Source: Acidiphilium sp. PA (GTDB taxonomy: Bacteria; Pseudomonadota; Alphaproteobacteria; Acetobacterales; Acetobacteraceae). Taken from it: a stretch of 64,000 nucleotides of DNA. This document shows positions 1 to 64,000 of this stretch, piece after piece. The stretch's first letter is position 1. Every line of letters starts with the position of its first letter. The notes beneath the pieces are model-generated. The model ran no database searches. It saw only the letters and a list, made by a program, of their open reading frames with translations, and was not told the DNA's origin. The translations under genes and the position numbers were made by a program. The stretch covers positions 1 to 64,000 of the forward strand of contig NZ_JAIMBY010000004.1 in the NCBI RefSeq assembly GCF_026191915.1, written 5' to 3'.

Positions 1-539
1 AGGCGGCCTTTGTCACGAGGCTTCGACCCGGTCGGTTGCCCAACAGAGCCGCTCGTCAGCTTCCGGATCAAATCGACAACTTTCCGGATGGAACCTTCCT
101 CCATAGATGATGCACGCCTTCGAGGCGCACTCTTGCCGGCGTCATAGCCGCGGATGCCGCCGCTCTCGGTCGTCTTGACGCTCTGACTATCGATCACGGC
201 GGCTGTCGGGCTCGCTTCGCGGCCAGCCCGCTCGCGGTCGAGCATAACCAGGTGGTGGTTGATCCGCTCCCAGGTACCGTCGTCGCGGAACCGTGCAAAC
301 CAGCGATAAACCGTGGGGGCGGGCGGGAAATCCTTGGGCAGCAGGCTCCAAGCGATGCCGCCGCGCAGGACGTATAATATCGCATTGACGATCTGTCGCA
401 TCTCCCACTTGCGCGGGCAGCCGCACGAACGCGGGGGAGGCAAAAACGGTGAAAGGATCGCCCACTCTGCATCGGTGACGTCACTTCCATAACGTAGGCC
501 TGCGCGGCTATGCTGCGCGCGGGTGGTCGGCGTCCACAT
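1..539 (-). pseudogene. IS5-family transposase, 5' part with aberrant tail
   Basis: The frame starts at ATG 539 and stays open to the window edge. It gives an N-terminus MWTPTTRAQHSRAGLRYGSD, then a DUF4096-like segment with WAILSPFLPPPR, RKWEMRQIVNAILYVLRGG and FPPAPTVYRWFARFRDDGTW, as in IS5 transposases. The first catalytic aspartate lies in AAVIDSQSVKTTESGG (about residues 116-131). After GGIRGYDAGK, where the family normally continues with a Lys/Arg-rich KGRKRHI block, the sequence switches to an unrelated SAPRRRASSMEEG run. This points to a recombination or deletion event, so the gene is probably inactive. The far part is outside the window. Confidence 0.6.
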
Positions 540-640
540 GTGATCTCCAACAAGGCTTCGAACACCTGCATGGAATCACATCGGGTCCGGCCATCCAACC
601 CCGCGCCGAAAACGTTCCGCGTTGATTCCGAAATGGCCTC
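1..640 (-). mobile_element. IS5-family insertion sequence, partial
   Basis: A transposase reading frame runs leftwards from 539. The likely element terminus is at 640, where the minus strand reads GAGGCCATTTCGGAATC, starting with GAG as ends of the IS1031-type subgroup do. The other terminus is not in the window and the 3' part of the transposase looks rearranged, so this is either a remnant or a copy cut by the window edge. The terminus call is an inference from one end only. Confidence 0.55.
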
Positions 641-1354
641 TGAGCCTGAGCATTGACACATGATGCGCTGGGCCATCCGGCCCAACAATTCAACCCCTTT
701 ATTCGCTTACACGCATCCTCGTAGGGTTTGATAAAGCACCCACTCAATTGTGCCCTTGTTTACTTGACAGATGCTCCATACAGATGTAGAAGTACAATAC
801 ACATTCTTAAATCTTCCTGTATCCCATTAGGCTTTGCGCTTTAGCTGCAAAACAAAGATAACGTACATACTTTTTTAATTGATTTCTCTGAGTTAATGCA
901 TACGTAGATGTGTGGTGAGAAGCTTTTAATTCCCTAATAGCATTTAAAGGAAGCGGACGATGATATCTCATCTTTCTCGCACGAGCGTGTTGGTAGAACG
1001 CGGATTGAGGTTGACACGGAACGCTCGCCGGTTTCAGCGACACCATCGGTCTCCGCCCCCGCCGGGCAAGCCATTGAAACGGCGGGGCCGTGTGCTGGGT
1101 AGCAAATATTTGTGTTCGCTGATTTGTATCCGGCAAAGTCTTCTCGCGCGGCACCGGAAAAATTTGGCTTCGAACAGTCGAAAGCGGACCCCGCATAAAA
1201 ATTCGTTTGGGCAGCGACGACGCAGCCCACGGCGTCGCTCACCCCATCGATCATCGCGAATGGATGGAGATGGCAGAGGCGAAGACCCTAAAAAACAGAC
1301 ACCAGGGATCCGACCTAAATATAGCTTGGTTGAAGTTAAGCCTGTGACGTCACT
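641..1354. other. Intergenic region with no convincing gene
   Basis: About 710 bases between the IS end and the AlpA-like gene. Several open frames exist on both strands, but they are Arg/Pro-rich or low-complexity, mutually overlapping, and match no family I know. The left half is AT-rich and the right half is GC-richer, which suggests a junction of different origins. I see no clear promoter or terminator. Confidence 0.5.
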
Positions 1355-1621
1355 ATGACTATCAACCATCAGTCGAACAGCGAGATTCTCGACTATACTG
1401 CACTCGCGAGCCGTTGGTCGGTCAGCCCAGGCAGCCTGAAAAATATTTTCAGCCGAGAGCCGGAAATTCTTCCCCGTCCAATCTGGCTGCCAGGTTGTCG
1501 CGGACCCCGGTGGCGGCTCCAAGACATACTTGCGTTCGAATGCGGATCGCTCAAACCTGTGCGCATTGCTGCCACGTTTAAAATAAAACGGAAGCGGGGT
1601 CGGCCTAAAATACTCATTTGA
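1355..1621 (+). CDS. AlpA-like helix-turn-helix protein
   Basis: This 88-residue protein has one recognisable segment, DYTALASRWSVSPGSLKN (about residues 13-30), followed by PRPIWLPGCRGPRWRLQDI. That is the arrangement of AlpA/excisionase-type winged helix-turn-helix proteins: helix, recognition helix, then a wing ending in W/R followed by a D-I/V helix. Such proteins bind DNA next to phage or island recombination and mobilization genes. The C-terminus is basic (KIKRKRGRPK). It lies 126 bases before the relaxase start on the same strand, so autoregulation or control of mobilization is plausible. No good ribosome site is seen at the ATG. The assignment rests on motif shape only. Confidence 0.55.
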   Translation: MTINHQSNSEILDYTALASRWSVSPGSLKNIFSREPEILPRPIWLPGCRGPRWRLQDILAFECGSLKPVRIAATFKIKRKRGRPKILI

Positions 1622-1654
1622 TGCGACGATCAATTAACGTGCTTCGTTACCGCA

Positions 1655-1735
1655 TTACCACAGTTGCACGTGGTAAATATAAAAAGGACTTATCGCCTTC
1701 TTCTTGATGGTTTATTCTATCATTACCATGGTAAT
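1655..1735. promoter_or_regulatory. TTACCA/TGGTAA palindromes upstream of relaxase
   Basis: Two inverted repeats share the same half-site. The first is TTACCAC at 1655-1661 with GTGGTAA at 1670-1676, leaving an 8-base loop. The second is the perfect 14-bp palindrome ATTACCATGGTAAT at 1722-1735. Both lie between the AlpA-like gene and the relaxase start at 1748, where MobV-type systems usually keep oriT or the operators controlling mobilization. The function is inferred; the repeats themselves are exact. Confidence 0.5.
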
Positions 1736-1747
1736 AGGGTTTATAAG

Positions 1748-3667
1748 ATGATTTGGCGTTGTTTTTTGAGAGTAATACCGCTTACCCGTGAGGCACTGGC
1801 GAGGAGTGCTGCTCATGTTGAGCGTCGAGCTGTCGAAGCTGACGTCAATATTGATAACTCAAGAACAATTCTAAACAGGTTTCTTCTCGGAAGCGGCTCA
1901 ATCGAGTCGGACTGCCAGAAGACTCTTGCAGGTTATAAGAACGAACGGACAGGCAAAAGCCCAAGCCCGATTGTAGGAGAGTTTGTACTTTCTGCTTCAG
2001 CGGACTTTTTCTCAGAAAGATTTCATAATTGGCAAACCGATCCAGTTGTGCTCAACGATTGGATTACGAGGAACAGAGATTTCATGTCTCGCTGTTACGG
2101 TGACAACCTCATCGAAATGGCCTTACATTTGGACGAAGAGTCGCCGCATTTCCACGCTTTTGTGGTCCCACTTGTTCTTCGAACCTACGTATCGACAAAT
2201 AAAAATACAAAAGAACAGATTAAGACGCAGAAGAAAGTAATAAGCTATGGAACGTTATTTACGGATCGATACAGTGCCCTGGGCCAAGCACGTCAAGCAG
2301 GTACTAGCGAAGATACAAAACTTGGAAAAATACAGTCGGCATATGCAGAGGCGATGGAGCCCTTAGGTCTCGCCCGTGGGATCAGAAAATCCACAAAAAC
2401 AAATAAATCCCCAAAAAAATATCGTCAAGATATTCAAAGCGCCCCATACGCACCGTTAGAATTTCCCGCGGATTTAAGAAAGTTAGAAAAAATAACTTTA
2501 AATGACGTTATTTGTAACAAAATACCGGAAAAAAATGCTCGTAATGCTGATGTTTTTGCCGGTTTAACGTCTACTCTCGATTCGATGCTACTCCACATTA
2601 ATAAAACTAACTCGTTGTTACACGAGAACGCTCACCTAAATCAAGAGGTAATGCGTTTAACTCGCGATCTCATGCGAGAATCTAGTATGAATCATAACCT
2701 AGTCGTAGCGACTCGTAAACAAAAGAATCTTGATATTCAATTTAACACGATAACGTATGATCACTTATCTGAAAAATTTGATATAGGTGCCGACGTTCAT
2801 CAAAGGGTCGTGAAAATACTAGAGAGTCAACATAAATGTCTAATACAATATATATCACTTGCTTATGAGGGCTCAGGCCTCACGGTTTTTGATGCTATCT
2901 GTCTGTTGTTCGAGTATTTCCCTGACATAGCACCTTTGGCGGTCCAACGTTTTGCGTCCCAGATTGCTACCGGAATTCTATCGCAACACCCTCAAAATTT
3001 TCCACAGAGAAACTTGACACCAACCGAAATACGTGCAGGGGCTTGCATCCGTAAGCAATTCGAATCTCTTGGTTTAATAAATTGCCGTATCGTTTTATCA
3101 CGCCATTGCAAGGGAACTGGCAAGCCAAATGAGACGGAGACAATAATTCGTCACGATGCGCTGCAACAATATTATCGGCTGGACCAACTAAATTCAATTG
3201 TGCCATTTCTGTTATATCAAAATCGCAATGGCTATAACATAGGCTTTATACCCGAGGGTGGGATAATGGCCTACTCTGGATGCGTTGAGACAAGCGAGAT
3301 CATGTATCAAAAATTTGAAGAGATAGGGTTCCCGCCATCACTTGTATTGGATCTTGGTAACGATCGCCTCAAAGTGATATCGAAATTTGCTGAGGGTAAC
3401 GACATAACGGCCTTGCTAAAGCATTATCCAGGGTTGTTTATGCCGGTGTCTGAAGAGGCGCCTATACCAATGGCTGGATTTGTTTGGCTCGAGGTCGGGA
3501 GCGATCCTACACCTCCAGCCACGACGATACAAGAATTCATTGGCAATGTGATCGGTACGAGGTACGCACAAGATGTGAGGTCGGCTAATCCATCAGTTCA
3601 GAAAAATTCGATGGAAGGGAGCCAAACGCGCACGATCACGAACATTCCATCTCGCCCCAAACCGTGA
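1748..3667 (+). CDS. MobV-type relaxase with C-terminal primase-like domain
   Basis: This would nick oriT and pilot single-stranded DNA during mobilization. The N-terminus FLRVIPLTREALARSAAHVERR and NIDNSRTILN match motif I of Pre/MobV proteins. HLDEESPHFHAFVVPL (about residues 130-145) matches motif III, the HxDExxPHxH metal site. A coiled-coil-like middle follows. Residues about 450-575 resemble the RepB-type primase fold of RSF1010 RepB', with CIRKQFESLGL, a VPFLLYQNRNGYNIGFIPEG block and a VLDLGNDRLKVI block, but the acidic pair expected after the GxIxIxP strand is replaced by AYSGC. I chose ATG 1748 over 1664 because it puts the family N-terminus at the start. The gene is AT-rich, indicating transfer. 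Confidence 0.75.
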   Translation: MIWRCFLRVIPLTREALARSAAHVERRAVEADVNIDNSRTILNRFLLGSGSIESDCQKTLAGYKNERTGKSPSPIVGEFVLSASADFFSERFHNWQTDPVVLNDWITRNRDFMSRCYGDNLIEMALHLDEESPHFHAFVVPLVLRTYVSTNKNTKEQIKTQKKVISYGTLFTDRYSALGQARQAGTSEDTKLGKIQSAYAEAMEPLGLARGIRKSTKTNKSPKKYRQDIQSAPYAPLEFPADLRKLEKITLNDVICNKIPEKNARNADVFAGLTSTLDSMLLHINKTNSLLHENAHLNQEVMRLTRDLMRESSMNHNLVVATRKQKNLDIQFNTITYDHLSEKFDIGADVHQRVVKILESQHKCLIQYISLAYEGSGLTVFDAICLLFEYFPDIAPLAVQRFASQIATGILSQHPQNFPQRNLTPTEIRAGACIRKQFESLGLINCRIVLSRHCKGTGKPNETETIIRHDALQQYYRLDQLNSIVPFLLYQNRNGYNIGFIPEGGIMAYSGCVETSEIMYQKFEEIGFPPSLVLDLGNDRLKVISKFAEGNDITALLKHYPGLFMPVSEEAPIPMAGFVWLEVGSDPTPPATTIQEFIGNVIGTRYAQDVRSANPSVQKNSMEGSQTRTITNIPSRPKP

Positions 3668-4147
3668 TGAAAATTAACACTGATGTCCCGGCTTTTTTGT
3701 AATACCACAGGGTTGCGTAAATTACGACAGTGCAAGAGTGCGATCAATAGGCCATACAGGGCAATCGCACTTGGATTTTATGGCTCACGGCCGCCATTCG
3801 TGGACGATTTTTTGCTGCTGTGAGGCGATTAGATGCCTATAAAACTCTCGTAAGGCTTCAAACTCGTCCGTAGCGTTTCAAATGCGGGTCCCCTGATAGG
3901 CCATACATCATCCCTCGCTCGTCGGACGAGATGATGGTATCGTATTTGCAAAAAATATTTGGCACTTTCTATGCTGCAGATTTCCACTACACGGAAACCA
4001 ACAACGATCGAACCCGCAAGAAGTCGGGGGTGAGCATCGTATGAGGCTGGTGCCGCCAGGGAATAACACTGAGGACCCGACTCTCTGCTCCCGATCAGCG
4101 CAGTGCGAGACCCGGATCGCGGCGACATCCAGCCTACTTTGCACAAT
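3668..4147. other. Intergenic region between convergent relaxase and ATPase genes
   Basis: About 480 bases without a convincing gene. A hairpin at 3737-3771 has the perfect 8-bp arms AGTGCGAT and ATCGCACT around a 19-base loop. ATAGGCCATACA occurs twice, about 150 bases apart (in the hairpin loop and near 3895). The hairpin could act as a bidirectional terminator, but it is not followed by a proper T-run. Open frames here have no recognisable features. Confidence 0.45.
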
Positions 4148-5071
4148 CTACGACAAGGGGCGTCCGCGCACCTCACGGTCCCGGCACTCTAGGACCCCAA
4201 TGATAAGGCGTCGCAAACCGCGCATCGAGCCGGTTCGCCACGTGTTTGCAACGGCATCCAGTTCGAACTGCGCGAGCGGCGCAATCCAATTGGTACGCAT
4301 CCCCTGCGAGCGAGCAATGTCGTGGAGGATTGACCGGACCAGTATCGGCAGATGGTCGTGAGTCGGTGCCGGAAACCGCACGATGCGGCAACGATCGATG
4401 AACGGTGCCGGTAAGGAATCAATGTCGTTGGATGTGAACATCCAGTTGAGGTAGCTGAGGTCGACACCGACTTCGGCGCACGGGTCATGCCAGGATTTGG
4501 ATGTCACTGGATCGAGCATCCCAAGTAAAGTGTCAATTATATTGCCGTTTTGGCGCCCGGTACCTGTCTTCTCGATTTCATCGAGAATAAGTAGAACATT
4601 GGCCCTTTCAGCGGCGCAGATTGCGTTCACGGGGACAGCGGCGTCGCAAATTGACCAACGCCGATTTGAGCCACCAAACATGCTATCACTGATACCGCCG
4701 CAGCCTATAACGCGCGGGGCGAGCCCGAGAGTTTTGCCAAGCGCGCTGGCGAAGCTGGTCTTCCCAACCCCTGGATTTCCGACAAGCAGAGTCGGGCTCA
4801 TCGCGACGACCCGGTTGTGCGACATCATCGTGATGTCGTTGAGAATACTGTCGATTACCTGCTCAGCGTGCGGCCACTTTCTCATCATTTTAGATCGGAC
4901 CCTCGAAAGATCAGGGATCGTAGTGAGGAACAATTTCTCCCCGATGTTGAGCTCCCACAGCGCCATCGGGTCATCGAAGCGCGAAGCCCGTCGTGCATGA
5001 TGAGGGATTACAACGACGCTTGGACGAGGTGGCGGCAGCTCATTGTTTAGGAAAAGTTCGTTGTCAGACAT
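4148..5071 (-). CDS. Lon-type AAA ATPase lacking protease domain
   Basis: The protein has about 307 residues from the chosen start. It carries Walker A GNPGVGKT (about 96-103), Walker B LLILDEIEK (about 158-166), sensor-1 TSND and an arginine in PFIDRCRIVRFP. The block GGISDSMFGGSNRRW and the late VDLSYLNWMFTSNDIDSLP correspond to the AAA module of Lon, but the N-terminal Lon domain and the C-terminal Ser-Lys protease are both absent. It is therefore a stand-alone remodelling ATPase whose substrate cannot be told. I placed the start at ATG 5071 because GAAAGG lies just upstream; 5107 is also open. The nuclease-like gene lies 260 bases upstream on the same strand, so the two may work together. 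Confidence 0.7.
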   Translation of the reverse strand: MSDNELFLNNELPPPRPSVVVIPHHARRASRFDDPMALWELNIGEKLFLTTIPDLSRVRSKMMRKWPHAEQVIDSILNDITMMSHNRVVAMSPTLLVGNPGVGKTSFASALGKTLGLAPRVIGCGGISDSMFGGSNRRWSICDAAVPVNAICAAERANVLLILDEIEKTGTGRQNGNIIDTLLGMLDPVTSKSWHDPCAEVGVDLSYLNWMFTSNDIDSLPAPFIDRCRIVRFPAPTHDHLPILVRSILHDIARSQGMRTNWIAPLAQFELDAVANTWRTGSMRGLRRLIIGVLECRDREVRGRPLS

Positions 5072-5331
5072 TTCGAATATGCCTTTCGCGCGGTCGCATT
5101 GCCGCATCTAGGCCGGTCCGCTCAATGAGAGGACACAGCCATAAAAATTGAAGATATTTGGATTAGCGGAGACTAGGAGTCTGTCGGAGTTAACCGAAAT
5201 CTACGACTTTTTTGGTATTATACATCTTATGTATTACGGATTACGCAATTAAATGACGATATTAACGCGACATCAATGCAGTGATTGCGTAAAATCCTTA
5301 AGTCCGACGGGCTGCTAGCGATGCGTTACCG

Positions 5332-5988
5332 CTACCGGAGCGGGCGCCCGTGAACAAACGGTCGCTGCTGACCCGGCACGAGCCCACTGTTTTTGAACGC
5401 GCGTAATGCCGTTTGCCAACTTGTCAGTTCAATCGCCGGCGCCAACATCGATGCTTGCTTGACCGACGCGCGCTCGATCGGCGCAATCCGGAACAGGACC
5501 CGGTCGATCGGCAGCGCAACCAACGCGGCGATGTCAAAATCGCCGCGTTCGTAACGGAACGTCCCTGAAGCCGAACTCGAGCATCCTCGCTTCAGAATCC
5601 AGTGGTAGGCACGGTCCTTCAATCGATTTGTTGTCTTGACTTGAATCCTGGCGTGCCCGCCATCCGCCAAATCTACACTCAAGTCATAGGGTGATCCCGG
5701 CATCGCCTGCTGGGTTGGGAAACCCCACGCGAGGAGACGAGAAGTGGCAAGGCTAGCACCAGCTTCACCAATCATGATCGCATGTGAGTAGGATTGGCTT
5801 ATCCGGCCATTCCCTCGCTGGCCGACATCGGGGCCATCCGGCCCAGCGCAGGTGTCAATCATGAGGCGAAGCAGGGGTGGAATGTCCGCATCCCCACGCA
5901 AACTCGGATCGCGTTGCTGAACAATTCCGCTTTCCCCGCTGTTCCGGCGCACCGAAGGGGTGTTATTCTCATCATCAGCTTCGAACAT
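5332..5988 (-). CDS. PD-(D/E)XK nuclease-like protein
   Basis: The frame gives up to 218 residues. The central part reads IGEAGASLATSRLLAWGF, then GSPYDLSVDLADGG, then ARIQVKTTNR. The E, D and Q-x-K spacing is the signature of the PD-(D/E)XK group that includes intron-associated endonucleases (PDDEXK_5-like), in which RIQVKT ends the core strand. It would cut DNA with a divalent metal. The first about 70 residues look disordered and no Shine-Dalgarno was found, so internal starts at 5862 or 5775 are possible. It sits upstream of the Lon-type ATPase gene in the same direction within the island. A specific target or a defence role cannot be read from the sequence. Confidence 0.6.
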   Translation of the reverse strand: MFEADDENNTPSVRRNSGESGIVQQRDPSLRGDADIPPLLRLMIDTCAGPDGPDVGQRGNGRISQSYSHAIMIGEAGASLATSRLLAWGFPTQQAMPGSPYDLSVDLADGGHARIQVKTTNRLKDRAYHWILKRGCSSSASGTFRYERGDFDIAALVALPIDRVLFRIAPIERASVKQASMLAPAIELTSWQTALRAFKNSGLVPGQQRPFVHGRPLR

Positions 5989-6208
5989 GTGTTAGGTCCA
6001 CAGTTTGAGGTCAGGCTGGGCGAGGTGTTGGAAGCACCTTGTCCAGCCGAATTTCGCCGGTCATTCCGGCCGCCAATTTTCATGAAACTTCGAGAATATT
6101 ATCCCGAGGACGTGTGCCGCGCTCAGTCAGCGTAATGGGCTGAGGATCTTCGTTATAGCGAGCTCGCTTGCCGTCGTCAAGCATTTAATATAATATCAGT
6201 CATTAAAT

Positions 6209-6214
6209 GGAGGG
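6209..6214 (+). promoter_or_regulatory. Ribosome binding site fixing the XRE start
   Basis: GGAGGG lies 5 bases before ATG 6219. An earlier in-frame ATG at 6207 overlaps this Shine-Dalgarno sequence and therefore cannot use it. Confidence 0.7.
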
Positions 6215-6218
6215 ATTC

Positions 6219-6464
6219 ATGATCACAGGCGTACAGATTCGGGCGGCCCGCGGGATCACTCGGTGGTCAACGGCCGAACTCGCGGCGCGTGCGCAGATCG
6301 CGCGATCAACAGTCATTCGCGCTGAAGGTTATGACGGCGCCCCGGCCATCACGAGGGCAAACCTGACCGCGATGCAGACTGCGTTGGAAGCGGCAGGCGT
6401 ATATTTCGGAGATGGTGGCACGGTGGGGTATCATCCGGACGTCAGTTGCACGGATAGCGATTGA
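6219..6464 (+). CDS. Small XRE-family helix-turn-helix regulator
   Basis: This 81-residue protein consists of one DNA-binding domain: MITGVQIRAARGITRWSTAE, then ELAARAQIARSTVIRAEGYDG, then NLTAMQTALEAAGVYFGDGG. That is the common short alphaproteobacterial XRE protein in which Q-I-R-A-A-R begins helix 1 and ALEAAGV-F ends the domain. It probably represses its own promoter and neighbouring island genes. It is divergent from the nuclease-like gene and convergent with the integrase. The start is set by the GGAGGG at 6209. Confidence 0.8.
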   Translation: MITGVQIRAARGITRWSTAELAARAQIARSTVIRAEGYDGAPAITRANLTAMQTALEAAGVYFGDGGTVGYHPDVSCTDSD

Positions 6465-6539
6465 TTTGTTGCTTTTGTGAAACCCCGGCTGATCAACCCT
6501 TCATTTAGAAATCCGGGTAGGGCGAAGGCTGCAAATCCC

Positions 6540-7580
6540 TCATCCGCCTCGACGCTTGCCATCCAATCGGTCTGCGAGATGACCTGCGCGCAAATGGGTG
6601 TATCGGCTCAGCATCGCCAATGTCTTGTGGCCGGTGATCCGCGCGATCTCCATCTCGCTCAAGTCGGTTTTCTCGAATAACCGCGATACGGCCTCATGGC
6701 GAAGATCATGGAACCGCAAATCTTTGATCGCCGCACGAACGCAGATTCGGTCAAAGGCCCGCGTAATGGAATGCGGATCGATATCGACACCCCATACCCA
6801 GCCGTCGATGCGTTGCACCACGCCCCGCAAAATCTCCACCGCTACCTTAGATAAAGGTACCGATCGGGCCGTTCCGTTTTTGGTCTCTGGCAGGTGGATC
6901 GTGCGTCCCGAAAGGTCGACGAAGTCCCATCGCATTGATGCTATCTCGCCGCGGCGCATGCCCGTCGCCAATGCCAGCGCAATAATGCTTGCCATGCGGA
7001 TCGCCTTCGATGTGCGCTCATATTCCGATGCGGCCACACCGATGCGCTCCTCTTCTCCCGCACCAAGTCGGCGTGAACGGCCTTCCGGCGCGCGAGGGCG
7101 GCGCATCGCCAAGACTGGATTGCCGCGCGGCAGCACGATCCGCCACTCTTGCATGGCGACGCTGAAAGCATGGCTCAAGACGGTCAATTCGCGGTTCACC
7201 GTTGCCGGTGCGACCTCACGCAATCGGTCGTCCCGATACTGCGCTAGGTCGGCGCCCGTAAGTACCGCCAATGGTCGCCGCACGATCGGATGTCGTAGGA
7301 TTACGGCTATTTTTGAGAGTTCAGCCGCGGCGCCGCGTTTGGTCGGCGTCACATCGGAGCGATACCGGTCAAGTAACTCATTCAGTGTCGTGCGCTCGGC
7401 CTCGCTGAAATCGACAAACATGCCCTTGTCCATGTCTGCCTCTATCGAACGTGACCAGATCATCGCTTCCGACTTTTGCCGAAACGTCCGAACCTGCGGC
7501 GGATGACCCCGTCGGCGGATCTGCGCGCGGTACCCGATTACATTGCCGTCACTGTCCTTACGCGCGGAGATCGATGCCAT
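6540..7580 (-). CDS. Tyrosine recombinase (phage-type integrase)
   Basis: The protein has 346 residues, normal for island integrases. An N-terminal arm-binding region (GYRAQIRRRGHPPQVRTF) is followed by a core-binding domain and the catalytic domain. Catalytic residues visible are Arg in TGMRRGEIASM, Lys in LPETKNGTARSVPL, HxxR in FHDLRHEA, His in ITGHKT and the nucleophilic Tyr in LSRYTHL near residue 327. It would integrate and excise the island by recombining attP with the tRNA-Val 3' end, which lies 143 bases upstream of its start on the same strand. No excisionase other than the AlpA-like protein is evident. Confidence 0.93.
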   Translation of the reverse strand: MASISARKDSDGNVIGYRAQIRRRGHPPQVRTFRQKSEAMIWSRSIEADMDKGMFVDFSEAERTTLNELLDRYRSDVTPTKRGAAAELSKIAVILRHPIVRRPLAVLTGADLAQYRDDRLREVAPATVNRELTVLSHAFSVAMQEWRIVLPRGNPVLAMRRPRAPEGRSRRLGAGEEERIGVAASEYERTSKAIRMASIIALALATGMRRGEIASMRWDFVDLSGRTIHLPETKNGTARSVPLSKVAVEILRGVVQRIDGWVWGVDIDPHSITRAFDRICVRAAIKDLRFHDLRHEAVSRLFEKTDLSEMEIARITGHKTLAMLSRYTHLRAGHLADRLDGKRRGG

Positions 7581-7723
7581 GAACCCATTGTGCCGATCTT
7601 CGAACCGGCGACAAGGGGGACGCGTCGACCCGAAGTGGGACGAAATTGGGACGAAAATTCAGTGAACCAAACTAAGGCGGGGCCAGATTTCCTCATAAGT
7701 GATTGGACCCACTTCGGAAAATC

Positions 7724-7798
7724 TGGTGGGCGCGACAGGGATTGAACCTGTGACCCCCGCCATGTCAAGGCGATGCTCTACCGCTGAGCTACGCGCCC
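7724..7798 (-). tRNA. tRNA-Val(GAC)
   Basis: The 75 bases fold as a standard cloverleaf: acceptor GGGCGCG paired with CGCGCCC, D-stem GCTC/GAGC, anticodon loop TTGACAT (anticodon GAC), T-arm ACAGG-TTCAATC-CCTGT, discriminator A and an encoded CCA. The 3' end faces the island integrase, marking it as the probable integration site. The gene is complete, so the integrated element restored the 3' end. Confidence 0.96.
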
Positions 7799-7847
7799 AC
7801 TTGATTGCGCGGTCATAGCTTCGGTCGCGCGGATACGCAAGCCGGGA

Positions 7848-8615
7848 TCAGCGTGGCGGCATGCGCAACGCGCCGTCGAGGCGGATGGTTTCGCCGTTCA
7901 GCATGTCGTTCTCGCAGATATGGCGGACCAGGGACGCGAATTCGGCGGGTTGGCCGAGGCGCGAAGGGAACGGGACCGAACTCCCCAACGAGTCCTGCAC
8001 CGCGGCGGGCAGGCCTGCCATCATGGGCGTTGCGAACAGGCCGGGGGCGATCGTCATTACCCGGATCGCGGAACGGGCGAGTTCGCGTGCGATCGGCAGG
8101 GTCATGCCGACGACGCCGGCCTTGGAGGCGGCATAGGCGGCCTGGCCGATCTGGCCGTCGAACGCGGCGATCGAGGCGGTGTTGACGATCACGCCGCGCG
8201 TGCCGGAGCCATCCGGCGGATGATCCGCCATGGCGGCGGCGGCGAGGCGGATCATGTTGAACGTGCCGATCAGATTGATCGTGACGGCGCGGGTGAAGCG
8301 CGCCAGATCGTGCGGGGCGTCGCGCCCCAGCACGCGTTCGCCGGGGGCAATGCCGGCACAATTGACCAGGATGTGCAGCGCCCCGAAGGTGGCGGTGGCT
8401 TCGGCGATTGCTGCCGCCGCATCGGCCTCGCTTGCGACATCGGTGCGGTGAAACCGCGCGGCGGCCCCGAAGCGGGCGGCGGCCGCGCGGCCTTTGGCGT
8501 CGTCGATATCCGCGATCAGCACACGGGCGCCCGAGTCGACCAGCATGGCGACGGTCGCCTCACCGAGGCCGGAGCCGCCGCCGGTGACCAGGGCGGTTTT
8601 GCCATTCAGGTTCAT
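7848..8615 (-). CDS. SDR-family 3-hydroxyacyl-CoA dehydrogenase-like enzyme
   Basis: This 255-residue short-chain dehydrogenase has the nucleotide motif TGGGSGLG at residues 11-18, an NCAG motif, a catalytic serine in [10 protein letters not shown] and Y-AAS-K in AAYAASKAG. The insertion and the C-terminus resemble type II (HSD10-like) 3-hydroxyacyl-CoA dehydrogenases, which oxidise branched or short 3-hydroxyacyl-CoA with NAD. The start overlaps the upstream ligase stop by four bases, and it is the last gene of the valine/methylcitrate operon. That context supports a role in short or branched acyl-CoA oxidation. The exact substrate is inferred. Confidence 0.75.
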
Positions 8616-10312
8616 GGGAGGGCTCCAGGCGGGTCGTTGAGGATAGATTCGTCGAACCGGATGCCGGCCGGGCTGCCGCTGACCTCGTCCGCGCGGAGCT
8701 GGACGCGGCGGATTTTGCCCGAGATGGTCTTGGGCAGATCATCGACGAACACCAGCGCACGGATGCGTTTGAATGGTGCGACGCGCGATTGCAGATGCGC
8801 AAAGATCGAGCGGGCGGTCGTGGCATCGGCCGGGGCGCCGGCGATCAGCGCGACGTAGGCGACGGGAACCGCGAGGCGGACCGCATCCGGCCGCGGCACC
8901 ACGGCGGCTTCGGCGACGGATGGGTGTTCGATCAGGACGCTTTCCAGTTCGAACGGGCTGATCCGGTAGTCGGATGATTTGAACACATCATCGGCGCGGC
9001 CGACGAAGGTGAGGTAGCCATCGGCATCGATGGTTGCGACGTCGCCGGTGCGGTACCAGGGCTGGTCGGCGCCGAACAGGGTGGTGGTTGCGGGGTCGAG
9101 ATAGCCGCGCATCAGGCCGAGCGGGCGGGATGGCGTGCAGACCAGCGCGACCTCGCCCTCGCCCACGACACCATCGGCGCCGTCGCGCAATTCGACGCGA
9201 TAGCCGGGCAGCGGGCGGCCCATGGCGCCGGGTTTGACCGGCGCGCCGGGGGGATTGCCGATCTGCGCGGTGGTTTCGGTCTGGCCGTAGCCGTCGCGGA
9301 TGGTGATGCCCCAGGCGGCGCGGATCTGTTCGATGATTTCAGGGTTGAGCGGTTCGCCGGCGCTGACGATTTCGCGCAGACGATTGGGATGGGCGCGCAG
9401 ATCGTGCTGGACCAGATGCCGCCAGACCGTGGGTGGCGCGCAGAGCGTGGTGACGGCGCAGCGCGCGATGGCGGCGAGCAGGGCGGGCGCATCGAATTTG
9501 ATCTGGCGGACGATGCAGATGGTGGCACCCGCGCTCCAGGGCGCGAAGAAACTGCTCCATGCGTGTTTCGCCCAGCCGGGCGAGGAGATGTTCAGATGGA
9601 TATCACCGGGTTGCAGGCCGATCCAATACATCGTTGACAGGCTGCCGACCGGGTAGGAATAATGCGAGTGCAGAACGAGTTTTGGCTTCGCGGTGGTGCC
9701 CGAGGTGAAATAGAGCAGCAGCGGGTCATCGGCCTGGGTGGCGCCGGCGGGGGCGAGGCTGGTTTCGTGCGCCTGTGGTGCGTAGCGTGTCCAACCGGGG
9801 CGATCGCCGCCATCAACCACGATGTTGACGGTGTTCAAGCCCAGAGCTTCGTATTTTTCGACCTGATCGGGCGTGGTGACCACGAAGCGGCTGCCGCCGC
9901 GCGCGACGCGGTCGCGCAGTTCATCGGCGGTGAGGAGCACGGTCGCGGGGATGACGACGGCGCCGAGTTTCATGGCGGCGAGCATCAGTTCCCACAATGG
10001 CGCGATGTTGCCGAGCAGCAGCAGGATGCGGTCGCCGCGCGCAACGCCCAGACCGCGCAGGAAATTCGCCGCCTGGTTGGAGCGCACCGCCATGGCGGCG
10101 AAGCTGATGCTGAGTTGCTCACCACTGGATGGATCATCGATCAGCAGGGCGGGGCGGTCGCGCTGCGCGGCATCGGTTGCGAGCACGGCATCGAACCAGT
10201 CGAGCGCCCAGTTGAACGGCACGGGCGCTGGCGGTTGAAAGCCGGTGTAGGCAGCCTGGTAATCGGTGCGGTGTTCGAGCAGGAAGTGCCGCGCGGCGGC
10301 GAAGCCGGTCAT
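8612..10312 (-). CDS. AMP-forming acyl-CoA synthetase
   Basis: The 566-residue protein belongs to the adenylate-forming ligases. [12 protein letters not shown] (about residues 205-216) is the phosphate-binding loop, DGYGQTET the adenine-binding A5 motif, [15 protein letters not shown] the A7 hinge region, and LPKTISGKI carries the catalytic lysine near the C-terminus. It would convert a carboxylic acid, ATP and CoA to acyl-CoA; the overall form is that of the medium-chain/acetyl-type ligases. It overlaps mmsB by ATGA upstream and the SDR gene by ATGA downstream. Isobutyrate or another branched short-chain acid would suit the operon, but this is inference. Confidence 0.85.
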
Positions 10313-11205
10313 GACGCGGACCGTGCCGCGATCATGCGAAAAATCGCGGAGAAATCATCCTGCGCGTGGCCGGCTTCGGCGAAGGCCTGATACATGCGCG
10401 CGGCGTGGGCGCCGAGTTCGGTCACCGCGCCGGATTGGGCGGCGGCGGTTTGCGACAATTGCAGGTCCTTCAGCATCAGGCCGGCGGAAAATCCCGGGCG
10501 GTAGCCGTGATTGGCCGGGCTGGAAGGCACCGGACCGGGCACAGGGCAATAGCTGGTGAGCGACCAGCACTGGCCCGATGCGGTGGATGCGACATCGAAC
10601 AGCGCCTGGCGGTCGAGGCCGAGGCGGTCGGCCAGGGCGAAGGCTTCGCTGACGCCGATCATGGAGATCCCCAGGATCATGTTGTTGCAGATTTTCGCCG
10701 CCTGACCAGCACCGGCGTCGCCGCAATGCACCACGCGGCTGCCCATGGCGGCGAGCAGGGGTTGCGCCGCGGCGAAGGCGGCTTCGGTGCCGCCGGCCAT
10801 GAAGGTGAGGGTGGCTGCGACCGCGCCGCCGACGCCGCCGGAGACCGGCGCATCGATCGCGCGCCGGCCGGATTGCTGCGCCATGGCGTGCGCGGCGCAG
10901 GCGGATTCGACATCGATGGTCGAGCAATCGATCATCAGGCAGGTTTCGGGCGCGGCAGCGAGAATCCCGGACGGATCTTCGTAGAGGGCGCGCACCGCGG
11001 CGCCGGCGGGGAGCATGGTGATCACCGCATCGCAGCCGGCAGCGGTGGTGGCGAGGTCAGGCATGATACGAACCCCCTGGGCTGCGGCGGCCGTGCAGGC
11101 GGCGGGCACCAGATCGTAGCCCTGGACATGATGGCCGGCGCGCACGAGATTCGCCGCCATCGGCCCGCCCATGTTGCCCAAGCCGATGAACCCGATGATG
11201 GCCAT
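10309..11205 (-). CDS. mmsB: 3-hydroxyisobutyrate dehydrogenase
   Basis: The 298-residue protein has the Rossmann motif GLGNMGGP at residues 8-15, the substrate block DAPVSGGVGGA and the catalytic lysine in GAGQAAKICNN, the hallmarks of 3-hydroxyisobutyrate dehydrogenases. It oxidises 3-hydroxyisobutyrate to methylmalonate semialdehyde with NAD in valine breakdown. The gene lies 20 bases after the 3-hydroxyisobutyryl-CoA hydrolase, which supplies its substrate. The next enzyme, mmsA, is not in the window. Other beta-hydroxyacid dehydrogenases share the fold, but the neighbours make this identity likely. Confidence 0.88.
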   Translation of the reverse strand: MAIIGFIGLGNMGGPMAANLVRAGHHVQGYDLVPAACTAAAAQGVRIMPDLATTAAGCDAVITMLPAGAAVRALYEDPSGILAAAPETCLMIDCSTIDVESACAAHAMAQQSGRRAIDAPVSGGVGGAVAATLTFMAGGTEAAFAAAQPLLAAMGSRVVHCGDAGAGQAAKICNNMILGISMIGVSEAFALADRLGLDRQALFDVASTASGQCWSLTSYCPVPGPVPSSPANHGYRPGFSAGLMLKDLQLSQTAAAQSGAVTELGAHAARMYQAFAEAGHAQDDFSAIFRMIAARSAS

Positions 11206-11225
11206 GATTTCCCCCGTGGTTTTTG

Positions 11226-12278
11226 TCAGTCGAAACGCAGCTCCGCGGCACCGAGCGGCGCGAAATAATGATCGATCATGGCGTCGTCGATCTCATGGTC
11301 GGAGCGCGGCTGCCACTGCGGGTTGCGATCCTTGTCGACCACGGCGGCGCGCACGCCTTCGATGAAATCATGGGCGCGGGTACAGCGCACCGCGAGGCGA
11401 TATTCCTGTTGCAGGCAGGGTTCGAGCGCGCCGAACGCGCGGGCTTGCCGCAACGCCCGCAGGGCGAGGCGAACCGCGGTTGGCGACTGGGCGGCAATGG
11501 TCGCAGCGGCGGCCGCAGCGGCAGGGCCGGCGGTGCGGAGGTGGCCGAGAATTTCCGTTATCGAGTCGTATTGATAACAATCTTTTATCCAGTCGCGCTG
11601 GGCGAGCAGGGCACTCGGTTCCGGCGGGATGGCGTATCGGTGGAGGATCGGATCGAGTTCGGTGATCGTGTTGGCCGCGAAGATGTCGCGGCGTAGATCA
11701 TCGAGGCGGGATGCGGGGATTTGATGATCGGCGAGGTTGATCGCCAGCGCATCCGCGGCGCTGAGGCGCATTGCCGTCAGGGCGACATGGGTGCCGAGGT
11801 GATCTGGCACACGGCCGAGCAGATGGGTGGCACCGACATCCGGGATGAAGCCGATACCGACTTCCGGCATGGCAAGCGATGTTTGTTCGGTGACGATGCG
11901 GTGCGACCCGTGGGCCGACAGCCCGACGCCGCCGCCCATGGTGATGCCATCCATCAGGGCGACATAGGGTTTCGGGAACTCCGCGATCCGCGCATTCAGC
12001 CGGTATTCGCGGGCGAAGAAAATATCCGACGATGCGGCCTCGCCACCGATGGCGGCGTGGTACAGCGCGCGGATGTCGCCGCCGGCGCAAAAACCGCGCT
12101 CGCCCGCGCCATCGATCAGCACGCCGATGATCGCGGCATCGCGGCGCCAGGCGGCGAGCCCATCGTCGATCGCGCAGCACATCGCGTAGCTGAGCGCGTT
12201 CAGGGCGCGCGGGCGGTTGAGCGTGATATGGCCCCAGCGGCCCGCCGTGCGGATCAGGACGTCCGGCGTGTCCATCAT
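11226..12278 (-). CDS. 3-hydroxyisobutyryl-CoA hydrolase (crotonase fold)
   Basis: The 350-residue crotonase-family protein contains ERGFCAGGDIRALY (oxyanion hole and substrate loop, about residues 61-74) and MGGGVGLSAHGSHRIVTE. Its length and C-terminal extension match 3-hydroxyisobutyryl-CoA hydrolases rather than ordinary enoyl-CoA hydratases of about 260 residues. EVGIGFIPDVG carries the catalytic acid region. It releases 3-hydroxyisobutyrate from its CoA ester in valine catabolism. The start overlaps the stop of the acyl-CoA dehydrogenase by four bases, and mmsB follows. Confidence 0.87.
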   Translation of the reverse strand: MMDTPDVLIRTAGRWGHITLNRPRALNALSYAMCCAIDDGLAAWRRDAAIIGVLIDGAGERGFCAGGDIRALYHAAIGGEAASSDIFFAREYRLNARIAEFPKPYVALMDGITMGGGVGLSAHGSHRIVTEQTSLAMPEVGIGFIPDVGATHLLGRVPDHLGTHVALTAMRLSAADALAINLADHQIPASRLDDLRRDIFAANTITELDPILHRYAIPPEPSALLAQRDWIKDCYQYDSITEILGHLRTAGPAAAAAAATIAAQSPTAVRLALRALRQARAFGALEPCLQQEYRLAVRCTRAHDFIEGVRAAVVDKDRNPQWQPRSDHEIDDAMIDHYFAPLGAAELRFD

Positions 12279-13447
12279 CGGTCCGCGATCAGGCCGCGTG
12301 CGACGATCAGGCGCATGATCTCGTTGGTGCCTTCGAGGATCTGATGCACGCGCAGATCGCGCACGATTTTTTCAATGCCGTAGTCGGCCAGATAGCCGTA
12401 GCCGCCGTGCAGTTGCAGCGCCTGGTTGGCGACATCGAAACCGGTGTCGGTCGCGACGCGCTTGGCCATGGCGCATAGCGATGTCGCGTTGGGCGCGTGG
12501 CGGTCGAGCGCCGCGGCGGCGTACCACAGGAGGACGCGCGCCGCTTCGAGTTCGGTTGCCATGTCAGCGAGGCGGAACTGCAGGGCCTGGAACTCATCGA
12601 GCCGCTTGCCGAAGGCGGTGCGTTGTTTCATGTAGGCAATGGTTGCCTCCACCGCCTTCTGCGCACCGCCGAGCGAACAGGCGCCGATGTTCAGCCGCCC
12701 GCCATCGAGACCGCTCATGGCGATGCGGAACCCCTCGCCCACCCCGCCGAGCCGGTTGGCGGCCGGGATGCGCACCGCATCGAGCAGCACCTGGCGGGTC
12801 GGCTGGGCGTTCCAGCCCATTTTGCGCTCGTTGGCACCGAACGACAGGCCGGCGGCATCGCGCGGCACGATGAAGCACGACACGCCACCAGCCCCGCTGC
12901 CGCCGGTGCGCGCCATGATCAGATAGAGATCGGTCTCGCCGGCGCCCGAGATGAATTGCTTGGTGCCGTCGAGCACATAGGCATCGCCGTCGGACTGTGC
13001 CCGCGTGGTGAGCGCCGCCGCATCGGACCCGGAGGCGGGCTCGGTCAGGCAGTAACTCGCGAGCGTTTTCATGCTGACCAGATCGGGCAGGAAACGGTCG
13101 CGCTGGGATTGATCGCCGTAGCGGTCGATCATCCAGGCGACCATGTTGTGGATCGAGATATAGGCGGCGATGGCAGGGCAGCCGGTGGCCAGCGCCTCGA
13201 AAATCAGTGCCGCGTCGAGCCGGCTCAGGCCGCTGCCGCCGCTGGCTTCGCGCACATAGATGCCGCCCATGCCGAGCGATGCGGTTTCACGGATGACATC
13301 GACCGGGAAAAATTTCCGCTCGTCCCAATCGAGCGCGTGCGGGGCGAGCCGGGCATCCGCGAAATTGCGGGCCATCTCGGCGATTGCGCGCTGCGCCTCG
13401 GATAAGTCGAATGGGCTGGTCGCATCCATCTCCGTCACGGCGTCCAT
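12275..13447 (-). CDS. Acyl-CoA dehydrogenase, probably isobutyryl-CoA
   Basis: This 390-residue flavoprotein has the family signatures CLTEPASGSDAAAL (FAD and substrate contact), GQ-type helix QALQLHGGYGYLADYGIEKI and the catalytic glutamate in LEGTNEIMR near the C-terminus. Oxidation of isobutyryl-CoA to methacrylyl-CoA fits the adjacent hydrolase and mmsB genes. The frame is open far upstream (to 14161) but that part overlaps prpB out of frame, so I place the start at ATG 13447. A second ATG at 13429 is possible. The enoyl-CoA hydratase that should follow in the pathway is not a separate gene here. Confidence 0.87.
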   Translation of the reverse strand: MDAVTEMDATSPFDLSEAQRAIAEMARNFADARLAPHALDWDERKFFPVDVIRETASLGMGGIYVREASGGSGLSRLDAALIFEALATGCPAIAAYISIHNMVAWMIDRYGDQSQRDRFLPDLVSMKTLASYCLTEPASGSDAAALTTRAQSDGDAYVLDGTKQFISGAGETDLYLIMARTGGSGAGGVSCFIVPRDAAGLSFGANERKMGWNAQPTRQVLLDAVRIPAANRLGGVGEGFRIAMSGLDGGRLNIGACSLGGAQKAVEATIAYMKQRTAFGKRLDEFQALQFRLADMATELEAARVLLWYAAAALDRHAPNATSLCAMAKRVATDTGFDVANQALQLHGGYGYLADYGIEKIVRDLRVHQILEGTNEIMRLIVARGLIADR

Positions 13448-13461
13448 GATGCTGTCCCTGT

Positions 13462-14382
13462 TCAGGCCTGCGGCATGCCCTGCGGCACGATCGTCTTGAC
13501 GATCGTTGCGTCCAGCGCCTCGAAACCGGCGTAGTCGATCGTTTCGTAAAGCTCGGCGCGGGTCTGCATCGCTTCGACGCAATTCTGTGCACCGTCGTCC
13601 TGCTTGATCGCGTCGTACAGCCGCGCGACCGCCTTGGCCGAGACGCGCAGCGAAGTGACCGGCCAGATCACCATGCGAAACCCCATCGCCTCGAATTCGG
13701 CTGCGGTGAAGAACGGGGTGTGGCCGAATTCGGTCATGTTGGCGAGCAGCGGCACGCCGGGCATGCGGCGGGCGAATTCGCGGAACATCTCGGCACTGTG
13801 CAGGGCTTCGGGGAAGATCGCATCGGCGCCGGCTTCGATGTAGAGCTTCGCGCGCGCCACCGCGCCATCGATCCCTTCGCTCGCCGCCGCATCGGTGCGG
13901 GCGATGATGTAAAGGTGGCGGCGCGCGTGGGCGGCGGCGGCGACCTTGGCTGCCATGTCGTGCGGGGTCGCGAGTTTCTTGTCGTTCAGATGGCCGCATT
14001 TCTTCGGCAGCAACTGGTCTTCGATATGCACGGCAGCGGCCCCCGCATCCTCGAAGCTGCGCACCATGTGCATCACGTTGAGCGCTTCGCCATAGCCGGT
14101 ATCGCCATCGACCAGCACCGGCAGGCCCGATGCGCGCGCCGCCTGGCGGACGAAGAAACAAACCTCATCGACGGTGATGATGCCGAGATCGGGCAGCCCC
14201 ATCGAGGCGGTCATCGCCGCGCCGGAGAGATAGCACGCCTCGAACCCGGCGCGCATGGCCTGACGCGCGGCGAGGCCATTGTGCGCACCGGGAATGCGCA
14301 GAATGCCGGGACGGTCGAGCAAGGCGCGAAACCGCTCGCCCGCCGGGCAGTGGGGCAGATCGTCGGCGCGTAAATAGGTCAT
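13462..14382 (-). CDS. prpB: 2-methylisocitrate lyase
   Basis: The 306-residue protein of the PEP mutase/isocitrate lyase superfamily has the catalytic loop LLPKKCGHLNDK (about residues 114-125). DGDTGYG and the HIEDQ strand supply magnesium-binding acids. It splits 2-methylisocitrate into pyruvate and succinate, the last step of the methylcitrate cycle that consumes propionyl-CoA. The gene lies 10 bases after prpC and 14 before the acyl-CoA dehydrogenase. Oxaloacetate decarboxylase or carboxyphosphonoenolpyruvate enzymes share the fold but not this gene order. Confidence 0.93.
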   Translation of the reverse strand: MTYLRADDLPHCPAGERFRALLDRPGILRIPGAHNGLAARQAMRAGFEACYLSGAAMTASMGLPDLGIITVDEVCFFVRQAARASGLPVLVDGDTGYGEALNVMHMVRSFEDAGAAAVHIEDQLLPKKCGHLNDKKLATPHDMAAKVAAAAHARRHLYIIARTDAAASEGIDGAVARAKLYIEAGADAIFPEALHSAEMFREFARRMPGVPLLANMTEFGHTPFFTAAEFEAMGFRMVIWPVTSLRVSAKAVARLYDAIKQDDGAQNCVEAMQTRAELYETIDYAGFEALDATIVKTIVPQGMPQA

Positions 14383-14392
14383 GCTGCCATCC

Positions 14393-15541
14393 TCAATGCC
14401 GTTGATCGATCGGAACGAATTGCAGATCTTCCGGGCCGGTGTAATTGGCCGAGGGCCGGATGATCTTGTTGTCGATCCGCTGTTCGATCACATGCGCGCT
14501 CCAGCCCGATGTGCGGGAGATGACGAACAGCGGGGTGAACATGGCGGTCGGCACGCCCATCATGTGATAGGACACCGCGCTGAACCAATCGAGATTGGGG
14601 AACATTTTCTTGGCGTCGTGCATCACGCTTTCGATGCGCTCGGCGATCGAAAACATCCGTGGTGCGCCGGCGTGTTCGGAAAGCGTGCGGGCAACCCGCT
14701 TGATCACCTCGTTGCGCGGGTCGGACACGGTGTAGACCGGATGGCCGAAGCCGATAACCACCTCGCGCGCCTCCACACGGCGGCGGATGTCGGCTTCCGC
14801 CTGATCGGGCGTCGCATAGCGTTTCTGGATGTCGAACGCCGCTTCATTGGCGCCGCCGTGCTTGGGGCCGCGCAGGGCGCCGATGCCGGCGGTGATTGCG
14901 GAATACATGTCAGACCCGGTACCGGCGACGACGCGTGCCGCAAAGGTCGAGGCGTTGAATTCATGCTCGGCGTACAGGATCAATGAGGTGTGCATCGCGC
15001 GCACCCAGAGTTCGTCCGGCGCCTTGCCGTGCAGCAGATGCAGGAAATGGCCGCCGACCGAGGCATCGTCCGTTTCGACGTCGATCCGTTTTCCATTGGT
15101 CGCGTAGTGATACCAATAGAGCAGCATAGAGCCGAGCGAGGCCATCAACCGGTCCGCGATGTCGCGTGCGCCGGCCTGGTTGTGGTCATGCGCCTCGGGC
15201 AGCACGCAGCCGAGGGCGGAGACGGCGCTGCGCATCACGTCCATCGGGTGGGCGGCGGCCGGCATCGCCTCGAGCACGCGGCGCACCGCGGCCGGAATGC
15301 CGCGCAACTGCATGAGCTTTGTCTGATAGGCGCGCAGCTCCGCCTGGTTCGGCAGCGTGCCGTGCACCAGCAGATGGGCGATCTCCTCGAAGGTGCAGCT
15401 CTCCGCCACATCGAGAATATCATAGCCGCGATAATGCAGATCATTGCCGGTGCGCCCGACGCTGCACAACGCCGTGTTGCCGGCGGCGACCCCGGAGAGA
15501 GCGACCGATTTTTTCGGCTTCGGTAAAACCGCCTCGTTCAT
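14393..15541 (-). CDS. prpC: 2-methylcitrate synthase
   Basis: The 382-residue protein is of the citrate synthase family. [16 protein letters not shown] near the N-terminus, the histidine in GGANEAAFD, the active-site [13 protein letters not shown] and [13 protein letters not shown] near the C-terminus are conserved. The short form and its place between prpD and prpB mark it as methylcitrate synthase, joining propionyl-CoA to oxaloacetate. Residual citrate synthase activity is common in such enzymes. The start at ATG 15541 ([12 protein letters not shown]) precedes the usual lysine-rich short leader. Confidence 0.93.
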
Positions 15542-15583
15542 TGCATCATCCTTTCACTCACCTGGTCGAGCGGGGTCGGCCGC

Positions 15584-17083
15584 TCAGAAAATACCGGGCT
15601 TGCTTTCGACCAGGGCCCCGCCGGGCACGGCCACGTTCAAACGATCGAGCTCGCCTGCCGGAATTTTCGGCAATTCCTGCACCGCCTCGAGAAACCGTGC
15701 GGATTCGCGCGGCGAGATGAGCCCCGCTGTCAGCATTTCGAATTTATGGATGTAGTCCTTCCGGCCGAACGGACGCGCCCCGAGCGAATGGGCGTTGGCC
15801 ACCGCCATTTCATCGATCAGCGTCTTGCCGTTCTTGAACTGGATTTCGATCCGCCCGCCGAACGCTTTTTCGCTGGGATCGGCCGTGTGATACCGGCGCG
15901 TCCATTCCTTATCTTCGCGGGTTTCGATTTTGTGCCACAGCGCCACGGTATCGGCCCGCTGGGCGCGCTGCGGTGCATAGCTGTCGACATGGCTCCAACT
16001 GCCGTCCTGCAACGCCACGGCAACGATATACATGATCGAATGATCGAGCGTCTCGCGCGAGGCCTTCGGGTCCATTTTCTGCGGATCGTTGGCACCCGTG
16101 CCGATCACGTAATGGGTGTGATGCGAGGTGTGAATGATGATTTTTTTGATCGCGTTGAAATCCTCGATACTTTCGCGCATCCGGAATGCGAGGTCGATGA
16201 GCGCCTGGCTCTGATATTCCGCCGAGTGCTCCTTGGTGTAGCTGTCCAGAATGGCGCGTTTCGGCTCGCCCTTTTCGGGCAGCGGCACGTGATACACCGC
16301 GTTCTTGCCGCCGAGCATCCAGGCGATCACGCTGTCTTCGCCTTCATACACCGGGCTCGGCGCGCCTTCGCCGCGCATCGCGCGATCGACCGCCTCGATC
16401 GCGAGCTTGCCGGCATGGGCGGGGGCGAACGCCTTCCAGGAACTGATTTCGCCCTTGCGCGACTGGCGGGTGGTGAAGCTGACATGCACCGCCTGTTGCA
16501 CCGCCTGAAAGATCACCTCCTGCTTGAGGCCGAGCAGCGCGCCGATGCCGGCCGCCTGGGCCGGTGCGAGATGCGCGATATGGTCTTTTTTCCACTCGTG
16601 CAGGCAGATCGCCTTGACCAGATCGATCTGGATTTCATAGCCGGTGGCGATGCCGCGGATCAGGTCGCGCCCGGTGCGCTCCATCGCCTGCGCGACCGCG
16701 AGGATCGGCGGAATGTTATCGCCGGGATGCGAGTAGTCGGCGGCGAGAAACGTGTCGTGATAGTCGAGTTCGCGCACCGCGGTGCCGTTGGCCCAGGCGG
16801 CCCATTCGGGGCTGACCGTCTTGCGGCCGGGCAGGCCGAACAGCGTCGCGCCGCCGCGCTTGGTATGGCCGAGCGCCATGCCGCGTGCCGAGACCACCGG
16901 GCCACGATTGATCGAGGCGATCGCGACCGCGGCATTGTCGATGATGCGGTTGATGATCATGGCGGTGACGTCTTTTTCCACCGCCACCTTGTCCGCCGCG
17001 ACGCCGGCGATTTTCCACGCCAGCTGATCGTCACGCCTGAGCAGCGATTTGGAAGGATGGACGTGAACCTCATGCAGCTTCAT
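15584..17083 (-). CDS. prpD: 2-methylcitrate dehydratase
   Basis: The 499-residue protein is of the PrpD/MmgE/IDS-epimerase family and of normal bacterial PrpD length (about 483). Conserved blocks include [47 protein letters not shown] and [15 protein letters not shown]. It dehydrates 2-methylcitrate to 2-methylaconitate without an iron-sulfur cluster, so aconitase is needed only for rehydration. It is the first gene of the prp block, with 42 bases before prpC. No propionate-responsive regulator (prpR) is adjacent. Confidence 0.93.
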
Positions 17084-17198
17084 GGCGATTGATTGCTTTC
17101 GTCTTGGTATCGTTCACAGGAAACAGATCGTGCCTGAATGCGCTCCAACCTGCCCCAAAGGCAAGCCCCCGCCCGCGAACCCGAGGCTTGCACTCCGG

Positions 17199-18854
17199 TC
17201 AGGCGCTGACCGGCGTGACCATCGCGGTGGCTTTTGTGCGCATTACCTTCTTGTCAAGCTTGCCGACCGAGGTTTTATCGAGCGCATCGACCACGATGAT
17301 GCGGTCCGGCACGGCGAAGCGGGAAATCGCCCCGGCATCGGCATGGGCGCGCACATGGGCGCGCACCGCTTCCTCATCGACCAGGTGATCGGGTTTCGCG
17401 ACCACGAAGGCGACCGGACGTTCGCCCCAGCGCTCATCGGCGATGCCGACCACCGCGACCTCGGAAATCGCGGGATGGGTCAGCACGATGTCTTCGAGCC
17501 CGATCGAGGAGATCCACTCGCCGCCGGTTTTGATGACATCCTTGACCCGGTCGACGATGCGCAGAAACCCGTCGCGATCCATCGTGCCGATATCCCCGGT
17601 ATGCAGCCAGCCGCCGCGCCACAGCGCGGCCGAGGCCTCGGCATTGCCGGCGTAACCCGGCGTCAGGCAGGGTGACCGGGCCACCACCTCGCCGACCGAG
17701 GTACCGTCGTGCGGCACATCGTTCATCGCTTCATCGACCACCCGCACCTCGCACAGCACGCCGGGCATGCCGGCGGCCAGACGCATGCGGATCTCGGCCT
17801 CGGGGCGATCGGGTTCGGTATCGAGAATATCGCCGCGCAGTTGCGTCATCGTCATGATCGGGCAGGTTTCCGACATGCCGTAGGCGGCGTAGATATCGAC
17901 ACCACGGGCCAGCGCCGCCTCGCACAGCGCGCGCGGCAGAGCGGAGCCGCCGATGATCACACGCCAACCGGTGAAGTCGATATCCTTCGCCGCCGGCGCA
18001 TTGAGGATCATGTGCATGATGGTCGGCACGCAATGCGACACGGTGACCCGTTCGGTCCGCAGCAGATGGCATACCATGTCCGGCAGGAATCGCCCGACAT
18101 AGACCTGCTGCATCCCCATCATGGTCGCGACATAGGGAAAACCCCAGGCGTGGACATGAAACATCGGCGTGAGCGGCATATAGACGTCTTCGCGCGAAAT
18201 CCGCCCGTTCAACCCGGCCATCATCAGCGTCGACATCAGCGCCAGCGTGTGCAGCACCAATTGACGGTGGCTGAACATCACCCCCTTGGGCAGGCCGGTG
18301 GTGCCGGTGGTGTAGAAGGTGGTGGCCTGGGTGTTTTCATCGAAATCGGGGAAATCCCGGTGGGCCGGCGCCGCCGCGAGCAGGGTTTCGTACTCGCCTG
18401 CGCTGCCGGCTACGGCGGGCGGTGCGCCAGCATCGCTCATCACCACGACGGCGCGCAATTTCGGCAATCGATCGCGGATCGCATCGAGCACCGGCAGGAA
18501 ATCGACATTGACCAGCAGGATTTCCGCGCCGGAGTGATCGATCGTGTAGGCGATCTGGTCGGGGCTGAGGCGGATGTTGACCATCATCAGCACCGATCCC
18601 AGCATCGGCACCGCGAAATAGGATTCGAGATAGCGGTGACTGTCCCAATCCATCACGGCGACCCGGCTGCCCATGCCGGCCCCCAGCGCCGCCAGCGCGC
18701 CGCCCAGCCGGTGCACCCGCTCGACGAACTGCGGATAGGTCAAGCGCAGGTCGCCGCGATACACGATCTGCCGCCGGCTGGCCTGCGCGATCGGCATTTT
18801 CAGGATCTGTTTGATCAACAACTGATACTGAAACGGCGCTTGGGCGGCACTCAT
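17199..18854 (-). CDS. AlkK-like medium/long-chain acyl-CoA ligase
   Basis: The 551-residue AMP-forming ligase has the P-loop FYTTGTTGLPKGVMFSHRQ split by the family signature TTGLPKG, the A5 motif AYGMSETCPI, A7 GWLHTGDIGTMDRDGFL and A10 DKTSVGKLDKK. The N-terminus PFQYQLLIKQILKMP matches the AlkK subgroup of fatty acid-CoA ligases. It may feed fatty or branched acids into the neighbouring catabolic operon; it is transcribed in the same direction but separated by 115 bases. The divergent SDR gene starts 124 bases away. Confidence 0.85.
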   Translation of the reverse strand: MSAAQAPFQYQLLIKQILKMPIAQASRRQIVYRGDLRLTYPQFVERVHRLGGALAALGAGMGSRVAVMDWDSHRYLESYFAVPMLGSVLMMVNIRLSPDQIAYTIDHSGAEILLVNVDFLPVLDAIRDRLPKLRAVVVMSDAGAPPAVAGSAGEYETLLAAAPAHRDFPDFDENTQATTFYTTGTTGLPKGVMFSHRQLVLHTLALMSTLMMAGLNGRISREDVYMPLTPMFHVHAWGFPYVATMMGMQQVYVGRFLPDMVCHLLRTERVTVSHCVPTIMHMILNAPAAKDIDFTGWRVIIGGSALPRALCEAALARGVDIYAAYGMSETCPIMTMTQLRGDILDTEPDRPEAEIRMRLAAGMPGVLCEVRVVDEAMNDVPHDGTSVGEVVARSPCLTPGYAGNAEASAALWRGGWLHTGDIGTMDRDGFLRIVDRVKDVIKTGGEWISSIGLEDIVLTHPAISEVAVVGIADERWGERPVAFVVAKPDHLVDEEAVRAHVRAHADAGAISRFAVPDRIIVVDALDKTSVGKLDKKVMRTKATAMVTPVSA

Positions 18855-18978
18855 GAGTCGTTTCCTCCGAATTGGCGCCCCGGTTCACGCCAGGACTTGA
18901 ACGCTATAGGATAGGAGCGTATCGCGCCCGTCAATATGCGTCCCAAGACGGGGGCGGAAAACCAACCGAGGAAACGAA

Positions 18979-19758
18979 ATGACCGCACTGAAATCCCTGT
19001 TCGACCTGACCGGCAAACGCGCGCTGATCACCGGCGGCTCCCGCGGGCTGGGGCTGCAGATCGCCGAGGCGCTGGGCGAATACGGCGCGACCATCGCGAT
19101 TTCCGCCCGCAAGGCCGACGAGCTGGACGAGGCGGTACGCCATCTGGCAAGCAAAGGCATCGCCGCGACCGCGCATGTCGCCGATCTCGGCAAGCCCGAA
19201 GGGCCGAAAGCGCTGGCGGATGCCGTGCTCGCCTTGCACAGCGAGGTCGATATCCTGGTCAACAACGCCGGCGCCACCTGGGGTGCGCCCGCCACCGACG
19301 TCACCCCGGACGCCTGGGCACGGGTGATGAACCTCAACGTCAATCATCTGTTCTTCCTGACCCAGGAGATCGCCCGCCGCTCGATGATCCCCCGCCGCGC
19401 CGGCAAAATCCTCAACATCGCCTCGATCGCCGGGCTGCGCGGGCACCACCCGGATATTACCGGCACCATTCCCTACAACACATCGAAAGGCGCGGTGGTG
19501 AACCTGACCCGCGCGCTCGCCGCCGAATGGGGGCCGCACAACATTACGGTCAACGCCATCGCCCCCGGGTTCTTCCCCTCGAAAATGACCAAGGGCATTC
19601 TCGGCCAGTTCGAAAAACAGGTTCTGCACCACACGCCACTCGGCAAACTGGGCAATAACGACGATCTCAAAGGCGCCGCCCTGCTGTTCTGCTCGGCAGC
19701 CTCCGGCCACATCACCGGCCAGATCCTCGCCATCGACGGCGGTACGATGGTGGTGTGA
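18979..19758 (+). CDS. SDR-family oxidoreductase
   Basis: This 259-residue classical short-chain dehydrogenase has TGGSRGLG (about residues 18-25), NNAGATWG, a catalytic serine in NIASIAGLRG and Y-NTS-K in PYNTSKGAV. NAIAPGFFPSKMTKGIL and the C-terminal GQILAIDGGTMVV are typical of the gluconate 5-dehydrogenase or 3-oxoacyl reductase-like group. Cofactor preference and substrate cannot be fixed. It is divergent from the AlkK-like ligase, which suggests a shared control region and possibly a lipid-related substrate. Confidence 0.8.
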   Translation: MTALKSLFDLTGKRALITGGSRGLGLQIAEALGEYGATIAISARKADELDEAVRHLASKGIAATAHVADLGKPEGPKALADAVLALHSEVDILVNNAGATWGAPATDVTPDAWARVMNLNVNHLFFLTQEIARRSMIPRRAGKILNIASIAGLRGHHPDITGTIPYNTSKGAVVNLTRALAAEWGPHNITVNAIAPGFFPSKMTKGILGQFEKQVLHHTPLGKLGNNDDLKGAALLFCSAASGHITGQILAIDGGTMVV

Positions 19759-20047
19759 CGCACGGGCGCGGGGCGCGTTGCCACTACCGGATAGGCAGGG
19801 TGGGGAAGACCCGTCGTTCATTGCTCATATGAAAACTTTCTTCAGTTCGACCCGACTTCGCGGCCACGATTGCGTCACCTGGGCGGGCTCAGCGGCGGAA
19901 CGATGATCAGAACACCGGTGAACGCCCGCGTGTCGTGCGCGATGCCGGGACCGGAATAGCGCCCGGTGCGGGATGCCAGAAAACCGATCGGGTCGTTCAT
20001 GGTCGCATGCTGCCGTACCGCCAGGATGGCGGCAACGAGATCGACGA
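19759..20047. other. Intergenic region, possible gene remnant
   Basis: About 290 bases between convergent genes. A minus-strand frame ending at 19875 contains a short stretch resembling a membrane helix followed by MNDPIGFLASRTGRYSGPGI. It is not preceded by a ribosome site and shows no family signature. I cannot call it a gene. Confidence 0.25.
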
Positions 20048-21232
20048 TCAGGAGCCCATCGGTGCGCTGGCCAGATAAGCCGGGATGTGTTGACGCAGCT
20101 GGAAGAACCCTTTGGTCGCATGGGGCCAGACATGGCGATCCCAGGCGCGCGGCACCGCGCGGGGTGGCGTTGGCAGAACCGCGAGCGCATCGGCGACCGG
20201 GCCGACCGGTGCGTAGGGTGTGATCACCGGCAGATCGTGCCCGGACGCCCAGACGGCAATGTCCGCACTGTCGTCGAGCCGCACCGCCGCGACGCCGAAC
20301 CGGCGCTCGGCACAGCAGAGCGCATCCTCGACCGCGCCATGGGCGAAGGCGGCAACCGCCGGGGCGACGCCACGTGTCGCGCGCGGCGCCGGCATCGCGA
20401 GACCGGCCACCGCGCGCACAGTGCATCCGGCGAGATCGAGGCTGCCGGGGTCGCAATCATCGTCGTGGAGCAGCAGCGCGACATCGCCGGTGATCGGCTT
20501 GTCGAACACTGGCGGCACCGGCCGTGGCGGCGGGATTTCCTCGGTCAGCGGCGCGGCGGTTTCGTCGAGCTGGCCACGCGGATCGAACCTCGCGTTGGTG
20601 TAGCGCGCGATGTTTTCGGCCCGGGCGAGGTAGTGTTTGCCCGGCGTGTGCAGGCCGGCGACCCAGCGCCACGACAGCGTGTTCGACGCCGCATCGCCAT
20701 CGCGCAGATGGCGCAGAAAGAAATCAGCCCCGAGTTCCCACGGCAGGCGCAGCGTGAAGATCCAGATCGAGGCGAACCACATCCGCGCGTGGTTGTGCAG
20801 ATAACCATGGGCCACCAGGTCCTGTGCCCAGGCATCGAAACAATCGATACCGGTCTGCCCCGCGCAGGCATCGTGAAATGCGCGGCGCAGGCCGCCGGAC
20901 GTGGCCAGCCGGTTCTCGCCCCGGCGCAGCCCGGCGCGATAATGCGCCCAGACCGCGGGGCGATGCTCCAGCCAGCCTTTCCAATAGCCGCGCCAGCAAA
21001 CCTCCTCGATGAATTTCATCGCCGCCTCGCCATGGGCGGCAAAGGCCGCCTGTGTCACCTCGGCTTCGGTGATCAGGCGGTGGCGCAGATAGGGCGAGAG
21101 GTGGGAAACCGCGCTGTGCCGGCCGGGTCCGGGGTCGGTGTTGCGGCCCTCGGCATAGGCGCGGCCGGCGTGGGGCAGAAACGCGGCGAGGCGGGCGAGG
21201 CCGGCGGCGCGCGTGGGCGTGAATTGTTCCAT
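20048..21232 (-). CDS. Photolyase/cryptochrome-like FAD-binding protein
   Basis: The 394-residue protein begins directly with the helical FAD-binding domain of photolyases. SAVSHLSPYLRHRLI, FIEEVCWRGYWKGWLEHRP, HNHARMWFASIWIFTLRLPW and ASNTLSWRWVAGLHTPGKHY match the domain core, including the HNHxRMW and TLSWRWVAG blocks. The N-terminal antenna domain of photolyases is absent. Instead a roughly 150-residue alpha/beta-like region follows at the C-terminus (from about 245). Light-dependent DNA repair is possible but not assured without the normal domain order. The gene is divergent from the amidase with 73 bases between the starts. Confidence 0.7.
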   Translation of the reverse strand: MEQFTPTRAAGLARLAAFLPHAGRAYAEGRNTDPGPGRHSAVSHLSPYLRHRLITEAEVTQAAFAAHGEAAMKFIEEVCWRGYWKGWLEHRPAVWAHYRAGLRRGENRLATSGGLRRAFHDACAGQTGIDCFDAWAQDLVAHGYLHNHARMWFASIWIFTLRLPWELGADFFLRHLRDGDAASNTLSWRWVAGLHTPGKHYLARAENIARYTNARFDPRGQLDETAAPLTEEIPPPRPVPPVFDKPITGDVALLLHDDDCDPGSLDLAGCTVRAVAGLAMPAPRATRGVAPAVAAFAHGAVEDALCCAERRFGVAAVRLDDSADIAVWASGHDLPVITPYAPVGPVADALAVLPTPPRAVPRAWDRHVWPHATKGFFQLRQHIPAYLASAPMGS

Positions 21233-21305
21233 GGGCGCGACATGGCCCGCTTGCCGCGATCCGCAACGCCCCTATGCTACCGTTGCAGAGGGTGCAGGAG
21301 CAAAT

Positions 21306-22976
21306 ATGGATCAAGCGGCAAAGCCGATCGTGACGGCACAGGATATCGAGGCGGCGGAACGCGTGGTCGGCGTATCCTACACGCCGGCGGAGCGCGCGCT
21401 GGTGGCTGCCGAAATCGCCGAGCAGATCGGCCTTGCCGCCGCGCGCCGCGCCGATACCATGCGCCGCAACCGCGATGACGAGGATATGCCGCCGGCGACG
21501 GTGTTCGACCCCCGGCTGCCGGGGTTTCGCATGCCCGAACCGGCACCGCTGCACCTGCCGCGCCGCGCGCTGCCGCTGCCGGACGACGATGCCGATATCG
21601 CCTTCGCGCCGATCACCGCGCAGATCGGCTGGATCCGCGCGGGATCGCTGACCGCGACGCGGCTGACGCGGATCTATCTGGACCGGATCGCACAGCAGAA
21701 CCCCGTGCTGCAGTGCTATGCGCGGCTCAATCCCACGGCCCTCGATGAGGCGGCGGCGCTCGATGCGCGCGCTGCAAAGGGCGACTGGGCGGGACCGCTG
21801 CACGGTATTCCCTATGCGTGCAAGGACATCATCGACACCGCCGGTCTCGCGACCGACTGGGGCGCCGAGCCGTTCGAGGGGCGCGTGCCGGTGACCGACG
21901 CCATCGTGGTGCGGCGCCTGCGCGACGCCGGGGCGATCATTCTTGGCAAATCCACCGTCGGCGCGCTGGCCTATGGCGATCTCTGGCACGGCGGGCGAAC
22001 CCGCAACCCGTGGAATCCCGAGGAAGGGTCATCGGGCTCGTCGGCCGGTTCCGCCTCGGCCACCGCGGCAGGGCTGTGCGGATTCTCGCTCGGCACCGAG
22101 ACCTATGGTTCGATCGTGTCGCCTTCCACCCGCTGCGGCACGGTCGGCCTGCGGCCGAGTTTCGGCCGGGTTGCGCGCAGCGGCGTGATGTCGCTGTGCC
22201 CCAGCCTCGACAAGATCGGCCCGATCGGCCGCAGCGTCGATGATTGCGCGCTCGTGATGGCGGTGATCAACGGCGCCGATCCCAGCGATGTGTCCAGCAT
22301 CGAGGCGCCGTTCGGCGGCGATCTGGCGCGTGATCTCGCCACGTTGCGGGTCGGGTATTTCCCCGCCGATGTCGAGGGTGAGGGCGCGCTCGATCAGGAT
22401 CGGGCGATTCTCGAACACTGCCGGGCGCTGGGCGTGCACCTGGTCGCGCTGACCCGGCCCGACCTGCCGTACGACAGCCTGACCTCGATCCTGATGGCCG
22501 AAGCCGCGGCCCTGTTCGAGCCGCTGACGCTGAGCGATCGCGACGATCTGCTGACCTGGCAGGATGCCGATGCCTGGCCGAACCAGTTCCGCATGGCGCG
22601 GTTTCTCTCCGCGGTCGATCATATCCAGCTCGACCGGCTGCGCCGCCGCGTGATGATCGCGATGGACGCCTTGTTCACCACGGTCGATGTCATGATCGGG
22701 CCCGCCCTGGCCGGCCCGATGCTCGGGATCACCAATTTCACCGGCCACCCCTGCCTGTGCCTGCCCTCCGGCTTCATCGCCTCACCGAGCCGGATCGCCG
22801 ATACGCTGGCCGGCACCCGCATCGCGACCGATGCGCCGACGCATCATGTGCCGCATGCCTCCAGCCTCTGGGGCCGCCTGTTCGACGAGGCACCGATGCT
22901 GGCGCTGGGGCGCGCGCTGGAATCACGGCTCGGCCTCGCGCTGCGGCCGCCAGCGCGCGCCGCGACGTCCCCCTGA
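21306..22976 (+). CDS. Amidase-signature family enzyme
   Basis: The protein has 556 residues from ATG 21306, preceded by AGGAG at a good distance. The Ser-cisSer-Lys triad is visible: Lys in GIPYACKDIIDTAG, and the serines in the GSSGSSAGSA loop followed by GLCGFSLGTETYGSI. Hydrolysis of an amide bond on an unknown substrate is expected. It is not a convincing GatA, because no gatB or gatC lies nearby and the N-terminal about 85-residue extension is unlike GatA. The extension contains a helical segment and a low-complexity linker. Confidence 0.8.
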   Translation: MDQAAKPIVTAQDIEAAERVVGVSYTPAERALVAAEIAEQIGLAAARRADTMRRNRDDEDMPPATVFDPRLPGFRMPEPAPLHLPRRALPLPDDDADIAFAPITAQIGWIRAGSLTATRLTRIYLDRIAQQNPVLQCYARLNPTALDEAAALDARAAKGDWAGPLHGIPYACKDIIDTAGLATDWGAEPFEGRVPVTDAIVVRRLRDAGAIILGKSTVGALAYGDLWHGGRTRNPWNPEEGSSGSSAGSASATAAGLCGFSLGTETYGSIVSPSTRCGTVGLRPSFGRVARSGVMSLCPSLDKIGPIGRSVDDCALVMAVINGADPSDVSSIEAPFGGDLARDLATLRVGYFPADVEGEGALDQDRAILEHCRALGVHLVALTRPDLPYDSLTSILMAEAAALFEPLTLSDRDDLLTWQDADAWPNQFRMARFLSAVDHIQLDRLRRRVMIAMDALFTTVDVMIGPALAGPMLGITNFTGHPCLCLPSGFIASPSRIADTLAGTRIATDAPTHHVPHASSLWGRLFDEAPMLALGRALESRLGLALRPPARAATSP

Positions 22977-23056
22977 CAATTCGATCGAAATGTGTTATAA
23001 ACTGGATTGGGTGATGGAAAATGAGAAAAGTGTGATCAGGGAGCGGATTCGCTAGA

Positions 23057-26000
23057 ATGGACCAGACCGGACCTCGGCTCGTCGATATCGCGCCGGAACT
23101 GGCGCGCGAGATCGCAATCATCCTAGCCAGCGGCCTGTTCGACACCGGATTCTATACCGCCCAGCGCCCCGATCTGCCGACGGATGCCGAGCCGATCGTG
23201 CATTTCTGCGTGATCGGCTGGCGCAACGGGCGCAAGCCCAATCCGTATTTCGATCCCGATTATTATCGCAACACGAACCCGGACATCGCCGCCGCCGACC
23301 TCAACCCGCTGGTCCATTACATCGAGTTCGGTGATCGCGAGGGCCGCGACCCATCGCCGATGTTCCACGCGCTGTGGTATCGCGAGGCCTATGGCGTGCC
23401 GCAATCACACCTCGCCCTCGCCGATTTCCTGAACCGCCGGCGGACCGGCCAGGTGAGCCCGGTGCCGGTGTTCAACCCGACCTGGTATCTCGAACAGAAC
23501 CCGGACGTCGCAGCGACCAAATCCGACCCGTTCGAACATTTCTGTGCCTTCGGCGTGGTCGAATCACGCGACCCGTCGCCCGATTTCGACACGGCCTTCT
23601 ACCGCGGCCGCTACGCCGAGGATATCGGCGGGCAGAACCCGCTCCTGCACTACATCGCGAACCGGGGCGGACGGTTTCTGCCGAAACGCCCCGAGCGGGA
23701 GCGCCTGATGGCCGGCGCGGTCCGCAGCGCCACACGGCCCTCACCCGCGTTCGAAACCATCCAGCCCCTGCCCGCCGGCGCGCCGCGTCTCGCGACGCTG
23801 CTCGCCTATTACCTGCCGCAATTTCACGCCATCCCGGAAAACGACGCCTGGTGGGGCACCGGCTTTACCGACTGGACCAACCTCGCCCGGGCCACCCCGC
23901 GCTTCGCCGGCCATTACCAGCCCCGCGTGCCGCGCGATCTGGGATATTATTCGCTGCAGGACCCGGCCATCCTGCCCCGCCAGATCGAACTGGCGCGCGC
24001 GGCCGGCATCGGCGGCTTCGTGTTCTATTACTACTGGTTCAACCGCAGGCGGCTGCTGGAAAACCCGCTGGAACGCCTGCTCGGCGATCCCACGCTCGAT
24101 ACGAAATTCTGCCTGATGTGGGCCAATGAAAACTGGACCCGCCGGTGGGACGGCCAGGAACGCGAAATCCTGCTGGCCCAGGACTATGAACCCGAGGACG
24201 ATATCGCCCTTGTCGACGATCTGGCGAGGCATTTCGCCGACCCGCGCTACATCCGCCTCGAAGGCCGCCCGCTGTTGATGATCTATCGCGCCGCCCTGAT
24301 CCCGGACGGGCCGGCCACGATCGGGCGGTGGCGCGCCCTGTTCAGGGAACGCCACGGCGAAAACCCGCTGCTGTTCATGGCGCAGAGCTTTCACGATTAC
24401 GACCCGACCCGCCACGGGCTGGACGGCGCGGTGGAATTCCCGCCCCACAAACTCGTGGTCGATGCGCCAAAGATCAACGCGACGCTCGACAATTTCGACC
24501 CCGAATTCACCAGCGACGTGTTCACCTACGACGATATTGCCGCCATCTCGCTCGCGGCGCCCGACCCCGCCTATCCGCTGATCCGCACCGTTGTGCCGGG
24601 TTGGGACAACGATGCGCGGCGCGAAGGCAAAGGCGGCGTGATTTTGCATAACGCGACCCCCACCGCCTATCAAACCTGGCTCGCCAGCCTGATCGACCGC
24701 GCGCGCCGCCGGCCGGTGTTCGGCGAGGCGATCGTCTGCATCAATGCGTGGAACGAATGGGCGGAAGGGGCCTATCTCGAACCCGACCTGCATTTCGGCG
24801 CCGCATTCCTCAACGCCACCGGCCGCGCCGCAACCGGGCTGCAGGACAGCGACACCGCGCGCAACATCCTGCTGGTCGGCCATGACGCGCTCAACCACGG
24901 CGCCCAGTTGCTGCTGCTGCACCTCGCGCGCACGCTGCGGCGCCAGCATGGTATCGTGCCACGCATCCTGCTGCTCGGCGGCGGCGAACTGATCGGCGCC
25001 TATCAGGCCGAGGGCATCACCGATGTCGCACCCGACGAAGGCGCGCTGCTCGCACATATCGCCCGCTACCGCGCCCGGGGCATCGCCTGCGCCATCGTCA
25101 ACAGCGCCGCCTCCTCGCGCGTCTGCACCCTGCTCGCCCAGGCCGGCATCGCCGCCACCCTGCTGATCCACGAAATGCCGCGCCTGGTGCAGGAACGCGC
25201 GCTGCGCGGCGTCACCCGCCAGGGCATGGCCGCCGCCCGCGCCACGGTATTCTCATCGGCCTTCGTGCGCGATGCGCTGTGCACCGCCCTCGAACTGACA
25301 CCGCCGAACCTGCACGTCCTGGCGCAGGGCAACTACCAGGGTGTCCGGTTTTCCAACGCCGCGCGCGCCGCATTCCGCACGCACCACGCCCTCGAAGCCA
25401 GCGATTACGTCGTGCTCGGCGTCGGCTTCGCCGATCTGCGCAAAGGGTTCGACCTGTTCCTGCAGGTGTTTCGCCAGATCGCGGCAGTGCGCGAGGACGT
25501 GCATTTCTTCTGGATGGGCGAGGCGCATCTGTGGATTCGCGACTACCTCAGCCTCGAAATCGCCGCCGCCGCCACCACCGGCCGGTTCCATATGGTGGCT
25601 TTCGACGATGACGTCGCGACCGCCTACGCCGGTGCGGACCTCTACGCCCTCACCTCACGCGAGGACCCGCTGCCGAGCACCGTGATCGAAGCGATGGCCG
25701 CCGGCGTGCCGAGCATCGCCTTCGACGGTGCCGGCGGCATCCCCGACCTGCTGCGGGCGAGCAAAACCGGCGCCGCGGTGCCGATGGGCGATGTCACCGC
25801 CTTCGCAACCGCCATCCTCGACCGGCTCGATCATACCGCCCTCGAAGCCGACCGCCGGCGCCTCGCCGCGATTGCCGAGCGGCATTTCGATTTCCCGACC
25901 TACGCCGCGAAGCTGCTCCGCATCGCCCACCCCAGCCTCGTCAGCATCTCATGCGCCGTGCTGAGCTATAATTACCGTGACTACCTTGCCGACCGGCTCG

Positions 26001-26824
26001 GCTCGGTGTTCGGCCAGACCTATCCGCTCACTGAAGTCCTGCTGCTCGACGACGCCTCGACCGATGGCTCGGTCGCCGAAGCCCTGCGCATCGCCGCTGA
26101 CTGGCGGCGCGCGATCACGCTGCATCGCAATGCCAGCAACGGCGGTTCGGTGTTCGCGCAATGGCGGCGCGCGGCTAGCCTTGCGACCGGAGACTTCCTG
26201 TGGATCGCCGAAGCCGATGATCAGGCCGACCCCCGCATGATCGGCCGCCTCGCCGATGCCCTCATGCACGCGCCCGACGCCGTGATGGCGATCACCGATT
26301 CCCGCGCGATCGACGCCACCGGCAAAATCCTGATGCCCGACTATCAGAACTACTACGTCGAATCCGGTGCGCCGGACCTCGATCGGTCCTTCGTGACGAG
26401 CGGACGGGATTTCGCCACCCGCTTTCTCGCCACCCGCAACCTCATCCTGAACGTCAGCGGCGTCCTGTTCCGCCGCAGCGCCCTGCTCGCGGCACTCGAC
26501 CGCCTCGGGCCCGACCTTGCGGAATGGAGACTCGCCGGCGACTGGCGGCTCTATCTCGAAATTCTGACCGCGACCGATGCCAGCGTCATCTGGCTCGCCG
26601 AACCCCTGAACATCCACCGCCGCCATGAGCGCGGCATCACCGCAGCCCTCGATGCCCGGCGCCATCTCGAGGAAATCGCGCGCATACACAAAATCGCTGC
26701 CGTAAAACTGGATCTCGATGAGGCGGCACGGCATCGCCAGACCAGCGACCTCGCCAGCCTTGCCGGCCGGTTTGGCGTCGCAAAAACCGACATTGCGTTG
26801 CACAATTTTACCGGGCCTGCTTAA
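23057..26824 (+). CDS. Three-module glycosyltransferase (WbsX-like, GT4, GT2)
   Basis: The protein has 1255 residues. Residues about 30-215 hold diverged repeats of the type FD-x2-YY-x3-NPDIA followed by NPLVHYIEFGDREGRDPSP. Residues about 250-590 are a WbsX/GH99-like domain (YYLPQFHAIPENDAWWG, WANENWTRRWDG, CINAWNEWAEGAYLEPD). Residues about 600-965 form a GT4-type transferase with EDPLPSTVIEAMAAGVPSIA as the donor-binding block. Residues about 970-1250 form a GT2 domain beginning SISCAVLSYNYRDYL, with LLLDDASTDGS and an EADDQADPR site. It probably assembles surface polysaccharide together with the rhamnose genes that follow. No membrane segment is evident. Confidence 0.82.
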   Translation: MDQTGPRLVDIAPELAREIAIILASGLFDTGFYTAQRPDLPTDAEPIVHFCVIGWRNGRKPNPYFDPDYYRNTNPDIAAADLNPLVHYIEFGDREGRDPSPMFHALWYREAYGVPQSHLALADFLNRRRTGQVSPVPVFNPTWYLEQNPDVAATKSDPFEHFCAFGVVESRDPSPDFDTAFYRGRYAEDIGGQNPLLHYIANRGGRFLPKRPERERLMAGAVRSATRPSPAFETIQPLPAGAPRLATLLAYYLPQFHAIPENDAWWGTGFTDWTNLARATPRFAGHYQPRVPRDLGYYSLQDPAILPRQIELARAAGIGGFVFYYYWFNRRRLLENPLERLLGDPTLDTKFCLMWANENWTRRWDGQEREILLAQDYEPEDDIALVDDLARHFADPRYIRLEGRPLLMIYRAALIPDGPATIGRWRALFRERHGENPLLFMAQSFHDYDPTRHGLDGAVEFPPHKLVVDAPKINATLDNFDPEFTSDVFTYDDIAAISLAAPDPAYPLIRTVVPGWDNDARREGKGGVILHNATPTAYQTWLASLIDRARRRPVFGEAIVCINAWNEWAEGAYLEPDLHFGAAFLNATGRAATGLQDSDTARNILLVGHDALNHGAQLLLLHLARTLRRQHGIVPRILLLGGGELIGAYQAEGITDVAPDEGALLAHIARYRARGIACAIVNSAASSRVCTLLAQAGIAATLLIHEMPRLVQERALRGVTRQGMAAARATVFSSAFVRDALCTALELTPPNLHVLAQGNYQGVRFSNAARAAFRTHHALEASDYVVLGVGFADLRKGFDLFLQVFRQIAAVREDVHFFWMGEAHLWIRDYLSLEIAAAATTGRFHMVAFDDDVATAYAGADLYALTSREDPLPSTVIEAMAAGVPSIAFDGAGGIPDLLRASKTGAAVPMGDVTAFATAILDRLDHTALEADRRRLAAIAERHFDFPTYAAKLLRIAHPSLVSISCAVLSYNYRDYLADRLGSVFGQTYPLTEVLLLDDASTDGSVAEALRIAADWRRAITLHRNASNGGSVFAQWRRAASLATGDFLWIAEADDQADPRMIGRLADALMHAPDAVMAITDSRAIDATGKILMPDYQNYYVESGAPDLDRSFVTSGRDFATRFLATRNLILNVSGVLFRRSALLAALDRLGPDLAEWRLAGDWRLYLEILTATDASVIWLAEPLNIHRRHERGITAALDARRHLEEIARIHKIAAVKLDLDEAARHRQTSDLASLAGRFGVAKTDIALHNFTGPA

Positions 26825-26899
26825 ACAACCCTTAAGGCTTTCTTCCTCCACCCTAACGACCAATCAATCGCATCACGCCAGACAAACTGGGTATTTTAT

Positions 26900-27955
26900 A
26901 TGAAGATTTTGATTACCGGCGGCTGCGGCTTCATCGGTTCCGCGGTGATCCGCCACCTGATCGCAACGACCGGTCATGATGTTATCAACATTGACAAAAT
27001 GACCTATGCCGCATCCGAAGACGCGCTCGACGCCGCACGCTCCAACCCGCGCCATACGTTGATCCGCGCCGATATCACCGATGCCGCCGCCATGCGCAGC
27101 ACCTTCGCCACCCACCAGCCCGATCTGGTCATGCACCTCGCCGCGGAATCCCACGTCGATCGCTCGATCGATGGCCCGGCCGATTTCATCAATACCAATA
27201 TCACCGGCACCTTCATCCTGCTCGAAGCTGCACGCACCTACTGGTCAGCCCTGCCCGAACCACGCAAATCCGCCTTCCGGTTCCACCACATCTCGACCGA
27301 TGAAGTGTTCGGCGCGCTCGAAGCCTCCGACCCGCCCTTCACCGAAACCACACCCTACGATCCGCGCAGCCCCTACTCCGCCAGCAAAGCCGCGTCCGAT
27401 CATCTGGTGCGCGCCTGGCACCACACCTACGGCATGCCAACCATCGTCTCGAACACCACCAATAACTACGGCCCCTGGCAGTTCCCGGAAAAACTCATCC
27501 CGCTCGTCCTGCTCAACGCCCTGGACGGCAAACCCCTGCCCGTATACGGCGATGGCTCGAATATGCGCGACTGGCTGTTCGTCGATGACCACGCCGAAGC
27601 CCTCGCGCTCATCGCCCTCAACGGCACACCCGGCGCCACCTACGCCATCGGCGCCCGGCAGCCCCGCACCAACCTCGACGTCGTCACCACCATCTGCCGC
27701 ATCCTCGACGAAAAAATCCCCGACCCCGCCGGCCCGCGCAGCCGCCTGATCCGCTTCGTCACCGATCGGCCCGGTCACGATTTCCGCTACGAAATCGACC
27801 CCACCACCTCCGAAACCGCCCTCCACTGGCACGCCACCCATAATTTCGAAACCGGCATCGCCCGCACCATCGACTGGTACCTCGGCCACACCGCCTGGTG
27901 GCAACCCATCCGCGCCGCACGCTACGCCGGCCAACGCCTGGGGACCGCGGCATGA
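26900..27955 (+). CDS. rfbB: dTDP-glucose 4,6-dehydratase
   Basis: The 351-residue extended SDR has GGCGFIG at residues 7-13, the DKMTYA strand end, [22 protein letters not shown] and the catalytic YSASK in [28 protein letters not shown] and the VDDHAEA block complete the family pattern. It makes dTDP-4-keto-6-deoxyglucose, the second step to dTDP-L-rhamnose. It is the first gene of a four-gene rml set and is followed by a 118-base palindromic repeat before rfbA. Codons are strongly C-ending. Confidence 0.95.
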
Positions 27956-28071
27956 GGACGGTGCTGATCGCCAGAAAGTCGGGGCTTCGCCCCAAGCCCC
28001 ACCAAGGGGCGCTGCCCCTTGGTGGGGTCTGGGGCGAAGCCCCGGCGTTCCTCGCGACCAGCACCGTCCTC
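27954..28071. repeat. 118-base nested palindrome between rfbB and rfbA
   Basis: The element is one long nested inverted repeat. Its ends are the perfect 13-mers GAGGACGGTGCTG (27954-27966) and CAGCACCGTCCTC (28059-28071). Inside are the arms CGGGGCTTCGCCCC and GGGGCGAAGCCCCG, and at the centre CCCCACCAAGGGGC, a gct loop and the complementary arm. It overlaps the rfbB stop codon and ends five bases before the rfbA ATG. It shares GGGGC-nnn-GCCCC modules with repeats at 40643 and 56683. Confidence 0.85.
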
Positions 28072-28076
28072 TCACC

Positions 28077-28958
28077 ATGATCACCAAGGGCATTATCCTG
28101 GCCGGTGGGTCGGGGACGCGGTTGCATCCGACGACGCAGGCGACGTCGAAGCAGTTGTTGCCGGTTTATGACAAGCCGATGGTTTATTATCCGTTATCGA
28201 CTTTGTTGTTGGCGGGCATTCGGGACATTCTGTTGATTTCGACGCCGGCGGATTTGCCGCAGTTTCGGCGTTTGTTGGGGGATGGGGAGCAGTTCGGTGT
28301 CACGATCACCTATGCCGAGCAAGCGTCGCCGGATGGTTTGGCGCAGGCGTTTCTGATCGGCGAGGCCTGGTTGGCGGGGCAGGCGTGTGCGTTGGCGCTG
28401 GGCGATAATCTGATCCATGCGGATCATTTGTCGGTCTCGTTGCGGGCGGCGGCGGCGCGGCCGGAGGGGGCGACGGTGTTTGCCTATCAGGTGCGCGATC
28501 CGGAGCGTTATGGTGTGGTACGCTTCGATGATGCGGGAAGGGCGGTCGAGATTGTCGAGAAGCCGGCAGTCCCGTCGTCGAACTGGGCGGTGACCGGGCT
28601 GTATTTCTATGATGATCGGGTGACGCAGTTTGCCCATGCGATCCGCCCGTCGCCGCGCGGCGAGCTGGAGATCACCGATCTTAACCGGATTTATCTTGAA
28701 AACGGCTCGTTGCACGTCGAAAGATTGGGACGCGGTACAGCGTGGCTGGATGCCGGCACGCCGGACTCTTTGTTGCAGGCGGCCACCTTCGTGCAGACGA
28801 TCCAGCAGCGGCAGGGCAATCTGGTCGGCTGTCCGGAGGAGGTCGCGTTCCGGATGGGCTTCATCGATGCGGCGACGTTGCGGGGGCGGGCTTTGAAACT
28901 GGGCAAGACGGAGCTGGGGCGGGTGTTGATCGAACTGGCGGATGGGATGCACCCATGA
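28077..28958 (+). CDS. rfbA: Glucose-1-phosphate thymidylyltransferase
   Basis: The 293-residue nucleotidyltransferase begins [17 protein letters not shown], the nucleotide-binding signature. It continues with [30 protein letters not shown] and [17 protein letters not shown], all RmlA-specific. It joins dTTP and glucose-1-phosphate to start dTDP-rhamnose synthesis and is often feedback-inhibited by dTDP-rhamnose. Unlike rfbB, its first half uses many TTG, TTT and GTT codons, so it may have a different recent history. It overlaps rfbC by ATGA. Confidence 0.95.
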
Positions 28959-29509
28959 TCGAGCCACAGGCGATTGCGGATGTTCTGCTGATCTCACCGC
29001 CGCGGTTTGCCGATCAGCGTGGCTGGTTCAGTGAAAGCTGGAATCAGGCCAAGCTGGCTTCGCTCGGCTTTCATCATGCGTTCGTGCAGGACAATCATTC
29101 CTATTCCGCCCAGACCGGCACGATCCGAGGCCTGCATTGCCAGGTGGCACCGTACGTCCAGGGCAAGCTGGTGCGCTGCGTGCGGGGGTCGATCTGGGAT
29201 GTCGCGATCGATATTCGCAAGGGCTCGCCGGATTTCGGCACATTCGTCGCGGCCGAGCTATCGGCCGCCAACGGGCGGCAATTATGGATCCCCGGCGGTT
29301 TCCTGCACGGGTTCTGCACGCTCGAGCCGGATACCGAGGTGATCTACAAGGTGACCGCCGGCTACGACAAAGCCTCCGAACGCGGTGTGATCTGGAACGA
29401 CCCCGACCTTGCGTTGCCTTGGCCGGCCCCGCCCGGGCAGGCGGTCCTGTCGGACAAGGATGTGCTGCTGCCGCGTCTCGCCGCGTGCGAACACTGGTTT
29501 CATGCCTGA
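28955..29509 (+). CDS. rfbC: dTDP-4-dehydrorhamnose 3,5-epimerase
   Basis: The 184-residue cupin-fold epimerase contains [30 protein letters not shown] (with the catalytic His near residue 63), [14 protein letters not shown] and [14 protein letters not shown]. It epimerises C3 and C5 of dTDP-4-keto-6-deoxyglucose. The start ATG 28955 overlaps the rfbA stop as ATGA, which indicates translational coupling. Length is normal for RmlC. Confidence 0.95.
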
Positions 29510-29510
29510 C

Positions 29511-30407
29511 ATGGCCGATCGCCCGATCCTGATCACCGGCGCGACCGGGCAATTGGGCATGGCGCTGGCGGCGCAGTCGAGGCGTGCGTATCAGGCGGTG
29601 GGCCGGCCGGTCTTCGATTTCGAGCATCCGGTGACGATCACATCGTGTTTCACCGCTGTCGCCCCGGCGCTGGTGATCAACGCCGCGGCGTGGACGGCGG
29701 TGGACGCGGCCGAGCAGAACCACGAGGCGGCGTTTCGTGCGAACCGGGACGGGCCGGCGATTCTGGCCGGTCTCTGCCGCGATGCCGGGATTCCGCTCAT
29801 TCATATCTCGACCGACTATGTGTTCGATGGCGACAAGGGTGCGCCCTATGTCGAAACCGATCCGGTCGCGCCGCTGGGCGTGTATGGCGCCAGCAAGGAA
29901 GCCGGCGAGCGCGCGGTGCTCGAGTCGGGCGCGATGGCGATGGTCCTGCGCACATCATGGGTGTTTTCCGCCCGTGGCCGGAATTTCGCACGCACCATGA
30001 TCAACGCCGCGCGCAAGACCAGTGCGTTACGTGTGGTGGGCGATCAGCGCGGCACACCGACGGCGGCCGAAGATCTGGCGGCGGCGATCCTGACCATCGC
30101 CGGGCAGATCCAGGATGGCGGCTGGCAATCCGCGTTCCAGGGCATTTTCCATGCGACCAATCGTGGCGAGACCACCTGGCACGGGTTTGCCGAGGCGATC
30201 TTCGACATCGCCGCCGCCGAGGGCGAAACCCGCCCGGCGGTCACCGCGATCACCACCGCCGACTGGCCAACACCGGTAAAGCGCCCCGCCGATTCCAGGC
30301 TGGATGGCGGCAAACTCGCCACGGTGTTCGGCTTGCGTCTGCCCGATTGGCACGATGCGACGCAGCGGGTGATCACCGCCATGCTCCAGGCCGACCGCTC
30401 GCCATGA
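29511..30407 (+). CDS. rfbD: dTDP-4-dehydrorhamnose reductase
   Basis: The 298-residue SDR-type reductase begins ILITGATGQLGMALA and has NAAAWTAVDAAE, HISTDYVFDG and YGASKEAGE, the RmlD pattern. It reduces the 4-keto sugar to dTDP-L-rhamnose. Start candidates are ATG 29502 (overlapping rfbC) and ATG 29511; I prefer 29511, since it puts MADRPILITG at the expected distance, but coupling would favour 29502. Its stop overlaps the following glycosyltransferase start by ATGA. Confidence 0.94.
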   Translation: MADRPILITGATGQLGMALAAQSRRAYQAVGRPVFDFEHPVTITSCFTAVAPALVINAAAWTAVDAAEQNHEAAFRANRDGPAILAGLCRDAGIPLIHISTDYVFDGDKGAPYVETDPVAPLGVYGASKEAGERAVLESGAMAMVLRTSWVFSARGRNFARTMINAARKTSALRVVGDQRGTPTAAEDLAAAILTIAGQIQDGGWQSAFQGIFHATNRGETTWHGFAEAIFDIAAAEGETRPAVTAITTADWPTPVKRPADSRLDGGKLATVFGLRLPDWHDATQRVITAMLQADRSP

Positions 30408-31309
30408 TCGCGATCCTGCTCTCGACCTACAACGGCGCACACTTCCTGCCCGAGCAGTTGGAGAGTTTCGAGCGCCAGACCGACAGCGACTGGCGCGTGA
30501 TATGGCGCGATGACGGTTCGACCGACGATACCCGTGATATCATGGCCCGTTTTACGGCGAAGATCGGCCCCGCCCGGTGCCGGGAAACCGCCGGATCAGG
30601 CGCGCATCTCGGCGCGGCGCAGAGCTTCCTGTCCCTGCTGCCCGAAGCGGCGGACGCCGATGCGGTTGCCTTCGCGGATCAGGACGACGTCTGGCTTCCT
30701 GATAAACTCGCGCGCGCCCGGGCCGCGCTGAAGACCGCCGGCAACCAGGCCATGCTGTATTGCGCCCGGCAGTATCTGGTCGATGAGCATCTGCAGGGCC
30801 ATAATCTGTCGATCCTGCCGGGCGACAAGCCCGGGTTTCCCGCCAGCCTCACGCAGAACATCGTGCATGGCAACACGATGGTGATGAACCGGGCGGCGGC
30901 CGACCTGGTCGCGCGCATCCCCGGCCCGCCCGGCACGGTGCATGATTGGTGGAGCTATATCGTGATCACCGCATGCGGCGGGGTCGTGCTGATCGACCCG
31001 AAACCGGTCGTGCTCTATCGCCAGCACCGCGCCAACCTGATCGGCTCGCCGCCCTCCACCCTGGCCCGCGCGGTGGCCGCGCTGCGCCGTGGCCCGGGCA
31101 TTTTCATGACCATGATGCGCCGCCACGTCGGGCAGCTCGCCACCCATGCCGAATTTCTGACCGAGCAGGCGCGCTGCGACGTGGCGCGGATCAGCGAAGG
31201 ATTGCGGGGCGGCGTGGCCCCGCGCTCGCGCGCCCTACGCTGCCCCGGGCTGAAGCGGCAGACCGAGCTTGAAAACATGCTCTTCCGCCTCTGGTTCATG
31301 ATCGGCTGA
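30404..31309 (+). CDS. GT2-family glycosyltransferase
   Basis: The 301-residue GT-A transferase begins IAILLSTYNGAHFLPEQLES, with WRDDGSTDDTRDI as the nucleotide-binding aspartates and FADQDDVWLPDKL as the DxD region. HDWWSYIVITA is the acceptor-site block common to rhamnosyltransferases of the RfbF type. Coupling by ATGA to rfbD suggests dTDP-rhamnose as donor, an inference from context. The last 75 bases overlap the convergent transporter gene. Confidence 0.88.
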   Translation: MIAILLSTYNGAHFLPEQLESFERQTDSDWRVIWRDDGSTDDTRDIMARFTAKIGPARCRETAGSGAHLGAAQSFLSLLPEAADADAVAFADQDDVWLPDKLARARAALKTAGNQAMLYCARQYLVDEHLQGHNLSILPGDKPGFPASLTQNIVHGNTMVMNRAAADLVARIPGPPGTVHDWWSYIVITACGGVVLIDPKPVVLYRQHRANLIGSPPSTLARAVAALRRGPGIFMTMMRRHVGQLATHAEFLTEQARCDVARISEGLRGGVAPRSRALRCPGLKRQTELENMLFRLWFMIG

Positions 31310-33241
31310 CCGCACTTCAACCGGCGCCACCTGCGCCGTTGCGATCGCCTGCGCCAGGATCTGATCCACCGCGTCGCGCAGCGAGGTCGGATAGAGACTC
31401 GCCCCGATCGCCGCCTGGAAATCGCCATAGCGTTCGTAATCCGCTTTGGTGGTCCAGAACCCGACCGCGATCGGCACGTCGGGCGAGGCCCGGCGCAACC
31501 GCCGCACCAGATAGCGCACGCTCGAAGGTGCGGCCGCGATATCGAGGCAGCACAGAAAGATCAGCGCGATCCCGTCCGTATCGAGGCTCGCGATATGGGT
31601 CCGCGCCGCAGCCTCGTGCGGCACGATGCGCGTTCCGATACCATGCCGGGCCAGCAACTGGGCCATGATGGCGCAACCCTCACGATCGAGCGGGCCGCGC
31701 CCGGCGATGCACATCACCGGCGTCTCGCCCTGCCAGACCGGGGCGAGCTGCGCCCGCGGCGGGAGCACCAATGGCGGTGCCGGCACGGGCTCCGCGGGCG
31801 CAGCACCCGCATCGGTCCCCGCGGGGGCTGCACGCACGGGCTTGTCGCTGTCCACCTGATCGTCGAGCCCATCGATCAACTCGGCGACGGTATCGGTGAT
31901 CCGGCCGAGCTGGCCCGGGTAGAGCGCGCCGCGCGCGGCATCCCCGGCGGCGAGCCGCAGTGCCGGCAGCACCACGCTGTCGTAATAGCCGCAGAGTGAG
32001 CGGTCCCGCAGCAAGATCTCCGCCTGGTCCAGCGCCTCGTCCGGATCGCCGGCGAGCGCCCGCTGATAGAAGGTCTCAACCGGGGTCAATGCCGGCCGAT
32101 CGCCGAGCAGCACATCGAGAAACTCCAGCCGCTCGACATGGCGGCCAAGCACCACGAAGCAAAGGGTCAGCGGCGTCGATAACAGCAGCCCGACCGGCCC
32201 CCACAGCCAGCCCCAGAAAATCGCCGCCACCACGACCGAAATCGGCGACAGCCCGGTCGTCCTGCCATACACCATGGGTTCGACCACCTGGCCTACCAAT
32301 GTCTCGCCGCCGATGAACAGCACCAGGGTCCAGATCGCCATCGTCCAGTCAGGATCGACCGCCGCCGCCAGCAGAAGCGGCGGCACAGCGGCGATGAAAC
32401 TGCCGATGTACGGAACGAACCGGGCCAGCGCGGTCAGCACGCCCCACAGGATCGCGCCCGGCACGCCGATCGCGAACAACCCGAGCCCGACCAGCACGCC
32501 AAATCCCGCATTGATCAGAAACTTGGTCAGAAAATACCGGCTGAGCCGCTCCGCCGCATCATCGAGCGCCGTGGTGGTCCGGTGCAGATCGGTCGAGCCG
32601 AACAGCCGGATCATGCGATCGCGCAGATCCTCGCGGTACAACAGGATGAAGCTGCCGACCGTGAAGACGATGAACATGATCGCGAGCGGATCGAGCATCG
32701 GCCCGATGATGCCCTTGGCAACCGCGGTCGGCGAAATCGGAGGCGGCACGACGGAAACCCGCTCGGGCGGCGGCGCACGATCGGCCGAGTGATGCTCGAC
32801 CTTGGGGGCCGCAGCGTGCTGCAGTTCCTTGCCGGCCTGTTTCACGAAACTGTTGAAATTGCCGATGGTCGCATGGCGGATCATATCGATCTTCTGCACG
32901 ATGATCGCGCGCTCCGCCGGCACCTCGCGCACCAGCGCGGTCACCTGCGTGCCGATGATCGCACCGAGGCCGAGCAGCACGACCAGCGGCAACGCCATCG
33001 CCAGCATGACCGAACCCACACGCCCGCAGTGCCAACGCCGCAGAAACGCGGCGATCGGTGCGACCAGAAAGCTCAGCAGCACCGCCAGGGTGATCGGGAT
33101 CAGCACGTCCCGCGCGAAATACAGCGCGGAGACGACGACCACAGCCACCGCAAGCGACAACAACCCGCGCAACCCGGGCGTCTCTGCCGGCGGGATCGTC
33201 ACCGGGCCGTCCGTAACCGGCGTCGGTCGCATTGTTCGCAT
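31235..33241 (-). CDS. AI-2E-family transporter with C-terminal extension
   Basis: The protein has about 668 residues from ATG 33241. The first about 370 residues match the PerM/AI-2E exporter family: about eight membrane segments including LAVAVVVVSALYF, PIAAFLRRW, and the family segment PGAILWGVLTALARFVPYIG followed by VDPDWTMAIWTLVLFIGGE. A cytoplasmic tail of about 280 residues follows, with a Pro/Ala linker and an alpha/beta domain starting TPVMCIAGRGPLDREG that resembles a receiver or B12-binding-like fold. ATG 33265 is an alternative start. Substrate unknown; autoinducer export is only the family's name. The gene is divergent from the MFS exporter. Confidence 0.8.
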   Translation of the reverse strand: MRTMRPTPVTDGPVTIPPAETPGLRGLLSLAVAVVVVSALYFARDVLIPITLAVLLSFLVAPIAAFLRRWHCGRVGSVMLAMALPLVVLLGLGAIIGTQVTALVREVPAERAIIVQKIDMIRHATIGNFNSFVKQAGKELQHAAAPKVEHHSADRAPPPERVSVVPPPISPTAVAKGIIGPMLDPLAIMFIVFTVGSFILLYREDLRDRMIRLFGSTDLHRTTTALDDAAERLSRYFLTKFLINAGFGVLVGLGLFAIGVPGAILWGVLTALARFVPYIGSFIAAVPPLLLAAAVDPDWTMAIWTLVLFIGGETLVGQVVEPMVYGRTTGLSPISVVVAAIFWGWLWGPVGLLLSTPLTLCFVVLGRHVERLEFLDVLLGDRPALTPVETFYQRALAGDPDEALDQAEILLRDRSLCGYYDSVVLPALRLAAGDAARGALYPGQLGRITDTVAELIDGLDDQVDSDKPVRAAPAGTDAGAAPAEPVPAPPLVLPPRAQLAPVWQGETPVMCIAGRGPLDREGCAIMAQLLARHGIGTRIVPHEAAARTHIASLDTDGIALIFLCCLDIAAAPSSVRYLVRRLRRASPDVPIAVGFWTTKADYERYGDFQAAIGASLYPTSLRDAVDQILAQAIATAQVAPVEVRSADHEPEAEEHVFKLGLPLQPGAA

Positions 33242-33385
33242 ATCTGAATCCCCGTTTCGATCCATATGGTGGCGCGGCCCGGCCGAAAAAAGCGCCCAGG
33301 TGACAGCAAACCGAAAACCGGGCAGGAGCCCTGCTTCGCGCGGGCGCATCCACACCGCGTGCAACGACGGGATCGAACGCTCATC

Positions 33386-34588
33386 ATGGGTTTTATCTTT
33401 GCGGTTCTGGTGATCGATTCGCTGGGCTTCGGGCTGATCGCACCGATCCTGCCGGAGCTTGTGCAAAAGCTCGCGCACGTGCCCATCTCGCATGCGGCCC
33501 TCTGGGTCGGCGTGCTGAGCATGACCTTCGCCGCGACGCAGTTTTTCGCATCCCCGATCCTCGGCCAGCTGAGCGACCGGTTCGGCCGGCGCCGGCTCAT
33601 TCTGATTTCACTGTCCGGCAGTGCCGCCAATTATATCCTTCTGGCCTTTGCGCCCACCATCGGCTGGCTGTTCATCGGCCGGTTGATCGCAGGGGCCACC
33701 GCCGGCAACGTCTCGGCCGCCAGCGCCTACATCGCGGATATCACGCCGCCCGAACAACGCGCGCAGCGGTTCGGCATGATCGGCGCCGCCTTCGGCCTCG
33801 GGTTCATGGCCGGCCCGATGCTGGGCGGATTTCTGGGCGCGATCGACCTGCGCCTGCCATTTCTGGTCTCGGCCGGGCTGGTCGCGGTCAACGTGATCTA
33901 CGGCATCTTCGTCCTGCCGGAATCCCTGCCGGTCGAAAAACGCCGCCCGCTCCGCCTGCGCGATGCGACCCCCCTGGGTGCCATGCGCCTGTTGACGACG
34001 GTGCCCCGCCTCTGGCGCCTCGCCGCCGCGTGGAGCGTGCGCTGGTTCGGCCTGGGTGCCTTGCAGGCGGTGCTGGTGCTGTTTACCGAATTGCGCTTCG
34101 GCTGGGGGCCGCAGCAGAACGGGGTTCTGTTCGCCGCCGTCGGCGGCGCATCCACGATCGTGCAATTCACCCTGGTCAAGCGGGCGGTCACGCTGTTCGG
34201 CGAACGCGGGGCGGCGCTGATCGGGTTTGGCGCCAGCGCGCTCGGTTTCATGATGTTCGGCCTCGCGCCGAGCCCGGCGTGGCTGTTCGTCGGCATTGCG
34301 TTCACCTCGCTCGGCTCGGTCGCCAACCCCGCGATCCGCAGCATGATCTCGCGCGCCTTGCCGGCCGATCAGCAGGGCCGCGTCGCGGGCGCCCTCGCCT
34401 CGATCGAAGGCCTCACCGCCATCGCCGCCCCGCTCACCGGCGCCTTCGTGTTCGACCTGTTCAGCCGCGATGTGCCCTGGCGGCTGCCCGGTGCCCCGTT
34501 CGTCATGGTCAGCGCCATGCTGCTCGGCGCGGCATGGCTGATCCTGACTTCGGCGCCCCGACGGGGCGAAACGCGCACCGGACAATGA
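33386..34588 (+). CDS. MFS drug exporter, TetA-like
   Basis: The 400-residue transporter has 12 predicted membrane helices. The N-terminus MGFIFAVLVIDSLGFGLIAP aligns with the first helix of TetA class exporters. Loop 2-3 reads GQLSDRFGRRRLI, the family A-motif, and GRLIAGATAGNVSAASAYIA and the PPEQRAQRFGMIGAAFGLGF motif-C stretch follow. It exports small molecules by proton antiport; tetracycline resistance cannot be claimed. ATG 33386 is used; a GTG at 33359 would add nine residues and is also plausible. Confidence 0.85.
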   Translation: MGFIFAVLVIDSLGFGLIAPILPELVQKLAHVPISHAALWVGVLSMTFAATQFFASPILGQLSDRFGRRRLILISLSGSAANYILLAFAPTIGWLFIGRLIAGATAGNVSAASAYIADITPPEQRAQRFGMIGAAFGLGFMAGPMLGGFLGAIDLRLPFLVSAGLVAVNVIYGIFVLPESLPVEKRRPLRLRDATPLGAMRLLTTVPRLWRLAAAWSVRWFGLGALQAVLVLFTELRFGWGPQQNGVLFAAVGGASTIVQFTLVKRAVTLFGERGAALIGFGASALGFMMFGLAPSPAWLFVGIAFTSLGSVANPAIRSMISRALPADQQGRVAGALASIEGLTAIAAPLTGAFVFDLFSRDVPWRLPGAPFVMVSAMLLGAAWLILTSAPRRGETRTGQ

Positions 34589-34722
34589 CGTCGCGGCCCG
34601 ATCCCGCGCTGACCGGGGCGATCGGCACCGATCCGGCCTGACCCGGCGACGTTAACCCGCTTTCAGCTTTTGATCATTACACGGGTAAGCGGTAAACGCG
34701 TATCACCTTTTCATGGCGGAAC

Positions 34723-35889
34723 ATGTCCATCAGCGTCCATCTTGACCGCATCGCCGACCCGATCGTACCGCAGGACGCGCCGCACGCCGACAGATCGTTG
34801 CGCCAGCCCGACTTACGCGTTCTGATGGCCACCCGGTACGGTCGGCTGGGCGCGAGCAGCCGGCTCCGCCTGCTGCAATACGCCGAACCGCTGGCAAAAC
34901 AGGGCATCCTGACCACGGCCCGGCCATTCCTGTCGGATGATTACGTCAAGGCGCTCTACGAAGGCCGCAGCCGCCTGCCCGCCGTGCTCGCCGCCTATGC
35001 CCGCGCGCCCGCGCTGCGCGCAGCGGTGCAGGAGCACGACATCATCTGGATCGAAAAGGAACTCCTGCCCTTTCTGCCGGCCATGTTCGAACATGCGCTG
35101 CTCGGCGCGCACAAGAAATTCATCCTCGATTTCGACGATGCCTGGTTCCTGCGCTACGGCGGCGAGGGCGAGGCCCGGGGGCGCAACCGTCTGGTCCGCA
35201 CCCTGCTCGGCGGCAAATTCCCCGCCCTGCTGCGGCGCGCCGCGCTCACCATCGTCGCCAACGAGACCCTGCACGACTGGGCGCTGCGGGAAGGGGCGCG
35301 CAATGTCCTGCTGCTGCCCACCGTGGTCGATCTCGATCATTATCCACCGACCGCGATGCCCACCAACCCGGTCTTCACCATCGGCTGGATCGGCACGCCG
35401 GTCACCGCCCCCTATCTCGCGCGCCTTGCCGAGCCGCTGCGCGCGCTCGCGGCCGAGGCGCCGCTCGAACTGCTGGTGATCGGCGCGCCCGATTTCACCC
35501 TGCCCGGCGTCACCTGCCGCAACCTGCCCTGGAGCGAGGCGACCGAGGCGGCCATGATCAGCCAGTGCGACGTCGGCATCATGCCGCTGCCGGACGATGC
35601 CTGGGCGCGCGGCAAATCGGGCTACAAGCTGATCCAGTACATGGCCGCCGGCCGCCCGACCATCGGCAGCCCGGTGGGTGCCAACACCACGATCATCGAG
35701 GATGGCGTCACCGGCTTTCTGGCCGGACCCGCCGCCACATGGACCGACCGGCTGCGCCGCCTGCGCGATGATCCGCCGCGCCGCCAGGCCATGGGCACCG
35801 CCGCCCGCCTGCGCGTCGCCGCCGCATATTCGCTGCAGGCCACCGCGCCGCGCCTGGCCGCCGCCATCCGCAGCATCGCTCCCCGCTGA
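34723..35889 (+). CDS. GT4-family glycosyltransferase
   Basis: The 388-residue protein has a GT-B layout. The N-terminal half contains LRVLMATRYGRLGASSRLRL and FILDFDDAWFLRY. The C-terminal half has FTIGWIGTPVTAPYLARLAE, then CDVGIMPLPDDAWARGKSGY and KLIQYMAAGRPTIGSPVGAN, the sugar-nucleotide-binding end of group 1 transferases. It presumably extends the same surface glycan as the rhamnose locus. Acceptor and donor are unknown. It begins after 134 bases that follow the MFS gene. Confidence 0.85.
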   Translation: MSISVHLDRIADPIVPQDAPHADRSLRQPDLRVLMATRYGRLGASSRLRLLQYAEPLAKQGILTTARPFLSDDYVKALYEGRSRLPAVLAAYARAPALRAAVQEHDIIWIEKELLPFLPAMFEHALLGAHKKFILDFDDAWFLRYGGEGEARGRNRLVRTLLGGKFPALLRRAALTIVANETLHDWALREGARNVLLLPTVVDLDHYPPTAMPTNPVFTIGWIGTPVTAPYLARLAEPLRALAAEAPLELLVIGAPDFTLPGVTCRNLPWSEATEAAMISQCDVGIMPLPDDAWARGKSGYKLIQYMAAGRPTIGSPVGANTTIIEDGVTGFLAGPAATWTDRLRRLRDDPPRRQAMGTAARLRVAAAYSLQATAPRLAAAIRSIAPR

Positions 35890-35954
35890 CATTTCGCCGC
35901 CCCGCTGCTATGTCGCGCCATCGCGACCCGAAACATTGATCACGCAGGCGGACC

Positions 35955-36704
35955 ATGGCTGGACATTCCCAATTCAAGAACATCATGCACCGCAAGGGGG
36001 CGCAGGATATCCGCCGCGCGCGGCAATTCGCCAAGCTGATCCGCGAAATCACCGTCTCGGCCAAACAGGGCCTGCCGGACCCGGCCGCCAACCCCCGCCT
36101 GCGCGCCGCCTGCGCTGCCGCCCGCCAGTCGAACATGCCGCGCGATACGATCGAGCGCGCGATCAAAAAAGCCGCCGGCGTCAGCGGCTCGGAAGACTAT
36201 GTCGAGGTGCGCTACGAGGGCTATGGCCCGGCCGGCGTCGCCATCATCGTCGAAGCCCTGACCGATAACCGCAACCGCACCGCCTCGGACGTGCGGACCG
36301 CGTTTGCCAAGCACGGCGGCTCGCTCGGTGAAAGCAATTCGGTTTCCTTCATGTTCGACCGCATCGGCGTGGTGCGCTACCCCGCCGCCGCCGCGAGCGC
36401 CGATGCCATGCTCGAAGCCGCGATCGAGGCCGGCGCCGATGATGTGCTGAGCAACCAGGACGGCCACGAGGTGATCTGCGCCATCGATGAAGTCTTCGCC
36501 GTGCGCGATGCGCTGGAACAACGCTTCGGCGAGCCCGAGACCGCCAAGCTGGACTGGCGGCCGACCACCACCACCACGCTCGATGAAGACTCCGCCCGCG
36601 CCGTGCTCAAACTGATCGACGCGCTCGATGACAGCGACGATGTCCAGAACGTCTACGCCAATTTCGAGATCCCCGAACCGGTGATGCAGGCGCTGGACGC
36701 CTGA
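35955..36704 (+). CDS. yebC: YebC/PmpR-family regulatory protein
   Basis: The 249-residue protein begins [20 protein letters not shown] and contains [36 protein letters not shown] and [20 protein letters not shown], which identify the family with confidence. Members act as transcription factors or help ribosomes translate proline stretches. Its position before ruvCAB is standard in alphaproteobacteria. The gene lies 111 bases before ruvC, on the same strand. Confidence 0.96.
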
Positions 36705-36815
36705 CGCGCCGATTTCCGCACTCTCGTGCGCCATACGGCATCGGGGGTTCGAAACGCGGCCACCATGACCATCCGGTCGTTTGGGTCCGCGGTGGCGCGC
36801 GCGTATAACGTGGCC

Positions 36816-37334
36816 ATGGCGATTCGCGCGCGGATTCTAGGGATCGATCCGGGACTGAGATTCACCGGATTCGGCATCATCGAGGTCGATGGCAACCGCC
36901 TGCGCCATGTGGCGGACGGCGTGATCGCCACCGATGGCGATGCCTCGGTCGCTGAACGCTTGCGCGTGCTCGATGCCGCGCTGAACCAGTTGCTGCGCGA
37001 CTACACGCCCGATTACGCCGCGGTCGAGGAAACCTACGTCAACCGCAACGCCACCGCGACGCTGAAACTCGGCTACGCCCGCGGTGTCGCTTTGCTCGCA
37101 CCCGCCAGGGCGGGCGTGCCGGTTGCCGAATATGGCGCGAAAACCGTCAAACGCGCGGTGGTCGGCACCGGCAATGCCGAAAAATCCCAGGTCGCACTCA
37201 TGGTCCGCCGGCTGCTGCCCGGCGCCGCCATCCGGCGCGCCGACGCCGCCGACGCCCTCGCCGTCGCGATCTGCCACGCGCATCACCTTGCCACCACCGC
37301 GGTGATGCCCAGCCTGCTGACCGGGGCCGCATGA
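36816..37334 (+). CDS. ruvC: Holliday junction endonuclease RuvC
   Basis: This 172-residue nuclease has the first catalytic aspartate in ILGIDPGLRFTGFG (about residue 11), the glutamate in AAVEETYVNRN and the closing acids in RRADAADALAVAICHAH. It resolves four-way junctions left by RuvAB branch migration. The start is ATG 36816; the frame is open to a GTG at 36726, which I reject as too long. Its stop overlaps ruvA by ATGA. Confidence 0.95.
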   Translation: MAIRARILGIDPGLRFTGFGIIEVDGNRLRHVADGVIATDGDASVAERLRVLDAALNQLLRDYTPDYAAVEETYVNRNATATLKLGYARGVALLAPARAGVPVAEYGAKTVKRAVVGTGNAEKSQVALMVRRLLPGAAIRRADAADALAVAICHAHHLATTAVMPSLLTGAA

Positions 37335-37942
37335 TCGGCAAACTGACCGGCCTTGCCGAACAGATCGAGGACGGGCGCTGCCTGATCGATGTGAATGGCG
37401 TCGGCTACGTCGTGTTCCTGTCCTCGCGCAGCCTCGCGGCCCTGCCCGCGCCACCGGCGCGCGCGAGCGTGCTGATCGAAACCCAGGTGCGCGAAGACGC
37501 CATCACCCTGTACGGCTTCATCGACGGCGCGGAACGCGACTGGTTCCGCCTGCTGACCACGGTGCAGGGCGTCGGCGCGAAAGTCGCCCTGGCCCTGCTG
37601 TCCGCCCTGCCGCCCGACCGGCTGGCCGGCGCCATCGCATCATCCGATCGCGCGGCGATCACCCGCGCCCCCGGCGTCGGTCCCAAACTCGCGGCCCGGC
37701 TGATCGCCGAACTGCGCGAACGCATCGCCGCGATGCCGACCGGTGCTGCGTTCGGCGTCGTGGCGATCGCACCAGCCCCAGCCGCACCCAGTATCGCGGG
37801 CGATGCGATTTCCGCCCTCACCAACCTCGGCTACCGGCGCAGTGAAGCCGAACAGGCGGTCGCGGCCACGCTCGCCGCCCTCGGTGCCGAAACCGCGCTC
37901 GATGTGTTGATCCGCGACGGTTTGCGCCGGTTGGCCCGATGA
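37331..37942 (+). CDS. ruvA: Holliday junction helicase subunit RuvA
   Basis: The 203-residue protein begins [20 protein letters not shown] with the OB fold. [16 protein letters not shown] and [20 protein letters not shown] are the two helix-hairpin-helix motifs that grip junction DNA. The C-terminal domain III ([19 protein letters not shown]) contacts RuvB. A Pro/Ala linker separates it, as normal. The gene is coupled to both neighbours by four-base overlaps. Confidence 0.95.
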
Positions 37943-38982
37943 ACGGCGATGACGACTCCCGCCTGCTGTCAGGCGCGCGCGACGCCGAAGACGGTCCCGA
38001 AGCCGCACTCCGCCCGCAGACCCTGGCCGATTTCACCGGCCAGCAGGCCAGCCGGGAAAACCTCGCCATCTTCATCGAAGCCGCCCGCGGGCGCGGCGAT
38101 CCGCTCGACCACGTGCTGCTGCACGGCCCGCCCGGCCTCGGCAAGACCACGCTGGCGCAGATCATCGCGCGTGAAATGGGGGTTGGTTTCCGCGCGACCT
38201 CCGGCCCGATCATCCAGAAAGCCGGCGATCTCGCCGCCATCCTGACCAATCTGCAGCCGAAGGACGTGCTGTTCATCGACGAGATCCACCGCCTGCAACC
38301 GGCGATCGAGGAGGTGCTCTACCCCGCGATGGAGGATTTCGTGCTCGACCTGATCATCGGCGAAGGGCCGGGCGCGCGCTCGGTGCGGATCGACCTGCCG
38401 CGCTTCACGCTGATCGGCGCCACCACCCGCTCGGGCCTGCTCGCCAACCCGCTGCGCGACCGGTTCGGCATCCCGCTGCGGCTGATCTTCTACACGCCGG
38501 AAGAATTGACACGGATTGTAACACGCGCCGCCCAGCTGCTGGGGATGAACCTGACCCCGGACGGTGCCGCCGAAATCGCCAAACGCTCGCGCGGCACGCC
38601 GCGCATCGCCGGCCGGCTGACCCGGCGAATTCGCGATTTTGCAACCGTCGCGGGCACCACCGTCATCGATCGCGCCGCCGCCGATGCGGCACTGCGCCGG
38701 CTCGACGTCGATCAGCGCGGCCTCGATGCGATGGACCGGCGCTACCTCCGCCGCATCGCCGAACACCATAACGGCGGCCCGGTCGGCATCGAAACCCTCG
38801 CCGCCGCGCTGTCCGAACCGCGCGACACGCTGGAAGACGTGGTGGAACCCTTCCTGATCCAGGAAGCCTTCCTCACCCGCACCTCGCGCGGGCGGATGCT
38901 CGGGCGCGATGCCTGGGCGCATCTCGGCATCCTGCCGCCGCCCGCCCCCAACGGCCAGCAGGATCTGCTGTTCGAGCCATGA
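37939..38982 (+). CDS. ruvB: Holliday junction helicase ATPase RuvB
   Basis: The 347-residue AAA+ motor has [19 protein letters not shown] at the N-terminus, Walker [10 protein letters not shown], Walker [10 protein letters not shown], sensor-1 GATTRSGLL and the arginine finger in [13 protein letters not shown]. The winged-helix end contains [19 protein letters not shown]. It drives branch migration with RuvA. It overlaps ybgC downstream by ATGA, linking recombination and Tol genes in one transcription unit, a common alphaproteobacterial order. Confidence 0.96.
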
Positions 38983-39440
38983 ACGCGCTGCACAACGGCA
39001 CCCACCGCCTGGGGTTGCGGATCTATTTCGAGGATACCGACGCCGGCGGCATCGTCTATCACGCGAATTATCTGCGCTATGCCGAACGGGGCCGGTCCGA
39101 GGCCCTGCGCGCGCTCGGGATGCCCCACGCGGAAATGATCGCCACGCATGGCAGGATGTTCGTGGTGCGCCGCGCCAATATCGACTATGAGCGGCCCGCA
39201 CGACTCGACGATGCGTTGATCGTCGCCACGCGGATCATCACGATCGCCGCGGCGACGGTCACGCTTGATCAGACGGTCTGGCGCGACAATCTGGCGCTGG
39301 TACGCATCGCACTGGTGCTCGCCTGCGTCGATGCGGCAAGCGGGCGGGCGGCACGGCTGCCGGCGCCGATGCGCACGGCGCTGGAGCGGATGCGGATGGA
39401 CGGAATAGCAGACGGCCGCGGTGCCGTGGAAGGGACTTGA
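38979..39440 (+). CDS. ybgC: Acyl-CoA thioesterase of the tol locus
   Basis: The 153-residue 4-hydroxybenzoyl-CoA thioesterase-type hotdog protein has [24 protein letters not shown], a block carrying the catalytic Asp near residue 20. It hydrolyses short acyl-CoA or acyl-ACP and co-occurs with tolQRA. The ATG overlaps the ruvB stop and its own stop lies two bases before the tolQ ATG. Length is slightly above the usual 135 because of a C-terminal tail. Confidence 0.92.
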
Positions 39441-39442
39441 AG

Positions 39443-40159
39443 ATGGATCAGGCTGTCAACGCCGCGGGACTCGCCGCACCGAGCGCGAATTTGTCGCTGT
39501 TGGGCTTGTTTTTGCAGGCGAGCTTCGTCGTGCAGTTCGTCATGCTCCTGCTGCTGGCCGCCAGCATCTGGGTGTGGGCGATCATCATCGAAAAAACCAT
39601 CACCATCCGCCGGGTCAACCGCGACGCCACCGCGTTCGAGGACAAGTTCTGGTCCGGCCGCAGCCTCGATGAGCTCTACGAACAGGAAGGCGCCGAGCCC
39701 GGCCACCCGATGGCCGCGGTGTTCGGTGCCGCCATGGGCGAATGGCGCCGCTCCTCGCGCGTCGCCGGTGCCGATATCGTGCGATCAAGCGTCAACGAAC
39801 GCGTCGACCGCGCCATGGGCGTGACCACGATGCGCGAAATGGAACGGCTCGAACGCCACATGGTCTTCCTCGCCTCGATCGGCGCGGTCGCCCCCTTCGT
39901 CGGTCTGTTCGGCACCGTCTGGGGCATCATGCACTCGTTCGCCGCCATCGCCGCCATGCACAACACCAATCTCGCGGTCGTCGCCCCCGGCATCGCCGAA
40001 GCGCTGTTCGCCACCGCGATCGGCCTGGTCGCCGCCATCCCGGCCGTGCTCGCCTATAACAAGCTCTCGACCGATCTCTCCCGCGTCGCCGCCCGCCTCG
40101 AAGCGTTCGGCGCCGAATTCAGCGCCATCCTGTCCCGCCAAGCCGAAGAGCGCGCATAA
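39443..40159 (+). CDS. tolQ: Tol-Pal system proton channel TolQ
   Basis: The 238-residue protein is of the ExbB/TolQ/MotA family with three membrane helices: one near residues 20-45 ([20 protein letters not shown]) and two in the second half, around [20 protein letters not shown] and [19 protein letters not shown]. The latter two carry the family signature. It forms the inner-membrane motor with TolR. I place the start at ATG 39443; a TTG at 39437 is also in frame. The stop overlaps tolR (TAATG). Confidence 0.95.
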
Positions 40160-40602
40160 TGGCCGGCGGTCTGCTCGACAACAAACGCGGCAACCGGCGC
40201 AGCCGCTACCGGCCGATGGCGGAAATCAACGTCACCCCGCTGGTCGACGTGATGCTGGTGCTGCTGATCGTGTTCATGATCACCGCCCCCCTCATCACCT
40301 CCGGCGTGTCGGTCAACCTGCCACACGCCAACGCCAAACCCGTCAATACCGACGCAACCCCCATCACCATCACCGTCAACGCGGGCGGCGATGTCTATCT
40401 GCAGAACTCCAAGGTCGCCCTCGATAATCTGGTCGCCACGCTGCAACAAATCGCCAAGAACAACACCGACCGCCGCATCTTCGTGCGCGGCGATACCAGC
40501 GTGCCCTACGGCACCATGCTGAAAGTGATGGCCACGATCACCGACGGCGGGTTCGATAAAGTCGCCCTCCTCGCCCAACAACCCACCCCGTCCGCACACT
40601 GA
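40159..40602 (+). CDS. tolR: Tol-Pal system protein TolR
   Basis: The 147-residue ExbD/TolR protein has MAEINVTPLVDVMLVLLIVF, a single membrane helix carrying the conserved proton-bearing aspartate. A periplasmic domain of about 100 residues follows (VNLPHANAKPVNTD, RRIFVRGDTSVPYGTMLKVM). It couples proton flow through TolQ to TolA. The start overlaps the tolQ stop. The 162 bases after its stop contain a palindromic repeat. Confidence 0.95.
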   Translation: MAGGLLDNKRGNRRSRYRPMAEINVTPLVDVMLVLLIVFMITAPLITSGVSVNLPHANAKPVNTDATPITITVNAGGDVYLQNSKVALDNLVATLQQIAKNNTDRRIFVRGDTSVPYGTMLKVMATITDGGFDKVALLAQQPTPSAH

Positions 40603-40642
40603 TCCGGGGTCGCCTATGGGGTTGAGGGACATGAGCAGGAAC

Positions 40643-40731
40643 AAGGCCAAGGGGCGCTGCCCCCTGCCAAAACTCCGGGGGTCTGGGGCCTCAGGCCCCA
40701 GCGGCGTCCAGGGGCAGAGCCCCTGGCCTTC
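40643..40731. repeat. GGGGC-nnn-GCCCC palindromic repeat between tolR and tolA
   Basis: Three short hairpins lie in tandem within an outer GGCC...GGCC pairing: CAAGGGGC-gct-GCCCCCTG, CTGGGGCC-tca-GGCCCCAG (40683-40701) and CCAGGGGC-aga-GCCCCTGG (40708-40726). The last module recurs at 56845 with one loop change. It occupies the only sizeable gap in the tolQRAB operon and could attenuate or stabilise the message. Confidence 0.75.
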
Positions 40732-40764
40732 TTCCCACCCATACCCCCCACCCCAGAGCTGACC

Positions 40765-41727
40765 ATGGACCGGGGTTTACGGCGTGGGGCGATCGTGTCA
40801 GGGCTGGTGCATCTGGCCGTGATCCTATTGGCGATCGTGGTGTTGCCGACCGAGCATCTGAAGGCTCCGGCGACGGCGGCGGTCGATGTCACGATCATCG
40901 GTCCGCACGTGCCGCAACAGGCGTTGCACAAGGGCAAGGTGCCGGCGCCGGCCGATACCAGGCGGGTTCACAAGGCGCATCTGACCAAGCAGAAGCCGAA
41001 GGACCAGCCCAAGATCGCACCCCCGCCGCCGCCGCCACCGCCACCGCCGGCCCCGCATGCGCAGCCGAAGCTGCCGCGCCCGCCCGCGCCGGCACCCCCG
41101 CCACCGCCGCCGACACGCGCACCGACACCCCTGCCGACCCCACCGCCCCCGCCGCCGCATCCGCCGCAGAAAAAAACCGAGGTCAAGCCGGCCAAGAAGC
41201 TGCCCTTGCCGCCGAAAAAACAGCCGCCCACGCCGGCGCAGAAAAGCCCGACCAGCCAGAAGCACGTGGTCAAGACGCCGGCGCCCATGAGCCAGTCGGT
41301 CCTGAACACGATTGCCAAATTGCGGTCGCTGGAAAAGCAGAAAAAGGCGCCGACCGCGAAGTACAATCCGCGCCAGGGCGGCGCACCGCAGGGCGGCGGC
41401 ACCAAAATGAGCACGGCGAATTCCGGCCTGTCGGCCGCGCAGCGCAACGCGATCGGCTCGGAGGTTCAACCCTGCTGGGGCATCGATGCCGGCGCGCCCG
41501 GCGTGTCCAGTTTCAGCGTGCTGCTGCAGGTGGTGACCGATGCTTCAGGCGTGGTGCGCGAGGCCGAGGTCGCCCCGGCCGATCAGGGCAAGCTGAGCGA
41601 TCCGGTGTTCAGCGCATTTGCCCAGCGGGCTGTCGATGCGGTGAAAAACTATCAATGTGCCAAACTACCGCTGCCGCCCTATATGCTCGGCTCGGTTCAC
41701 ACCTTCATTTTCCGGTTCACGCCGTAA
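40765..41727 (+). CDS. tolA: TolA/TonB-like energy transducer, proline-rich
   Basis: The 320-residue protein has an N-terminal membrane anchor (GAIVSGLVHLAVILLAIVVL, about residues 8-27). A periplasmic spacer of about 130 residues follows, composed of Pro-runs mixed with Lys, and then a C-terminal TolA-like domain (VQPCWGIDAGAPGVSSFSVL, LPPYMLGSVHTFIFRF) with the paired cysteines. In classical TolA the spacer is a long Ala/Lys-rich helix; here it is proline-rich as in TonB. Position between tolR and tolB supports TolA. It would bridge inner and outer membrane. Confidence 0.85.
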   Translation: MDRGLRRGAIVSGLVHLAVILLAIVVLPTEHLKAPATAAVDVTIIGPHVPQQALHKGKVPAPADTRRVHKAHLTKQKPKDQPKIAPPPPPPPPPPAPHAQPKLPRPPAPAPPPPPPTRAPTPLPTPPPPPPHPPQKKTEVKPAKKLPLPPKKQPPTPAQKSPTSQKHVVKTPAPMSQSVLNTIAKLRSLEKQKKAPTAKYNPRQGGAPQGGGTKMSTANSGLSAAQRNAIGSEVQPCWGIDAGAPGVSSFSVLLQVVTDASGVVREAEVAPADQGKLSDPVFSAFAQRAVDAVKNYQCAKLPLPPYMLGSVHTFIFRFTP

Positions 41728-41758
41728 CTTCGCCGAAATTACAGGACAGAGGTCATCG

Positions 41759-43204
41759 ATGACAACCAATCGCTCCATTCCTGCGCCCCATCCGCATGTG
41801 CCCCATCCGCATGTGCCCGACACGCTGGTGGAACGCCTGCCGCCGCTGTCGCGCCGCCTGATGCTCGGTGCCGGTGCCGCCGGGTTGATCCTGCCGGGAT
41901 TGGCACGGGCGCAGAGCGCGCCGTCCGGCGGCGGCACTGCGGGCAACGGCCCGAACGACGCCATCAACGTCTCGGGCGCGCACAATGCGCCGATCCCGAT
42001 CGCGCTGCCGCCCTTCACCAACGCAAGCGCCGGACCATCGGAGCTTGGCGACCAGATCACCCAGGTGATTACGGCGGACCTCGATCATTGCGGTCTGTTC
42101 CGGTCGATCGATGCAAACAGTTTCGTGCCGAATTCGGTGGCCAATGGGGTGCCGGTCTGGGCGAACTGGAGCATCCTGGGGGCGCAGGCGCTGGTGACCG
42201 GCAGCGTGACCGACCAGGGTGGCGGCCAGGTTCGGGTCGAGTACCGGCTGTGGGGCGTGTCGCAGCAAAAGCAGTTGCAGGGCACCGCCTACACCACGGC
42301 TTCGGGCAACTGGCGGCGGATCGCGCATATCATCGCCGACGATATCTATCAGCAGATGATCGGCGAGAAGGGCTATTTCGACACCCGGGTTGCCTATATC
42401 TCGGTCTCCGGCCCCCCGACCGGGCCGACCCGGCGCATGGCGGTCATGGATTACGATGGTGCCAACACGCGCTTCCTGACCTCGGGCCGCTCGATGGCGC
42501 TGTCGCCGCAGTTCAACCCGACGCGCCAGCAACTCGCCTTCGTCAGTTTCGAGAGCAACAACCCGCGGGTGTTCCTGTTCGATCTGCAAACCGGCGCCCG
42601 CAGCGTGGTCGGCAATTTCGGCGATATGAGTTTCGGTCCGCGTTTCAGCCCCGATGGATCGGCGCTGCTGGTCTCGGTCTCGCACGGCGGTGGCGCGATG
42701 ATCGTGAAATACGATCTGGCCAGCCGCAGGCAGACCGCGCTGACCGATGCCAATTCGATCAACGTGACGCCCTGTTACAGCCCGGACGGCAGCAAGATCG
42801 TGTTCAACTCGGACCGCGACGGCTCGGGTGACCAGCAATTGTTCGTCATGAACGCCGATGGTTCGAACGTGCAGCGGATTTCCTACGGCAGCGGCCGCTA
42901 TGCCGAGCCGGACTGGTCGCCGCGCGGCGATCTGATCGCGTTCACCCGGCTGGGTTCGGGCGGTTTCGGCATCGGTGTGATGAAGCCGGATGGGTCGGGC
43001 GAGCGCATCCTGTCGCAAGGCTATCTCGAGGAAGGCTCGACCTTCTGCCCCAATGGCCGCGTGATCATGTTCTACCGTCAAACGCCGCTCCGGGTCGGCA
43101 ACGTGTCGCATCTGGTCACGATCGGCACGGATGGGTTCAACGAACGCATCACGCCGACGCCGACCAACGCAACCGATCCGTCCTGGGGCCCGCTGCTGTC
43201 CTGA
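41759..43204 (+). CDS. tolB: Tol-Pal system beta-propeller protein TolB
   Basis: The 481-residue protein starts at ATG 41759. The signal region contains LSRRLMLGAGAAGLILPG and a probable cleavage after ARA. The twin arginine before a hydrophobic stretch suggests Tat rather than Sec export, which is unusual for TolB. The N-terminal domain (ALPPFTNASAGPSELGDQI) and propeller repeats such as FSPDGSALLVSVSHGG and YSPDGSKIVFNSDRDGSGDQ are typical. The leader has a duplicated HPHVP segment. No pal gene follows; the next gene is convergent. Confidence 0.92.
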   Translation: MTTNRSIPAPHPHVPHPHVPDTLVERLPPLSRRLMLGAGAAGLILPGLARAQSAPSGGGTAGNGPNDAINVSGAHNAPIPIALPPFTNASAGPSELGDQITQVITADLDHCGLFRSIDANSFVPNSVANGVPVWANWSILGAQALVTGSVTDQGGGQVRVEYRLWGVSQQKQLQGTAYTTASGNWRRIAHIIADDIYQQMIGEKGYFDTRVAYISVSGPPTGPTRRMAVMDYDGANTRFLTSGRSMALSPQFNPTRQQLAFVSFESNNPRVFLFDLQTGARSVVGNFGDMSFGPRFSPDGSALLVSVSHGGGAMIVKYDLASRRQTALTDANSINVTPCYSPDGSKIVFNSDRDGSGDQQLFVMNADGSNVQRISYGSGRYAEPDWSPRGDLIAFTRLGSGGFGIGVMKPDGSGERILSQGYLEEGSTFCPNGRVIMFYRQTPLRVGNVSHLVTIGTDGFNERITPTPTNATDPSWGPLLS

Positions 43205-43213
43205 ACCGGGGGA

Positions 43214-44056
43214 TCATTTCGCCCCGGTGATGGGGATCGGATTACGCCGATAGGCCGCAAGCCCGCGCCCCACCATCCCACCCGCCGGGGCGGCACCGCC
43301 CGGTGCGGCAATCGGCAGGATCTGCGGATGGCCATGCAACCCGGCAAATGCGAAACCACCCACCCCGAACTGGCGCAGCGCGATCGCCCCGGGAGCGGGT
43401 TTCGCATCCGCTTTCGCCGGTTTCGGAATACCCGCCATGCCCGCCGCAACCGGCAGCAGCACCGGTGCCGGCCCACCGTGATCATGCCAGACCGCCAGCA
43501 CTTTCTGCTCATAGGGCAAGCCGAGCGCCGGCGTTTCGGAATGATACGCGGCCACCGCCGGATCCCACCCGCCCAACCGGGTTTTCAGCCGGCGCAGAAA
43601 CTGCGCCCCGTACAGCGCGTTCGAAGCGGGGTCGAACGCCTGGGCCAGTGTGGCAAACGCGGTCGGATGGTGCAGCAGATTGATCTGCATGCAGCCGATG
43701 TCGAGCGAGGTGATGCCCTGATTTTCAAAACTCTGGGCCGCCGCGACGGCCTGCGCTTCGGTGGCATAGATATGGCCGGTGCCATTGGCATCGATCGTCC
43801 AGGGCCAGGGCGCCACCTGCCCGGTCTGCGGATCACGCTGACCGGATTCCACGGTCGCCACGGCGTTGAGCAGGCCGGCCGGCGTATGAACGACCCCCTC
43901 CGCGAGATTGAGCGCAGCGGCGCACAACGCCGAAGGATCACCGATCGGGCCCAGCGGCGGCACGATGCCGGCGGGCAACGCCCAGGCGCCGGGCAGGCGC
44001 GCCAGCAGGGTCGCGAGCCCGACAAGACCGATCACGGTGGCGCGTTTGCAATCCAT
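43214..44056 (-). CDS. Lytic transglycosylase-like protein
   Basis: The 280-residue protein has a hydrophobic N-terminal signal (VIGLVGLATLLARLPGAWAL) and an SLT-like domain. LLNAVATVESGQRDPQTGQV carries the catalytic glutamate, ITSLDIGCMQINLLHHP is the second block, NALYGAQFLRRLKTRLGGWD and AVAAYHSETPAL complete it. It would cleave peptidoglycan glycan strands in the periplasm. The C-terminal 70 residues are Pro/Ala/Gly-rich and unlike the family core. It ends ten bases from the tolB stop in the opposite direction. Confidence 0.8.
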   Translation of the reverse strand: MDCKRATVIGLVGLATLLARLPGAWALPAGIVPPLGPIGDPSALCAAALNLAEGVVHTPAGLLNAVATVESGQRDPQTGQVAPWPWTIDANGTGHIYATEAQAVAAAQSFENQGITSLDIGCMQINLLHHPTAFATLAQAFDPASNALYGAQFLRRLKTRLGGWDPAVAAYHSETPALGLPYEQKVLAVWHDHGGPAPVLLPVAAGMAGIPKPAKADAKPAPGAIALRQFGVGGFAFAGLHGHPQILPIAAPGGAAPAGGMVGRGLAAYRRNPIPITGAK

Positions 44057-44186
44057 ATCGGGCAGTATCCGCCCCGATGCTTAAAATTTAATAAAATTCC
44101 GACCGAAAATACGCCACCATGCCTCGGTTGCACCCAAACACCCCGGATTCCTCCACAATGAGCGATGCTGCACTGCAAAAAAGTTC

Positions 44187-44215
44187 TTGCATCATGCCGG
44201 CGGTCTGGATATAAC
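44187..44215 (+). promoter_or_regulatory. Promoter of the intergenic small RNA
   Basis: The -35 box TTGCAT (44187-44192) and the -10 box TATAAC (44210-44215) are separated by exactly 17 bases. A start at about 44222 would give the small RNA ending at the terminator near 44308. Boxes and spacing are read directly; activity is inferred. Confidence 0.75.
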
Positions 44216-44221
44216 GATCTC

Positions 44222-44308
44222 AGCAACACGGCGACCAGTTCGCTTTGTTTGCTTTCTTGGACGTTTCCTCCCTAAACTTGGCGGCACGCGAGTGCCGCCC
44301 TTTTTTTT
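44222..44308 (+). ncRNA. Candidate alpha-r8/MmgR-like small RNA
   Basis: About 87 bases are framed by a good promoter and a strong intrinsic terminator, with no reading frame of its own and 115 bases before the lutB start. The middle carries TTTCCTCCCT (44264-44273), an anti-Shine-Dalgarno-like single-stranded segment. As I recall, it is identical to the 10-mer conserved in the alphaproteobacterial alpha-r8 family, whose member MmgR limits polyhydroxybutyrate accumulation in Sinorhizobium. The terminator hairpin follows seven bases later, as in that family. The 5' end is estimated from the -10 box. It could instead be an untranslated leader of unknown purpose, but the terminator and the separate lutB promoter argue for an independent RNA. 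Confidence 0.72.
44280..44308 (+). terminator. Intrinsic terminator of the small RNA
   Basis: A perfect 8-bp stem GGCGGCAC/GTGCCGCC encloses a GCGA tetraloop and is followed by C and eight T residues. It is not preceded by any protein gene on this strand for about 1.07 kb, so it must end a non-coding transcript. Confidence 0.88.
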
Positions 44309-44356
44309 GACCGGGAAAGAAATCCCCCACACCGCAAGACCGTCCGTTTGGCGGCT

Positions 44357-44384
44357 TTGCTTCACGACCGGCACGCTCTACAAT
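44357..44384 (+). promoter_or_regulatory. Probable lutBC promoter
   Basis: TTGCTT (44357-44362) and TACAAT (44379-44384) are 16 bases apart, downstream of the small RNA terminator. Transcription would begin near 44391, leaving a leader of about 33 bases that contains the lutB ribosome site AAGGAG. Confidence 0.55.
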
Positions 44385-44423
44385 GGACTGCGCTCGCAAG
44401 CGCCCGACACCAAGGAGTGGCCG

Positions 44424-45845
44424 ATGCTCAATACCAGCCCCGATTTCAAGGACAATGTTCGCCACGCCATGGCGGATGCGGGGCTGCAAAAAGCGCTCGA
44501 CCGCGCCAAAAAACCCTTCGCCCTGTCGCGCGCCAACGCCGTGGCCGGGTTGCCGGAGTTCGAGGCCCTGCGCGAAACCGCCAAGGGCATCAAGAACCAC
44601 ACCATCGCCCATCTCGATTACTACCTCGAAGCCTTCACCAGCCAGGTCGAATCCAAGGGCGGCCAGGTCCACTGGTGCCGCACCGCCGAGGATGCCCGCA
44701 ACGCCGTGCTCGGCATCTGCCAGCGCGTCGGCGCGCGCACCGCGACCAAGGGCAAGTCGATGATCTCCGAGGAAATCGGCCTCAACGACTTCCTCGCCGA
44801 GCAGGGCATCGAGCCGATCGAGACCGATCTCGGTGAATACATCCTGCAATTGCGCAACGAGGCGCCCAGCCACATCATCGGCCCGGCGTTTCACCTCAAC
44901 CGCGAGGATTGGGAGGAAAGCTTCCGCGCCGCCCACACCCATCTGCCGGCCGACCGCATCTTCGCCGAAAAACGCGACATCCAGGCCGAGGCCCGTGCCG
45001 TGCTGCGCGAAAAATTCCTCGCCGCCGATGTCGGCATCACCGGTGCCAATTTCCTGATCGCGGAAACCGGCACCTCGATCATCGTGACCAACGAAGGCAA
45101 CGGCGACCTCACCCAAACCCTGCCGCGCGTGCACATCGTACTGGCATCGCTGGAAAAAGTCGTCCCCACCATCGAGGATACGCTCTCCCTGCTGCGCGTG
45201 CTCGCCCGCTCGGCAACCGGGCAGGAATTCTCGGTCTACACCACGTTTTCCACCGGCCCGAAGCGCCCGGGCGACCTCGACGGGCCAGAGGAATACCACG
45301 TCGTCCTGCTCGACAACGGCCGCTCCAACATGGTCGGCTCCGCGTTCCAGGACATGCTGCGCTGCATCCGCTGCTCGGCCTGCATGAACCATTGCCCGGT
45401 CTATCTCACGGTCGGCGGCCATGCCTATGGCTCGATGTATTCCGGCCCGATGGGCAGCGTACTGACCCCGGCGATCTTCGGCGCCGACCAGGCGCATCTG
45501 CTGCCCAGCGCCTCCACCTTCTGCGGCAAATGCGAGAGCGTCTGCCCGATGAAAATCCCGCTCACCGGCATGATGCGCCACTGGCGCGAACGTGCGTTCG
45601 AACGCAATCTCTCCCCGGCCACCGGCCGCTACGGCATTGGCGTGTGGGGATTTTTCGCCCGCCGGCCCGCGCTCTACCGCGCCGTCACGCGCATCGCCTC
45701 CTGGAGCCTCGGCCTCGCCGGGCGCAAACGCGGCTCGTTCCGCGCCCTGCCGCTCGCCGGCGCCTGGACCAGGGACCGCGACATGCCCGCCCCCGAAGGC
45801 GAGACGTTTTTTGCCCGCTATGCCAGGGAGCAGCGCAGCCGATGA
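44424..45845 (+). CDS. lutB: Lactate utilization iron-sulfur protein LutB
   Basis: The 473-residue protein has GQVHWCRTAEDARNAVLGIC and ISEEIGLNDFLAEQGIEP near the N-terminus. Two 4Fe-4S clusters follow: CIRCSACMNHCPVY (about residues 315-328) and CGKCESVCPMKIP (about 369-381). GITGANFLIAETGTSIIVTN is the LUD domain. LutB works with LutA and LutC in L-lactate oxidation to pyruvate. The start ATG 44424 has AAGGAG six bases upstream. Overlap with lutC is ATGA. No lutA is present in the window. Confidence 0.92.
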   Translation: MLNTSPDFKDNVRHAMADAGLQKALDRAKKPFALSRANAVAGLPEFEALRETAKGIKNHTIAHLDYYLEAFTSQVESKGGQVHWCRTAEDARNAVLGICQRVGARTATKGKSMISEEIGLNDFLAEQGIEPIETDLGEYILQLRNEAPSHIIGPAFHLNREDWEESFRAAHTHLPADRIFAEKRDIQAEARAVLREKFLAADVGITGANFLIAETGTSIIVTNEGNGDLTQTLPRVHIVLASLEKVVPTIEDTLSLLRVLARSATGQEFSVYTTFSTGPKRPGDLDGPEEYHVVLLDNGRSNMVGSAFQDMLRCIRCSACMNHCPVYLTVGGHAYGSMYSGPMGSVLTPAIFGADQAHLLPSASTFCGKCESVCPMKIPLTGMMRHWRERAFERNLSPATGRYGIGVWGFFARRPALYRAVTRIASWSLGLAGRKRGSFRALPLAGAWTRDRDMPAPEGETFFARYAREQRSR

Positions 45846-46540
45846 ACGCCACCTCGAACGACCAGCGCACCGCCATCCTCGCCGCCATCCGCCGCGGCCT
45901 CGGCCGTGGCGCCCTGCCGGCCGACCAGTCGATGATGCTGCACGCCCGCCTCACCGCCCACCCCCGCCAGATCATTCCCGCCCGCGTCGCACGCGATCAT
46001 GCCGGGCTGGTCGATCTGTTCATCGCCAACGCCACGCGCGAGTTCGCAACGATCGATCGCATCGAGGACCGAACCGCCCTGCCCGAAGCGATCGCGACCT
46101 ATCTGCGCGCCCAGAACCTGCCGATGGAACTCGCCATCGCGCCGCACCCGACGCTCGAGAGCATCGACTGGTCGGCCAACCCCCTGCTGACCACGCGCTT
46201 CGGCCGCGCCGCGCCGAGCGACATGGTCTCGGTCCAGGCCGGCTTCGCCGGCATCGCGGAAACCGGCACCCTCATGCTGCCCTCCGGCCCGGGCACGCCC
46301 ACCACGCTGAACCTGCTGCCCGATACCGAAATCGTCGTGCTCGACACCGCCGCCATCGTCGGCCCCTATGAGGACGCGTTCGACAATCTGCGCCAGGCGG
46401 GTGCCATGCCCCGCAACGTCATGCTGGTCACCGGCCCGTCACGCTCGGCGGATATCGAGCGCACCCTGGAACTCGGCGCGCACGGGCCGCGGCGGCTGCA
46501 CATCGTCCTGGTGGGAGCCGATGATCGGCAAGGCGCGTAA
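45842..46540 (+). CDS. lutC: Lactate utilization protein LutC
   Basis: The 232-residue LUD-domain protein contains SVQAGFAGIAETGTLMLPSG and PTTLNLLPDTEIVVLDTAAI, then a C-terminal HIVLVG strand. It is the third subunit of the lactate-oxidizing complex. It is translationally coupled to lutB. An A/T-rich hairpin repeat follows directly after the stop and may end the transcript. Confidence 0.9.
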   Translation: MNATSNDQRTAILAAIRRGLGRGALPADQSMMLHARLTAHPRQIIPARVARDHAGLVDLFIANATREFATIDRIEDRTALPEAIATYLRAQNLPMELAIAPHPTLESIDWSANPLLTTRFGRAAPSDMVSVQAGFAGIAETGTLMLPSGPGTPTTLNLLPDTEIVVLDTAAIVGPYEDAFDNLRQAGAMPRNVMLVTGPSRSADIERTLELGAHGPRRLHIVLVGADDRQGA

Positions 46541-46542
46541 GC

Positions 46543-46583
46543 GCTTCTTTTTGTAAAAAAAAGCAGTAAAAACTTTTTTGGTT
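46543..46583 (+). repeat. A/T hairpin repeat, copy A
   Basis: GCTTCTTTTTG, a T and AAAAAAAAGC form a hairpin (46543-46564), followed by AAAAACTTTTTT and GGTTGGG. The latter part also occurs in copy D. It lies between the lutC stop and the smr ATG at 46589, so its tail forms the smr leader. The hairpin is not GC-rich, so termination there is possible but weak. Confidence 0.7.
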
Positions 46584-46588
46584 GGGTC

Positions 46589-47140
46589 ATGGGAATCAGG
46601 GCGAAAACCATTCCTGCGGCTGATCTGGAGGCCTGGGCGCGCTATCTGCGCCATGTCGCCCCCCTGCCCGGCGTGCGCGTGCCCGTGTCGCCCGAGCCCG
46701 CCCCGATACCTCGCCCGCCCGCCGCACCAACCAGCCCCGAACCGCCGCCAGCGCCACCGCCGCGAGCGAAACCCACACCGCCCCGCCGCGCCGCGCTCGC
46801 GATCGGCACCGCCCCTCCCGGGCTCGACCGCGCCACCTGGTCACGCTTCCGCGCCGGCAAAATCGCCCCCGAACGCGTGCTCGATCTGCACGGCATGACC
46901 AAGCCGAACGCCCATATCGCGGTCATGGCGCTGATCGCCGGCGCATCGGCTCAGGGCATGCGCTGTGTCGAAATCGTCACCGGCCATGGCCGCCGCGCGG
47001 GCGGTGAAGGCGTGCTGCGCCGCGAAGTGCCGTTCTGGCTGAACGACGCCCCGCTCCACGCCCTGATCCTCGCGGTCTGCCACCCCCACGCCGCCAATGA
47101 AGGGGCGCTGCGCGTGCTGCTCCGCCGCCGGCGGGCATGA
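46589..47140 (+). CDS. Smr-domain protein
   Basis: The 183-residue protein has an N-terminal LEAWARYLRHVAPLPG segment, a proline-rich linker (about residues 30-75) and the C-terminal Smr domain with RVLDLHGMTKPNAHIAVMAL and VEIVTGHGRRAGGEGVLRRE. This is the nuclease-type Smr fold, whose LDLHG and TGxG motifs bind or cut DNA or RNA. Stand-alone Smr proteins may act on branched DNA or collided ribosomes. It overlaps the next XRE gene by four bases. The ribosome site is not evident, since the leader is the tail of repeat A. Confidence 0.85.
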   Translation: MGIRAKTIPAADLEAWARYLRHVAPLPGVRVPVSPEPAPIPRPPAAPTSPEPPPAPPPRAKPTPPRRAALAIGTAPPGLDRATWSRFRAGKIAPERVLDLHGMTKPNAHIAVMALIAGASAQGMRCVEIVTGHGRRAGGEGVLRREVPFWLNDAPLHALILAVCHPHAANEGALRVLLRRRRA

Positions 47141-47559
47141 CGCCGTTCGGCGCCAAACTCCGCCAGATCCGCGCCGACCGCCGCATCACCCTGCGCGCAA
47201 TGGCCACCGCGCTCGATGTCTCGCCCGCCTATCTCTCGGCACTCGAACACGGCCGCCGCGGCGCGCCCTCGCCAGGGCTGATCCACCAGATCTGCGAACA
47301 ATTCGACCTGATCTGGGACGACGCCCACGACCTCGCCGACCGCGCCCGCCTGTCCAAACCCAGACCGAAACTCGACAGCGCCGGCCTCACCCCCGAACAA
47401 ACCGCCCTCGCCAACCGCTTCGCCCGGCAACTGCGCCACCTGCCCGCCGCGACCGTCTCCGCCATCGATGATCTGCTGCGCGCGGCGGATGGCGGCACAA
47501 AGCCGCGCGTGACCGATGCCGGCACAAGGCCGCGGGCGCCGCGCAAACCGCTCAGTTGA
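47137..47559 (+). CDS. XRE-family transcriptional regulator
   Basis: The 140-residue protein begins FGAKLRQIRADRRITLRAMA, then LDVSPAYLSALEHGRRGAPS, a classic helix-turn-helix with a Y-L-S-x-L-E-x-G-x-R recognition helix. The rest is helical with a basic, low-complexity tail. It follows smr with a four-base overlap, an order also seen in related genomes. It overlaps the convergent threonine aldolase gene by eight bases. Target unknown. Confidence 0.85.
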   Translation: MTPFGAKLRQIRADRRITLRAMATALDVSPAYLSALEHGRRGAPSPGLIHQICEQFDLIWDDAHDLADRARLSKPRPKLDSAGLTPEQTALANRFARQLRHLPAATVSAIDDLLRAADGGTKPRVTDAGTRPRAPRKPLS

Positions 47560-48610
47560 TCGCGGCGAACGCCGCAATCGTCTCCTCGATATCCGCCGCC
47601 GACACATCGAGATGCGTGCACAGCCGCAACCGCATGCGCCCCATCACCGAGACCATGATGCCCCGCGCCCGCAACGACTCCGCCCACGCAGCCGGCGTTC
47701 TGCCGCTGGTCGCGACATCCGCATAGACCAGATTGGTATCCGGCGGCTCGACCACGAGCCCCGCCACCCCGGCCAGCCCTTCGGCCAGCCGCCTCGCATT
47801 GGCGTGATCTTCAGCCAGGCGTTCAACATGATGATCGAGCGCATACAGGCACCCCGCCGCGCAGATCCCCGCCTGGCGCAGTGACCCGCCGAGCCGCTGC
47901 TTCCAGTGCCAGGCCCGGTCGATCGTCGCAGCCGAGCCCGCCAGCACCGCACCCAGCGGCGCGCCGAGGCCCTTGGTGAAATCGATCCACACCGTATCGA
48001 ACGGCGCCGCATAATCGGCGGCCGCAACACCGGAGGCGACCACGGCGTTCATCAGCCGCGCGCCATCCATATGCGTCGCCATCCCAGCCTCATGCGCAAT
48101 CCCGGCCAGTTCCTGCAACACCGCCAGCGGCCACACCGCCCCGCCACCCAGATTGGACGTCTGTTCAATCTCCAGCAGCGTCTGCGGCGCCGCATAGCGC
48201 GAAGCCCCGCGCAGGCTCGCCCGCAGATCATCGGCGGTGAAAAATCCCCGCGCGCCCGGCAACCCATGCACCCGCGCTCCCGCCAAAGCCCAGGGCGCAC
48301 CGCCCTCCGCCTCGATGATATGGGCCGATTCATGGGCGATGATCTCATCCCCCGGCCGGCAATGGGTCAGAATCGCAATCGAATTGCACATCGCCCCCGA
48401 AGGCAGGAAAATCGCCGCCTCCTTGCCAAGCAGCCGCGCCACCCGCGCGCACAGCGCATTGATCGTCGGATCGAGCCCAAGCTGCTCATCGCCGACCTCG
48501 GCGTTCAGCATCGCCTCGCGCATTGCGCGCGTCGGGCGGGTCTGGGTGTCGGAATAAAGGTTGATCCGCACGGGCGGCGCATCGGGGTTGGGGGGAATCG
48601 GGGCGTACAT
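47552..48610 (-). CDS. Low-specificity threonine aldolase
   Basis: The 352-residue PLP enzyme begins INLYSDTQTRPTRAMREAML. It has IFLPSGAMCNSIAIL for cofactor phosphate contact, EQTSNLGGGAVWPL, MATHMDGARLMNAVV and the lysine in WIDFTKGLGAPLGAVLAGS (about residue 209). It splits threonine or allo-threonine to glycine and acetaldehyde. Stereopreference cannot be read from the sequence. AAAGGACG precedes ATG 48610. Alternative: related beta-eliminating lyases share the fold. Confidence 0.88.
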   Translation of the reverse strand: MYAPIPPNPDAPPVRINLYSDTQTRPTRAMREAMLNAEVGDEQLGLDPTINALCARVARLLGKEAAIFLPSGAMCNSIAILTHCRPGDEIIAHESAHIIEAEGGAPWALAGARVHGLPGARGFFTADDLRASLRGASRYAAPQTLLEIEQTSNLGGGAVWPLAVLQELAGIAHEAGMATHMDGARLMNAVVASGVAAADYAAPFDTVWIDFTKGLGAPLGAVLAGSAATIDRAWHWKQRLGGSLRQAGICAAGCLYALDHHVERLAEDHANARRLAEGLAGVAGLVVEPPDTNLVYADVATSGRTPAAWAESLRARGIMVSVMGRMRLRLCTHLDVSAADIEETIAAFAAIN

Positions 48611-48634
48611 GGGCGTCCTTTAAGTAGAAGACAG

Positions 48635-48670
48635 GGTTCTTTTTTGTAAAAAAGAACCAAAAAACTTTTA
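48635..48670 (+). repeat. A/T hairpin repeat, copy B
   Basis: GGTTCTTTTTTG, a T and AAAAAAGAACC form a near-perfect hairpin at 48635-48658, followed by AAAAAACTTTTA. It lies upstream of the threonine aldolase start, in the opposite orientation to that gene. Confidence 0.7.
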
Positions 48671-48697
48671 TTCGTTGGTGTGTGCCGGTGTCGGGTG

Positions 48698-48720
48698 CTG
48701 CTCTTTTTAGAAAAGATCAG
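48698..48720 (-). terminator. Hairpin after the COQ10/RatA-like gene
   Basis: CTGCTCTTTT-tag-AAAAGATCAG is a near-perfect palindrome starting two bases after the gene's stop on the minus strand. It could act as a weak terminator or belong to the A/T hairpin family. Confidence 0.4.
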
Positions 48721-48722
48721 CC

Positions 48723-49187
48723 TCAGACCTTTACTTCCTGCCTCTGCACGATCTGCGGCGCGCCATAGATCGCCCGCGCCCTGGTCAGGAACGCCGCCAC
48801 CATCCGCCGCACCGCCTCGGCAAAAACAGCACCGATCGCCTTTTGCAGAATAAAGCTGCGAAACTCGAAATCGACATAAAAATCGATCATCGTGCCGCGC
48901 GGATCGGCGATGAACCGCCATTCATTGCGCAGATATTTGAACGGTCCGTTCTCGTAATGCACATGAATCCGCTCCGGCGCTTCCAGCGTCACCCGCGAGG
49001 TGAAACTCTCCCGGAACGGCCCGAACCCGATCGTCAGATCGGCCACCATGTCGTTGCCGACATGCGAGCGTACCCGAGCGCCGACGCACCACGGCAGAAA
49101 CTGCGGGTATTTGCCAACATCGGCGACCAGGTCGAACATCTGGTCCGGCCGATACGGCACGAGTTTGCGCTCGGCATATTTCGGCAT
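48723..49187 (-). CDS. COQ10/RatA-like polyketide cyclase-fold protein
   Basis: The 154-residue START-domain protein contains PYRPDQMFDLVADVGKYPQF, LPWCVGARV, ERIHVHYENGPFKYLRNEWR and IDFYVDFEFRS. These mark the COQ10/RatA family. Eukaryotic COQ10 binds ubiquinone; E. coli RatA affects ribosome association. In alphaproteobacteria the gene usually sits beside lipA, as here, two bases away. A ubiquinone-binding role is the more likely of the two by phylogeny, but this is inference. Confidence 0.85.
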   Translation of the reverse strand: MPKYAERKLVPYRPDQMFDLVADVGKYPQFLPWCVGARVRSHVGNDMVADLTIGFGPFRESFTSRVTLEAPERIHVHYENGPFKYLRNEWRFIADPRGTMIDFYVDFEFRSFILQKAIGAVFAEAVRRMVAAFLTRARAIYGAPQIVQRQEVKV

Positions 49188-49189
49188 CG

Positions 49190-50137
49190 TCAGGCCACCC
49201 GTTTCGCCGCACGCGCCGCCCGCAACGAAGCGAAATCCGCATCGGCATGGTAGGACGATCGGGTCAGCGGCGTCGCCGAAACCATCAGAAACCCTTTTGC
49301 GCGCGCCATCGCGGCCAATTCCGCGAATTCGTCGGGCGGCACGAACCGGTCTACAGCAGCATGCTTAACGGTCGGTTGCAGATATTGCCCGATCGTGAGG
49401 AAATCGACATCGGCGATCCGCAGATCATCCATCACCTGGCCGATCTCGGCCTTGGTCTCGCCCAGCCCCACCATCAGACCGGATTTGGTGAACACCCCGC
49501 CATCGAGCTGCTTGACCCGGTCGAGCAGACGCAGCGACTGGAAGTACCGCGCACCGGGCCGGATGGTCGGGTACAGGCGCGGCACGGTCTCCAGATTGTG
49601 ATTGAACACATCCGGCTTCGCCTGCGTCACGGTTTCGATCGCGCCCGGTTTGCGCAGAAAATCGGGCGTCAGAATTTCGATCGTGGTCGCCGGCGTCGCG
49701 GCGCGGATCGCGCCGATCACCGCGGCAAAATGCGCCGCCCCGCCATCCGCCAGATCATCCCGATCGACCGAGGTGATCACCACATGCCGCAGCCCGAGCC
49801 GGGCCACGGCGGCGGCCACGCGCTCAGGCTCATCGGCCGCCAGCGGGTTGGGATGACCGGTGGACACATTGCAAAACGCGCAGGCGCGGGTGCAGATCTC
49901 GCCCATGATCATCATGGTCGCGTGGCGCTGCGACCAGCATTCGCCAATGTTCGGGCAGGCGGCTTCCTCGCACACCGTCACCAGCCCGCTCTCGCGCATC
50001 AGGGTCCGGGTTTCGAGATAGATCGGATGCGTCGGCGCCTTCACCCGGATCCAGGCAGGCTTGCGCTGGATCGGATTATCGCTCCGGTGCTGCTTTTCCG
50101 GGTGCCTGACCCGGTGATCTATTTCGGTACGCATCAT
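49190..50137 (-). CDS. lipA: Lipoyl synthase
   Basis: The 315-residue radical-SAM enzyme has the auxiliary cluster motif [12 protein letters not shown], the SAM cluster motif [29 protein letters not shown] and the C-terminal RSSYHAD block whose serine ligates the auxiliary cluster. It inserts sulfur into octanoyl groups on E2 and PdhB domains. ATG 50137 and 50134 are both possible. It follows lpd with four bases between, placing lipoyl synthesis in the pyruvate dehydrogenase operon. Confidence 0.95.
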
Positions 50138-50141
50138 GCGG

Positions 50142-51539
50142 TCAGAAGTGGATGACCTGACCATAGGCGTCAAGCACCGATTCATGCATCGCTTCACTGA
50201 CCGTGGGATGGGGGAAGACCGTGTGCATCAGATCGGATTCCGTCGTCTCCAGCTGCCGAGCGATGACATAGCCCTGGATCATCTCGGTCACCTCGGCGCC
50301 GGCCATGTGCGCGCCGAGCATCTCACCGGTTTCGGCGTCGAAAATCGTCTTGATGATCCCCTCGGGCTCGCCCATCGCAATCGCCTTGCCGTTGCCGATG
50401 AAGGGAAACCGGCCAACCTTGATCGTGCGGCCAGACTCCCTCGCCTTCGCCTCGGTCATGCCCACCGAAGCAACCTGCGGGCGGCAATAGGTGCAGCCCG
50501 GAATATTGCCGGTCTCGAATTCATGCGGGTTGAGCCCCGCGATCTTCTCGATGCAGATGATCCCCTCATGGCTGGCCTTGTGGGCAAGCCAGGGCGGCCC
50601 GGTCAGATCCCCGATCGCGTAAATGCCGTTAACCCCGGTCCGGCCGAACCCATCGACCACCACATGCGTGCGCTCCACCTTCACACCCGCCGCCTCGAGC
50701 CCGAGATTTTCGAAATTACCAACGATGCCGATCGCCGAAATCGCGCGATCCGCCGTGATCCGGTGCTCCTGGCCGCCGGATTCGATGGTTACGGTAATGC
50801 TGTCGCTGCCCTTTTCGGCGCTCTTGAACACCGCCCCGGTCAGCAGCTTCATGCCCTGTTTCTCGAACTGCTTGTGCATGAAGGCCGAGATCTCCTCATC
50901 CTCGACCGGCAGAATCCGCGGCAGGGCTTCGATCACCGTCACCGCCGCCCCCATGTTGCGGTAGAAACTCGCGAATTCGATGCCGATCGCACCGGACCCG
51001 ATCACCACCAGCGATTTCGGCATCATGTCCGGCACCATCGCCTCGCGATAGGACCAGATGAATTTGCCGTCGGGCTCCAGCCCGGGCAGCACGCGGGCCC
51101 GCGCGCCGGTTGCGAAAATAATGTGATTCGCGCTCAGCGTGGCAACCGGCTTGCCGTCCTTCTCGACGGCGAGACGTCCCTTGCCCGCCAGTTTGCCCGA
51201 CCCATCGAACACCGTGATCTTGTTCTTCTTCATCAGATGCGCGACGCCGGACGACAATTGCTTCGCCACTCCGCGCGAGCGCTTGACCACCTTGGCGAGA
51301 TCGAAGCGGACATTATCCGCCGCAAATCCGAACTCGCCGAGATTATGGAGCAAATGATTGATTTCCGATGAACGCAGCAGCGCCTTGGTCGGAATACAGC
51401 CCCAGTTGAGGCAGATGCCACCCAAATTCTCGCGCTCGACCAGGGCGGTCTTCATGCCCAACTGCGTCGCGCGGATCGCGGTGACATACCCGCCCGGCCC
51501 GCCGCCAACGACAATGACGTCGAAATTCTGATCAGCCAT
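50142..51539 (-). CDS. lpdA: Dihydrolipoamide dehydrogenase (E3)
   Basis: The 465-residue flavoprotein has [20 protein letters not shown] (FAD), the redox disulfide in [18 protein letters not shown], the NAD motif [16 protein letters not shown] and the C-terminal His-Glu in [15 protein letters not shown]. It reoxidises lipoyl groups of the pyruvate and other 2-oxoacid dehydrogenases. The reading frame is open further upstream, but family length and GNAT overlap set the start at ATG 51539. The GNAT gene overlaps its first eight bases. Confidence 0.95.
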
Positions 51540-52026
51540 GTGTGGTCTCCTGCTTGGCAAGGGCTTCGAGCGCCTCGCCTTTGACGCGATAGCGCGTCCA
51601 TTCATCGAGCGGTTCGGCCCCGAGCGATCGGTAGAACGCAATCGCCGGTGCGTTCCAATCGAGCACCTGCCACTCGAGCCGCGCACAATCGCGCCGGATC
51701 GCCTCCGCCGCGAGATGGCGCAGCAACGCCTTGCCAATCCCCCGGCCGCGCGCTTGGGGTTTGACGAACAGATCCTCGAGATAGATCCCGGCCTTGCCCG
51801 TCCAGGTCGAAAAACTGGTGAAATAGAGCGCGAAGCCGAGAAGGTCTTCATCTTCGGCAACGATCGCGTGCGCAAGCGGCCTGTCGCCGAACAGCGCCGC
51901 GTGCAGCATCGGTGCCGTCATGTCCACGGCATCCGGCGCGCGTTCATAAACGGCAAGGTCGTGCACCAGCGCGAGTACGGCATCGGTATCAGCCGGCGTC
52001 GCGTCGCGGAGCGTGAAATCAGGCAT
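51532..52026 (-). CDS. GNAT-family N-acetyltransferase
   Basis: The 164-residue protein has the GNAT core: AIVAEDEDLLGFALYF, IYLEDLFVKPQARGRGIGKA (acetyl-CoA binding R/Q-x-x-G-x-G/A) and LLRHLAAEAIRRD, ending in FYRSLGAEPLDEW. It matches the diamine/thialysine acetyltransferase-like subgroup. The acceptor is unknown. It lies between pdhC and lpd on the same strand and overlaps lpd by eight bases, so it is probably cotranscribed. Confidence 0.82.
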   Translation of the reverse strand: MPDFTLRDATPADTDAVLALVHDLAVYERAPDAVDMTAPMLHAALFGDRPLAHAIVAEDEDLLGFALYFTSFSTWTGKAGIYLEDLFVKPQARGRGIGKALLRHLAAEAIRRDCARLEWQVLDWNAPAIAFYRSLGAEPLDEWTRYRVKGEALEALAKQETTHG

Positions 52027-52038
52027 CAGGAAGCGAAG

Positions 52039-52070
52039 GCTTCTTTTTGAAAAAAGAAGCAAAAACTTTC
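52039..52070 (+). repeat. A/T hairpin repeat, copy C
   Basis: GCTTCTTTTTGA and AAAAAGAAGC form a 10-bp hairpin with a two-base turn (52039-52060), followed by AAAAACTTTC. It is placed just upstream of the GNAT gene start (52026), on the opposite strand sense. Confidence 0.7.
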
Positions 52071-52111
52071 ATGAATCTGGTCTGGGGGCACACGCTCGCC
52101 ACAGCCTACGA

Positions 52112-52155
52112 CCCAACCCAAAAAAGTTTTTTGGTTCTTTTTTTCAAAAAAGACC
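52112..52155 (-). repeat. A/T hairpin repeat, copy D
   Basis: On the minus strand GGTCTTTTTTG and AAAAAAAGAACC form a hairpin (52155-52133), followed by AAAAAACTTTTTTGGG as in copy A. It lies 14 bases after the pdhC stop and in inverted orientation to copy C, 72 bases away. Possible weak terminator of pdhABC. Confidence 0.7.
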
Positions 52156-52169
52156 ATCTTGTCTTATCC

Positions 52170-53477
52170 CTAAAGCATCAGACTAAGCGGCGCCTCGACG
52201 ATCGCCTTGAACGCCGCGAGGAACTCCGCCCCCACCGCGCCATCCACCACACGATGATCGCACGACAACGTCACGGTCATCACGGTCGCGATCGCCAACT
52301 CCGACCCCCGCACGACGGGCCGTTTCTCCCCGGCGCCGACCGCAAGAATGGCGCCCTGCGGCGGGTTGATGATGGCGGAAAAACTGGTGATGCCGAACAT
52401 CCCGAGGTTCGAGATCGAGAACGACCCGCCCTGGAATTCCTCGGGTTTCAGCTTGCCGGATTTCGCCCGCGCAGCCAGGTCCTTCATCTCGTTGCTGATC
52501 GCGGCAAGCCCCTTCTGGTCCGCCTTGCGGATGATCGGCGTGATCAACCCATCCGGAATCGCGACCGCGACCGAAATATCCACGTCGTGATACCGGATCA
52601 TGGCGTCATCGGTGAAGCTGGCATTGGCGGCCGGCACCCGCCGCAGCGCGACAGCGCTCGCCTTGATGATCAGATCGTTGACCGAGAGTTTGAACGCGCC
52701 CGCCCCATCCTTGGGCGACTGCGCATTGAGGTCGGCGCGCAGTTTCAGCAGCGCATCGAGTTCAACATCCATCGACAGATAGAAATGCGGAATCGTCTGC
52801 TTGGCAGCCTGCAGCCGCCTGGCAATCACCTTGCGCATCGAGGAATGCGGCACCGCATCGTGCGGCGCGGTGATCTCGGCCGGTTTTGGGGCCGGAGCCG
52901 CAACCGGTGCGCCACCAGCTGCCGCGACCGGTGCTGCGCCTGCCTGCGGCGCACTGGCCGGGGCGGCGGGCGCCTGGCCGCGGGCCGCGTCGATATCGGC
53001 CTTGACGATGCGCCCGTTCGGCCCGGACCCCTGAATACCCGCGAGGTCCAGCCCCGCCTGCTTCGCCATGCGGCGCGCCAGCGGCGAGGCAAAAATGCGG
53101 GCCCCATGATCGGACGTATCGTGCCCGTTCGCCTTGGGCTCGCCGCGCGGCGCCGGGGCCGGTGTCGCCGCCGCGGTTGCCGTGGGCGCGGCAGCCTCGG
53201 CTTTCGCCGCCGGCGCCGCGCTCGGCACCGCCTCACCGGCATCGACCAGCACGGCGATCGGTGCGTTCACCGCCACACCCTCGGTGCCCGCCGCCACCAG
53301 GATCTTGCCCAGCACACCCTCATCGACCGCCTCGACCTCCATGGTCGCCTTGTCGGTCTCGATCTCGGCGATCACATCGCCGGATTTGATGGTATCACCC
53401 TCCTTCTTCAGCCATTTCGCGAGGGTGCCCTCGGTCATGGTGGGCGATAGAGCCGGCATCAGGATGTTGGTGGCCAT
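52170..53477 (-). CDS. pdhC: Pyruvate dehydrogenase E2 (dihydrolipoyl acetyltransferase)
   Basis: The 435-residue protein has an N-terminal lipoyl domain ([17 protein letters not shown], lysine about residue 43) and a Pro/Ala-rich linker. A peripheral subunit-binding domain ([34 protein letters not shown]) follows. The catalytic core ends [16 protein letters not shown] with the His-Asp pair. It passes acetyl groups to CoA. It follows pdhB by 15 bases. Only one lipoyl domain is present, since PdhB carries another. Confidence 0.95.
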
Positions 53478-53492
53478 GGCAGCGCTCCCGGT

Positions 53493-54893
53493 TCAGAACA
53501 GTTTTTTCACGGCATCGACCACCCAGTTCGGCTGGGGCAACGCCAGTTTCTCCAGATTGGCGGCATAGGGCATCGGCACGTCGAGCCCCGCAACCCGCGT
53601 CGGCGGCGCATCCAGCCAATCGAACGCGTGCTCGGTGATCTGCATGGCAATCTCCGCGCCGATGCCCGCAAACGGCCAGCCTTCCTCGACACTGACGATC
53701 CGGCTGGTCTTCTTCACCGAGGCGACGATCGTCTCGATATCCAGCGGGCGGATCGTCCGCAGATTGATCACCTCGGCCGAAATCCCCTGCTGGTCGAGCA
53801 GCTCGGCCGCCTTCAGCGCAACATCGACCATCAGCGAAAAGGCAACGATGGTGACATCATCACCCACCCGCTCGATCTTCGCGCGGCCGATCGGCAGAAT
53901 GAAATCCTCATCGGTCGGCACCTCGAATTTGTGCCCGTACAGAATCTCGTTCTCGAGAAAGATCACCGGGTTCGGATCACGGATCGCCGCCCGCAGCAAC
54001 CCCTTGGCATCGGCCGCCGAATAGGGCGCGATCACCTTCAACCCCGGGCAATGCGCGTACCACGAGGCATAGCACTGGCTGTGCTGGGCCGCGACGCGCG
54101 CCGCCGCCCCATTCGGGCCGCGAAACACGATCGGGCACCCCATCTGCCCGCCCGACATATACAGCGTCTTGGCCGCCGAATTGATGATCTGATCGATCGC
54201 CTGCATCGCGAAATTGAACGTCATGAACTCGACGATCGGCTTCAGCCCGGACATCGCCGCCCCCACCGCCATGCCGGTGAACCCGTGTTCGGTGATCGGC
54301 GTATCGATCACCCGCTTCTCGCCGAACTCATCGAGCAGACCCTGGCTGATCTTGTAGGCGCCCTGATACTGCGCCACCTCCTCGCCCATCAGAAACACAT
54401 CGCCATCGCGGCGCATCTCGGCAGCCATCGCATCGCGCAGCGCCTCGCGCACCGTCATCTCGCTGGTCGGGCCCCAGTCCTTTTCGCCCCAGTCCTTTTC
54501 GCCCGAGTCCTTTTCGCCCGAGTCCTTTTCGCCTGCAGGCGCGGGCGCAGGCTTCGCCTCCGCCTTCGGCGCGGGTTTCGGTTCAGACTTCGTATCCGCC
54601 TGAGGTGCCTCCGCCTGTGGCGCCTCAGCCGGCGCCGCCGCAACGCGCTCGCCCTTGGTCCCCAGCACCGCAATCGGCGCATTCACCGGCACGTTGTCGG
54701 TACCCTCCGGAACCAGGATCTTCAGCAACTCACCCTCATCGACCGCCTCGACCTCCATCGTCGCCTTGTCGGTCTCGATCTCGGCCAGCACATCGCCGGA
54801 TTTGACCGTGTCACCGATTTTCTTCAGCCATTTGGCCAGCTTGCCCTCGGTCATGGTCGGGCTCAGCGCCGGCATCAGAACGTCCGTGCTCAT
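53493..54893 (-). CDS. pdhB: Pyruvate dehydrogenase E1 beta with lipoyl domain
   Basis: The 466-residue protein starts with a lipoyl domain ([20 protein letters not shown]), as is common in alphaproteobacterial PdhB. It continues with an Ala/Pro/Lys-rich linker containing four EKD(S/W)G repeats, then the E1-beta body from about residue 140 ([55 protein letters not shown]). With PdhA it decarboxylates pyruvate. The N-terminal 45 residues are nearly identical to those of PdhC, suggesting domain duplication. Confidence 0.95.
54475..54534 (-). repeat. Four 15-bp tandem repeats in the PdhB linker
   Basis: On the plus strand the unit is CAGTCCTTTTCGCCC or GAGTCCTTTTCGCCC, four times. It encodes [15 protein letters not shown] and EKDWG, in frame. 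The C/G change in the first base produces the S/W difference. Unit number may vary between strains because insertions of whole units keep the frame. Confidence 0.9.
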
Positions 54894-54896
54894 CGC

Positions 54897-55934
54897 TTAT
54901 GCCTCCACCAGAATATCGGTCCACAATTCGGATTCATCAGGCTCAGGACTCTCCTGCGCAAAATCCGCCGCTTCCTGAATCCGCTTCTTGATCTCGTCAT
55001 CGATCCTCTTGAGCTGATCCTCGGCCACACCCAGCGCCTCCAGCTCCCTGCGCGCCAGATCGATGCAGTCATGCTCGGTGCGCATCTTCTGCACCTCCTC
55101 GCGCGTCCGATACTTCGCCGGGTCCGACATCGAATGACCCCGATACCGATAGGTCTTCATCTCGAGCAGATACGGCCCGTTGCCGGCGCGGCAATGCGCC
55201 ACCGCCTGGTCCGCCGCCGCCTTCACCGCCATCACGTCCATCCCGTCCACCTGCATGCCCGGAATATGCCACGGCGCGCCGTTCTGGCTCAGATCACGCG
55301 AGGCCGATGCCCGCTCAACACTGGTGCCCATGCCGTAACGATTGTTCTCGATGATGAACACCACCGGCAGCTTCATCAGCGCCGCCAGATTGAAACTCTC
55401 GAACACCTGGCCCTGGTTCGATGCCCCCTCGCCGAAATACGCCAGCGTCACCCGGTCGTTGCCGCGATAATGATTGGCGAACGCCAGCCCCGCGCCCAAT
55501 GAAACCTGCGCGCCCACAATGCCATGACCGCCATAGAATCCCTTCTCCTTGGAGAACATGTGCATCGAGCCGCCCTTGCCGTGCGAATACCCGCCCGCAC
55601 GCCCGGTCAGCTCCGCCATCACACCCTTGGGGTCCATGTCGCACGCAATCATATGGCCATGGTCGCGATACGAGGTGATCACCTGATCGCCCGGCTCCAG
55701 CGCCAGCTGCATGCCGGTCACCACCGCCTCCTGGCCGATATACAAATGACAGAAACCCCCGATCAGCCCCATGCCGTACAGCTGGCCGGCCTTCTCCTCG
55801 AACCGGCGGATCAGCAGCATCTTGGAATAGGCAGCCAGCAATTCATCCCGATCGAGCGCAGGAGCAGCCTTGCCGGTGCGCTTGCGCGCCGCCGAAGATG
55901 TTTTGGTGATCGATTTCGCCTGGCTTGCCGCCAT
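54897..55934 (-). CDS. pdhA: Pyruvate dehydrogenase E1 alpha
   Basis: The 345-residue thiamine-diphosphate enzyme has GFCHLYIGQEAVVTGMQLAL, GGSMHMFSKEKGFYGGHGIV, the ThDP motif LAYFGEGASNQGQVFESFNL ending in IIENN, and the regulatory loop region YRYRGHSMSDPAKYR. It forms the E1 heterotetramer with PdhB. ATG 55934 is chosen because GGAGGGGGAT precedes it directly. The frame is open to 56039. It is the first gene of pdhABC, followed by pdhB after three bases. Confidence 0.95.
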   Translation of the reverse strand: MAASQAKSITKTSSAARKRTGKAAPALDRDELLAAYSKMLLIRRFEEKAGQLYGMGLIGGFCHLYIGQEAVVTGMQLALEPGDQVITSYRDHGHMIACDMDPKGVMAELTGRAGGYSHGKGGSMHMFSKEKGFYGGHGIVGAQVSLGAGLAFANHYRGNDRVTLAYFGEGASNQGQVFESFNLAALMKLPVVFIIENNRYGMGTSVERASASRDLSQNGAPWHIPGMQVDGMDVMAVKAAADQAVAHCRAGNGPYLLEMKTYRYRGHSMSDPAKYRTREEVQKMRTEHDCIDLARRELEALGVAEDQLKRIDDEIKKRIQEAADFAQESPEPDESELWTDILVEA

Positions 55935-56163
55935 ATCCCCCTCCATCAAATCAACGGGCAACGATACTCGCCCCTCCATCGCCGCAACCGTGCCGATTGG
56001 CAAGCGTGTCATGAAAAAAACATCGATGGTGCAATGCAATACGGGCGTTAACCCGAATCCGGTTAACGCCTTACCCGCCCTTCAAACCATCACCCGCGCG
56101 CCGTCTGAACCCCGCACCCCACCACCCTCATGCGCCTCACCTATGCGCAGCGCATGACCCCGC

Positions 56164-56544
56164 TCACGGCTTGCCCGGCGGTGGCAAGGGCGCGGCCGCC
56201 GCCCCCGGCGCGCCACCCCCACCCGAAGCAGACGCCCCCGGCGGCAACGGCTTCAACGGCACCGCCAGATCATCGGGATTGGCAAGGTTCAGCACCGAAC
56301 GCGCCTGCGCATTCAACATATCCCGGTCGATCGCATGATGGCGCAACGCATCCACCCGCGCCTGCCATCGGTCCCGCCGCGCCTGCACCCGCGCCAATGC
56401 CGCCTGGTCCCCCACCAGCAACCCCTGATCGTGACGCTGCGCCGTAATCCCACGCGACCCCTTGATCGCATTGAACACGAAATACCCCGTCACAATCAGC
56501 AACAGCAACGGGACAATCATCGCCCTGATCCGCCGCTTCACAAA
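56164..56544 (-). CDS. FtsB/DivIC-family septum formation protein
   Basis: About 126 residues with a single N-terminal membrane helix (IVPLLLLIVTGYFVFNAIKG) and a short coiled-coil helix (LARVQARRDRWQARVDALRH), followed by IDRDMLNAQARSVLNLANPDD. The layout is that of DivIC/FtsB, which join FtsL and FtsQ at the division site. The C-terminus is proline/glycine-rich. I take GTG 56544 as start; ATG 56520 would leave too short a cytoplasmic tail. The position before pdhA matches the usual alphaproteobacterial order. Confidence 0.8.
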   Translation of the reverse strand, partial: FVKRRIRAMIVPLLLLIVTGYFVFNAIKGSRGITAQRHDQGLLVGDQAALARVQARRDRWQARVDALRHHAIDRDMLNAQARSVLNLANPDDLAVPLKPLPPGASASGGGGAPGAAAAPLPPPGKP

Positions 56545-56682
56545 AACCGCCCGCTCATCACACAAACCACCCAACCCCACACACCCCAACAATGCCGCCC
56601 CGCCCCACCCCTCGGCAAGACCCCATGGTCATGGGATGTCAGATCAAAGGGGATGGGCGCCTGGGCCGGAGCAAGCAAGGCG

Positions 56683-56863
56683 GGGGGCTTTGCCCCCTCG
56701 ACCCCCACTAAGGGCTCAGCCCTTAGAACCCTTTAGTTTTAGGCAAGGGGAGGGCGACCCAGGCCAGATCGACGGAACCACCGAGGCCACGCCCTCCCCT
56801 TGCCTAAAACTAGTGGATTTTAAAGGCTCCGCCTTTAACGGGGTCCAGGGGCAGCGCCCCTGG
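56683..56863. repeat. Composite palindromic repeat
   Basis: Five inverted repeats lie in a row: GGGGGC-ttt-GCCCCC (56683-56697 region), CTAAGGGC-tca-GCCCTTAG (56708-56726), a perfect 23-bp pair at 56734-56756 and 56790-56812 with a 33-base spacer, AAAGGC-tcc-GCCTTT (56822-56836) and CCAGGGGC-agc-GCCCCTGG (56845-56863). It fills most of the 400-base gap between the FtsB-like gene and the small secreted protein gene. The last module matches the one at 40708. Confidence 0.8.
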
Positions 56864-57001
56864 CCTTCCTTGCCCCAGCCCGATCACCCAACCCCATCGA
56901 TCCCTCAACCCATGACCATGAAATTTTCGTCAGCCGTATTTCGCCCGAATTGCCGCCCCTCCTTTGCCATGATGCGTAACTATATCCGTCTGTAGCTTAA
57001 C

Positions 57002-57007
57002 GAGGAG
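57002..57007 (+). promoter_or_regulatory. Ribosome binding site of the secreted-protein gene
   Basis: GAGGAG lies 8 bases before ATG 57016 but only 2 before ATG 57010, so the second ATG is the likely start. Confidence 0.65.
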
Positions 57008-57015
57008 TTATGATC

Positions 57016-57357
57016 ATGAACCGCAATCCGAACCGTCAGGGCCAGGCCATCCGGCGTATTCTGGTTCTGGCTGGGCTGGCTGGTGCGCTTGGCGTGGCGA
57101 CCGCCGGCACTGCGTCCGCCGATCCGCCGTGGCAGCATGACGGTGGCTGGCATGGCCGGCCGGGCTGGCATCACGGCGGCGACGATGACTGGCGGGGCGG
57201 CTATCGCGGCCCACGCGGTTACTACCCGCCGCCGCCGCCGGTCTATTATGCGCCGCCCCCGCCGCCTCCGCCGCCGGTGTATTACGCGCCGCCGCCGCCG
57301 GCCTATTACGGCCCGCCGACGCTGTCGTTCGGCATCAACGTGCCGATCGGACACTGA
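57016..57357 (+). CDS. Small secreted Pro/Tyr/Gly-rich protein
   Basis: The protein has 113 residues. A signal peptide is evident: basic start, then RILVLAGLAGALGVATAG and cleavage after ASA. The mature part is low-complexity, with a W/H/G/D-rich first half (WQHDGGWHGRPGWHHGGDDD) and a second half of repeated PPPPxVYYAPPPP units. Such proteins are periplasmic or cell-envelope linked. I do not recognise a function; metal binding by the His/Asp stretch is conceivable. A strong terminator follows. Confidence 0.65.
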   Translation: MNRNPNRQGQAIRRILVLAGLAGALGVATAGTASADPPWQHDGGWHGRPGWHHGGDDDWRGGYRGPRGYYPPPPPVYYAPPPPPPPPVYYAPPPPAYYGPPTLSFGINVPIGH

Positions 57358-57377
57358 TCACCTGCGTTTGATTTTTT

Positions 57378-57405
57378 GTTCGGGCCATCCGCGGCCCGAA
57401 CGCGC
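57378..57405 (+). terminator. Intrinsic terminator after the secreted-protein gene
   Basis: GTTCGGGCC (57378-57386) pairs with GGCCCGAAC (57393-57401) around a 6-base loop, followed by GCGCTTTTA. It overlaps the end of the convergent L,D-transpeptidase gene region by only a few bases and may serve both strands. Confidence 0.75.
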
Positions 57406-57407
57406 TT

Positions 57408-57914
57408 TTATTGTGCGATAACCTCGATCGCGGTGAGGCCTCTGGCCAAAACCGCGATCAGATCGTCAGGTGCCAGCGCGATGCAGCCGGCGGTCGGCGC
57501 ATAATCAGGTCGCGCCGCGTGCAGAAAAATCGCCGATCCCCGGCCCGGCATCACCGGCGCGTCGTTCCACCCCAGCACGCCGATCACATCATACAGCGCA
57601 TCGTCCCGCCACAGCGCCTCGTGCCGCCCAGCGTGCGGCACGCGGATCATCCGGTTGTAATCGGCGTGCTGCGGATCATCGCACCAGCCGTCGCTGCGCG
57701 CGATCGGCTCGGTCAGCACCGCGCAGCGCGGCATGGCGATGCGATCGGCCCGATACAGCACCCGCCGCAGCGCCAGCAGCCCGGCCGGTGTGCCGCGATC
57801 GCCTTCCTCCTTGTGCCGCACGATGCCCCGCGCCCCGATCGCCGCGCGAAACCGCTCCTGGGCCAGCCATAAATACCCATCGCCCCGAACCTGGGCGATA
57901 TTATTCAAATACAT
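57408..57914 (-). CDS. YkuD-type L,D-transpeptidase family protein
   Basis: The 168-residue protein contains FLHAARPDYAPTAGCIALAP, the H-x14-S/T-x-G-C pattern of the YkuD catalytic site, with the cysteine near residue 147. EEGDRGTPAGLLAL near residue 40 is the family's N-terminal block. It lacks a signal peptide and membrane helix, which is unusual for a cell-wall cross-linking enzyme; it may act in the periplasm after an unrecognised route or have another role. The start ATG 57914 overlaps the ribA stop by 14 bases, so it is translated from the same message. Confidence 0.8.
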   Translation of the reverse strand: MYLNNIAQVRGDGYLWLAQERFRAAIGARGIVRHKEEGDRGTPAGLLALRRVLYRADRIAMPRCAVLTEPIARSDGWCDDPQHADYNRMIRVPHAGRHEALWRDDALYDVIGVLGWNDAPVMPGRGSAIFLHAARPDYAPTAGCIALAPDDLIAVLARGLTAIEVIAQ

Positions 57915-59220
57915 GCCCCATTCGCGCGGCCTTGGTGGCAAGGTAGCCGTCATTGACGCCGTTGGGCGCCATGACATGCGCCACCCGTTCGGCGATCTCG
58001 ATGCCGCAGGCGGTCAGCCCGGCGGTCTTGTCCGGATTGTTGGTCAACAGCCGAATGCGATGCAGGCCGAGCGCGTCGAGCATTGCAGCCGCGATGTGAA
58101 AATTCCGCTCATCCGCCTGCCAGCCGAGCGCGCGGTTGGCATCGACCGTATCCAGCCCGCCGTCCTGCAGCGTATAGGCCCGCAGCTTGTTGATCAGCCC
58201 GATGCCCCGGCCCTCCTGTGCCAGGTACAGCACCACCCCCGCCCCTTCATCCGCCATGCGCCTGATCGCACCCTTCAACTGCGGCCCGCAATCGCAGCGC
58301 AGCGAGCCGAGCAGATCGCCGGTGAAACATTCGGAATGGATGCGCACCAGCGGTGCCGCCTGGCTCGCCGGATCGCCCACCAGGATCGCCATATGCTCGA
58401 TCCCCTGATCGAGCGCGCGAAACGCGATCAGCCGCGCATCCGGCGCATCGGCGAGCGGAATCGCCACCTCGGCGACCCGGTGCAGGGTGGCCGCGAGCTC
58501 GGTCGGATACGCCAGCAGATCCGCGGCCGGCACCACCAGCAGCCCGGCGCCGAGCGGCAGCGATGCCCAGCCCGCGCGCACCGGGGCCGCGACCATCGCG
58601 GGCAGCAGGCGGGCGAGTTTGCCGAGCGCGAGCGCCGCCGCCGCCTGGTCCGGCACGGCCGCGCGGTCAAACCGCGGCAATATCTGTTCGAGCGTCGGGT
58701 CCGCCGCCCGGCGCAGCGTCTCGGCGTCGATCAGCGGCCGCGCCAGGGCCAGCGCGACCGCCTCACCCGGTTCGGCAATCGCCACCCCGAGCACCGCCTC
58801 CGCGCGGGCGGGCGCCAGCAGCAGGCACGCCGGCCCGGCCGCCAGCCGGTCGATCAGATGCAACCCTTCGGCGCCCACGGTCTCGGCGGGCGCGGCGATC
58901 AGGGGTCGCGGCCCGGCAATGATCACCGGCACGCCGCGCCGGCTGTCGGCAACCGCCCGATGGACGGCCCTGGTGCGAGGCGCACCCATCGTATCCGTGC
59001 GAGGCGCACCCATCGTATCCGTGCGAGGCGCACCCATCGTATCCGTGCGAGGCGCACCCATCGTATCCGTGCGAGGCGCACCCATCGTATCCGTGCGAGG
59101 CGCGCCCATCGTATCGGTGCGCGGCGCACCCGTCGTCTCCGTGCGCGGCGCGCTCACCCGATCCGCGCGGAAAACGCCGCCGGCATCGCGATCAGGCGTA
59201 ACAGAGGGCAACAGGGTCAT
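57901..59220 (-). CDS. ribA: GTP cyclohydrolase II with repeat-bearing N-terminus
   Basis: The protein has 439 residues. The C-terminal about 200 residues are the RibA catalytic domain: RIHSECFTGDLLGSLRCDCG holds the three zinc cysteines and LYLAQEGRGIGLINKLRAY the active site. It opens GTP to start riboflavin synthesis. The region 90-240 is a degenerate, Ala/Leu-rich domain seen in related bacteria. Residues about 26-80 consist of DTMGAPRT repeats encoded by 24-bp units. No ribB domain motif is recognisable, so this is not a standard RibBA fusion. Confidence 0.88.
   Translation of the reverse strand: MTLLPSVTPDRDAGGVFRADRVSAPRTETTGAPRTDTMGAPRTDTMGAPRTDTMGAPRTDTMGAPRTDTMGAPRTDTMGAPRTRAVHRAVADSRRGVPVIIAGPRPLIAAPAETVGAEGLHLIDRLAAGPACLLLAPARAEAVLGVAIAEPGEAVALALARPLIDAETLRRAADPTLEQILPRFDRAAVPDQAAAALALGKLARLLPAMVAAPVRAGWASLPLGAGLLVVPAADLLAYPTELAATLHRVAEVAIPLADAPDARLIAFRALDQGIEHMAILVGDPASQAAPLVRIHSECFTGDLLGSLRCDCGPQLKGAIRRMADEGAGVVLYLAQEGRGIGLINKLRAYTLQDGGLDTVDANRALGWQADERNFHIAAAMLDALGLHRIRLLTNNPDKTAGLTACGIEIAERVAHVMAPNGVNDGYLATKAARMGHVFE
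58973..59164 (-). repeat. 24-bp tandem repeat within ribA
   Basis: Six near-identical 24-bp units start at 58973, 58997, 59021, 59045, 59069 and 59093 (plus-strand unit begins GTGCGAGGCGCACCCATCG), followed by two diverged units. They encode DTMGAPRT in tandem in the N-terminus of RibA. The identity between copies indicates recent expansion, and a multiple of three keeps the frame. Confidence 0.93.
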
Positions 59221-59500
59221 GGCAATTCATTCATCTTGTCCCAATATCGCCAAAGGGCGGCGCGCCCTATGGCTGATACGAGCCCCATATATGGATGCGG
59301 GCAGGCAAATCGGCCAGAGGGCGCCGCCGGGTCGTAACCAGCAGGGCATTGCCTGCCGGGCGTGCCGTGCGTGCCTCATACCGTGCCTTGCCTTAGCAAA
59401 TCGCCGTGATCGGCCCCGCAAGGGTGGCGTGAAACGGCGGCAGCCGTTATCGCGGGAACCATATCGACTGGTCGAATTGCGTTTTTCGAGGAACCGAACC

Positions 59501-60217
59501 ATGACGAGCCACCACCCCATCCTGATTGTCGACGATGATCGGGCGTTGCGCGCCACGCTGAGCGAACAACTCCAGGCCGGGAACGAGTTCGCCCCGACAG
59601 AGGCGGGCACGATCGCCGAAGCCGAGGCGATCCTCGCCAAAGGCGACCAGCGGTTCGATGCCATCATCCTCGATGTCGGCCTGCCGGACGGCGACGGCCG
59701 CGGTTTCTGCGCCAGGCTGCGCAAAGCGGGCATGAAAATCCCGATCATCATGCTGACCGGCTCGGCCGAAGAGCAGGATGTGGTGCGCGGCCTCGATTCC
59801 GGCGCCACCGACTATGTCGCGAAACCCTTCCGCCTCGCCGAACTGCTTGCGCGCCTGCGCGCCCATCTGCGCAATTTCGAAAGCAGCGAAGACGCGGTGC
59901 TCCAGATCGGCCCCTACACGTTCCGACCGGCGATGAAACTGCTGCACGAACCGGTCAAGAACCGCCGCATCCGCCTGACCGACAAGGAAGCGGCGATCCT
60001 GAAATACCTCTACCGCGCCGGCGGCAAGTCGGTCGGCCGGCAGATCCTGCTGAACGAGGTCTGGGGCTACAACGCTGCCGTCACCACCCACACGCTCGAA
60101 ACCCATGTCTACCGCCTGCGCCAGAAAATCGAACCCGAACCCAACCAGGCCCGCCTGCTGATCACCGAAGGCGGCGGCTACCGCCTGAGCCAGGAAGCCA
60201 CCGAACCGGTCGCCTGA
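59501..60217 (+). CDS. OmpR-type response regulator, orphan
   Basis: The 238-residue protein has a receiver domain: ILIVDDDRALRATL with the acidic pair, the phosphoacceptor in AIILDVGLPDGDG (about residue 55), the Thr/Ser switch in IIMLTGSAEEQD and lysine in TDYVAKPFRLAELL. A winged-helix output domain follows (RLTDKEAAILKYLYRAGGKS, EVWGYNAAVTTHTLETHVYR, LITEGGGYRLS). It is preceded by 280 bases shared with divergent ribA. No histidine kinase lies within the window, so its partner is elsewhere. Confidence 0.9.
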   Translation: MTSHHPILIVDDDRALRATLSEQLQAGNEFAPTEAGTIAEAEAILAKGDQRFDAIILDVGLPDGDGRGFCARLRKAGMKIPIIMLTGSAEEQDVVRGLDSGATDYVAKPFRLAELLARLRAHLRNFESSEDAVLQIGPYTFRPAMKLLHEPVKNRRIRLTDKEAAILKYLYRAGGKSVGRQILLNEVWGYNAAVTTHTLETHVYRLRQKIEPEPNQARLLITEGGGYRLSQEATEPVA

Positions 60218-60261
60218 CCCCGGTTTGGCGCGGCGTTGGCGCTTTGCTATACCAACGCCAC

Positions 60262-60338
60262 GTCTCCGTAGCTCAGCAGGATAGAGCACAGGATTCCTAA
60301 TCCTGGGGCCGTGGGTTCGAATCCCGCCGGGGACGCCA
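60262..60338 (+). tRNA. tRNA-Arg(CCT)
   Basis: The 77 bases form a cloverleaf: acceptor GTCTCCG with CGGGGAC, D-arm GCTC...GAGC, anticodon arm CAGGA-TTCCTAA-TCCTG (anticodon CCT), T-arm GTGGG-TTCGAAT-CCCGC, discriminator G and an encoded CCA. It lies 44 bases after the response regulator. No mobile element is seen next to it. Confidence 0.95.
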
Positions 60339-60490
60339 ATCCCTCCCACGCCCTGCGCCCCGCTTCCCGCGCCGCAACCGACGCGATCGCAAATTCCGCT
60401 TTCGCACCCCCCACCCCCCTGTTCTATAAAGCCCGCGTGTCAGAAACCCGCGCGCAACCCCCTTTCACGATCGTCTGCTTCGCCACCGTG

Positions 60491-61042
60491 ATGGACGCAC
60501 TCTGCGCGGTCGTCGCCGAAAAAGGCCGCGCCGCCTTCATCCCCGCGCCCATGGTCCATTTGATCTGGACCCGCCTGCGCAACCTTACCGCCCGCTTCCT
60601 CGCCGCCCTCGCGCGCGGTGCCCATCCAGCCCGCCCGAACCGCCCCGCGCCCAAACCACAGGCGAGGCCGAACGCCGAACCTGCCGCCGCACCCTCCGAC
60701 CAGCCGCGCCGCAAGCGCCTCACCCTGCCGCGTCGCGAAGCCTGGCTCTATCGCCTGCTGCCCGAAACCGGCTTCGCCCGCTTCGGCCTGCAGCATCTCC
60801 TGTCGGACGCTGAATTCACCGGCTTCCTGCAAGCCAACCCGAAACTTATCCGCATCCTTGCCCCGCTCTATCATGCGATGGGCATCGACCTTCCCGCCGA
60901 ACCGCCCTTCTTCCCCGACCATCCGCCGATCGTGGACTCCCGCCGTCACGTCCTGTTCGGCGCACCGGAACCCGACCCATCGGAACCCGCCACACCCGCA
61001 CCCCCGCCGCCCGGCCCGGATTGCAAAAATCGACCCGCCTGA
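60491..61042 (+). CDS. Hypothetical Acetobacteraceae-type protein
   Basis: About 183 residues. The first third has MVHLIWTRLRNLTARFLAAL, a linker rich in Pro, Ala and Arg follows, and the second half reads LTLPRREAWLYRLLPETGFA, then FGLQHLLSDAEFTGFLQANP and RILAPLYHAMGIDLP. The block R-x-x-x-W-L-x-x-L-x-P and R-I-L-x-P-L-x-x-M-G-I is one I recall from conserved hypothetical proteins of acetic acid bacteria and relatives, with no assigned function. A GTG at 60437 is a possible earlier start. No membrane segment is evident. Confidence 0.6.
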   Translation: MDALCAVVAEKGRAAFIPAPMVHLIWTRLRNLTARFLAALARGAHPARPNRPAPKPQARPNAEPAAAPSDQPRRKRLTLPRREAWLYRLLPETGFARFGLQHLLSDAEFTGFLQANPKLIRILAPLYHAMGIDLPAEPPFFPDHPPIVDSRRHVLFGAPEPDPSEPATPAPPPPGPDCKNRPA

Positions 61043-61432
61043 CCACCGCGCGCAATTGCATCACTATCGTTACGATATCGTATCATTATACCCGCGGGCA
61101 CCCGCGACCCGGCCGCCAGCCCCGCGCGTTTCGATCACAATCGCGTGATAATTTGCGTTGCGTGACGCCGCCTCCGCCCTCACCGGCCCCACCGATCACG
61201 CCGGACGAAATATTATTTCCTGGAAAACCCGCAACCCCCGCCGCACCCGCGCTCGGCTCGCCCTCAGCGAGCAGTAAATCAAAACATCCGCCCCGCCGCC
61301 CAAAACCGCCGCAAACCGCTGATTTATCTCGCCAATCGCCCGGCTTCTGCACATACTCATCTCAGGGAAGACACGCCGTTCACGGTAGTCGCATATCAAA
61401 CGCACCGCTCAGGTGCAGGAGCGAACCGCGCC
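61043..61432. other. Control region of the indolepyruvate oxidoreductase gene
   Basis: About 390 bases without a gene. It contains the perfect 12-bp palindrome TACGATATCGTA (61071-61082), followed by TCATTATA which may be a -10-like stretch. The remainder is GC-rich with no terminator or strong ribosome site visible apart from the AGGTGCAGGAG stretch upstream of ATG 61433. Confidence 0.5.
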
Positions 61433-64000
61433 ATGAAGACCGCCGAACACGCGCGCGATGCGCGCTACACCGCCGCCGCCGGCCCGATGATCCTCACCGG
61501 CACCCAGGCGTTGATCCGCCTGCTGATCACCCAGCGCCGGCGCGACCGCGCGGCCGGTCTGAACACCGCCGGCTTCCTCTCCGGTTATCGCGGTTCGCCG
61601 CTCGGCGGGCTCGACATCCAGGCCTTCGCCGCGAAAGCAGCACTCGAAGCCGAAAACATCGTCTTCAAACCCGGCCTCAACGAAGACCTCGCCATGACCG
61701 CGGTCTGGGGCTCGCAGATGACCCCGCTGTTCCCCGGCCACACCGCCGATGGCGTGTTCGCCATGTGGTACGGCAAAGGCCCCGGCGTCGATCGCTCGGG
61801 CGATGCGCTGAAACACGCCAATTTCGCCGGCACTACCAGAAACGGCGGCGTCCTCGTCGTCACCGGCGACGATCACGCCGCCAAATCCTCCACCATCGCC
61901 AACCAATCCGAACAGGCGCTGATCGCCGCATCGGTGCCGGTTCTCGCGCCGAGTTCGATCCCCGATATCCTCACCCTCGGCCTCTACGGCTGGGCCGCCT
62001 CGCGCCACGCCGGGCTCTATCTCGGTTTCAAGACCGTCGAGGAAATCATCGACTGCACCGCCTCGATCACCGCCGATGCCGATCTCCCGATCGTGATGCC
62101 CGAGATCGACCCCGCAACCGTCGCCATGCGCCTGCATGAACCGATCCTGGCCCAGGAAGCCAGGATGTTCCGCATCCGCCACCCCGCCCTGCTCGACTTC
62201 GTCCGCGCCAACCCGATCAACCGCATCATCGATCGCGCACCGGGAGCCCGGATCGGCATCGTCACCGCCGGCAAATCCTTCCTCGATGTCGAACAGGCCC
62301 GCACCGACCTCGCCCTCGATGGCATCAGGGTGCTCAAACTCGGCATGACCTGGCCGCTCGAACCCGGCATCATCCGCGACTTCGCCCAGGGTCTCGAGGA
62401 GATCATCGTCGTCGAGGAAAAACAGCCGCTGATCGAAACCCAGATCAAGACCATCCTCTACGGTACCGCCAACGCGCCCAGGGTGCTTGGCAAGACCGAC
62501 GACCGGGGCCACACCCTCCTGAAACCGGAATCCGACCTCTCGGCCGCCGAAATCACGCTGGCGCTGGGCGATCGGGTCCAACGCCTCCACCCCACCGCGG
62601 CCCGCGCCGCGACCCTCGCCAATCTCCGCGCCAATATCGCTGTCGCGCAAACGCTCGATTTCGGCGCCCACCGCACCCCGCATTTCTGCTCCGGCTGCCC
62701 GCATTCGACCTCCACCGTGGTGCCGGAAGGCTCGCGCGCCATGGCCGGCATCGGCTGTCACTACATGGCCAGTTGGATGGACCGCGAGACCGACGTCTTC
62801 TCCCATATGGGCGGCGAGGGCGTCGCCTGGATCGGCCAGGCGCCTTTCACCACCGAAAAACACGTCTTCGCCAATCTGGGCGACGGCACCTACCATCATT
62901 CCGGCAGCCTCGCGATCCGCGCCGCCATCGCGGCCAGGGCCAATATCACCTACCGCATCCTATTCAACGACGCCGTCGCAATGACCGGCGGCCAGCACGT
63001 CGATGGCCCGCTCACCGTCCCCCAGATCACCCGCCAGATGCGCGCCGAAGGCGTCACGCGGATCGCCATCGTCACCGACGAGCCGGAAAAATACCACGGC
63101 GTCACCGATCTCGCCCCCGGCGTCACAATCCACCACCGCCGCACCCTCGATGACGTCCAGCGCAGCCTGCGCGAGACCGAAGGCGTCACAATCCTGATTT
63201 ACGATCAGACCTGCGCGACCGAAAAACGCCGCCGCCGCAAACGCGGCACCATGGCCGACCCGGCCAAGCGCGCCTTCATCAACGAGCGCGTCTGCGAAGG
63301 CTGCGGCGATTGCTCGAAAACCTCCAACTGCGTCTCCGTCGTGCCCGTGGAAACCGCATTCGGCCGCAAACGCGCGATCGACCAATCCTCCTGCAACAAG
63401 GATTTCTCCTGCGTCGAAGGGTTCTGCCCCAGCTTCGTCACCGTGCACGGCGCCGGGCTGAAAAAACCCGCTATCACCCTGGAAAACGCCCCGACCGACC
63501 TGCCCGAACCCGTCCTGCCCAGCCTCGACCGCCCGTGGAACGTCGTCATCGCCGGCATCGGCGGCACCGGCGTCGTCACCATCGGCGCCCTGCTCGGCAT
63601 GGCGGCCCATCTCGACGGGTCGAAAATCTCGGTGCTCGACGTGCTCGGCCTCGCGCAGAAAGGCGGTGCGGTGGTCTCACATGTCCGGTTCGGCGGCACC
63701 GCCGGCACCGGCCAGTCGCTGCGCATCCCGCAGGGCCAGGCAAATCTCCTGCTCGGCTGCGACGCGCTGGTCGCCGCCGAGCACGAAACGCTCGACTGCC
63801 TGGGCGAAGCCACCACGGCCGTGGTCAATCTGCATGAAACCATCACCGGCGATTTCACCCGCAACCCGGATGTCTCCCTGCCGATGCGCCGGCTGCGCGC
63901 CACCATCGCGCAGCGCATCGGCGAATCGAACCTGGCCACCATCGAAGCCACCAAAATCGCGACCGCCCTGATGGGCGATGCGATCGCCACCAATCTGTTC
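61433..64000 (+). CDS. Indolepyruvate ferredoxin oxidoreductase, 5' part
   Basis: The gene runs off the window after 856 codons; full-length family members have about 1150 residues. The N-terminal ThDP-binding region includes GFLSGYRGSPLGGLD and FKPGLNEDLAMTAVWGSQ; PHFCSGCPHSTSTVVPEG and the GDGTYHHSGSLAIRAAIAAR block bind cofactors. Cysteine motifs CEGCGDCSKTSNC and CNKDFSCVEGFCPSF (about residues 622-665) bind an Fe-S cluster. The gamma domain starts VVIAGIGGTGVVTIGALL. It oxidises arylpyruvates to aryl-acyl-CoA with ferredoxin, as a fused form of the archaeal IorAB. Confidence 0.9.
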   Translation, partial: MKTAEHARDARYTAAAGPMILTGTQALIRLLITQRRRDRAAGLNTAGFLSGYRGSPLGGLDIQAFAAKAALEAENIVFKPGLNEDLAMTAVWGSQMTPLFPGHTADGVFAMWYGKGPGVDRSGDALKHANFAGTTRNGGVLVVTGDDHAAKSSTIANQSEQALIAASVPVLAPSSIPDILTLGLYGWAASRHAGLYLGFKTVEEIIDCTASITADADLPIVMPEIDPATVAMRLHEPILAQEARMFRIRHPALLDFVRANPINRIIDRAPGARIGIVTAGKSFLDVEQARTDLALDGIRVLKLGMTWPLEPGIIRDFAQGLEEIIVVEEKQPLIETQIKTILYGTANAPRVLGKTDDRGHTLLKPESDLSAAEITLALGDRVQRLHPTAARAATLANLRANIAVAQTLDFGAHRTPHFCSGCPHSTSTVVPEGSRAMAGIGCHYMASWMDRETDVFSHMGGEGVAWIGQAPFTTEKHVFANLGDGTYHHSGSLAIRAAIAARANITYRILFNDAVAMTGGQHVDGPLTVPQITRQMRAEGVTRIAIVTDEPEKYHGVTDLAPGVTIHHRRTLDDVQRSLRETEGVTILIYDQTCATEKRRRRKRGTMADPAKRAFINERVCEGCGDCSKTSNCVSVVPVETAFGRKRAIDQSSCNKDFSCVEGFCPSFVTVHGAGLKKPAITLENAPTDLPEPVLPSLDRPWNVVIAGIGGTGVVTIGALLGMAAHLDGSKISVLDVLGLAQKGGAVVSHVRFGGTAGTGQSLRIPQGQANLLLGCDALVAAEHETLDCLGEATTAVVNLHETITGDFTRNPDVSLPMRRLRATIAQRIGESNLATIEATKIATALMGDAIATNLF

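Follow-up and report, generated by a model that had tools for sequence, protein, structure and literature searches.

An alpha-r8 (MmgR/suhB) family small RNA gene in Acidiphilium and the PhaR-operator-like element upstream of its promoter

Our analysis of a 64,000-nucleotide stretch of an acid-loving Acidiphilium genome, hereafter the window, places an sRNA gene between a transglycosylase-like gene and lutB, whose product is 99% identical to LutB of Acidiphilium rubrum ATCC 35905. On the evidence of its sequence, this gene is an alpha-r8/MmgR-type sRNA gene, one that was to be expected in view of how widespread the family is. We consider it very probable that it is a free-standing, trans-acting alpha-r8 (MmgR/SisA-type) gene of 87 nt that would be repressed by PhaR and whose RNA would act, with the assistance of Hfq, as an anti-Shine-Dalgarno repressor. 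The value added here is a testable wiring scheme that leads from PhaR to the alpha-r8 sRNAs. In the literature, we found a biochemical demonstration of the PhaR-mmgR link for Sinorhizobium meliloti only; the link appears to reach the Acetobacteraceae as well and, within Acidiphilium, to cover several sibling copies together.

Family membership and elements of the gene

The Rfam family RF00519 (suhB, 'Makes More Granules Regulator') matched the window far beyond chance, scoring 52.1 bits where 41 is the gathering score, with E = 7.8e-8 in a search of the window, and the alignment spans the full model (positions 1-77 of 77). The 10-mer of the gene is identical to the published alpha-r8 core, 5′-UUUCCUCCCU-3′ (PMC12559287). 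The first-pass annotation had named both the family and its core, and it was correct in both, because RF00519 scored over its gathering score and the 10-mer equals the published core. Its further proposal, that the gene extends the family into this lineage, does not hold. Alpha-r8 RNAs are already reported throughout the Alphaproteobacteria, Rickettsiales excepted (PMC12559287), and the family has been known since 2005 to be multicopy in many members of the class (PMC1273637), so its presence here was to be expected. Within the same bacterial family, at least 50 of 60 genomes, our own included, have a match at E <= 0.001. Across the 100 genomes searched, again with our own included, at least 71 have a match at this threshold and at least 66 have one over the cut-off; this search used stricter filters, 30 loci were fetched from it, and absences among the matches listed are not firm. 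Among its control genomes, matches, not necessarily over the cut-off, were listed in Caulobacter and Thermus composti. Our literature search found no paper treating MmgR together with Acetobacteraceae and, judged by titles, none on sRNAs of Acidiphilium.

The genome itself has five RF00519 matches, two over the gathering score and three under it (Table 1). The exact 10-mer is present in 32 of 35 loci that the RF00519 model retrieved from this genome and the 100-genome search. At the edge of the window, positions 1-106 (- strand) match the group II intron family RF02003 with 58.7 bits, truncated by the window edge.

All of the elements named by the first-pass annotation (a TTGCAT-17-TATAAC promoter, a body of about 87 nt, the 10-mer, an 8-bp stem with a GCGA loop, and T8) are present where it had placed them, and a candidate for the separate lutB promoter that it had put after the terminator was found as well. 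When both strands of the 64-kb window are considered, the promoter, 10-mer, stem and T8 strings are each found a single time. From a predicted start at about 44222 to the end of T8, the transcript would be 87 nt long. A strict sigma-70 promoter scan of the region gave no site; it missed this one because it demands T as the last -10 base, and TATAAC ends in C. The terminator scan recovered the stem and U-run, but since it found 3 sites in the 1.5 kb scanned against 1.9 expected from shuffling, the terminator by itself is not significant. Among 61 aligned copies, the terminator stem shows two-sided changes at six of its eight consensus pairs. These copies were selected by the 10-mer or two variants of it plus a U-run, so the conservation of the 10-mer in this alignment is by construction.

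None of 200 dinucleotide-shuffled sequences folds as well as the transcript (z = -3.35). Its minimum-energy structure, with a frequency of 0.079, has a 3-pair helix over part of the 10-mer; in the alignment consensus the 10-mer is unpaired, and the terminator is the only structure shown. The RF00519 model aligns through the hairpin 5′ of the 10-mer with a non-standard pair, and the single-sequence fold favours a different 5′ hairpin.

Other alphaproteobacterial RNAs are built for the same kind of pairing, and NfeR (alpha-r14) uses CU-rich anti-Shine-Dalgarno motifs. AbcR (alpha-r15) likewise has them, together with partial homology to RF00519 (PMC7143759). Nevertheless, we regard it as extremely unlikely that the gene belongs to either of these types instead of alpha-r8. 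Over these bases cmscan ranks RF00519 as the best of its clan, the synteny is that of alpha-r8, and a single 10-mer in about 87 nt (predicted ends) differs from the two motifs of AbcR1 (120 nt) and AbcR2 (114 nt) (PMC7143759).

Table 1. Features of the alpha-r8 locus in the window and RF00519 copies in the genome
Feature	Position	Strand	Evidence
Transglycosylase-like gene, divergent, recurrent 5′ neighbour of alpha-r8	43214..44056	-	Pfam SLT, 24.8 bits (cut-off 21.3); synteny
PhaR-operator-like element ATGCTGCACTGCAAAA	44165-44180	+	No difference among the 8 aligned lutB-linked orthologs (own one counted)
-35 element TTGCAT	44187-44192	+	Sequence; TTGC kept in 8/8 lutB-linked orthologs, own included
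-10 element TATAAC, 17-nt spacer from -35	44210-44215	+	Sequence; TATA kept in 8/8 lutB-linked orthologs, own included
alpha-r8 (MmgR/suhB, RF00519) sRNA, about 87 nt	44222..44308	+	cmscan; ortholog conservation; 5′ end predicted from -10
10-mer seed UUUCCUCCCU, anti-Shine-Dalgarno (reads TTTCCTCCCT in the window)	44264-44273	+	Exact copy of published family core (PMC12559287)
Intrinsic terminator: 8-bp stem with GCGA loop (44280-44299), one C, T8 (44301-44308)	44280-44308	+	Terminator scan; paired changes in 61 copies
Candidate separate lutB promoter TTGCTT-16-TACAAT	44357-44384	+	Sequence, downstream of terminator
lutB, occupying the FGase position of relatives	44424..45845	+	Pfam LUD_dom, LutB_C; synteny
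RF00519 copy, window	44244-44315	+	52.1 bits; exact 10-mer
RF00519 copy	C86:60474		50.1 bits; exact 10-mer
RF00519 copy	C45:10871		40.6 bits, slightly below gathering score; exact 10-mer
RF00519 copy (L154)	C86:62259-62336		35.0 bits; diverged seed
RF00519 copy	C11:53161		33.7 bits; seed TTTTCTCCCT

Genomic place of the gene and its relation to lutB

The order transglycosylase-sRNA-lutB is found in 8 of 13 Acidiphilium genomes (our own, G003, G005, G006, G007, G010, G011 and G012). When these eight regions were aligned with an FGase-linked locus of the same genus (L122 in G001), the operator-like element, -35, -10, sRNA body and terminator were conserved and the flanks had diverged; conservation is poor in the spacer that separates the sRNA from lutB. 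A comparison of synteny with relatives had been suggested by the first-pass annotation. The order at L122 is transglycosylase-sRNA-FGase, with the FGase gene convergent and the sRNA directed toward it. At two more loci of the genus, L124 (G002) and L128 (G004), FGase adjoins the sRNA and no transglycosylase match lies within the stretch, and the copies fetched from G008 and G009 have neither gene adjacent.

The transglycosylase-sRNA-FGase order was also observed in 11 of 30 loci (L006-L035), namely L009, L010, L011, L014, L020, L021, L026, L030, L033, L034 and L035; three of these (L010, L034 and L035) belong to other families of the class. FGase is the reported alpha-r8 neighbour in most species (PMC12559287), an adjacency that is usual and not defining, as sisB-D and other paralogs are also without FGase. 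The window copy has no adjacent FGase; lutB stands in that position and the transglycosylase side is retained. Three FGase-family genes are present in the genome, on contigs C12 and C4, and neither contig has an RF00519 match. Because of the transglycosylase-sRNA-FGase synteny in relatives, we read the window copy as the canonical alpha-r8 gene: it appears to be the positional ortholog of the FGase-linked one. The arrangement suggests that the FGase side was replaced by lutBC inside the genus, and that the lactate neighbourhood is a later, genus-level rearrangement. The transglycosylase-sRNA-FGase order serves as a positional anchor for tracing orthologs.

The first-pass annotation had also attached meaning to the lactate genes next door. 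A general link between alpha-r8 and lactate utilization was rejected, since the exact 10-mer occurs at 3 of 80 lutB loci, all three in Acidiphilium, and FGase is the usual neighbour elsewhere. This count refers to the exact 10-mer only, and its absence at loci such as L045 and L046 is uninformative because little upstream DNA is available there.

The same count bears on whether the element acts in cis. Since in 8 of 13 Acidiphilium genomes lutB follows it directly and in the same orientation, it could be a leader or attenuator of lutB, with a start near 44222 and read-through or stop at the terminator controlling lutBC. We judge this very unlikely. The same RNA is found at four further loci of this genome and stands convergent beside FGase in relatives; its terminator is followed, still ahead of the gene, by a candidate promoter that would serve lutB separately; the sRNA-lutB spacer is poorly conserved; and the 10-mer is found at so few lutB loci, exclusively in Acidiphilium.

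A protein-coding reading has hardly any probability in our estimation. An N-terminal extension of lutB would make use of the single frame that is open from TTG at 44187 into lutB, and that is open also in the shown part of L136 and L146. However, stops interrupt the upstream frame in 5 of 8 genomes, and the 10-mer and the ATG lie between 129 and 161 bases apart without the frame being kept; on these two grounds, 44187-45845 was rejected as one long lutB. A small protein gene is opposed by a transcript without ATG, and either form of the reading by conservation that tracks the RNA model, with paired stem changes.

A PhaR-operator-like element upstream of the promoter

PhaR is the sensor protein of the stored carbon polymer. 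A single PhaR gene, divergent from phaA, is present in the genome, along with two phasin genes and one Hfq gene. The most conserved block upstream of the sRNA is ATGCTGCACTGCAAAA, which ends 6 bp before the -35 element. Its core, TGCACTGCA (44169-44177), fits YGCRNYGCR, a part of the PhaR motif known from S. meliloti (PMC12542648), and its 12-mer fits the Bradyrhizobium diazoefficiens consensus TGCRNYGCASMA at 11 of 12 positions (PMC6201568). At phaP1 of B. diazoefficiens, too, a footprinted PhaR site reportedly lies 6 bp upstream of the -35 (PMC6201568). In S. meliloti, purified PhaR shifts the mmgR promoter in EMSA, changes in the palindrome abolish the shifts, and depletion of phaR is said to increase MmgR (PMC12542648). 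By its sequence, the block at 44165-44180 looks like a PhaR binding site.

A motif matching YGCRNYGCR is present within 140 nt before the 10-mer in 52 of 65 related copies and missing from 13, a set restricted to copies that passed the 10-mer-variant and terminator filters, with identical upstream sequences merged. Two copies were left out, L015 (last base of the 10-mer changed) and L025 (exact 10-mer, other filters failed). In a Markov control of 200 resamplings, 11.8 copies with the motif were expected (sd 2.9, maximum 19), a control that overstates independence because alpha-r8 copies share descent. Within the genus 31 of 37 copies have the motif, and outside it 21 of 28; the reversed motif was found in 1 and 4, respectively. 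Relative to the 10-mer, the motifs are concentrated around -95, -60 and -50.

Four of the five alpha-r8 copies in our genome have a PhaR-like motif upstream, and the fifth (C86:62259) has neither operator nor exact 10-mer. Across the 4.5 Mb of the genome, 7 distinct places fit a 16-base operator pattern: the promoters of phaP and of four alpha-r8 copies, an intergenic region between divergent genes, and a site inside a gene. Its reverse fits none. This test is not independent and is partly circular because the pattern was drawn from sites already seen. Upstream of phaP (L173), two PhaR-like motifs lie at -232 and -176 from the ATG and flank a promoter identified by eye, TTGACG-17-TATCTC, one just 5′ of the -35 and the other past the -10. 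The core and its 6-7 bp spacing to the -35 agree between the window sRNA and this phaP promoter. The phaR-phaA intergenic region has one PhaR-like motif, and none was found in the 400 nt upstream of the second phasin gene (L174).

PhaR and alpha-r8 also tend to be found together. Among the matches listed, 66 of the 100 genomes have both, 25 neither, 5 the sRNA only and 4 PhaR only; for the 60 genomes of the same family the corresponding numbers are 47, 10, 3 and 0. These counts come from related, partly incomplete genomes and take no account of kinship, so that Fisher values computed for them do not measure how likely chance is.

It is also conceivable, and in our view unlikely, that the gene belongs to the family and that the upstream block is some other element, with expression independent of PHB. 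PhaR binding is here predicted from sequence, one of the two phasin genes is without the motif, and the four alpha-r8 promoters of Caulobacter are reported to have no common motif (PMC12559287). Against this reading, the core and the -35 spacing match those of our own phasin promoter, the same spacing is found at the footprinted phaP1 site (PMC6201568), and PhaR of S. meliloti binds the mmgR promoter (PMC12542648). A PhaR operator is the reading that we prefer for the block.

Several other alpha-r8 loci were observed in passing. A second one adjoins RNase J and ProS genes in our genome (L155) and at ten more loci of the genus (L123, L127, L129, L131, L134, L141, L142, L145, L147 and L149); of these 11, all but L129 and L142 have a PhaR-like motif, placed about -60 or -70 from the 10-mer. 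The diverged seed GUGAAGCCUCCCUGUU is common to L154 and the alpha-r8-like RNAs L135, L143 and L144, none of which has a PhaR-like motif, and the seed-diverged RNA adjoins a GMC-oxidoreductase-like gene in our genome and in G006. It is possible that such RNAs are a sub-family with other targets. In another genome of the class, L007 (G091:C7:54432-55030) has three alpha-r8 copies in tandem within about 600 bp. Loci of other genera (L014, L017, L019, L023, L024, L026 and L028) have two PhaR-like sites, at about -95 and -47 from the 10-mer, the second of which contains TTGTGC. This is reminiscent of TTGTGCA, reportedly a heptamer of S. meliloti mmgR, and the full heptamer is absent from the promoter sequence in the window. 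Finally, a PhaR-like site lies between two divergent small genes (L248, C12:54204 of our genome), about 0.8 kb past the end of an FGase gene that has no adjacent alpha-r8 match.

Proposed regulation, target searches and known systems

Based on these observations, we predict that the gene is transcribed from its own sigma-70-type promoter to its intrinsic terminator, both of which are present in the sequence. PhaR would bind 44165-44180, 6 bp 5′ of the -35, and repress it. As PHB granules form, they would titrate PhaR, and the sRNA would be made alongside a phasin. We propose the PhaR step because of the operator, its conservation, its likeness to our own phasin promoter and the published control of mmgR in S. 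meliloti; genes activated by PhaR have been reported too (PMC6201568). The Hfq-bound sRNA would then, as in the family, pair through UUUCCUCCCU with G/A-rich Shine-Dalgarno regions and repress translation, so that genes for the uptake or storage of carbon may be held back post-transcriptionally under carbon surplus. The idea of Shine-Dalgarno pairing had been raised by the first-pass annotation, and it agrees with the published reading for the Caulobacter alpha-r8 members (PMC12559287). In Caulobacter, SisA is a repressor of mRNAs with which it is predicted to pair via the same conserved seed, and Hfq is required for the full effect of the interplay between SisA and the sponge CrfA (PMC12559287).

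A broader prediction, to which we give slightly better than even chances, is that several alpha-r8 siblings and a phasin form one PHB-gated module through the same PhaR operator, both in Acidiphilium and in its relatives among the Acetobacteraceae. If this is true, granule formation would free a dose of translational repressors, in contrast to Caulobacter, whose siblings are reported to have unrelated promoters.

With the aim of predicting targets, we searched the genome for GGGAGGA-N3-10-ATG and obtained 39 matches against 8 for the reversed pattern, an excess that is not specific to the sRNA because it is expected of Shine-Dalgarno sites. Many of these ATGs begin short frames only. Duplex energies refer to sites in 29 of 30 fetched loci, as L190 had no site under the filter; L203 and L204 represent a single site, and 9 of the 39 matches lie outside this set. 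Two candidates with long frames and low duplex energies were a 179-aa membrane protein (L199, -30.7 kcal/mol) and a porin-like gene (L202, Porin_2, -26.5 kcal/mol). The porin candidate is present in 3 of 13 genomes of the genus, in one case as a 52-residue piece. PhaA was rejected as a conserved target, since the pairing of 8 nt here (-24.9 kcal/mol) falls to 6 nt or fewer in the 19 relatives, out of 40 fetched loci, in which the start was located. Also rejected was lutB, whose start pairs at -11.5 kcal/mol, more weakly than the five other gene starts picked by hand, and pairing between phaP and the sRNA is weak (-14.2 kcal/mol). None of the candidate targets compared across relatives held up. 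Exact complements of the 10-mer outside alpha-r8 genes occur 3 times in the genome, three alpha-r8 genes being set apart, and were examined as sequence. No CrfA-like sponge was identified in this search, which covered exact 10-mer complements and would let shorter or broken matches escape.

In comparison with known systems, the window gene resembles MmgR of S. meliloti in its 10-mer seed, its terminator, a promoter site of the PhaR/AniA type and approximately in size (MmgR is 77 nt (PMC7143759), against about 87 nt predicted here). It differs in the lack of a neighbouring FGase, and S. meliloti has a single alpha-r8 copy (PMC12559287) where the Acidiphilium genome has five matches. SisA-SisD of Caulobacter crescentus share the 10-mer seed and the presence of several copies per genome, with sisA at an FGase gene. 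For these siblings, no common promoter motif is reported (PMC12559287), whereas four of the five copies here have a PhaR-like motif. The suhB RNA element described in 2005 belongs to the same Rfam family, and was presented as an RNA that probably does not code for protein and that has a promoter and a terminator to itself (PMC1273637). That paper gives no association with specific neighbours (PMC1273637), whereas in the loci fetched here transglycosylase and FGase recur on opposite sides of the gene.
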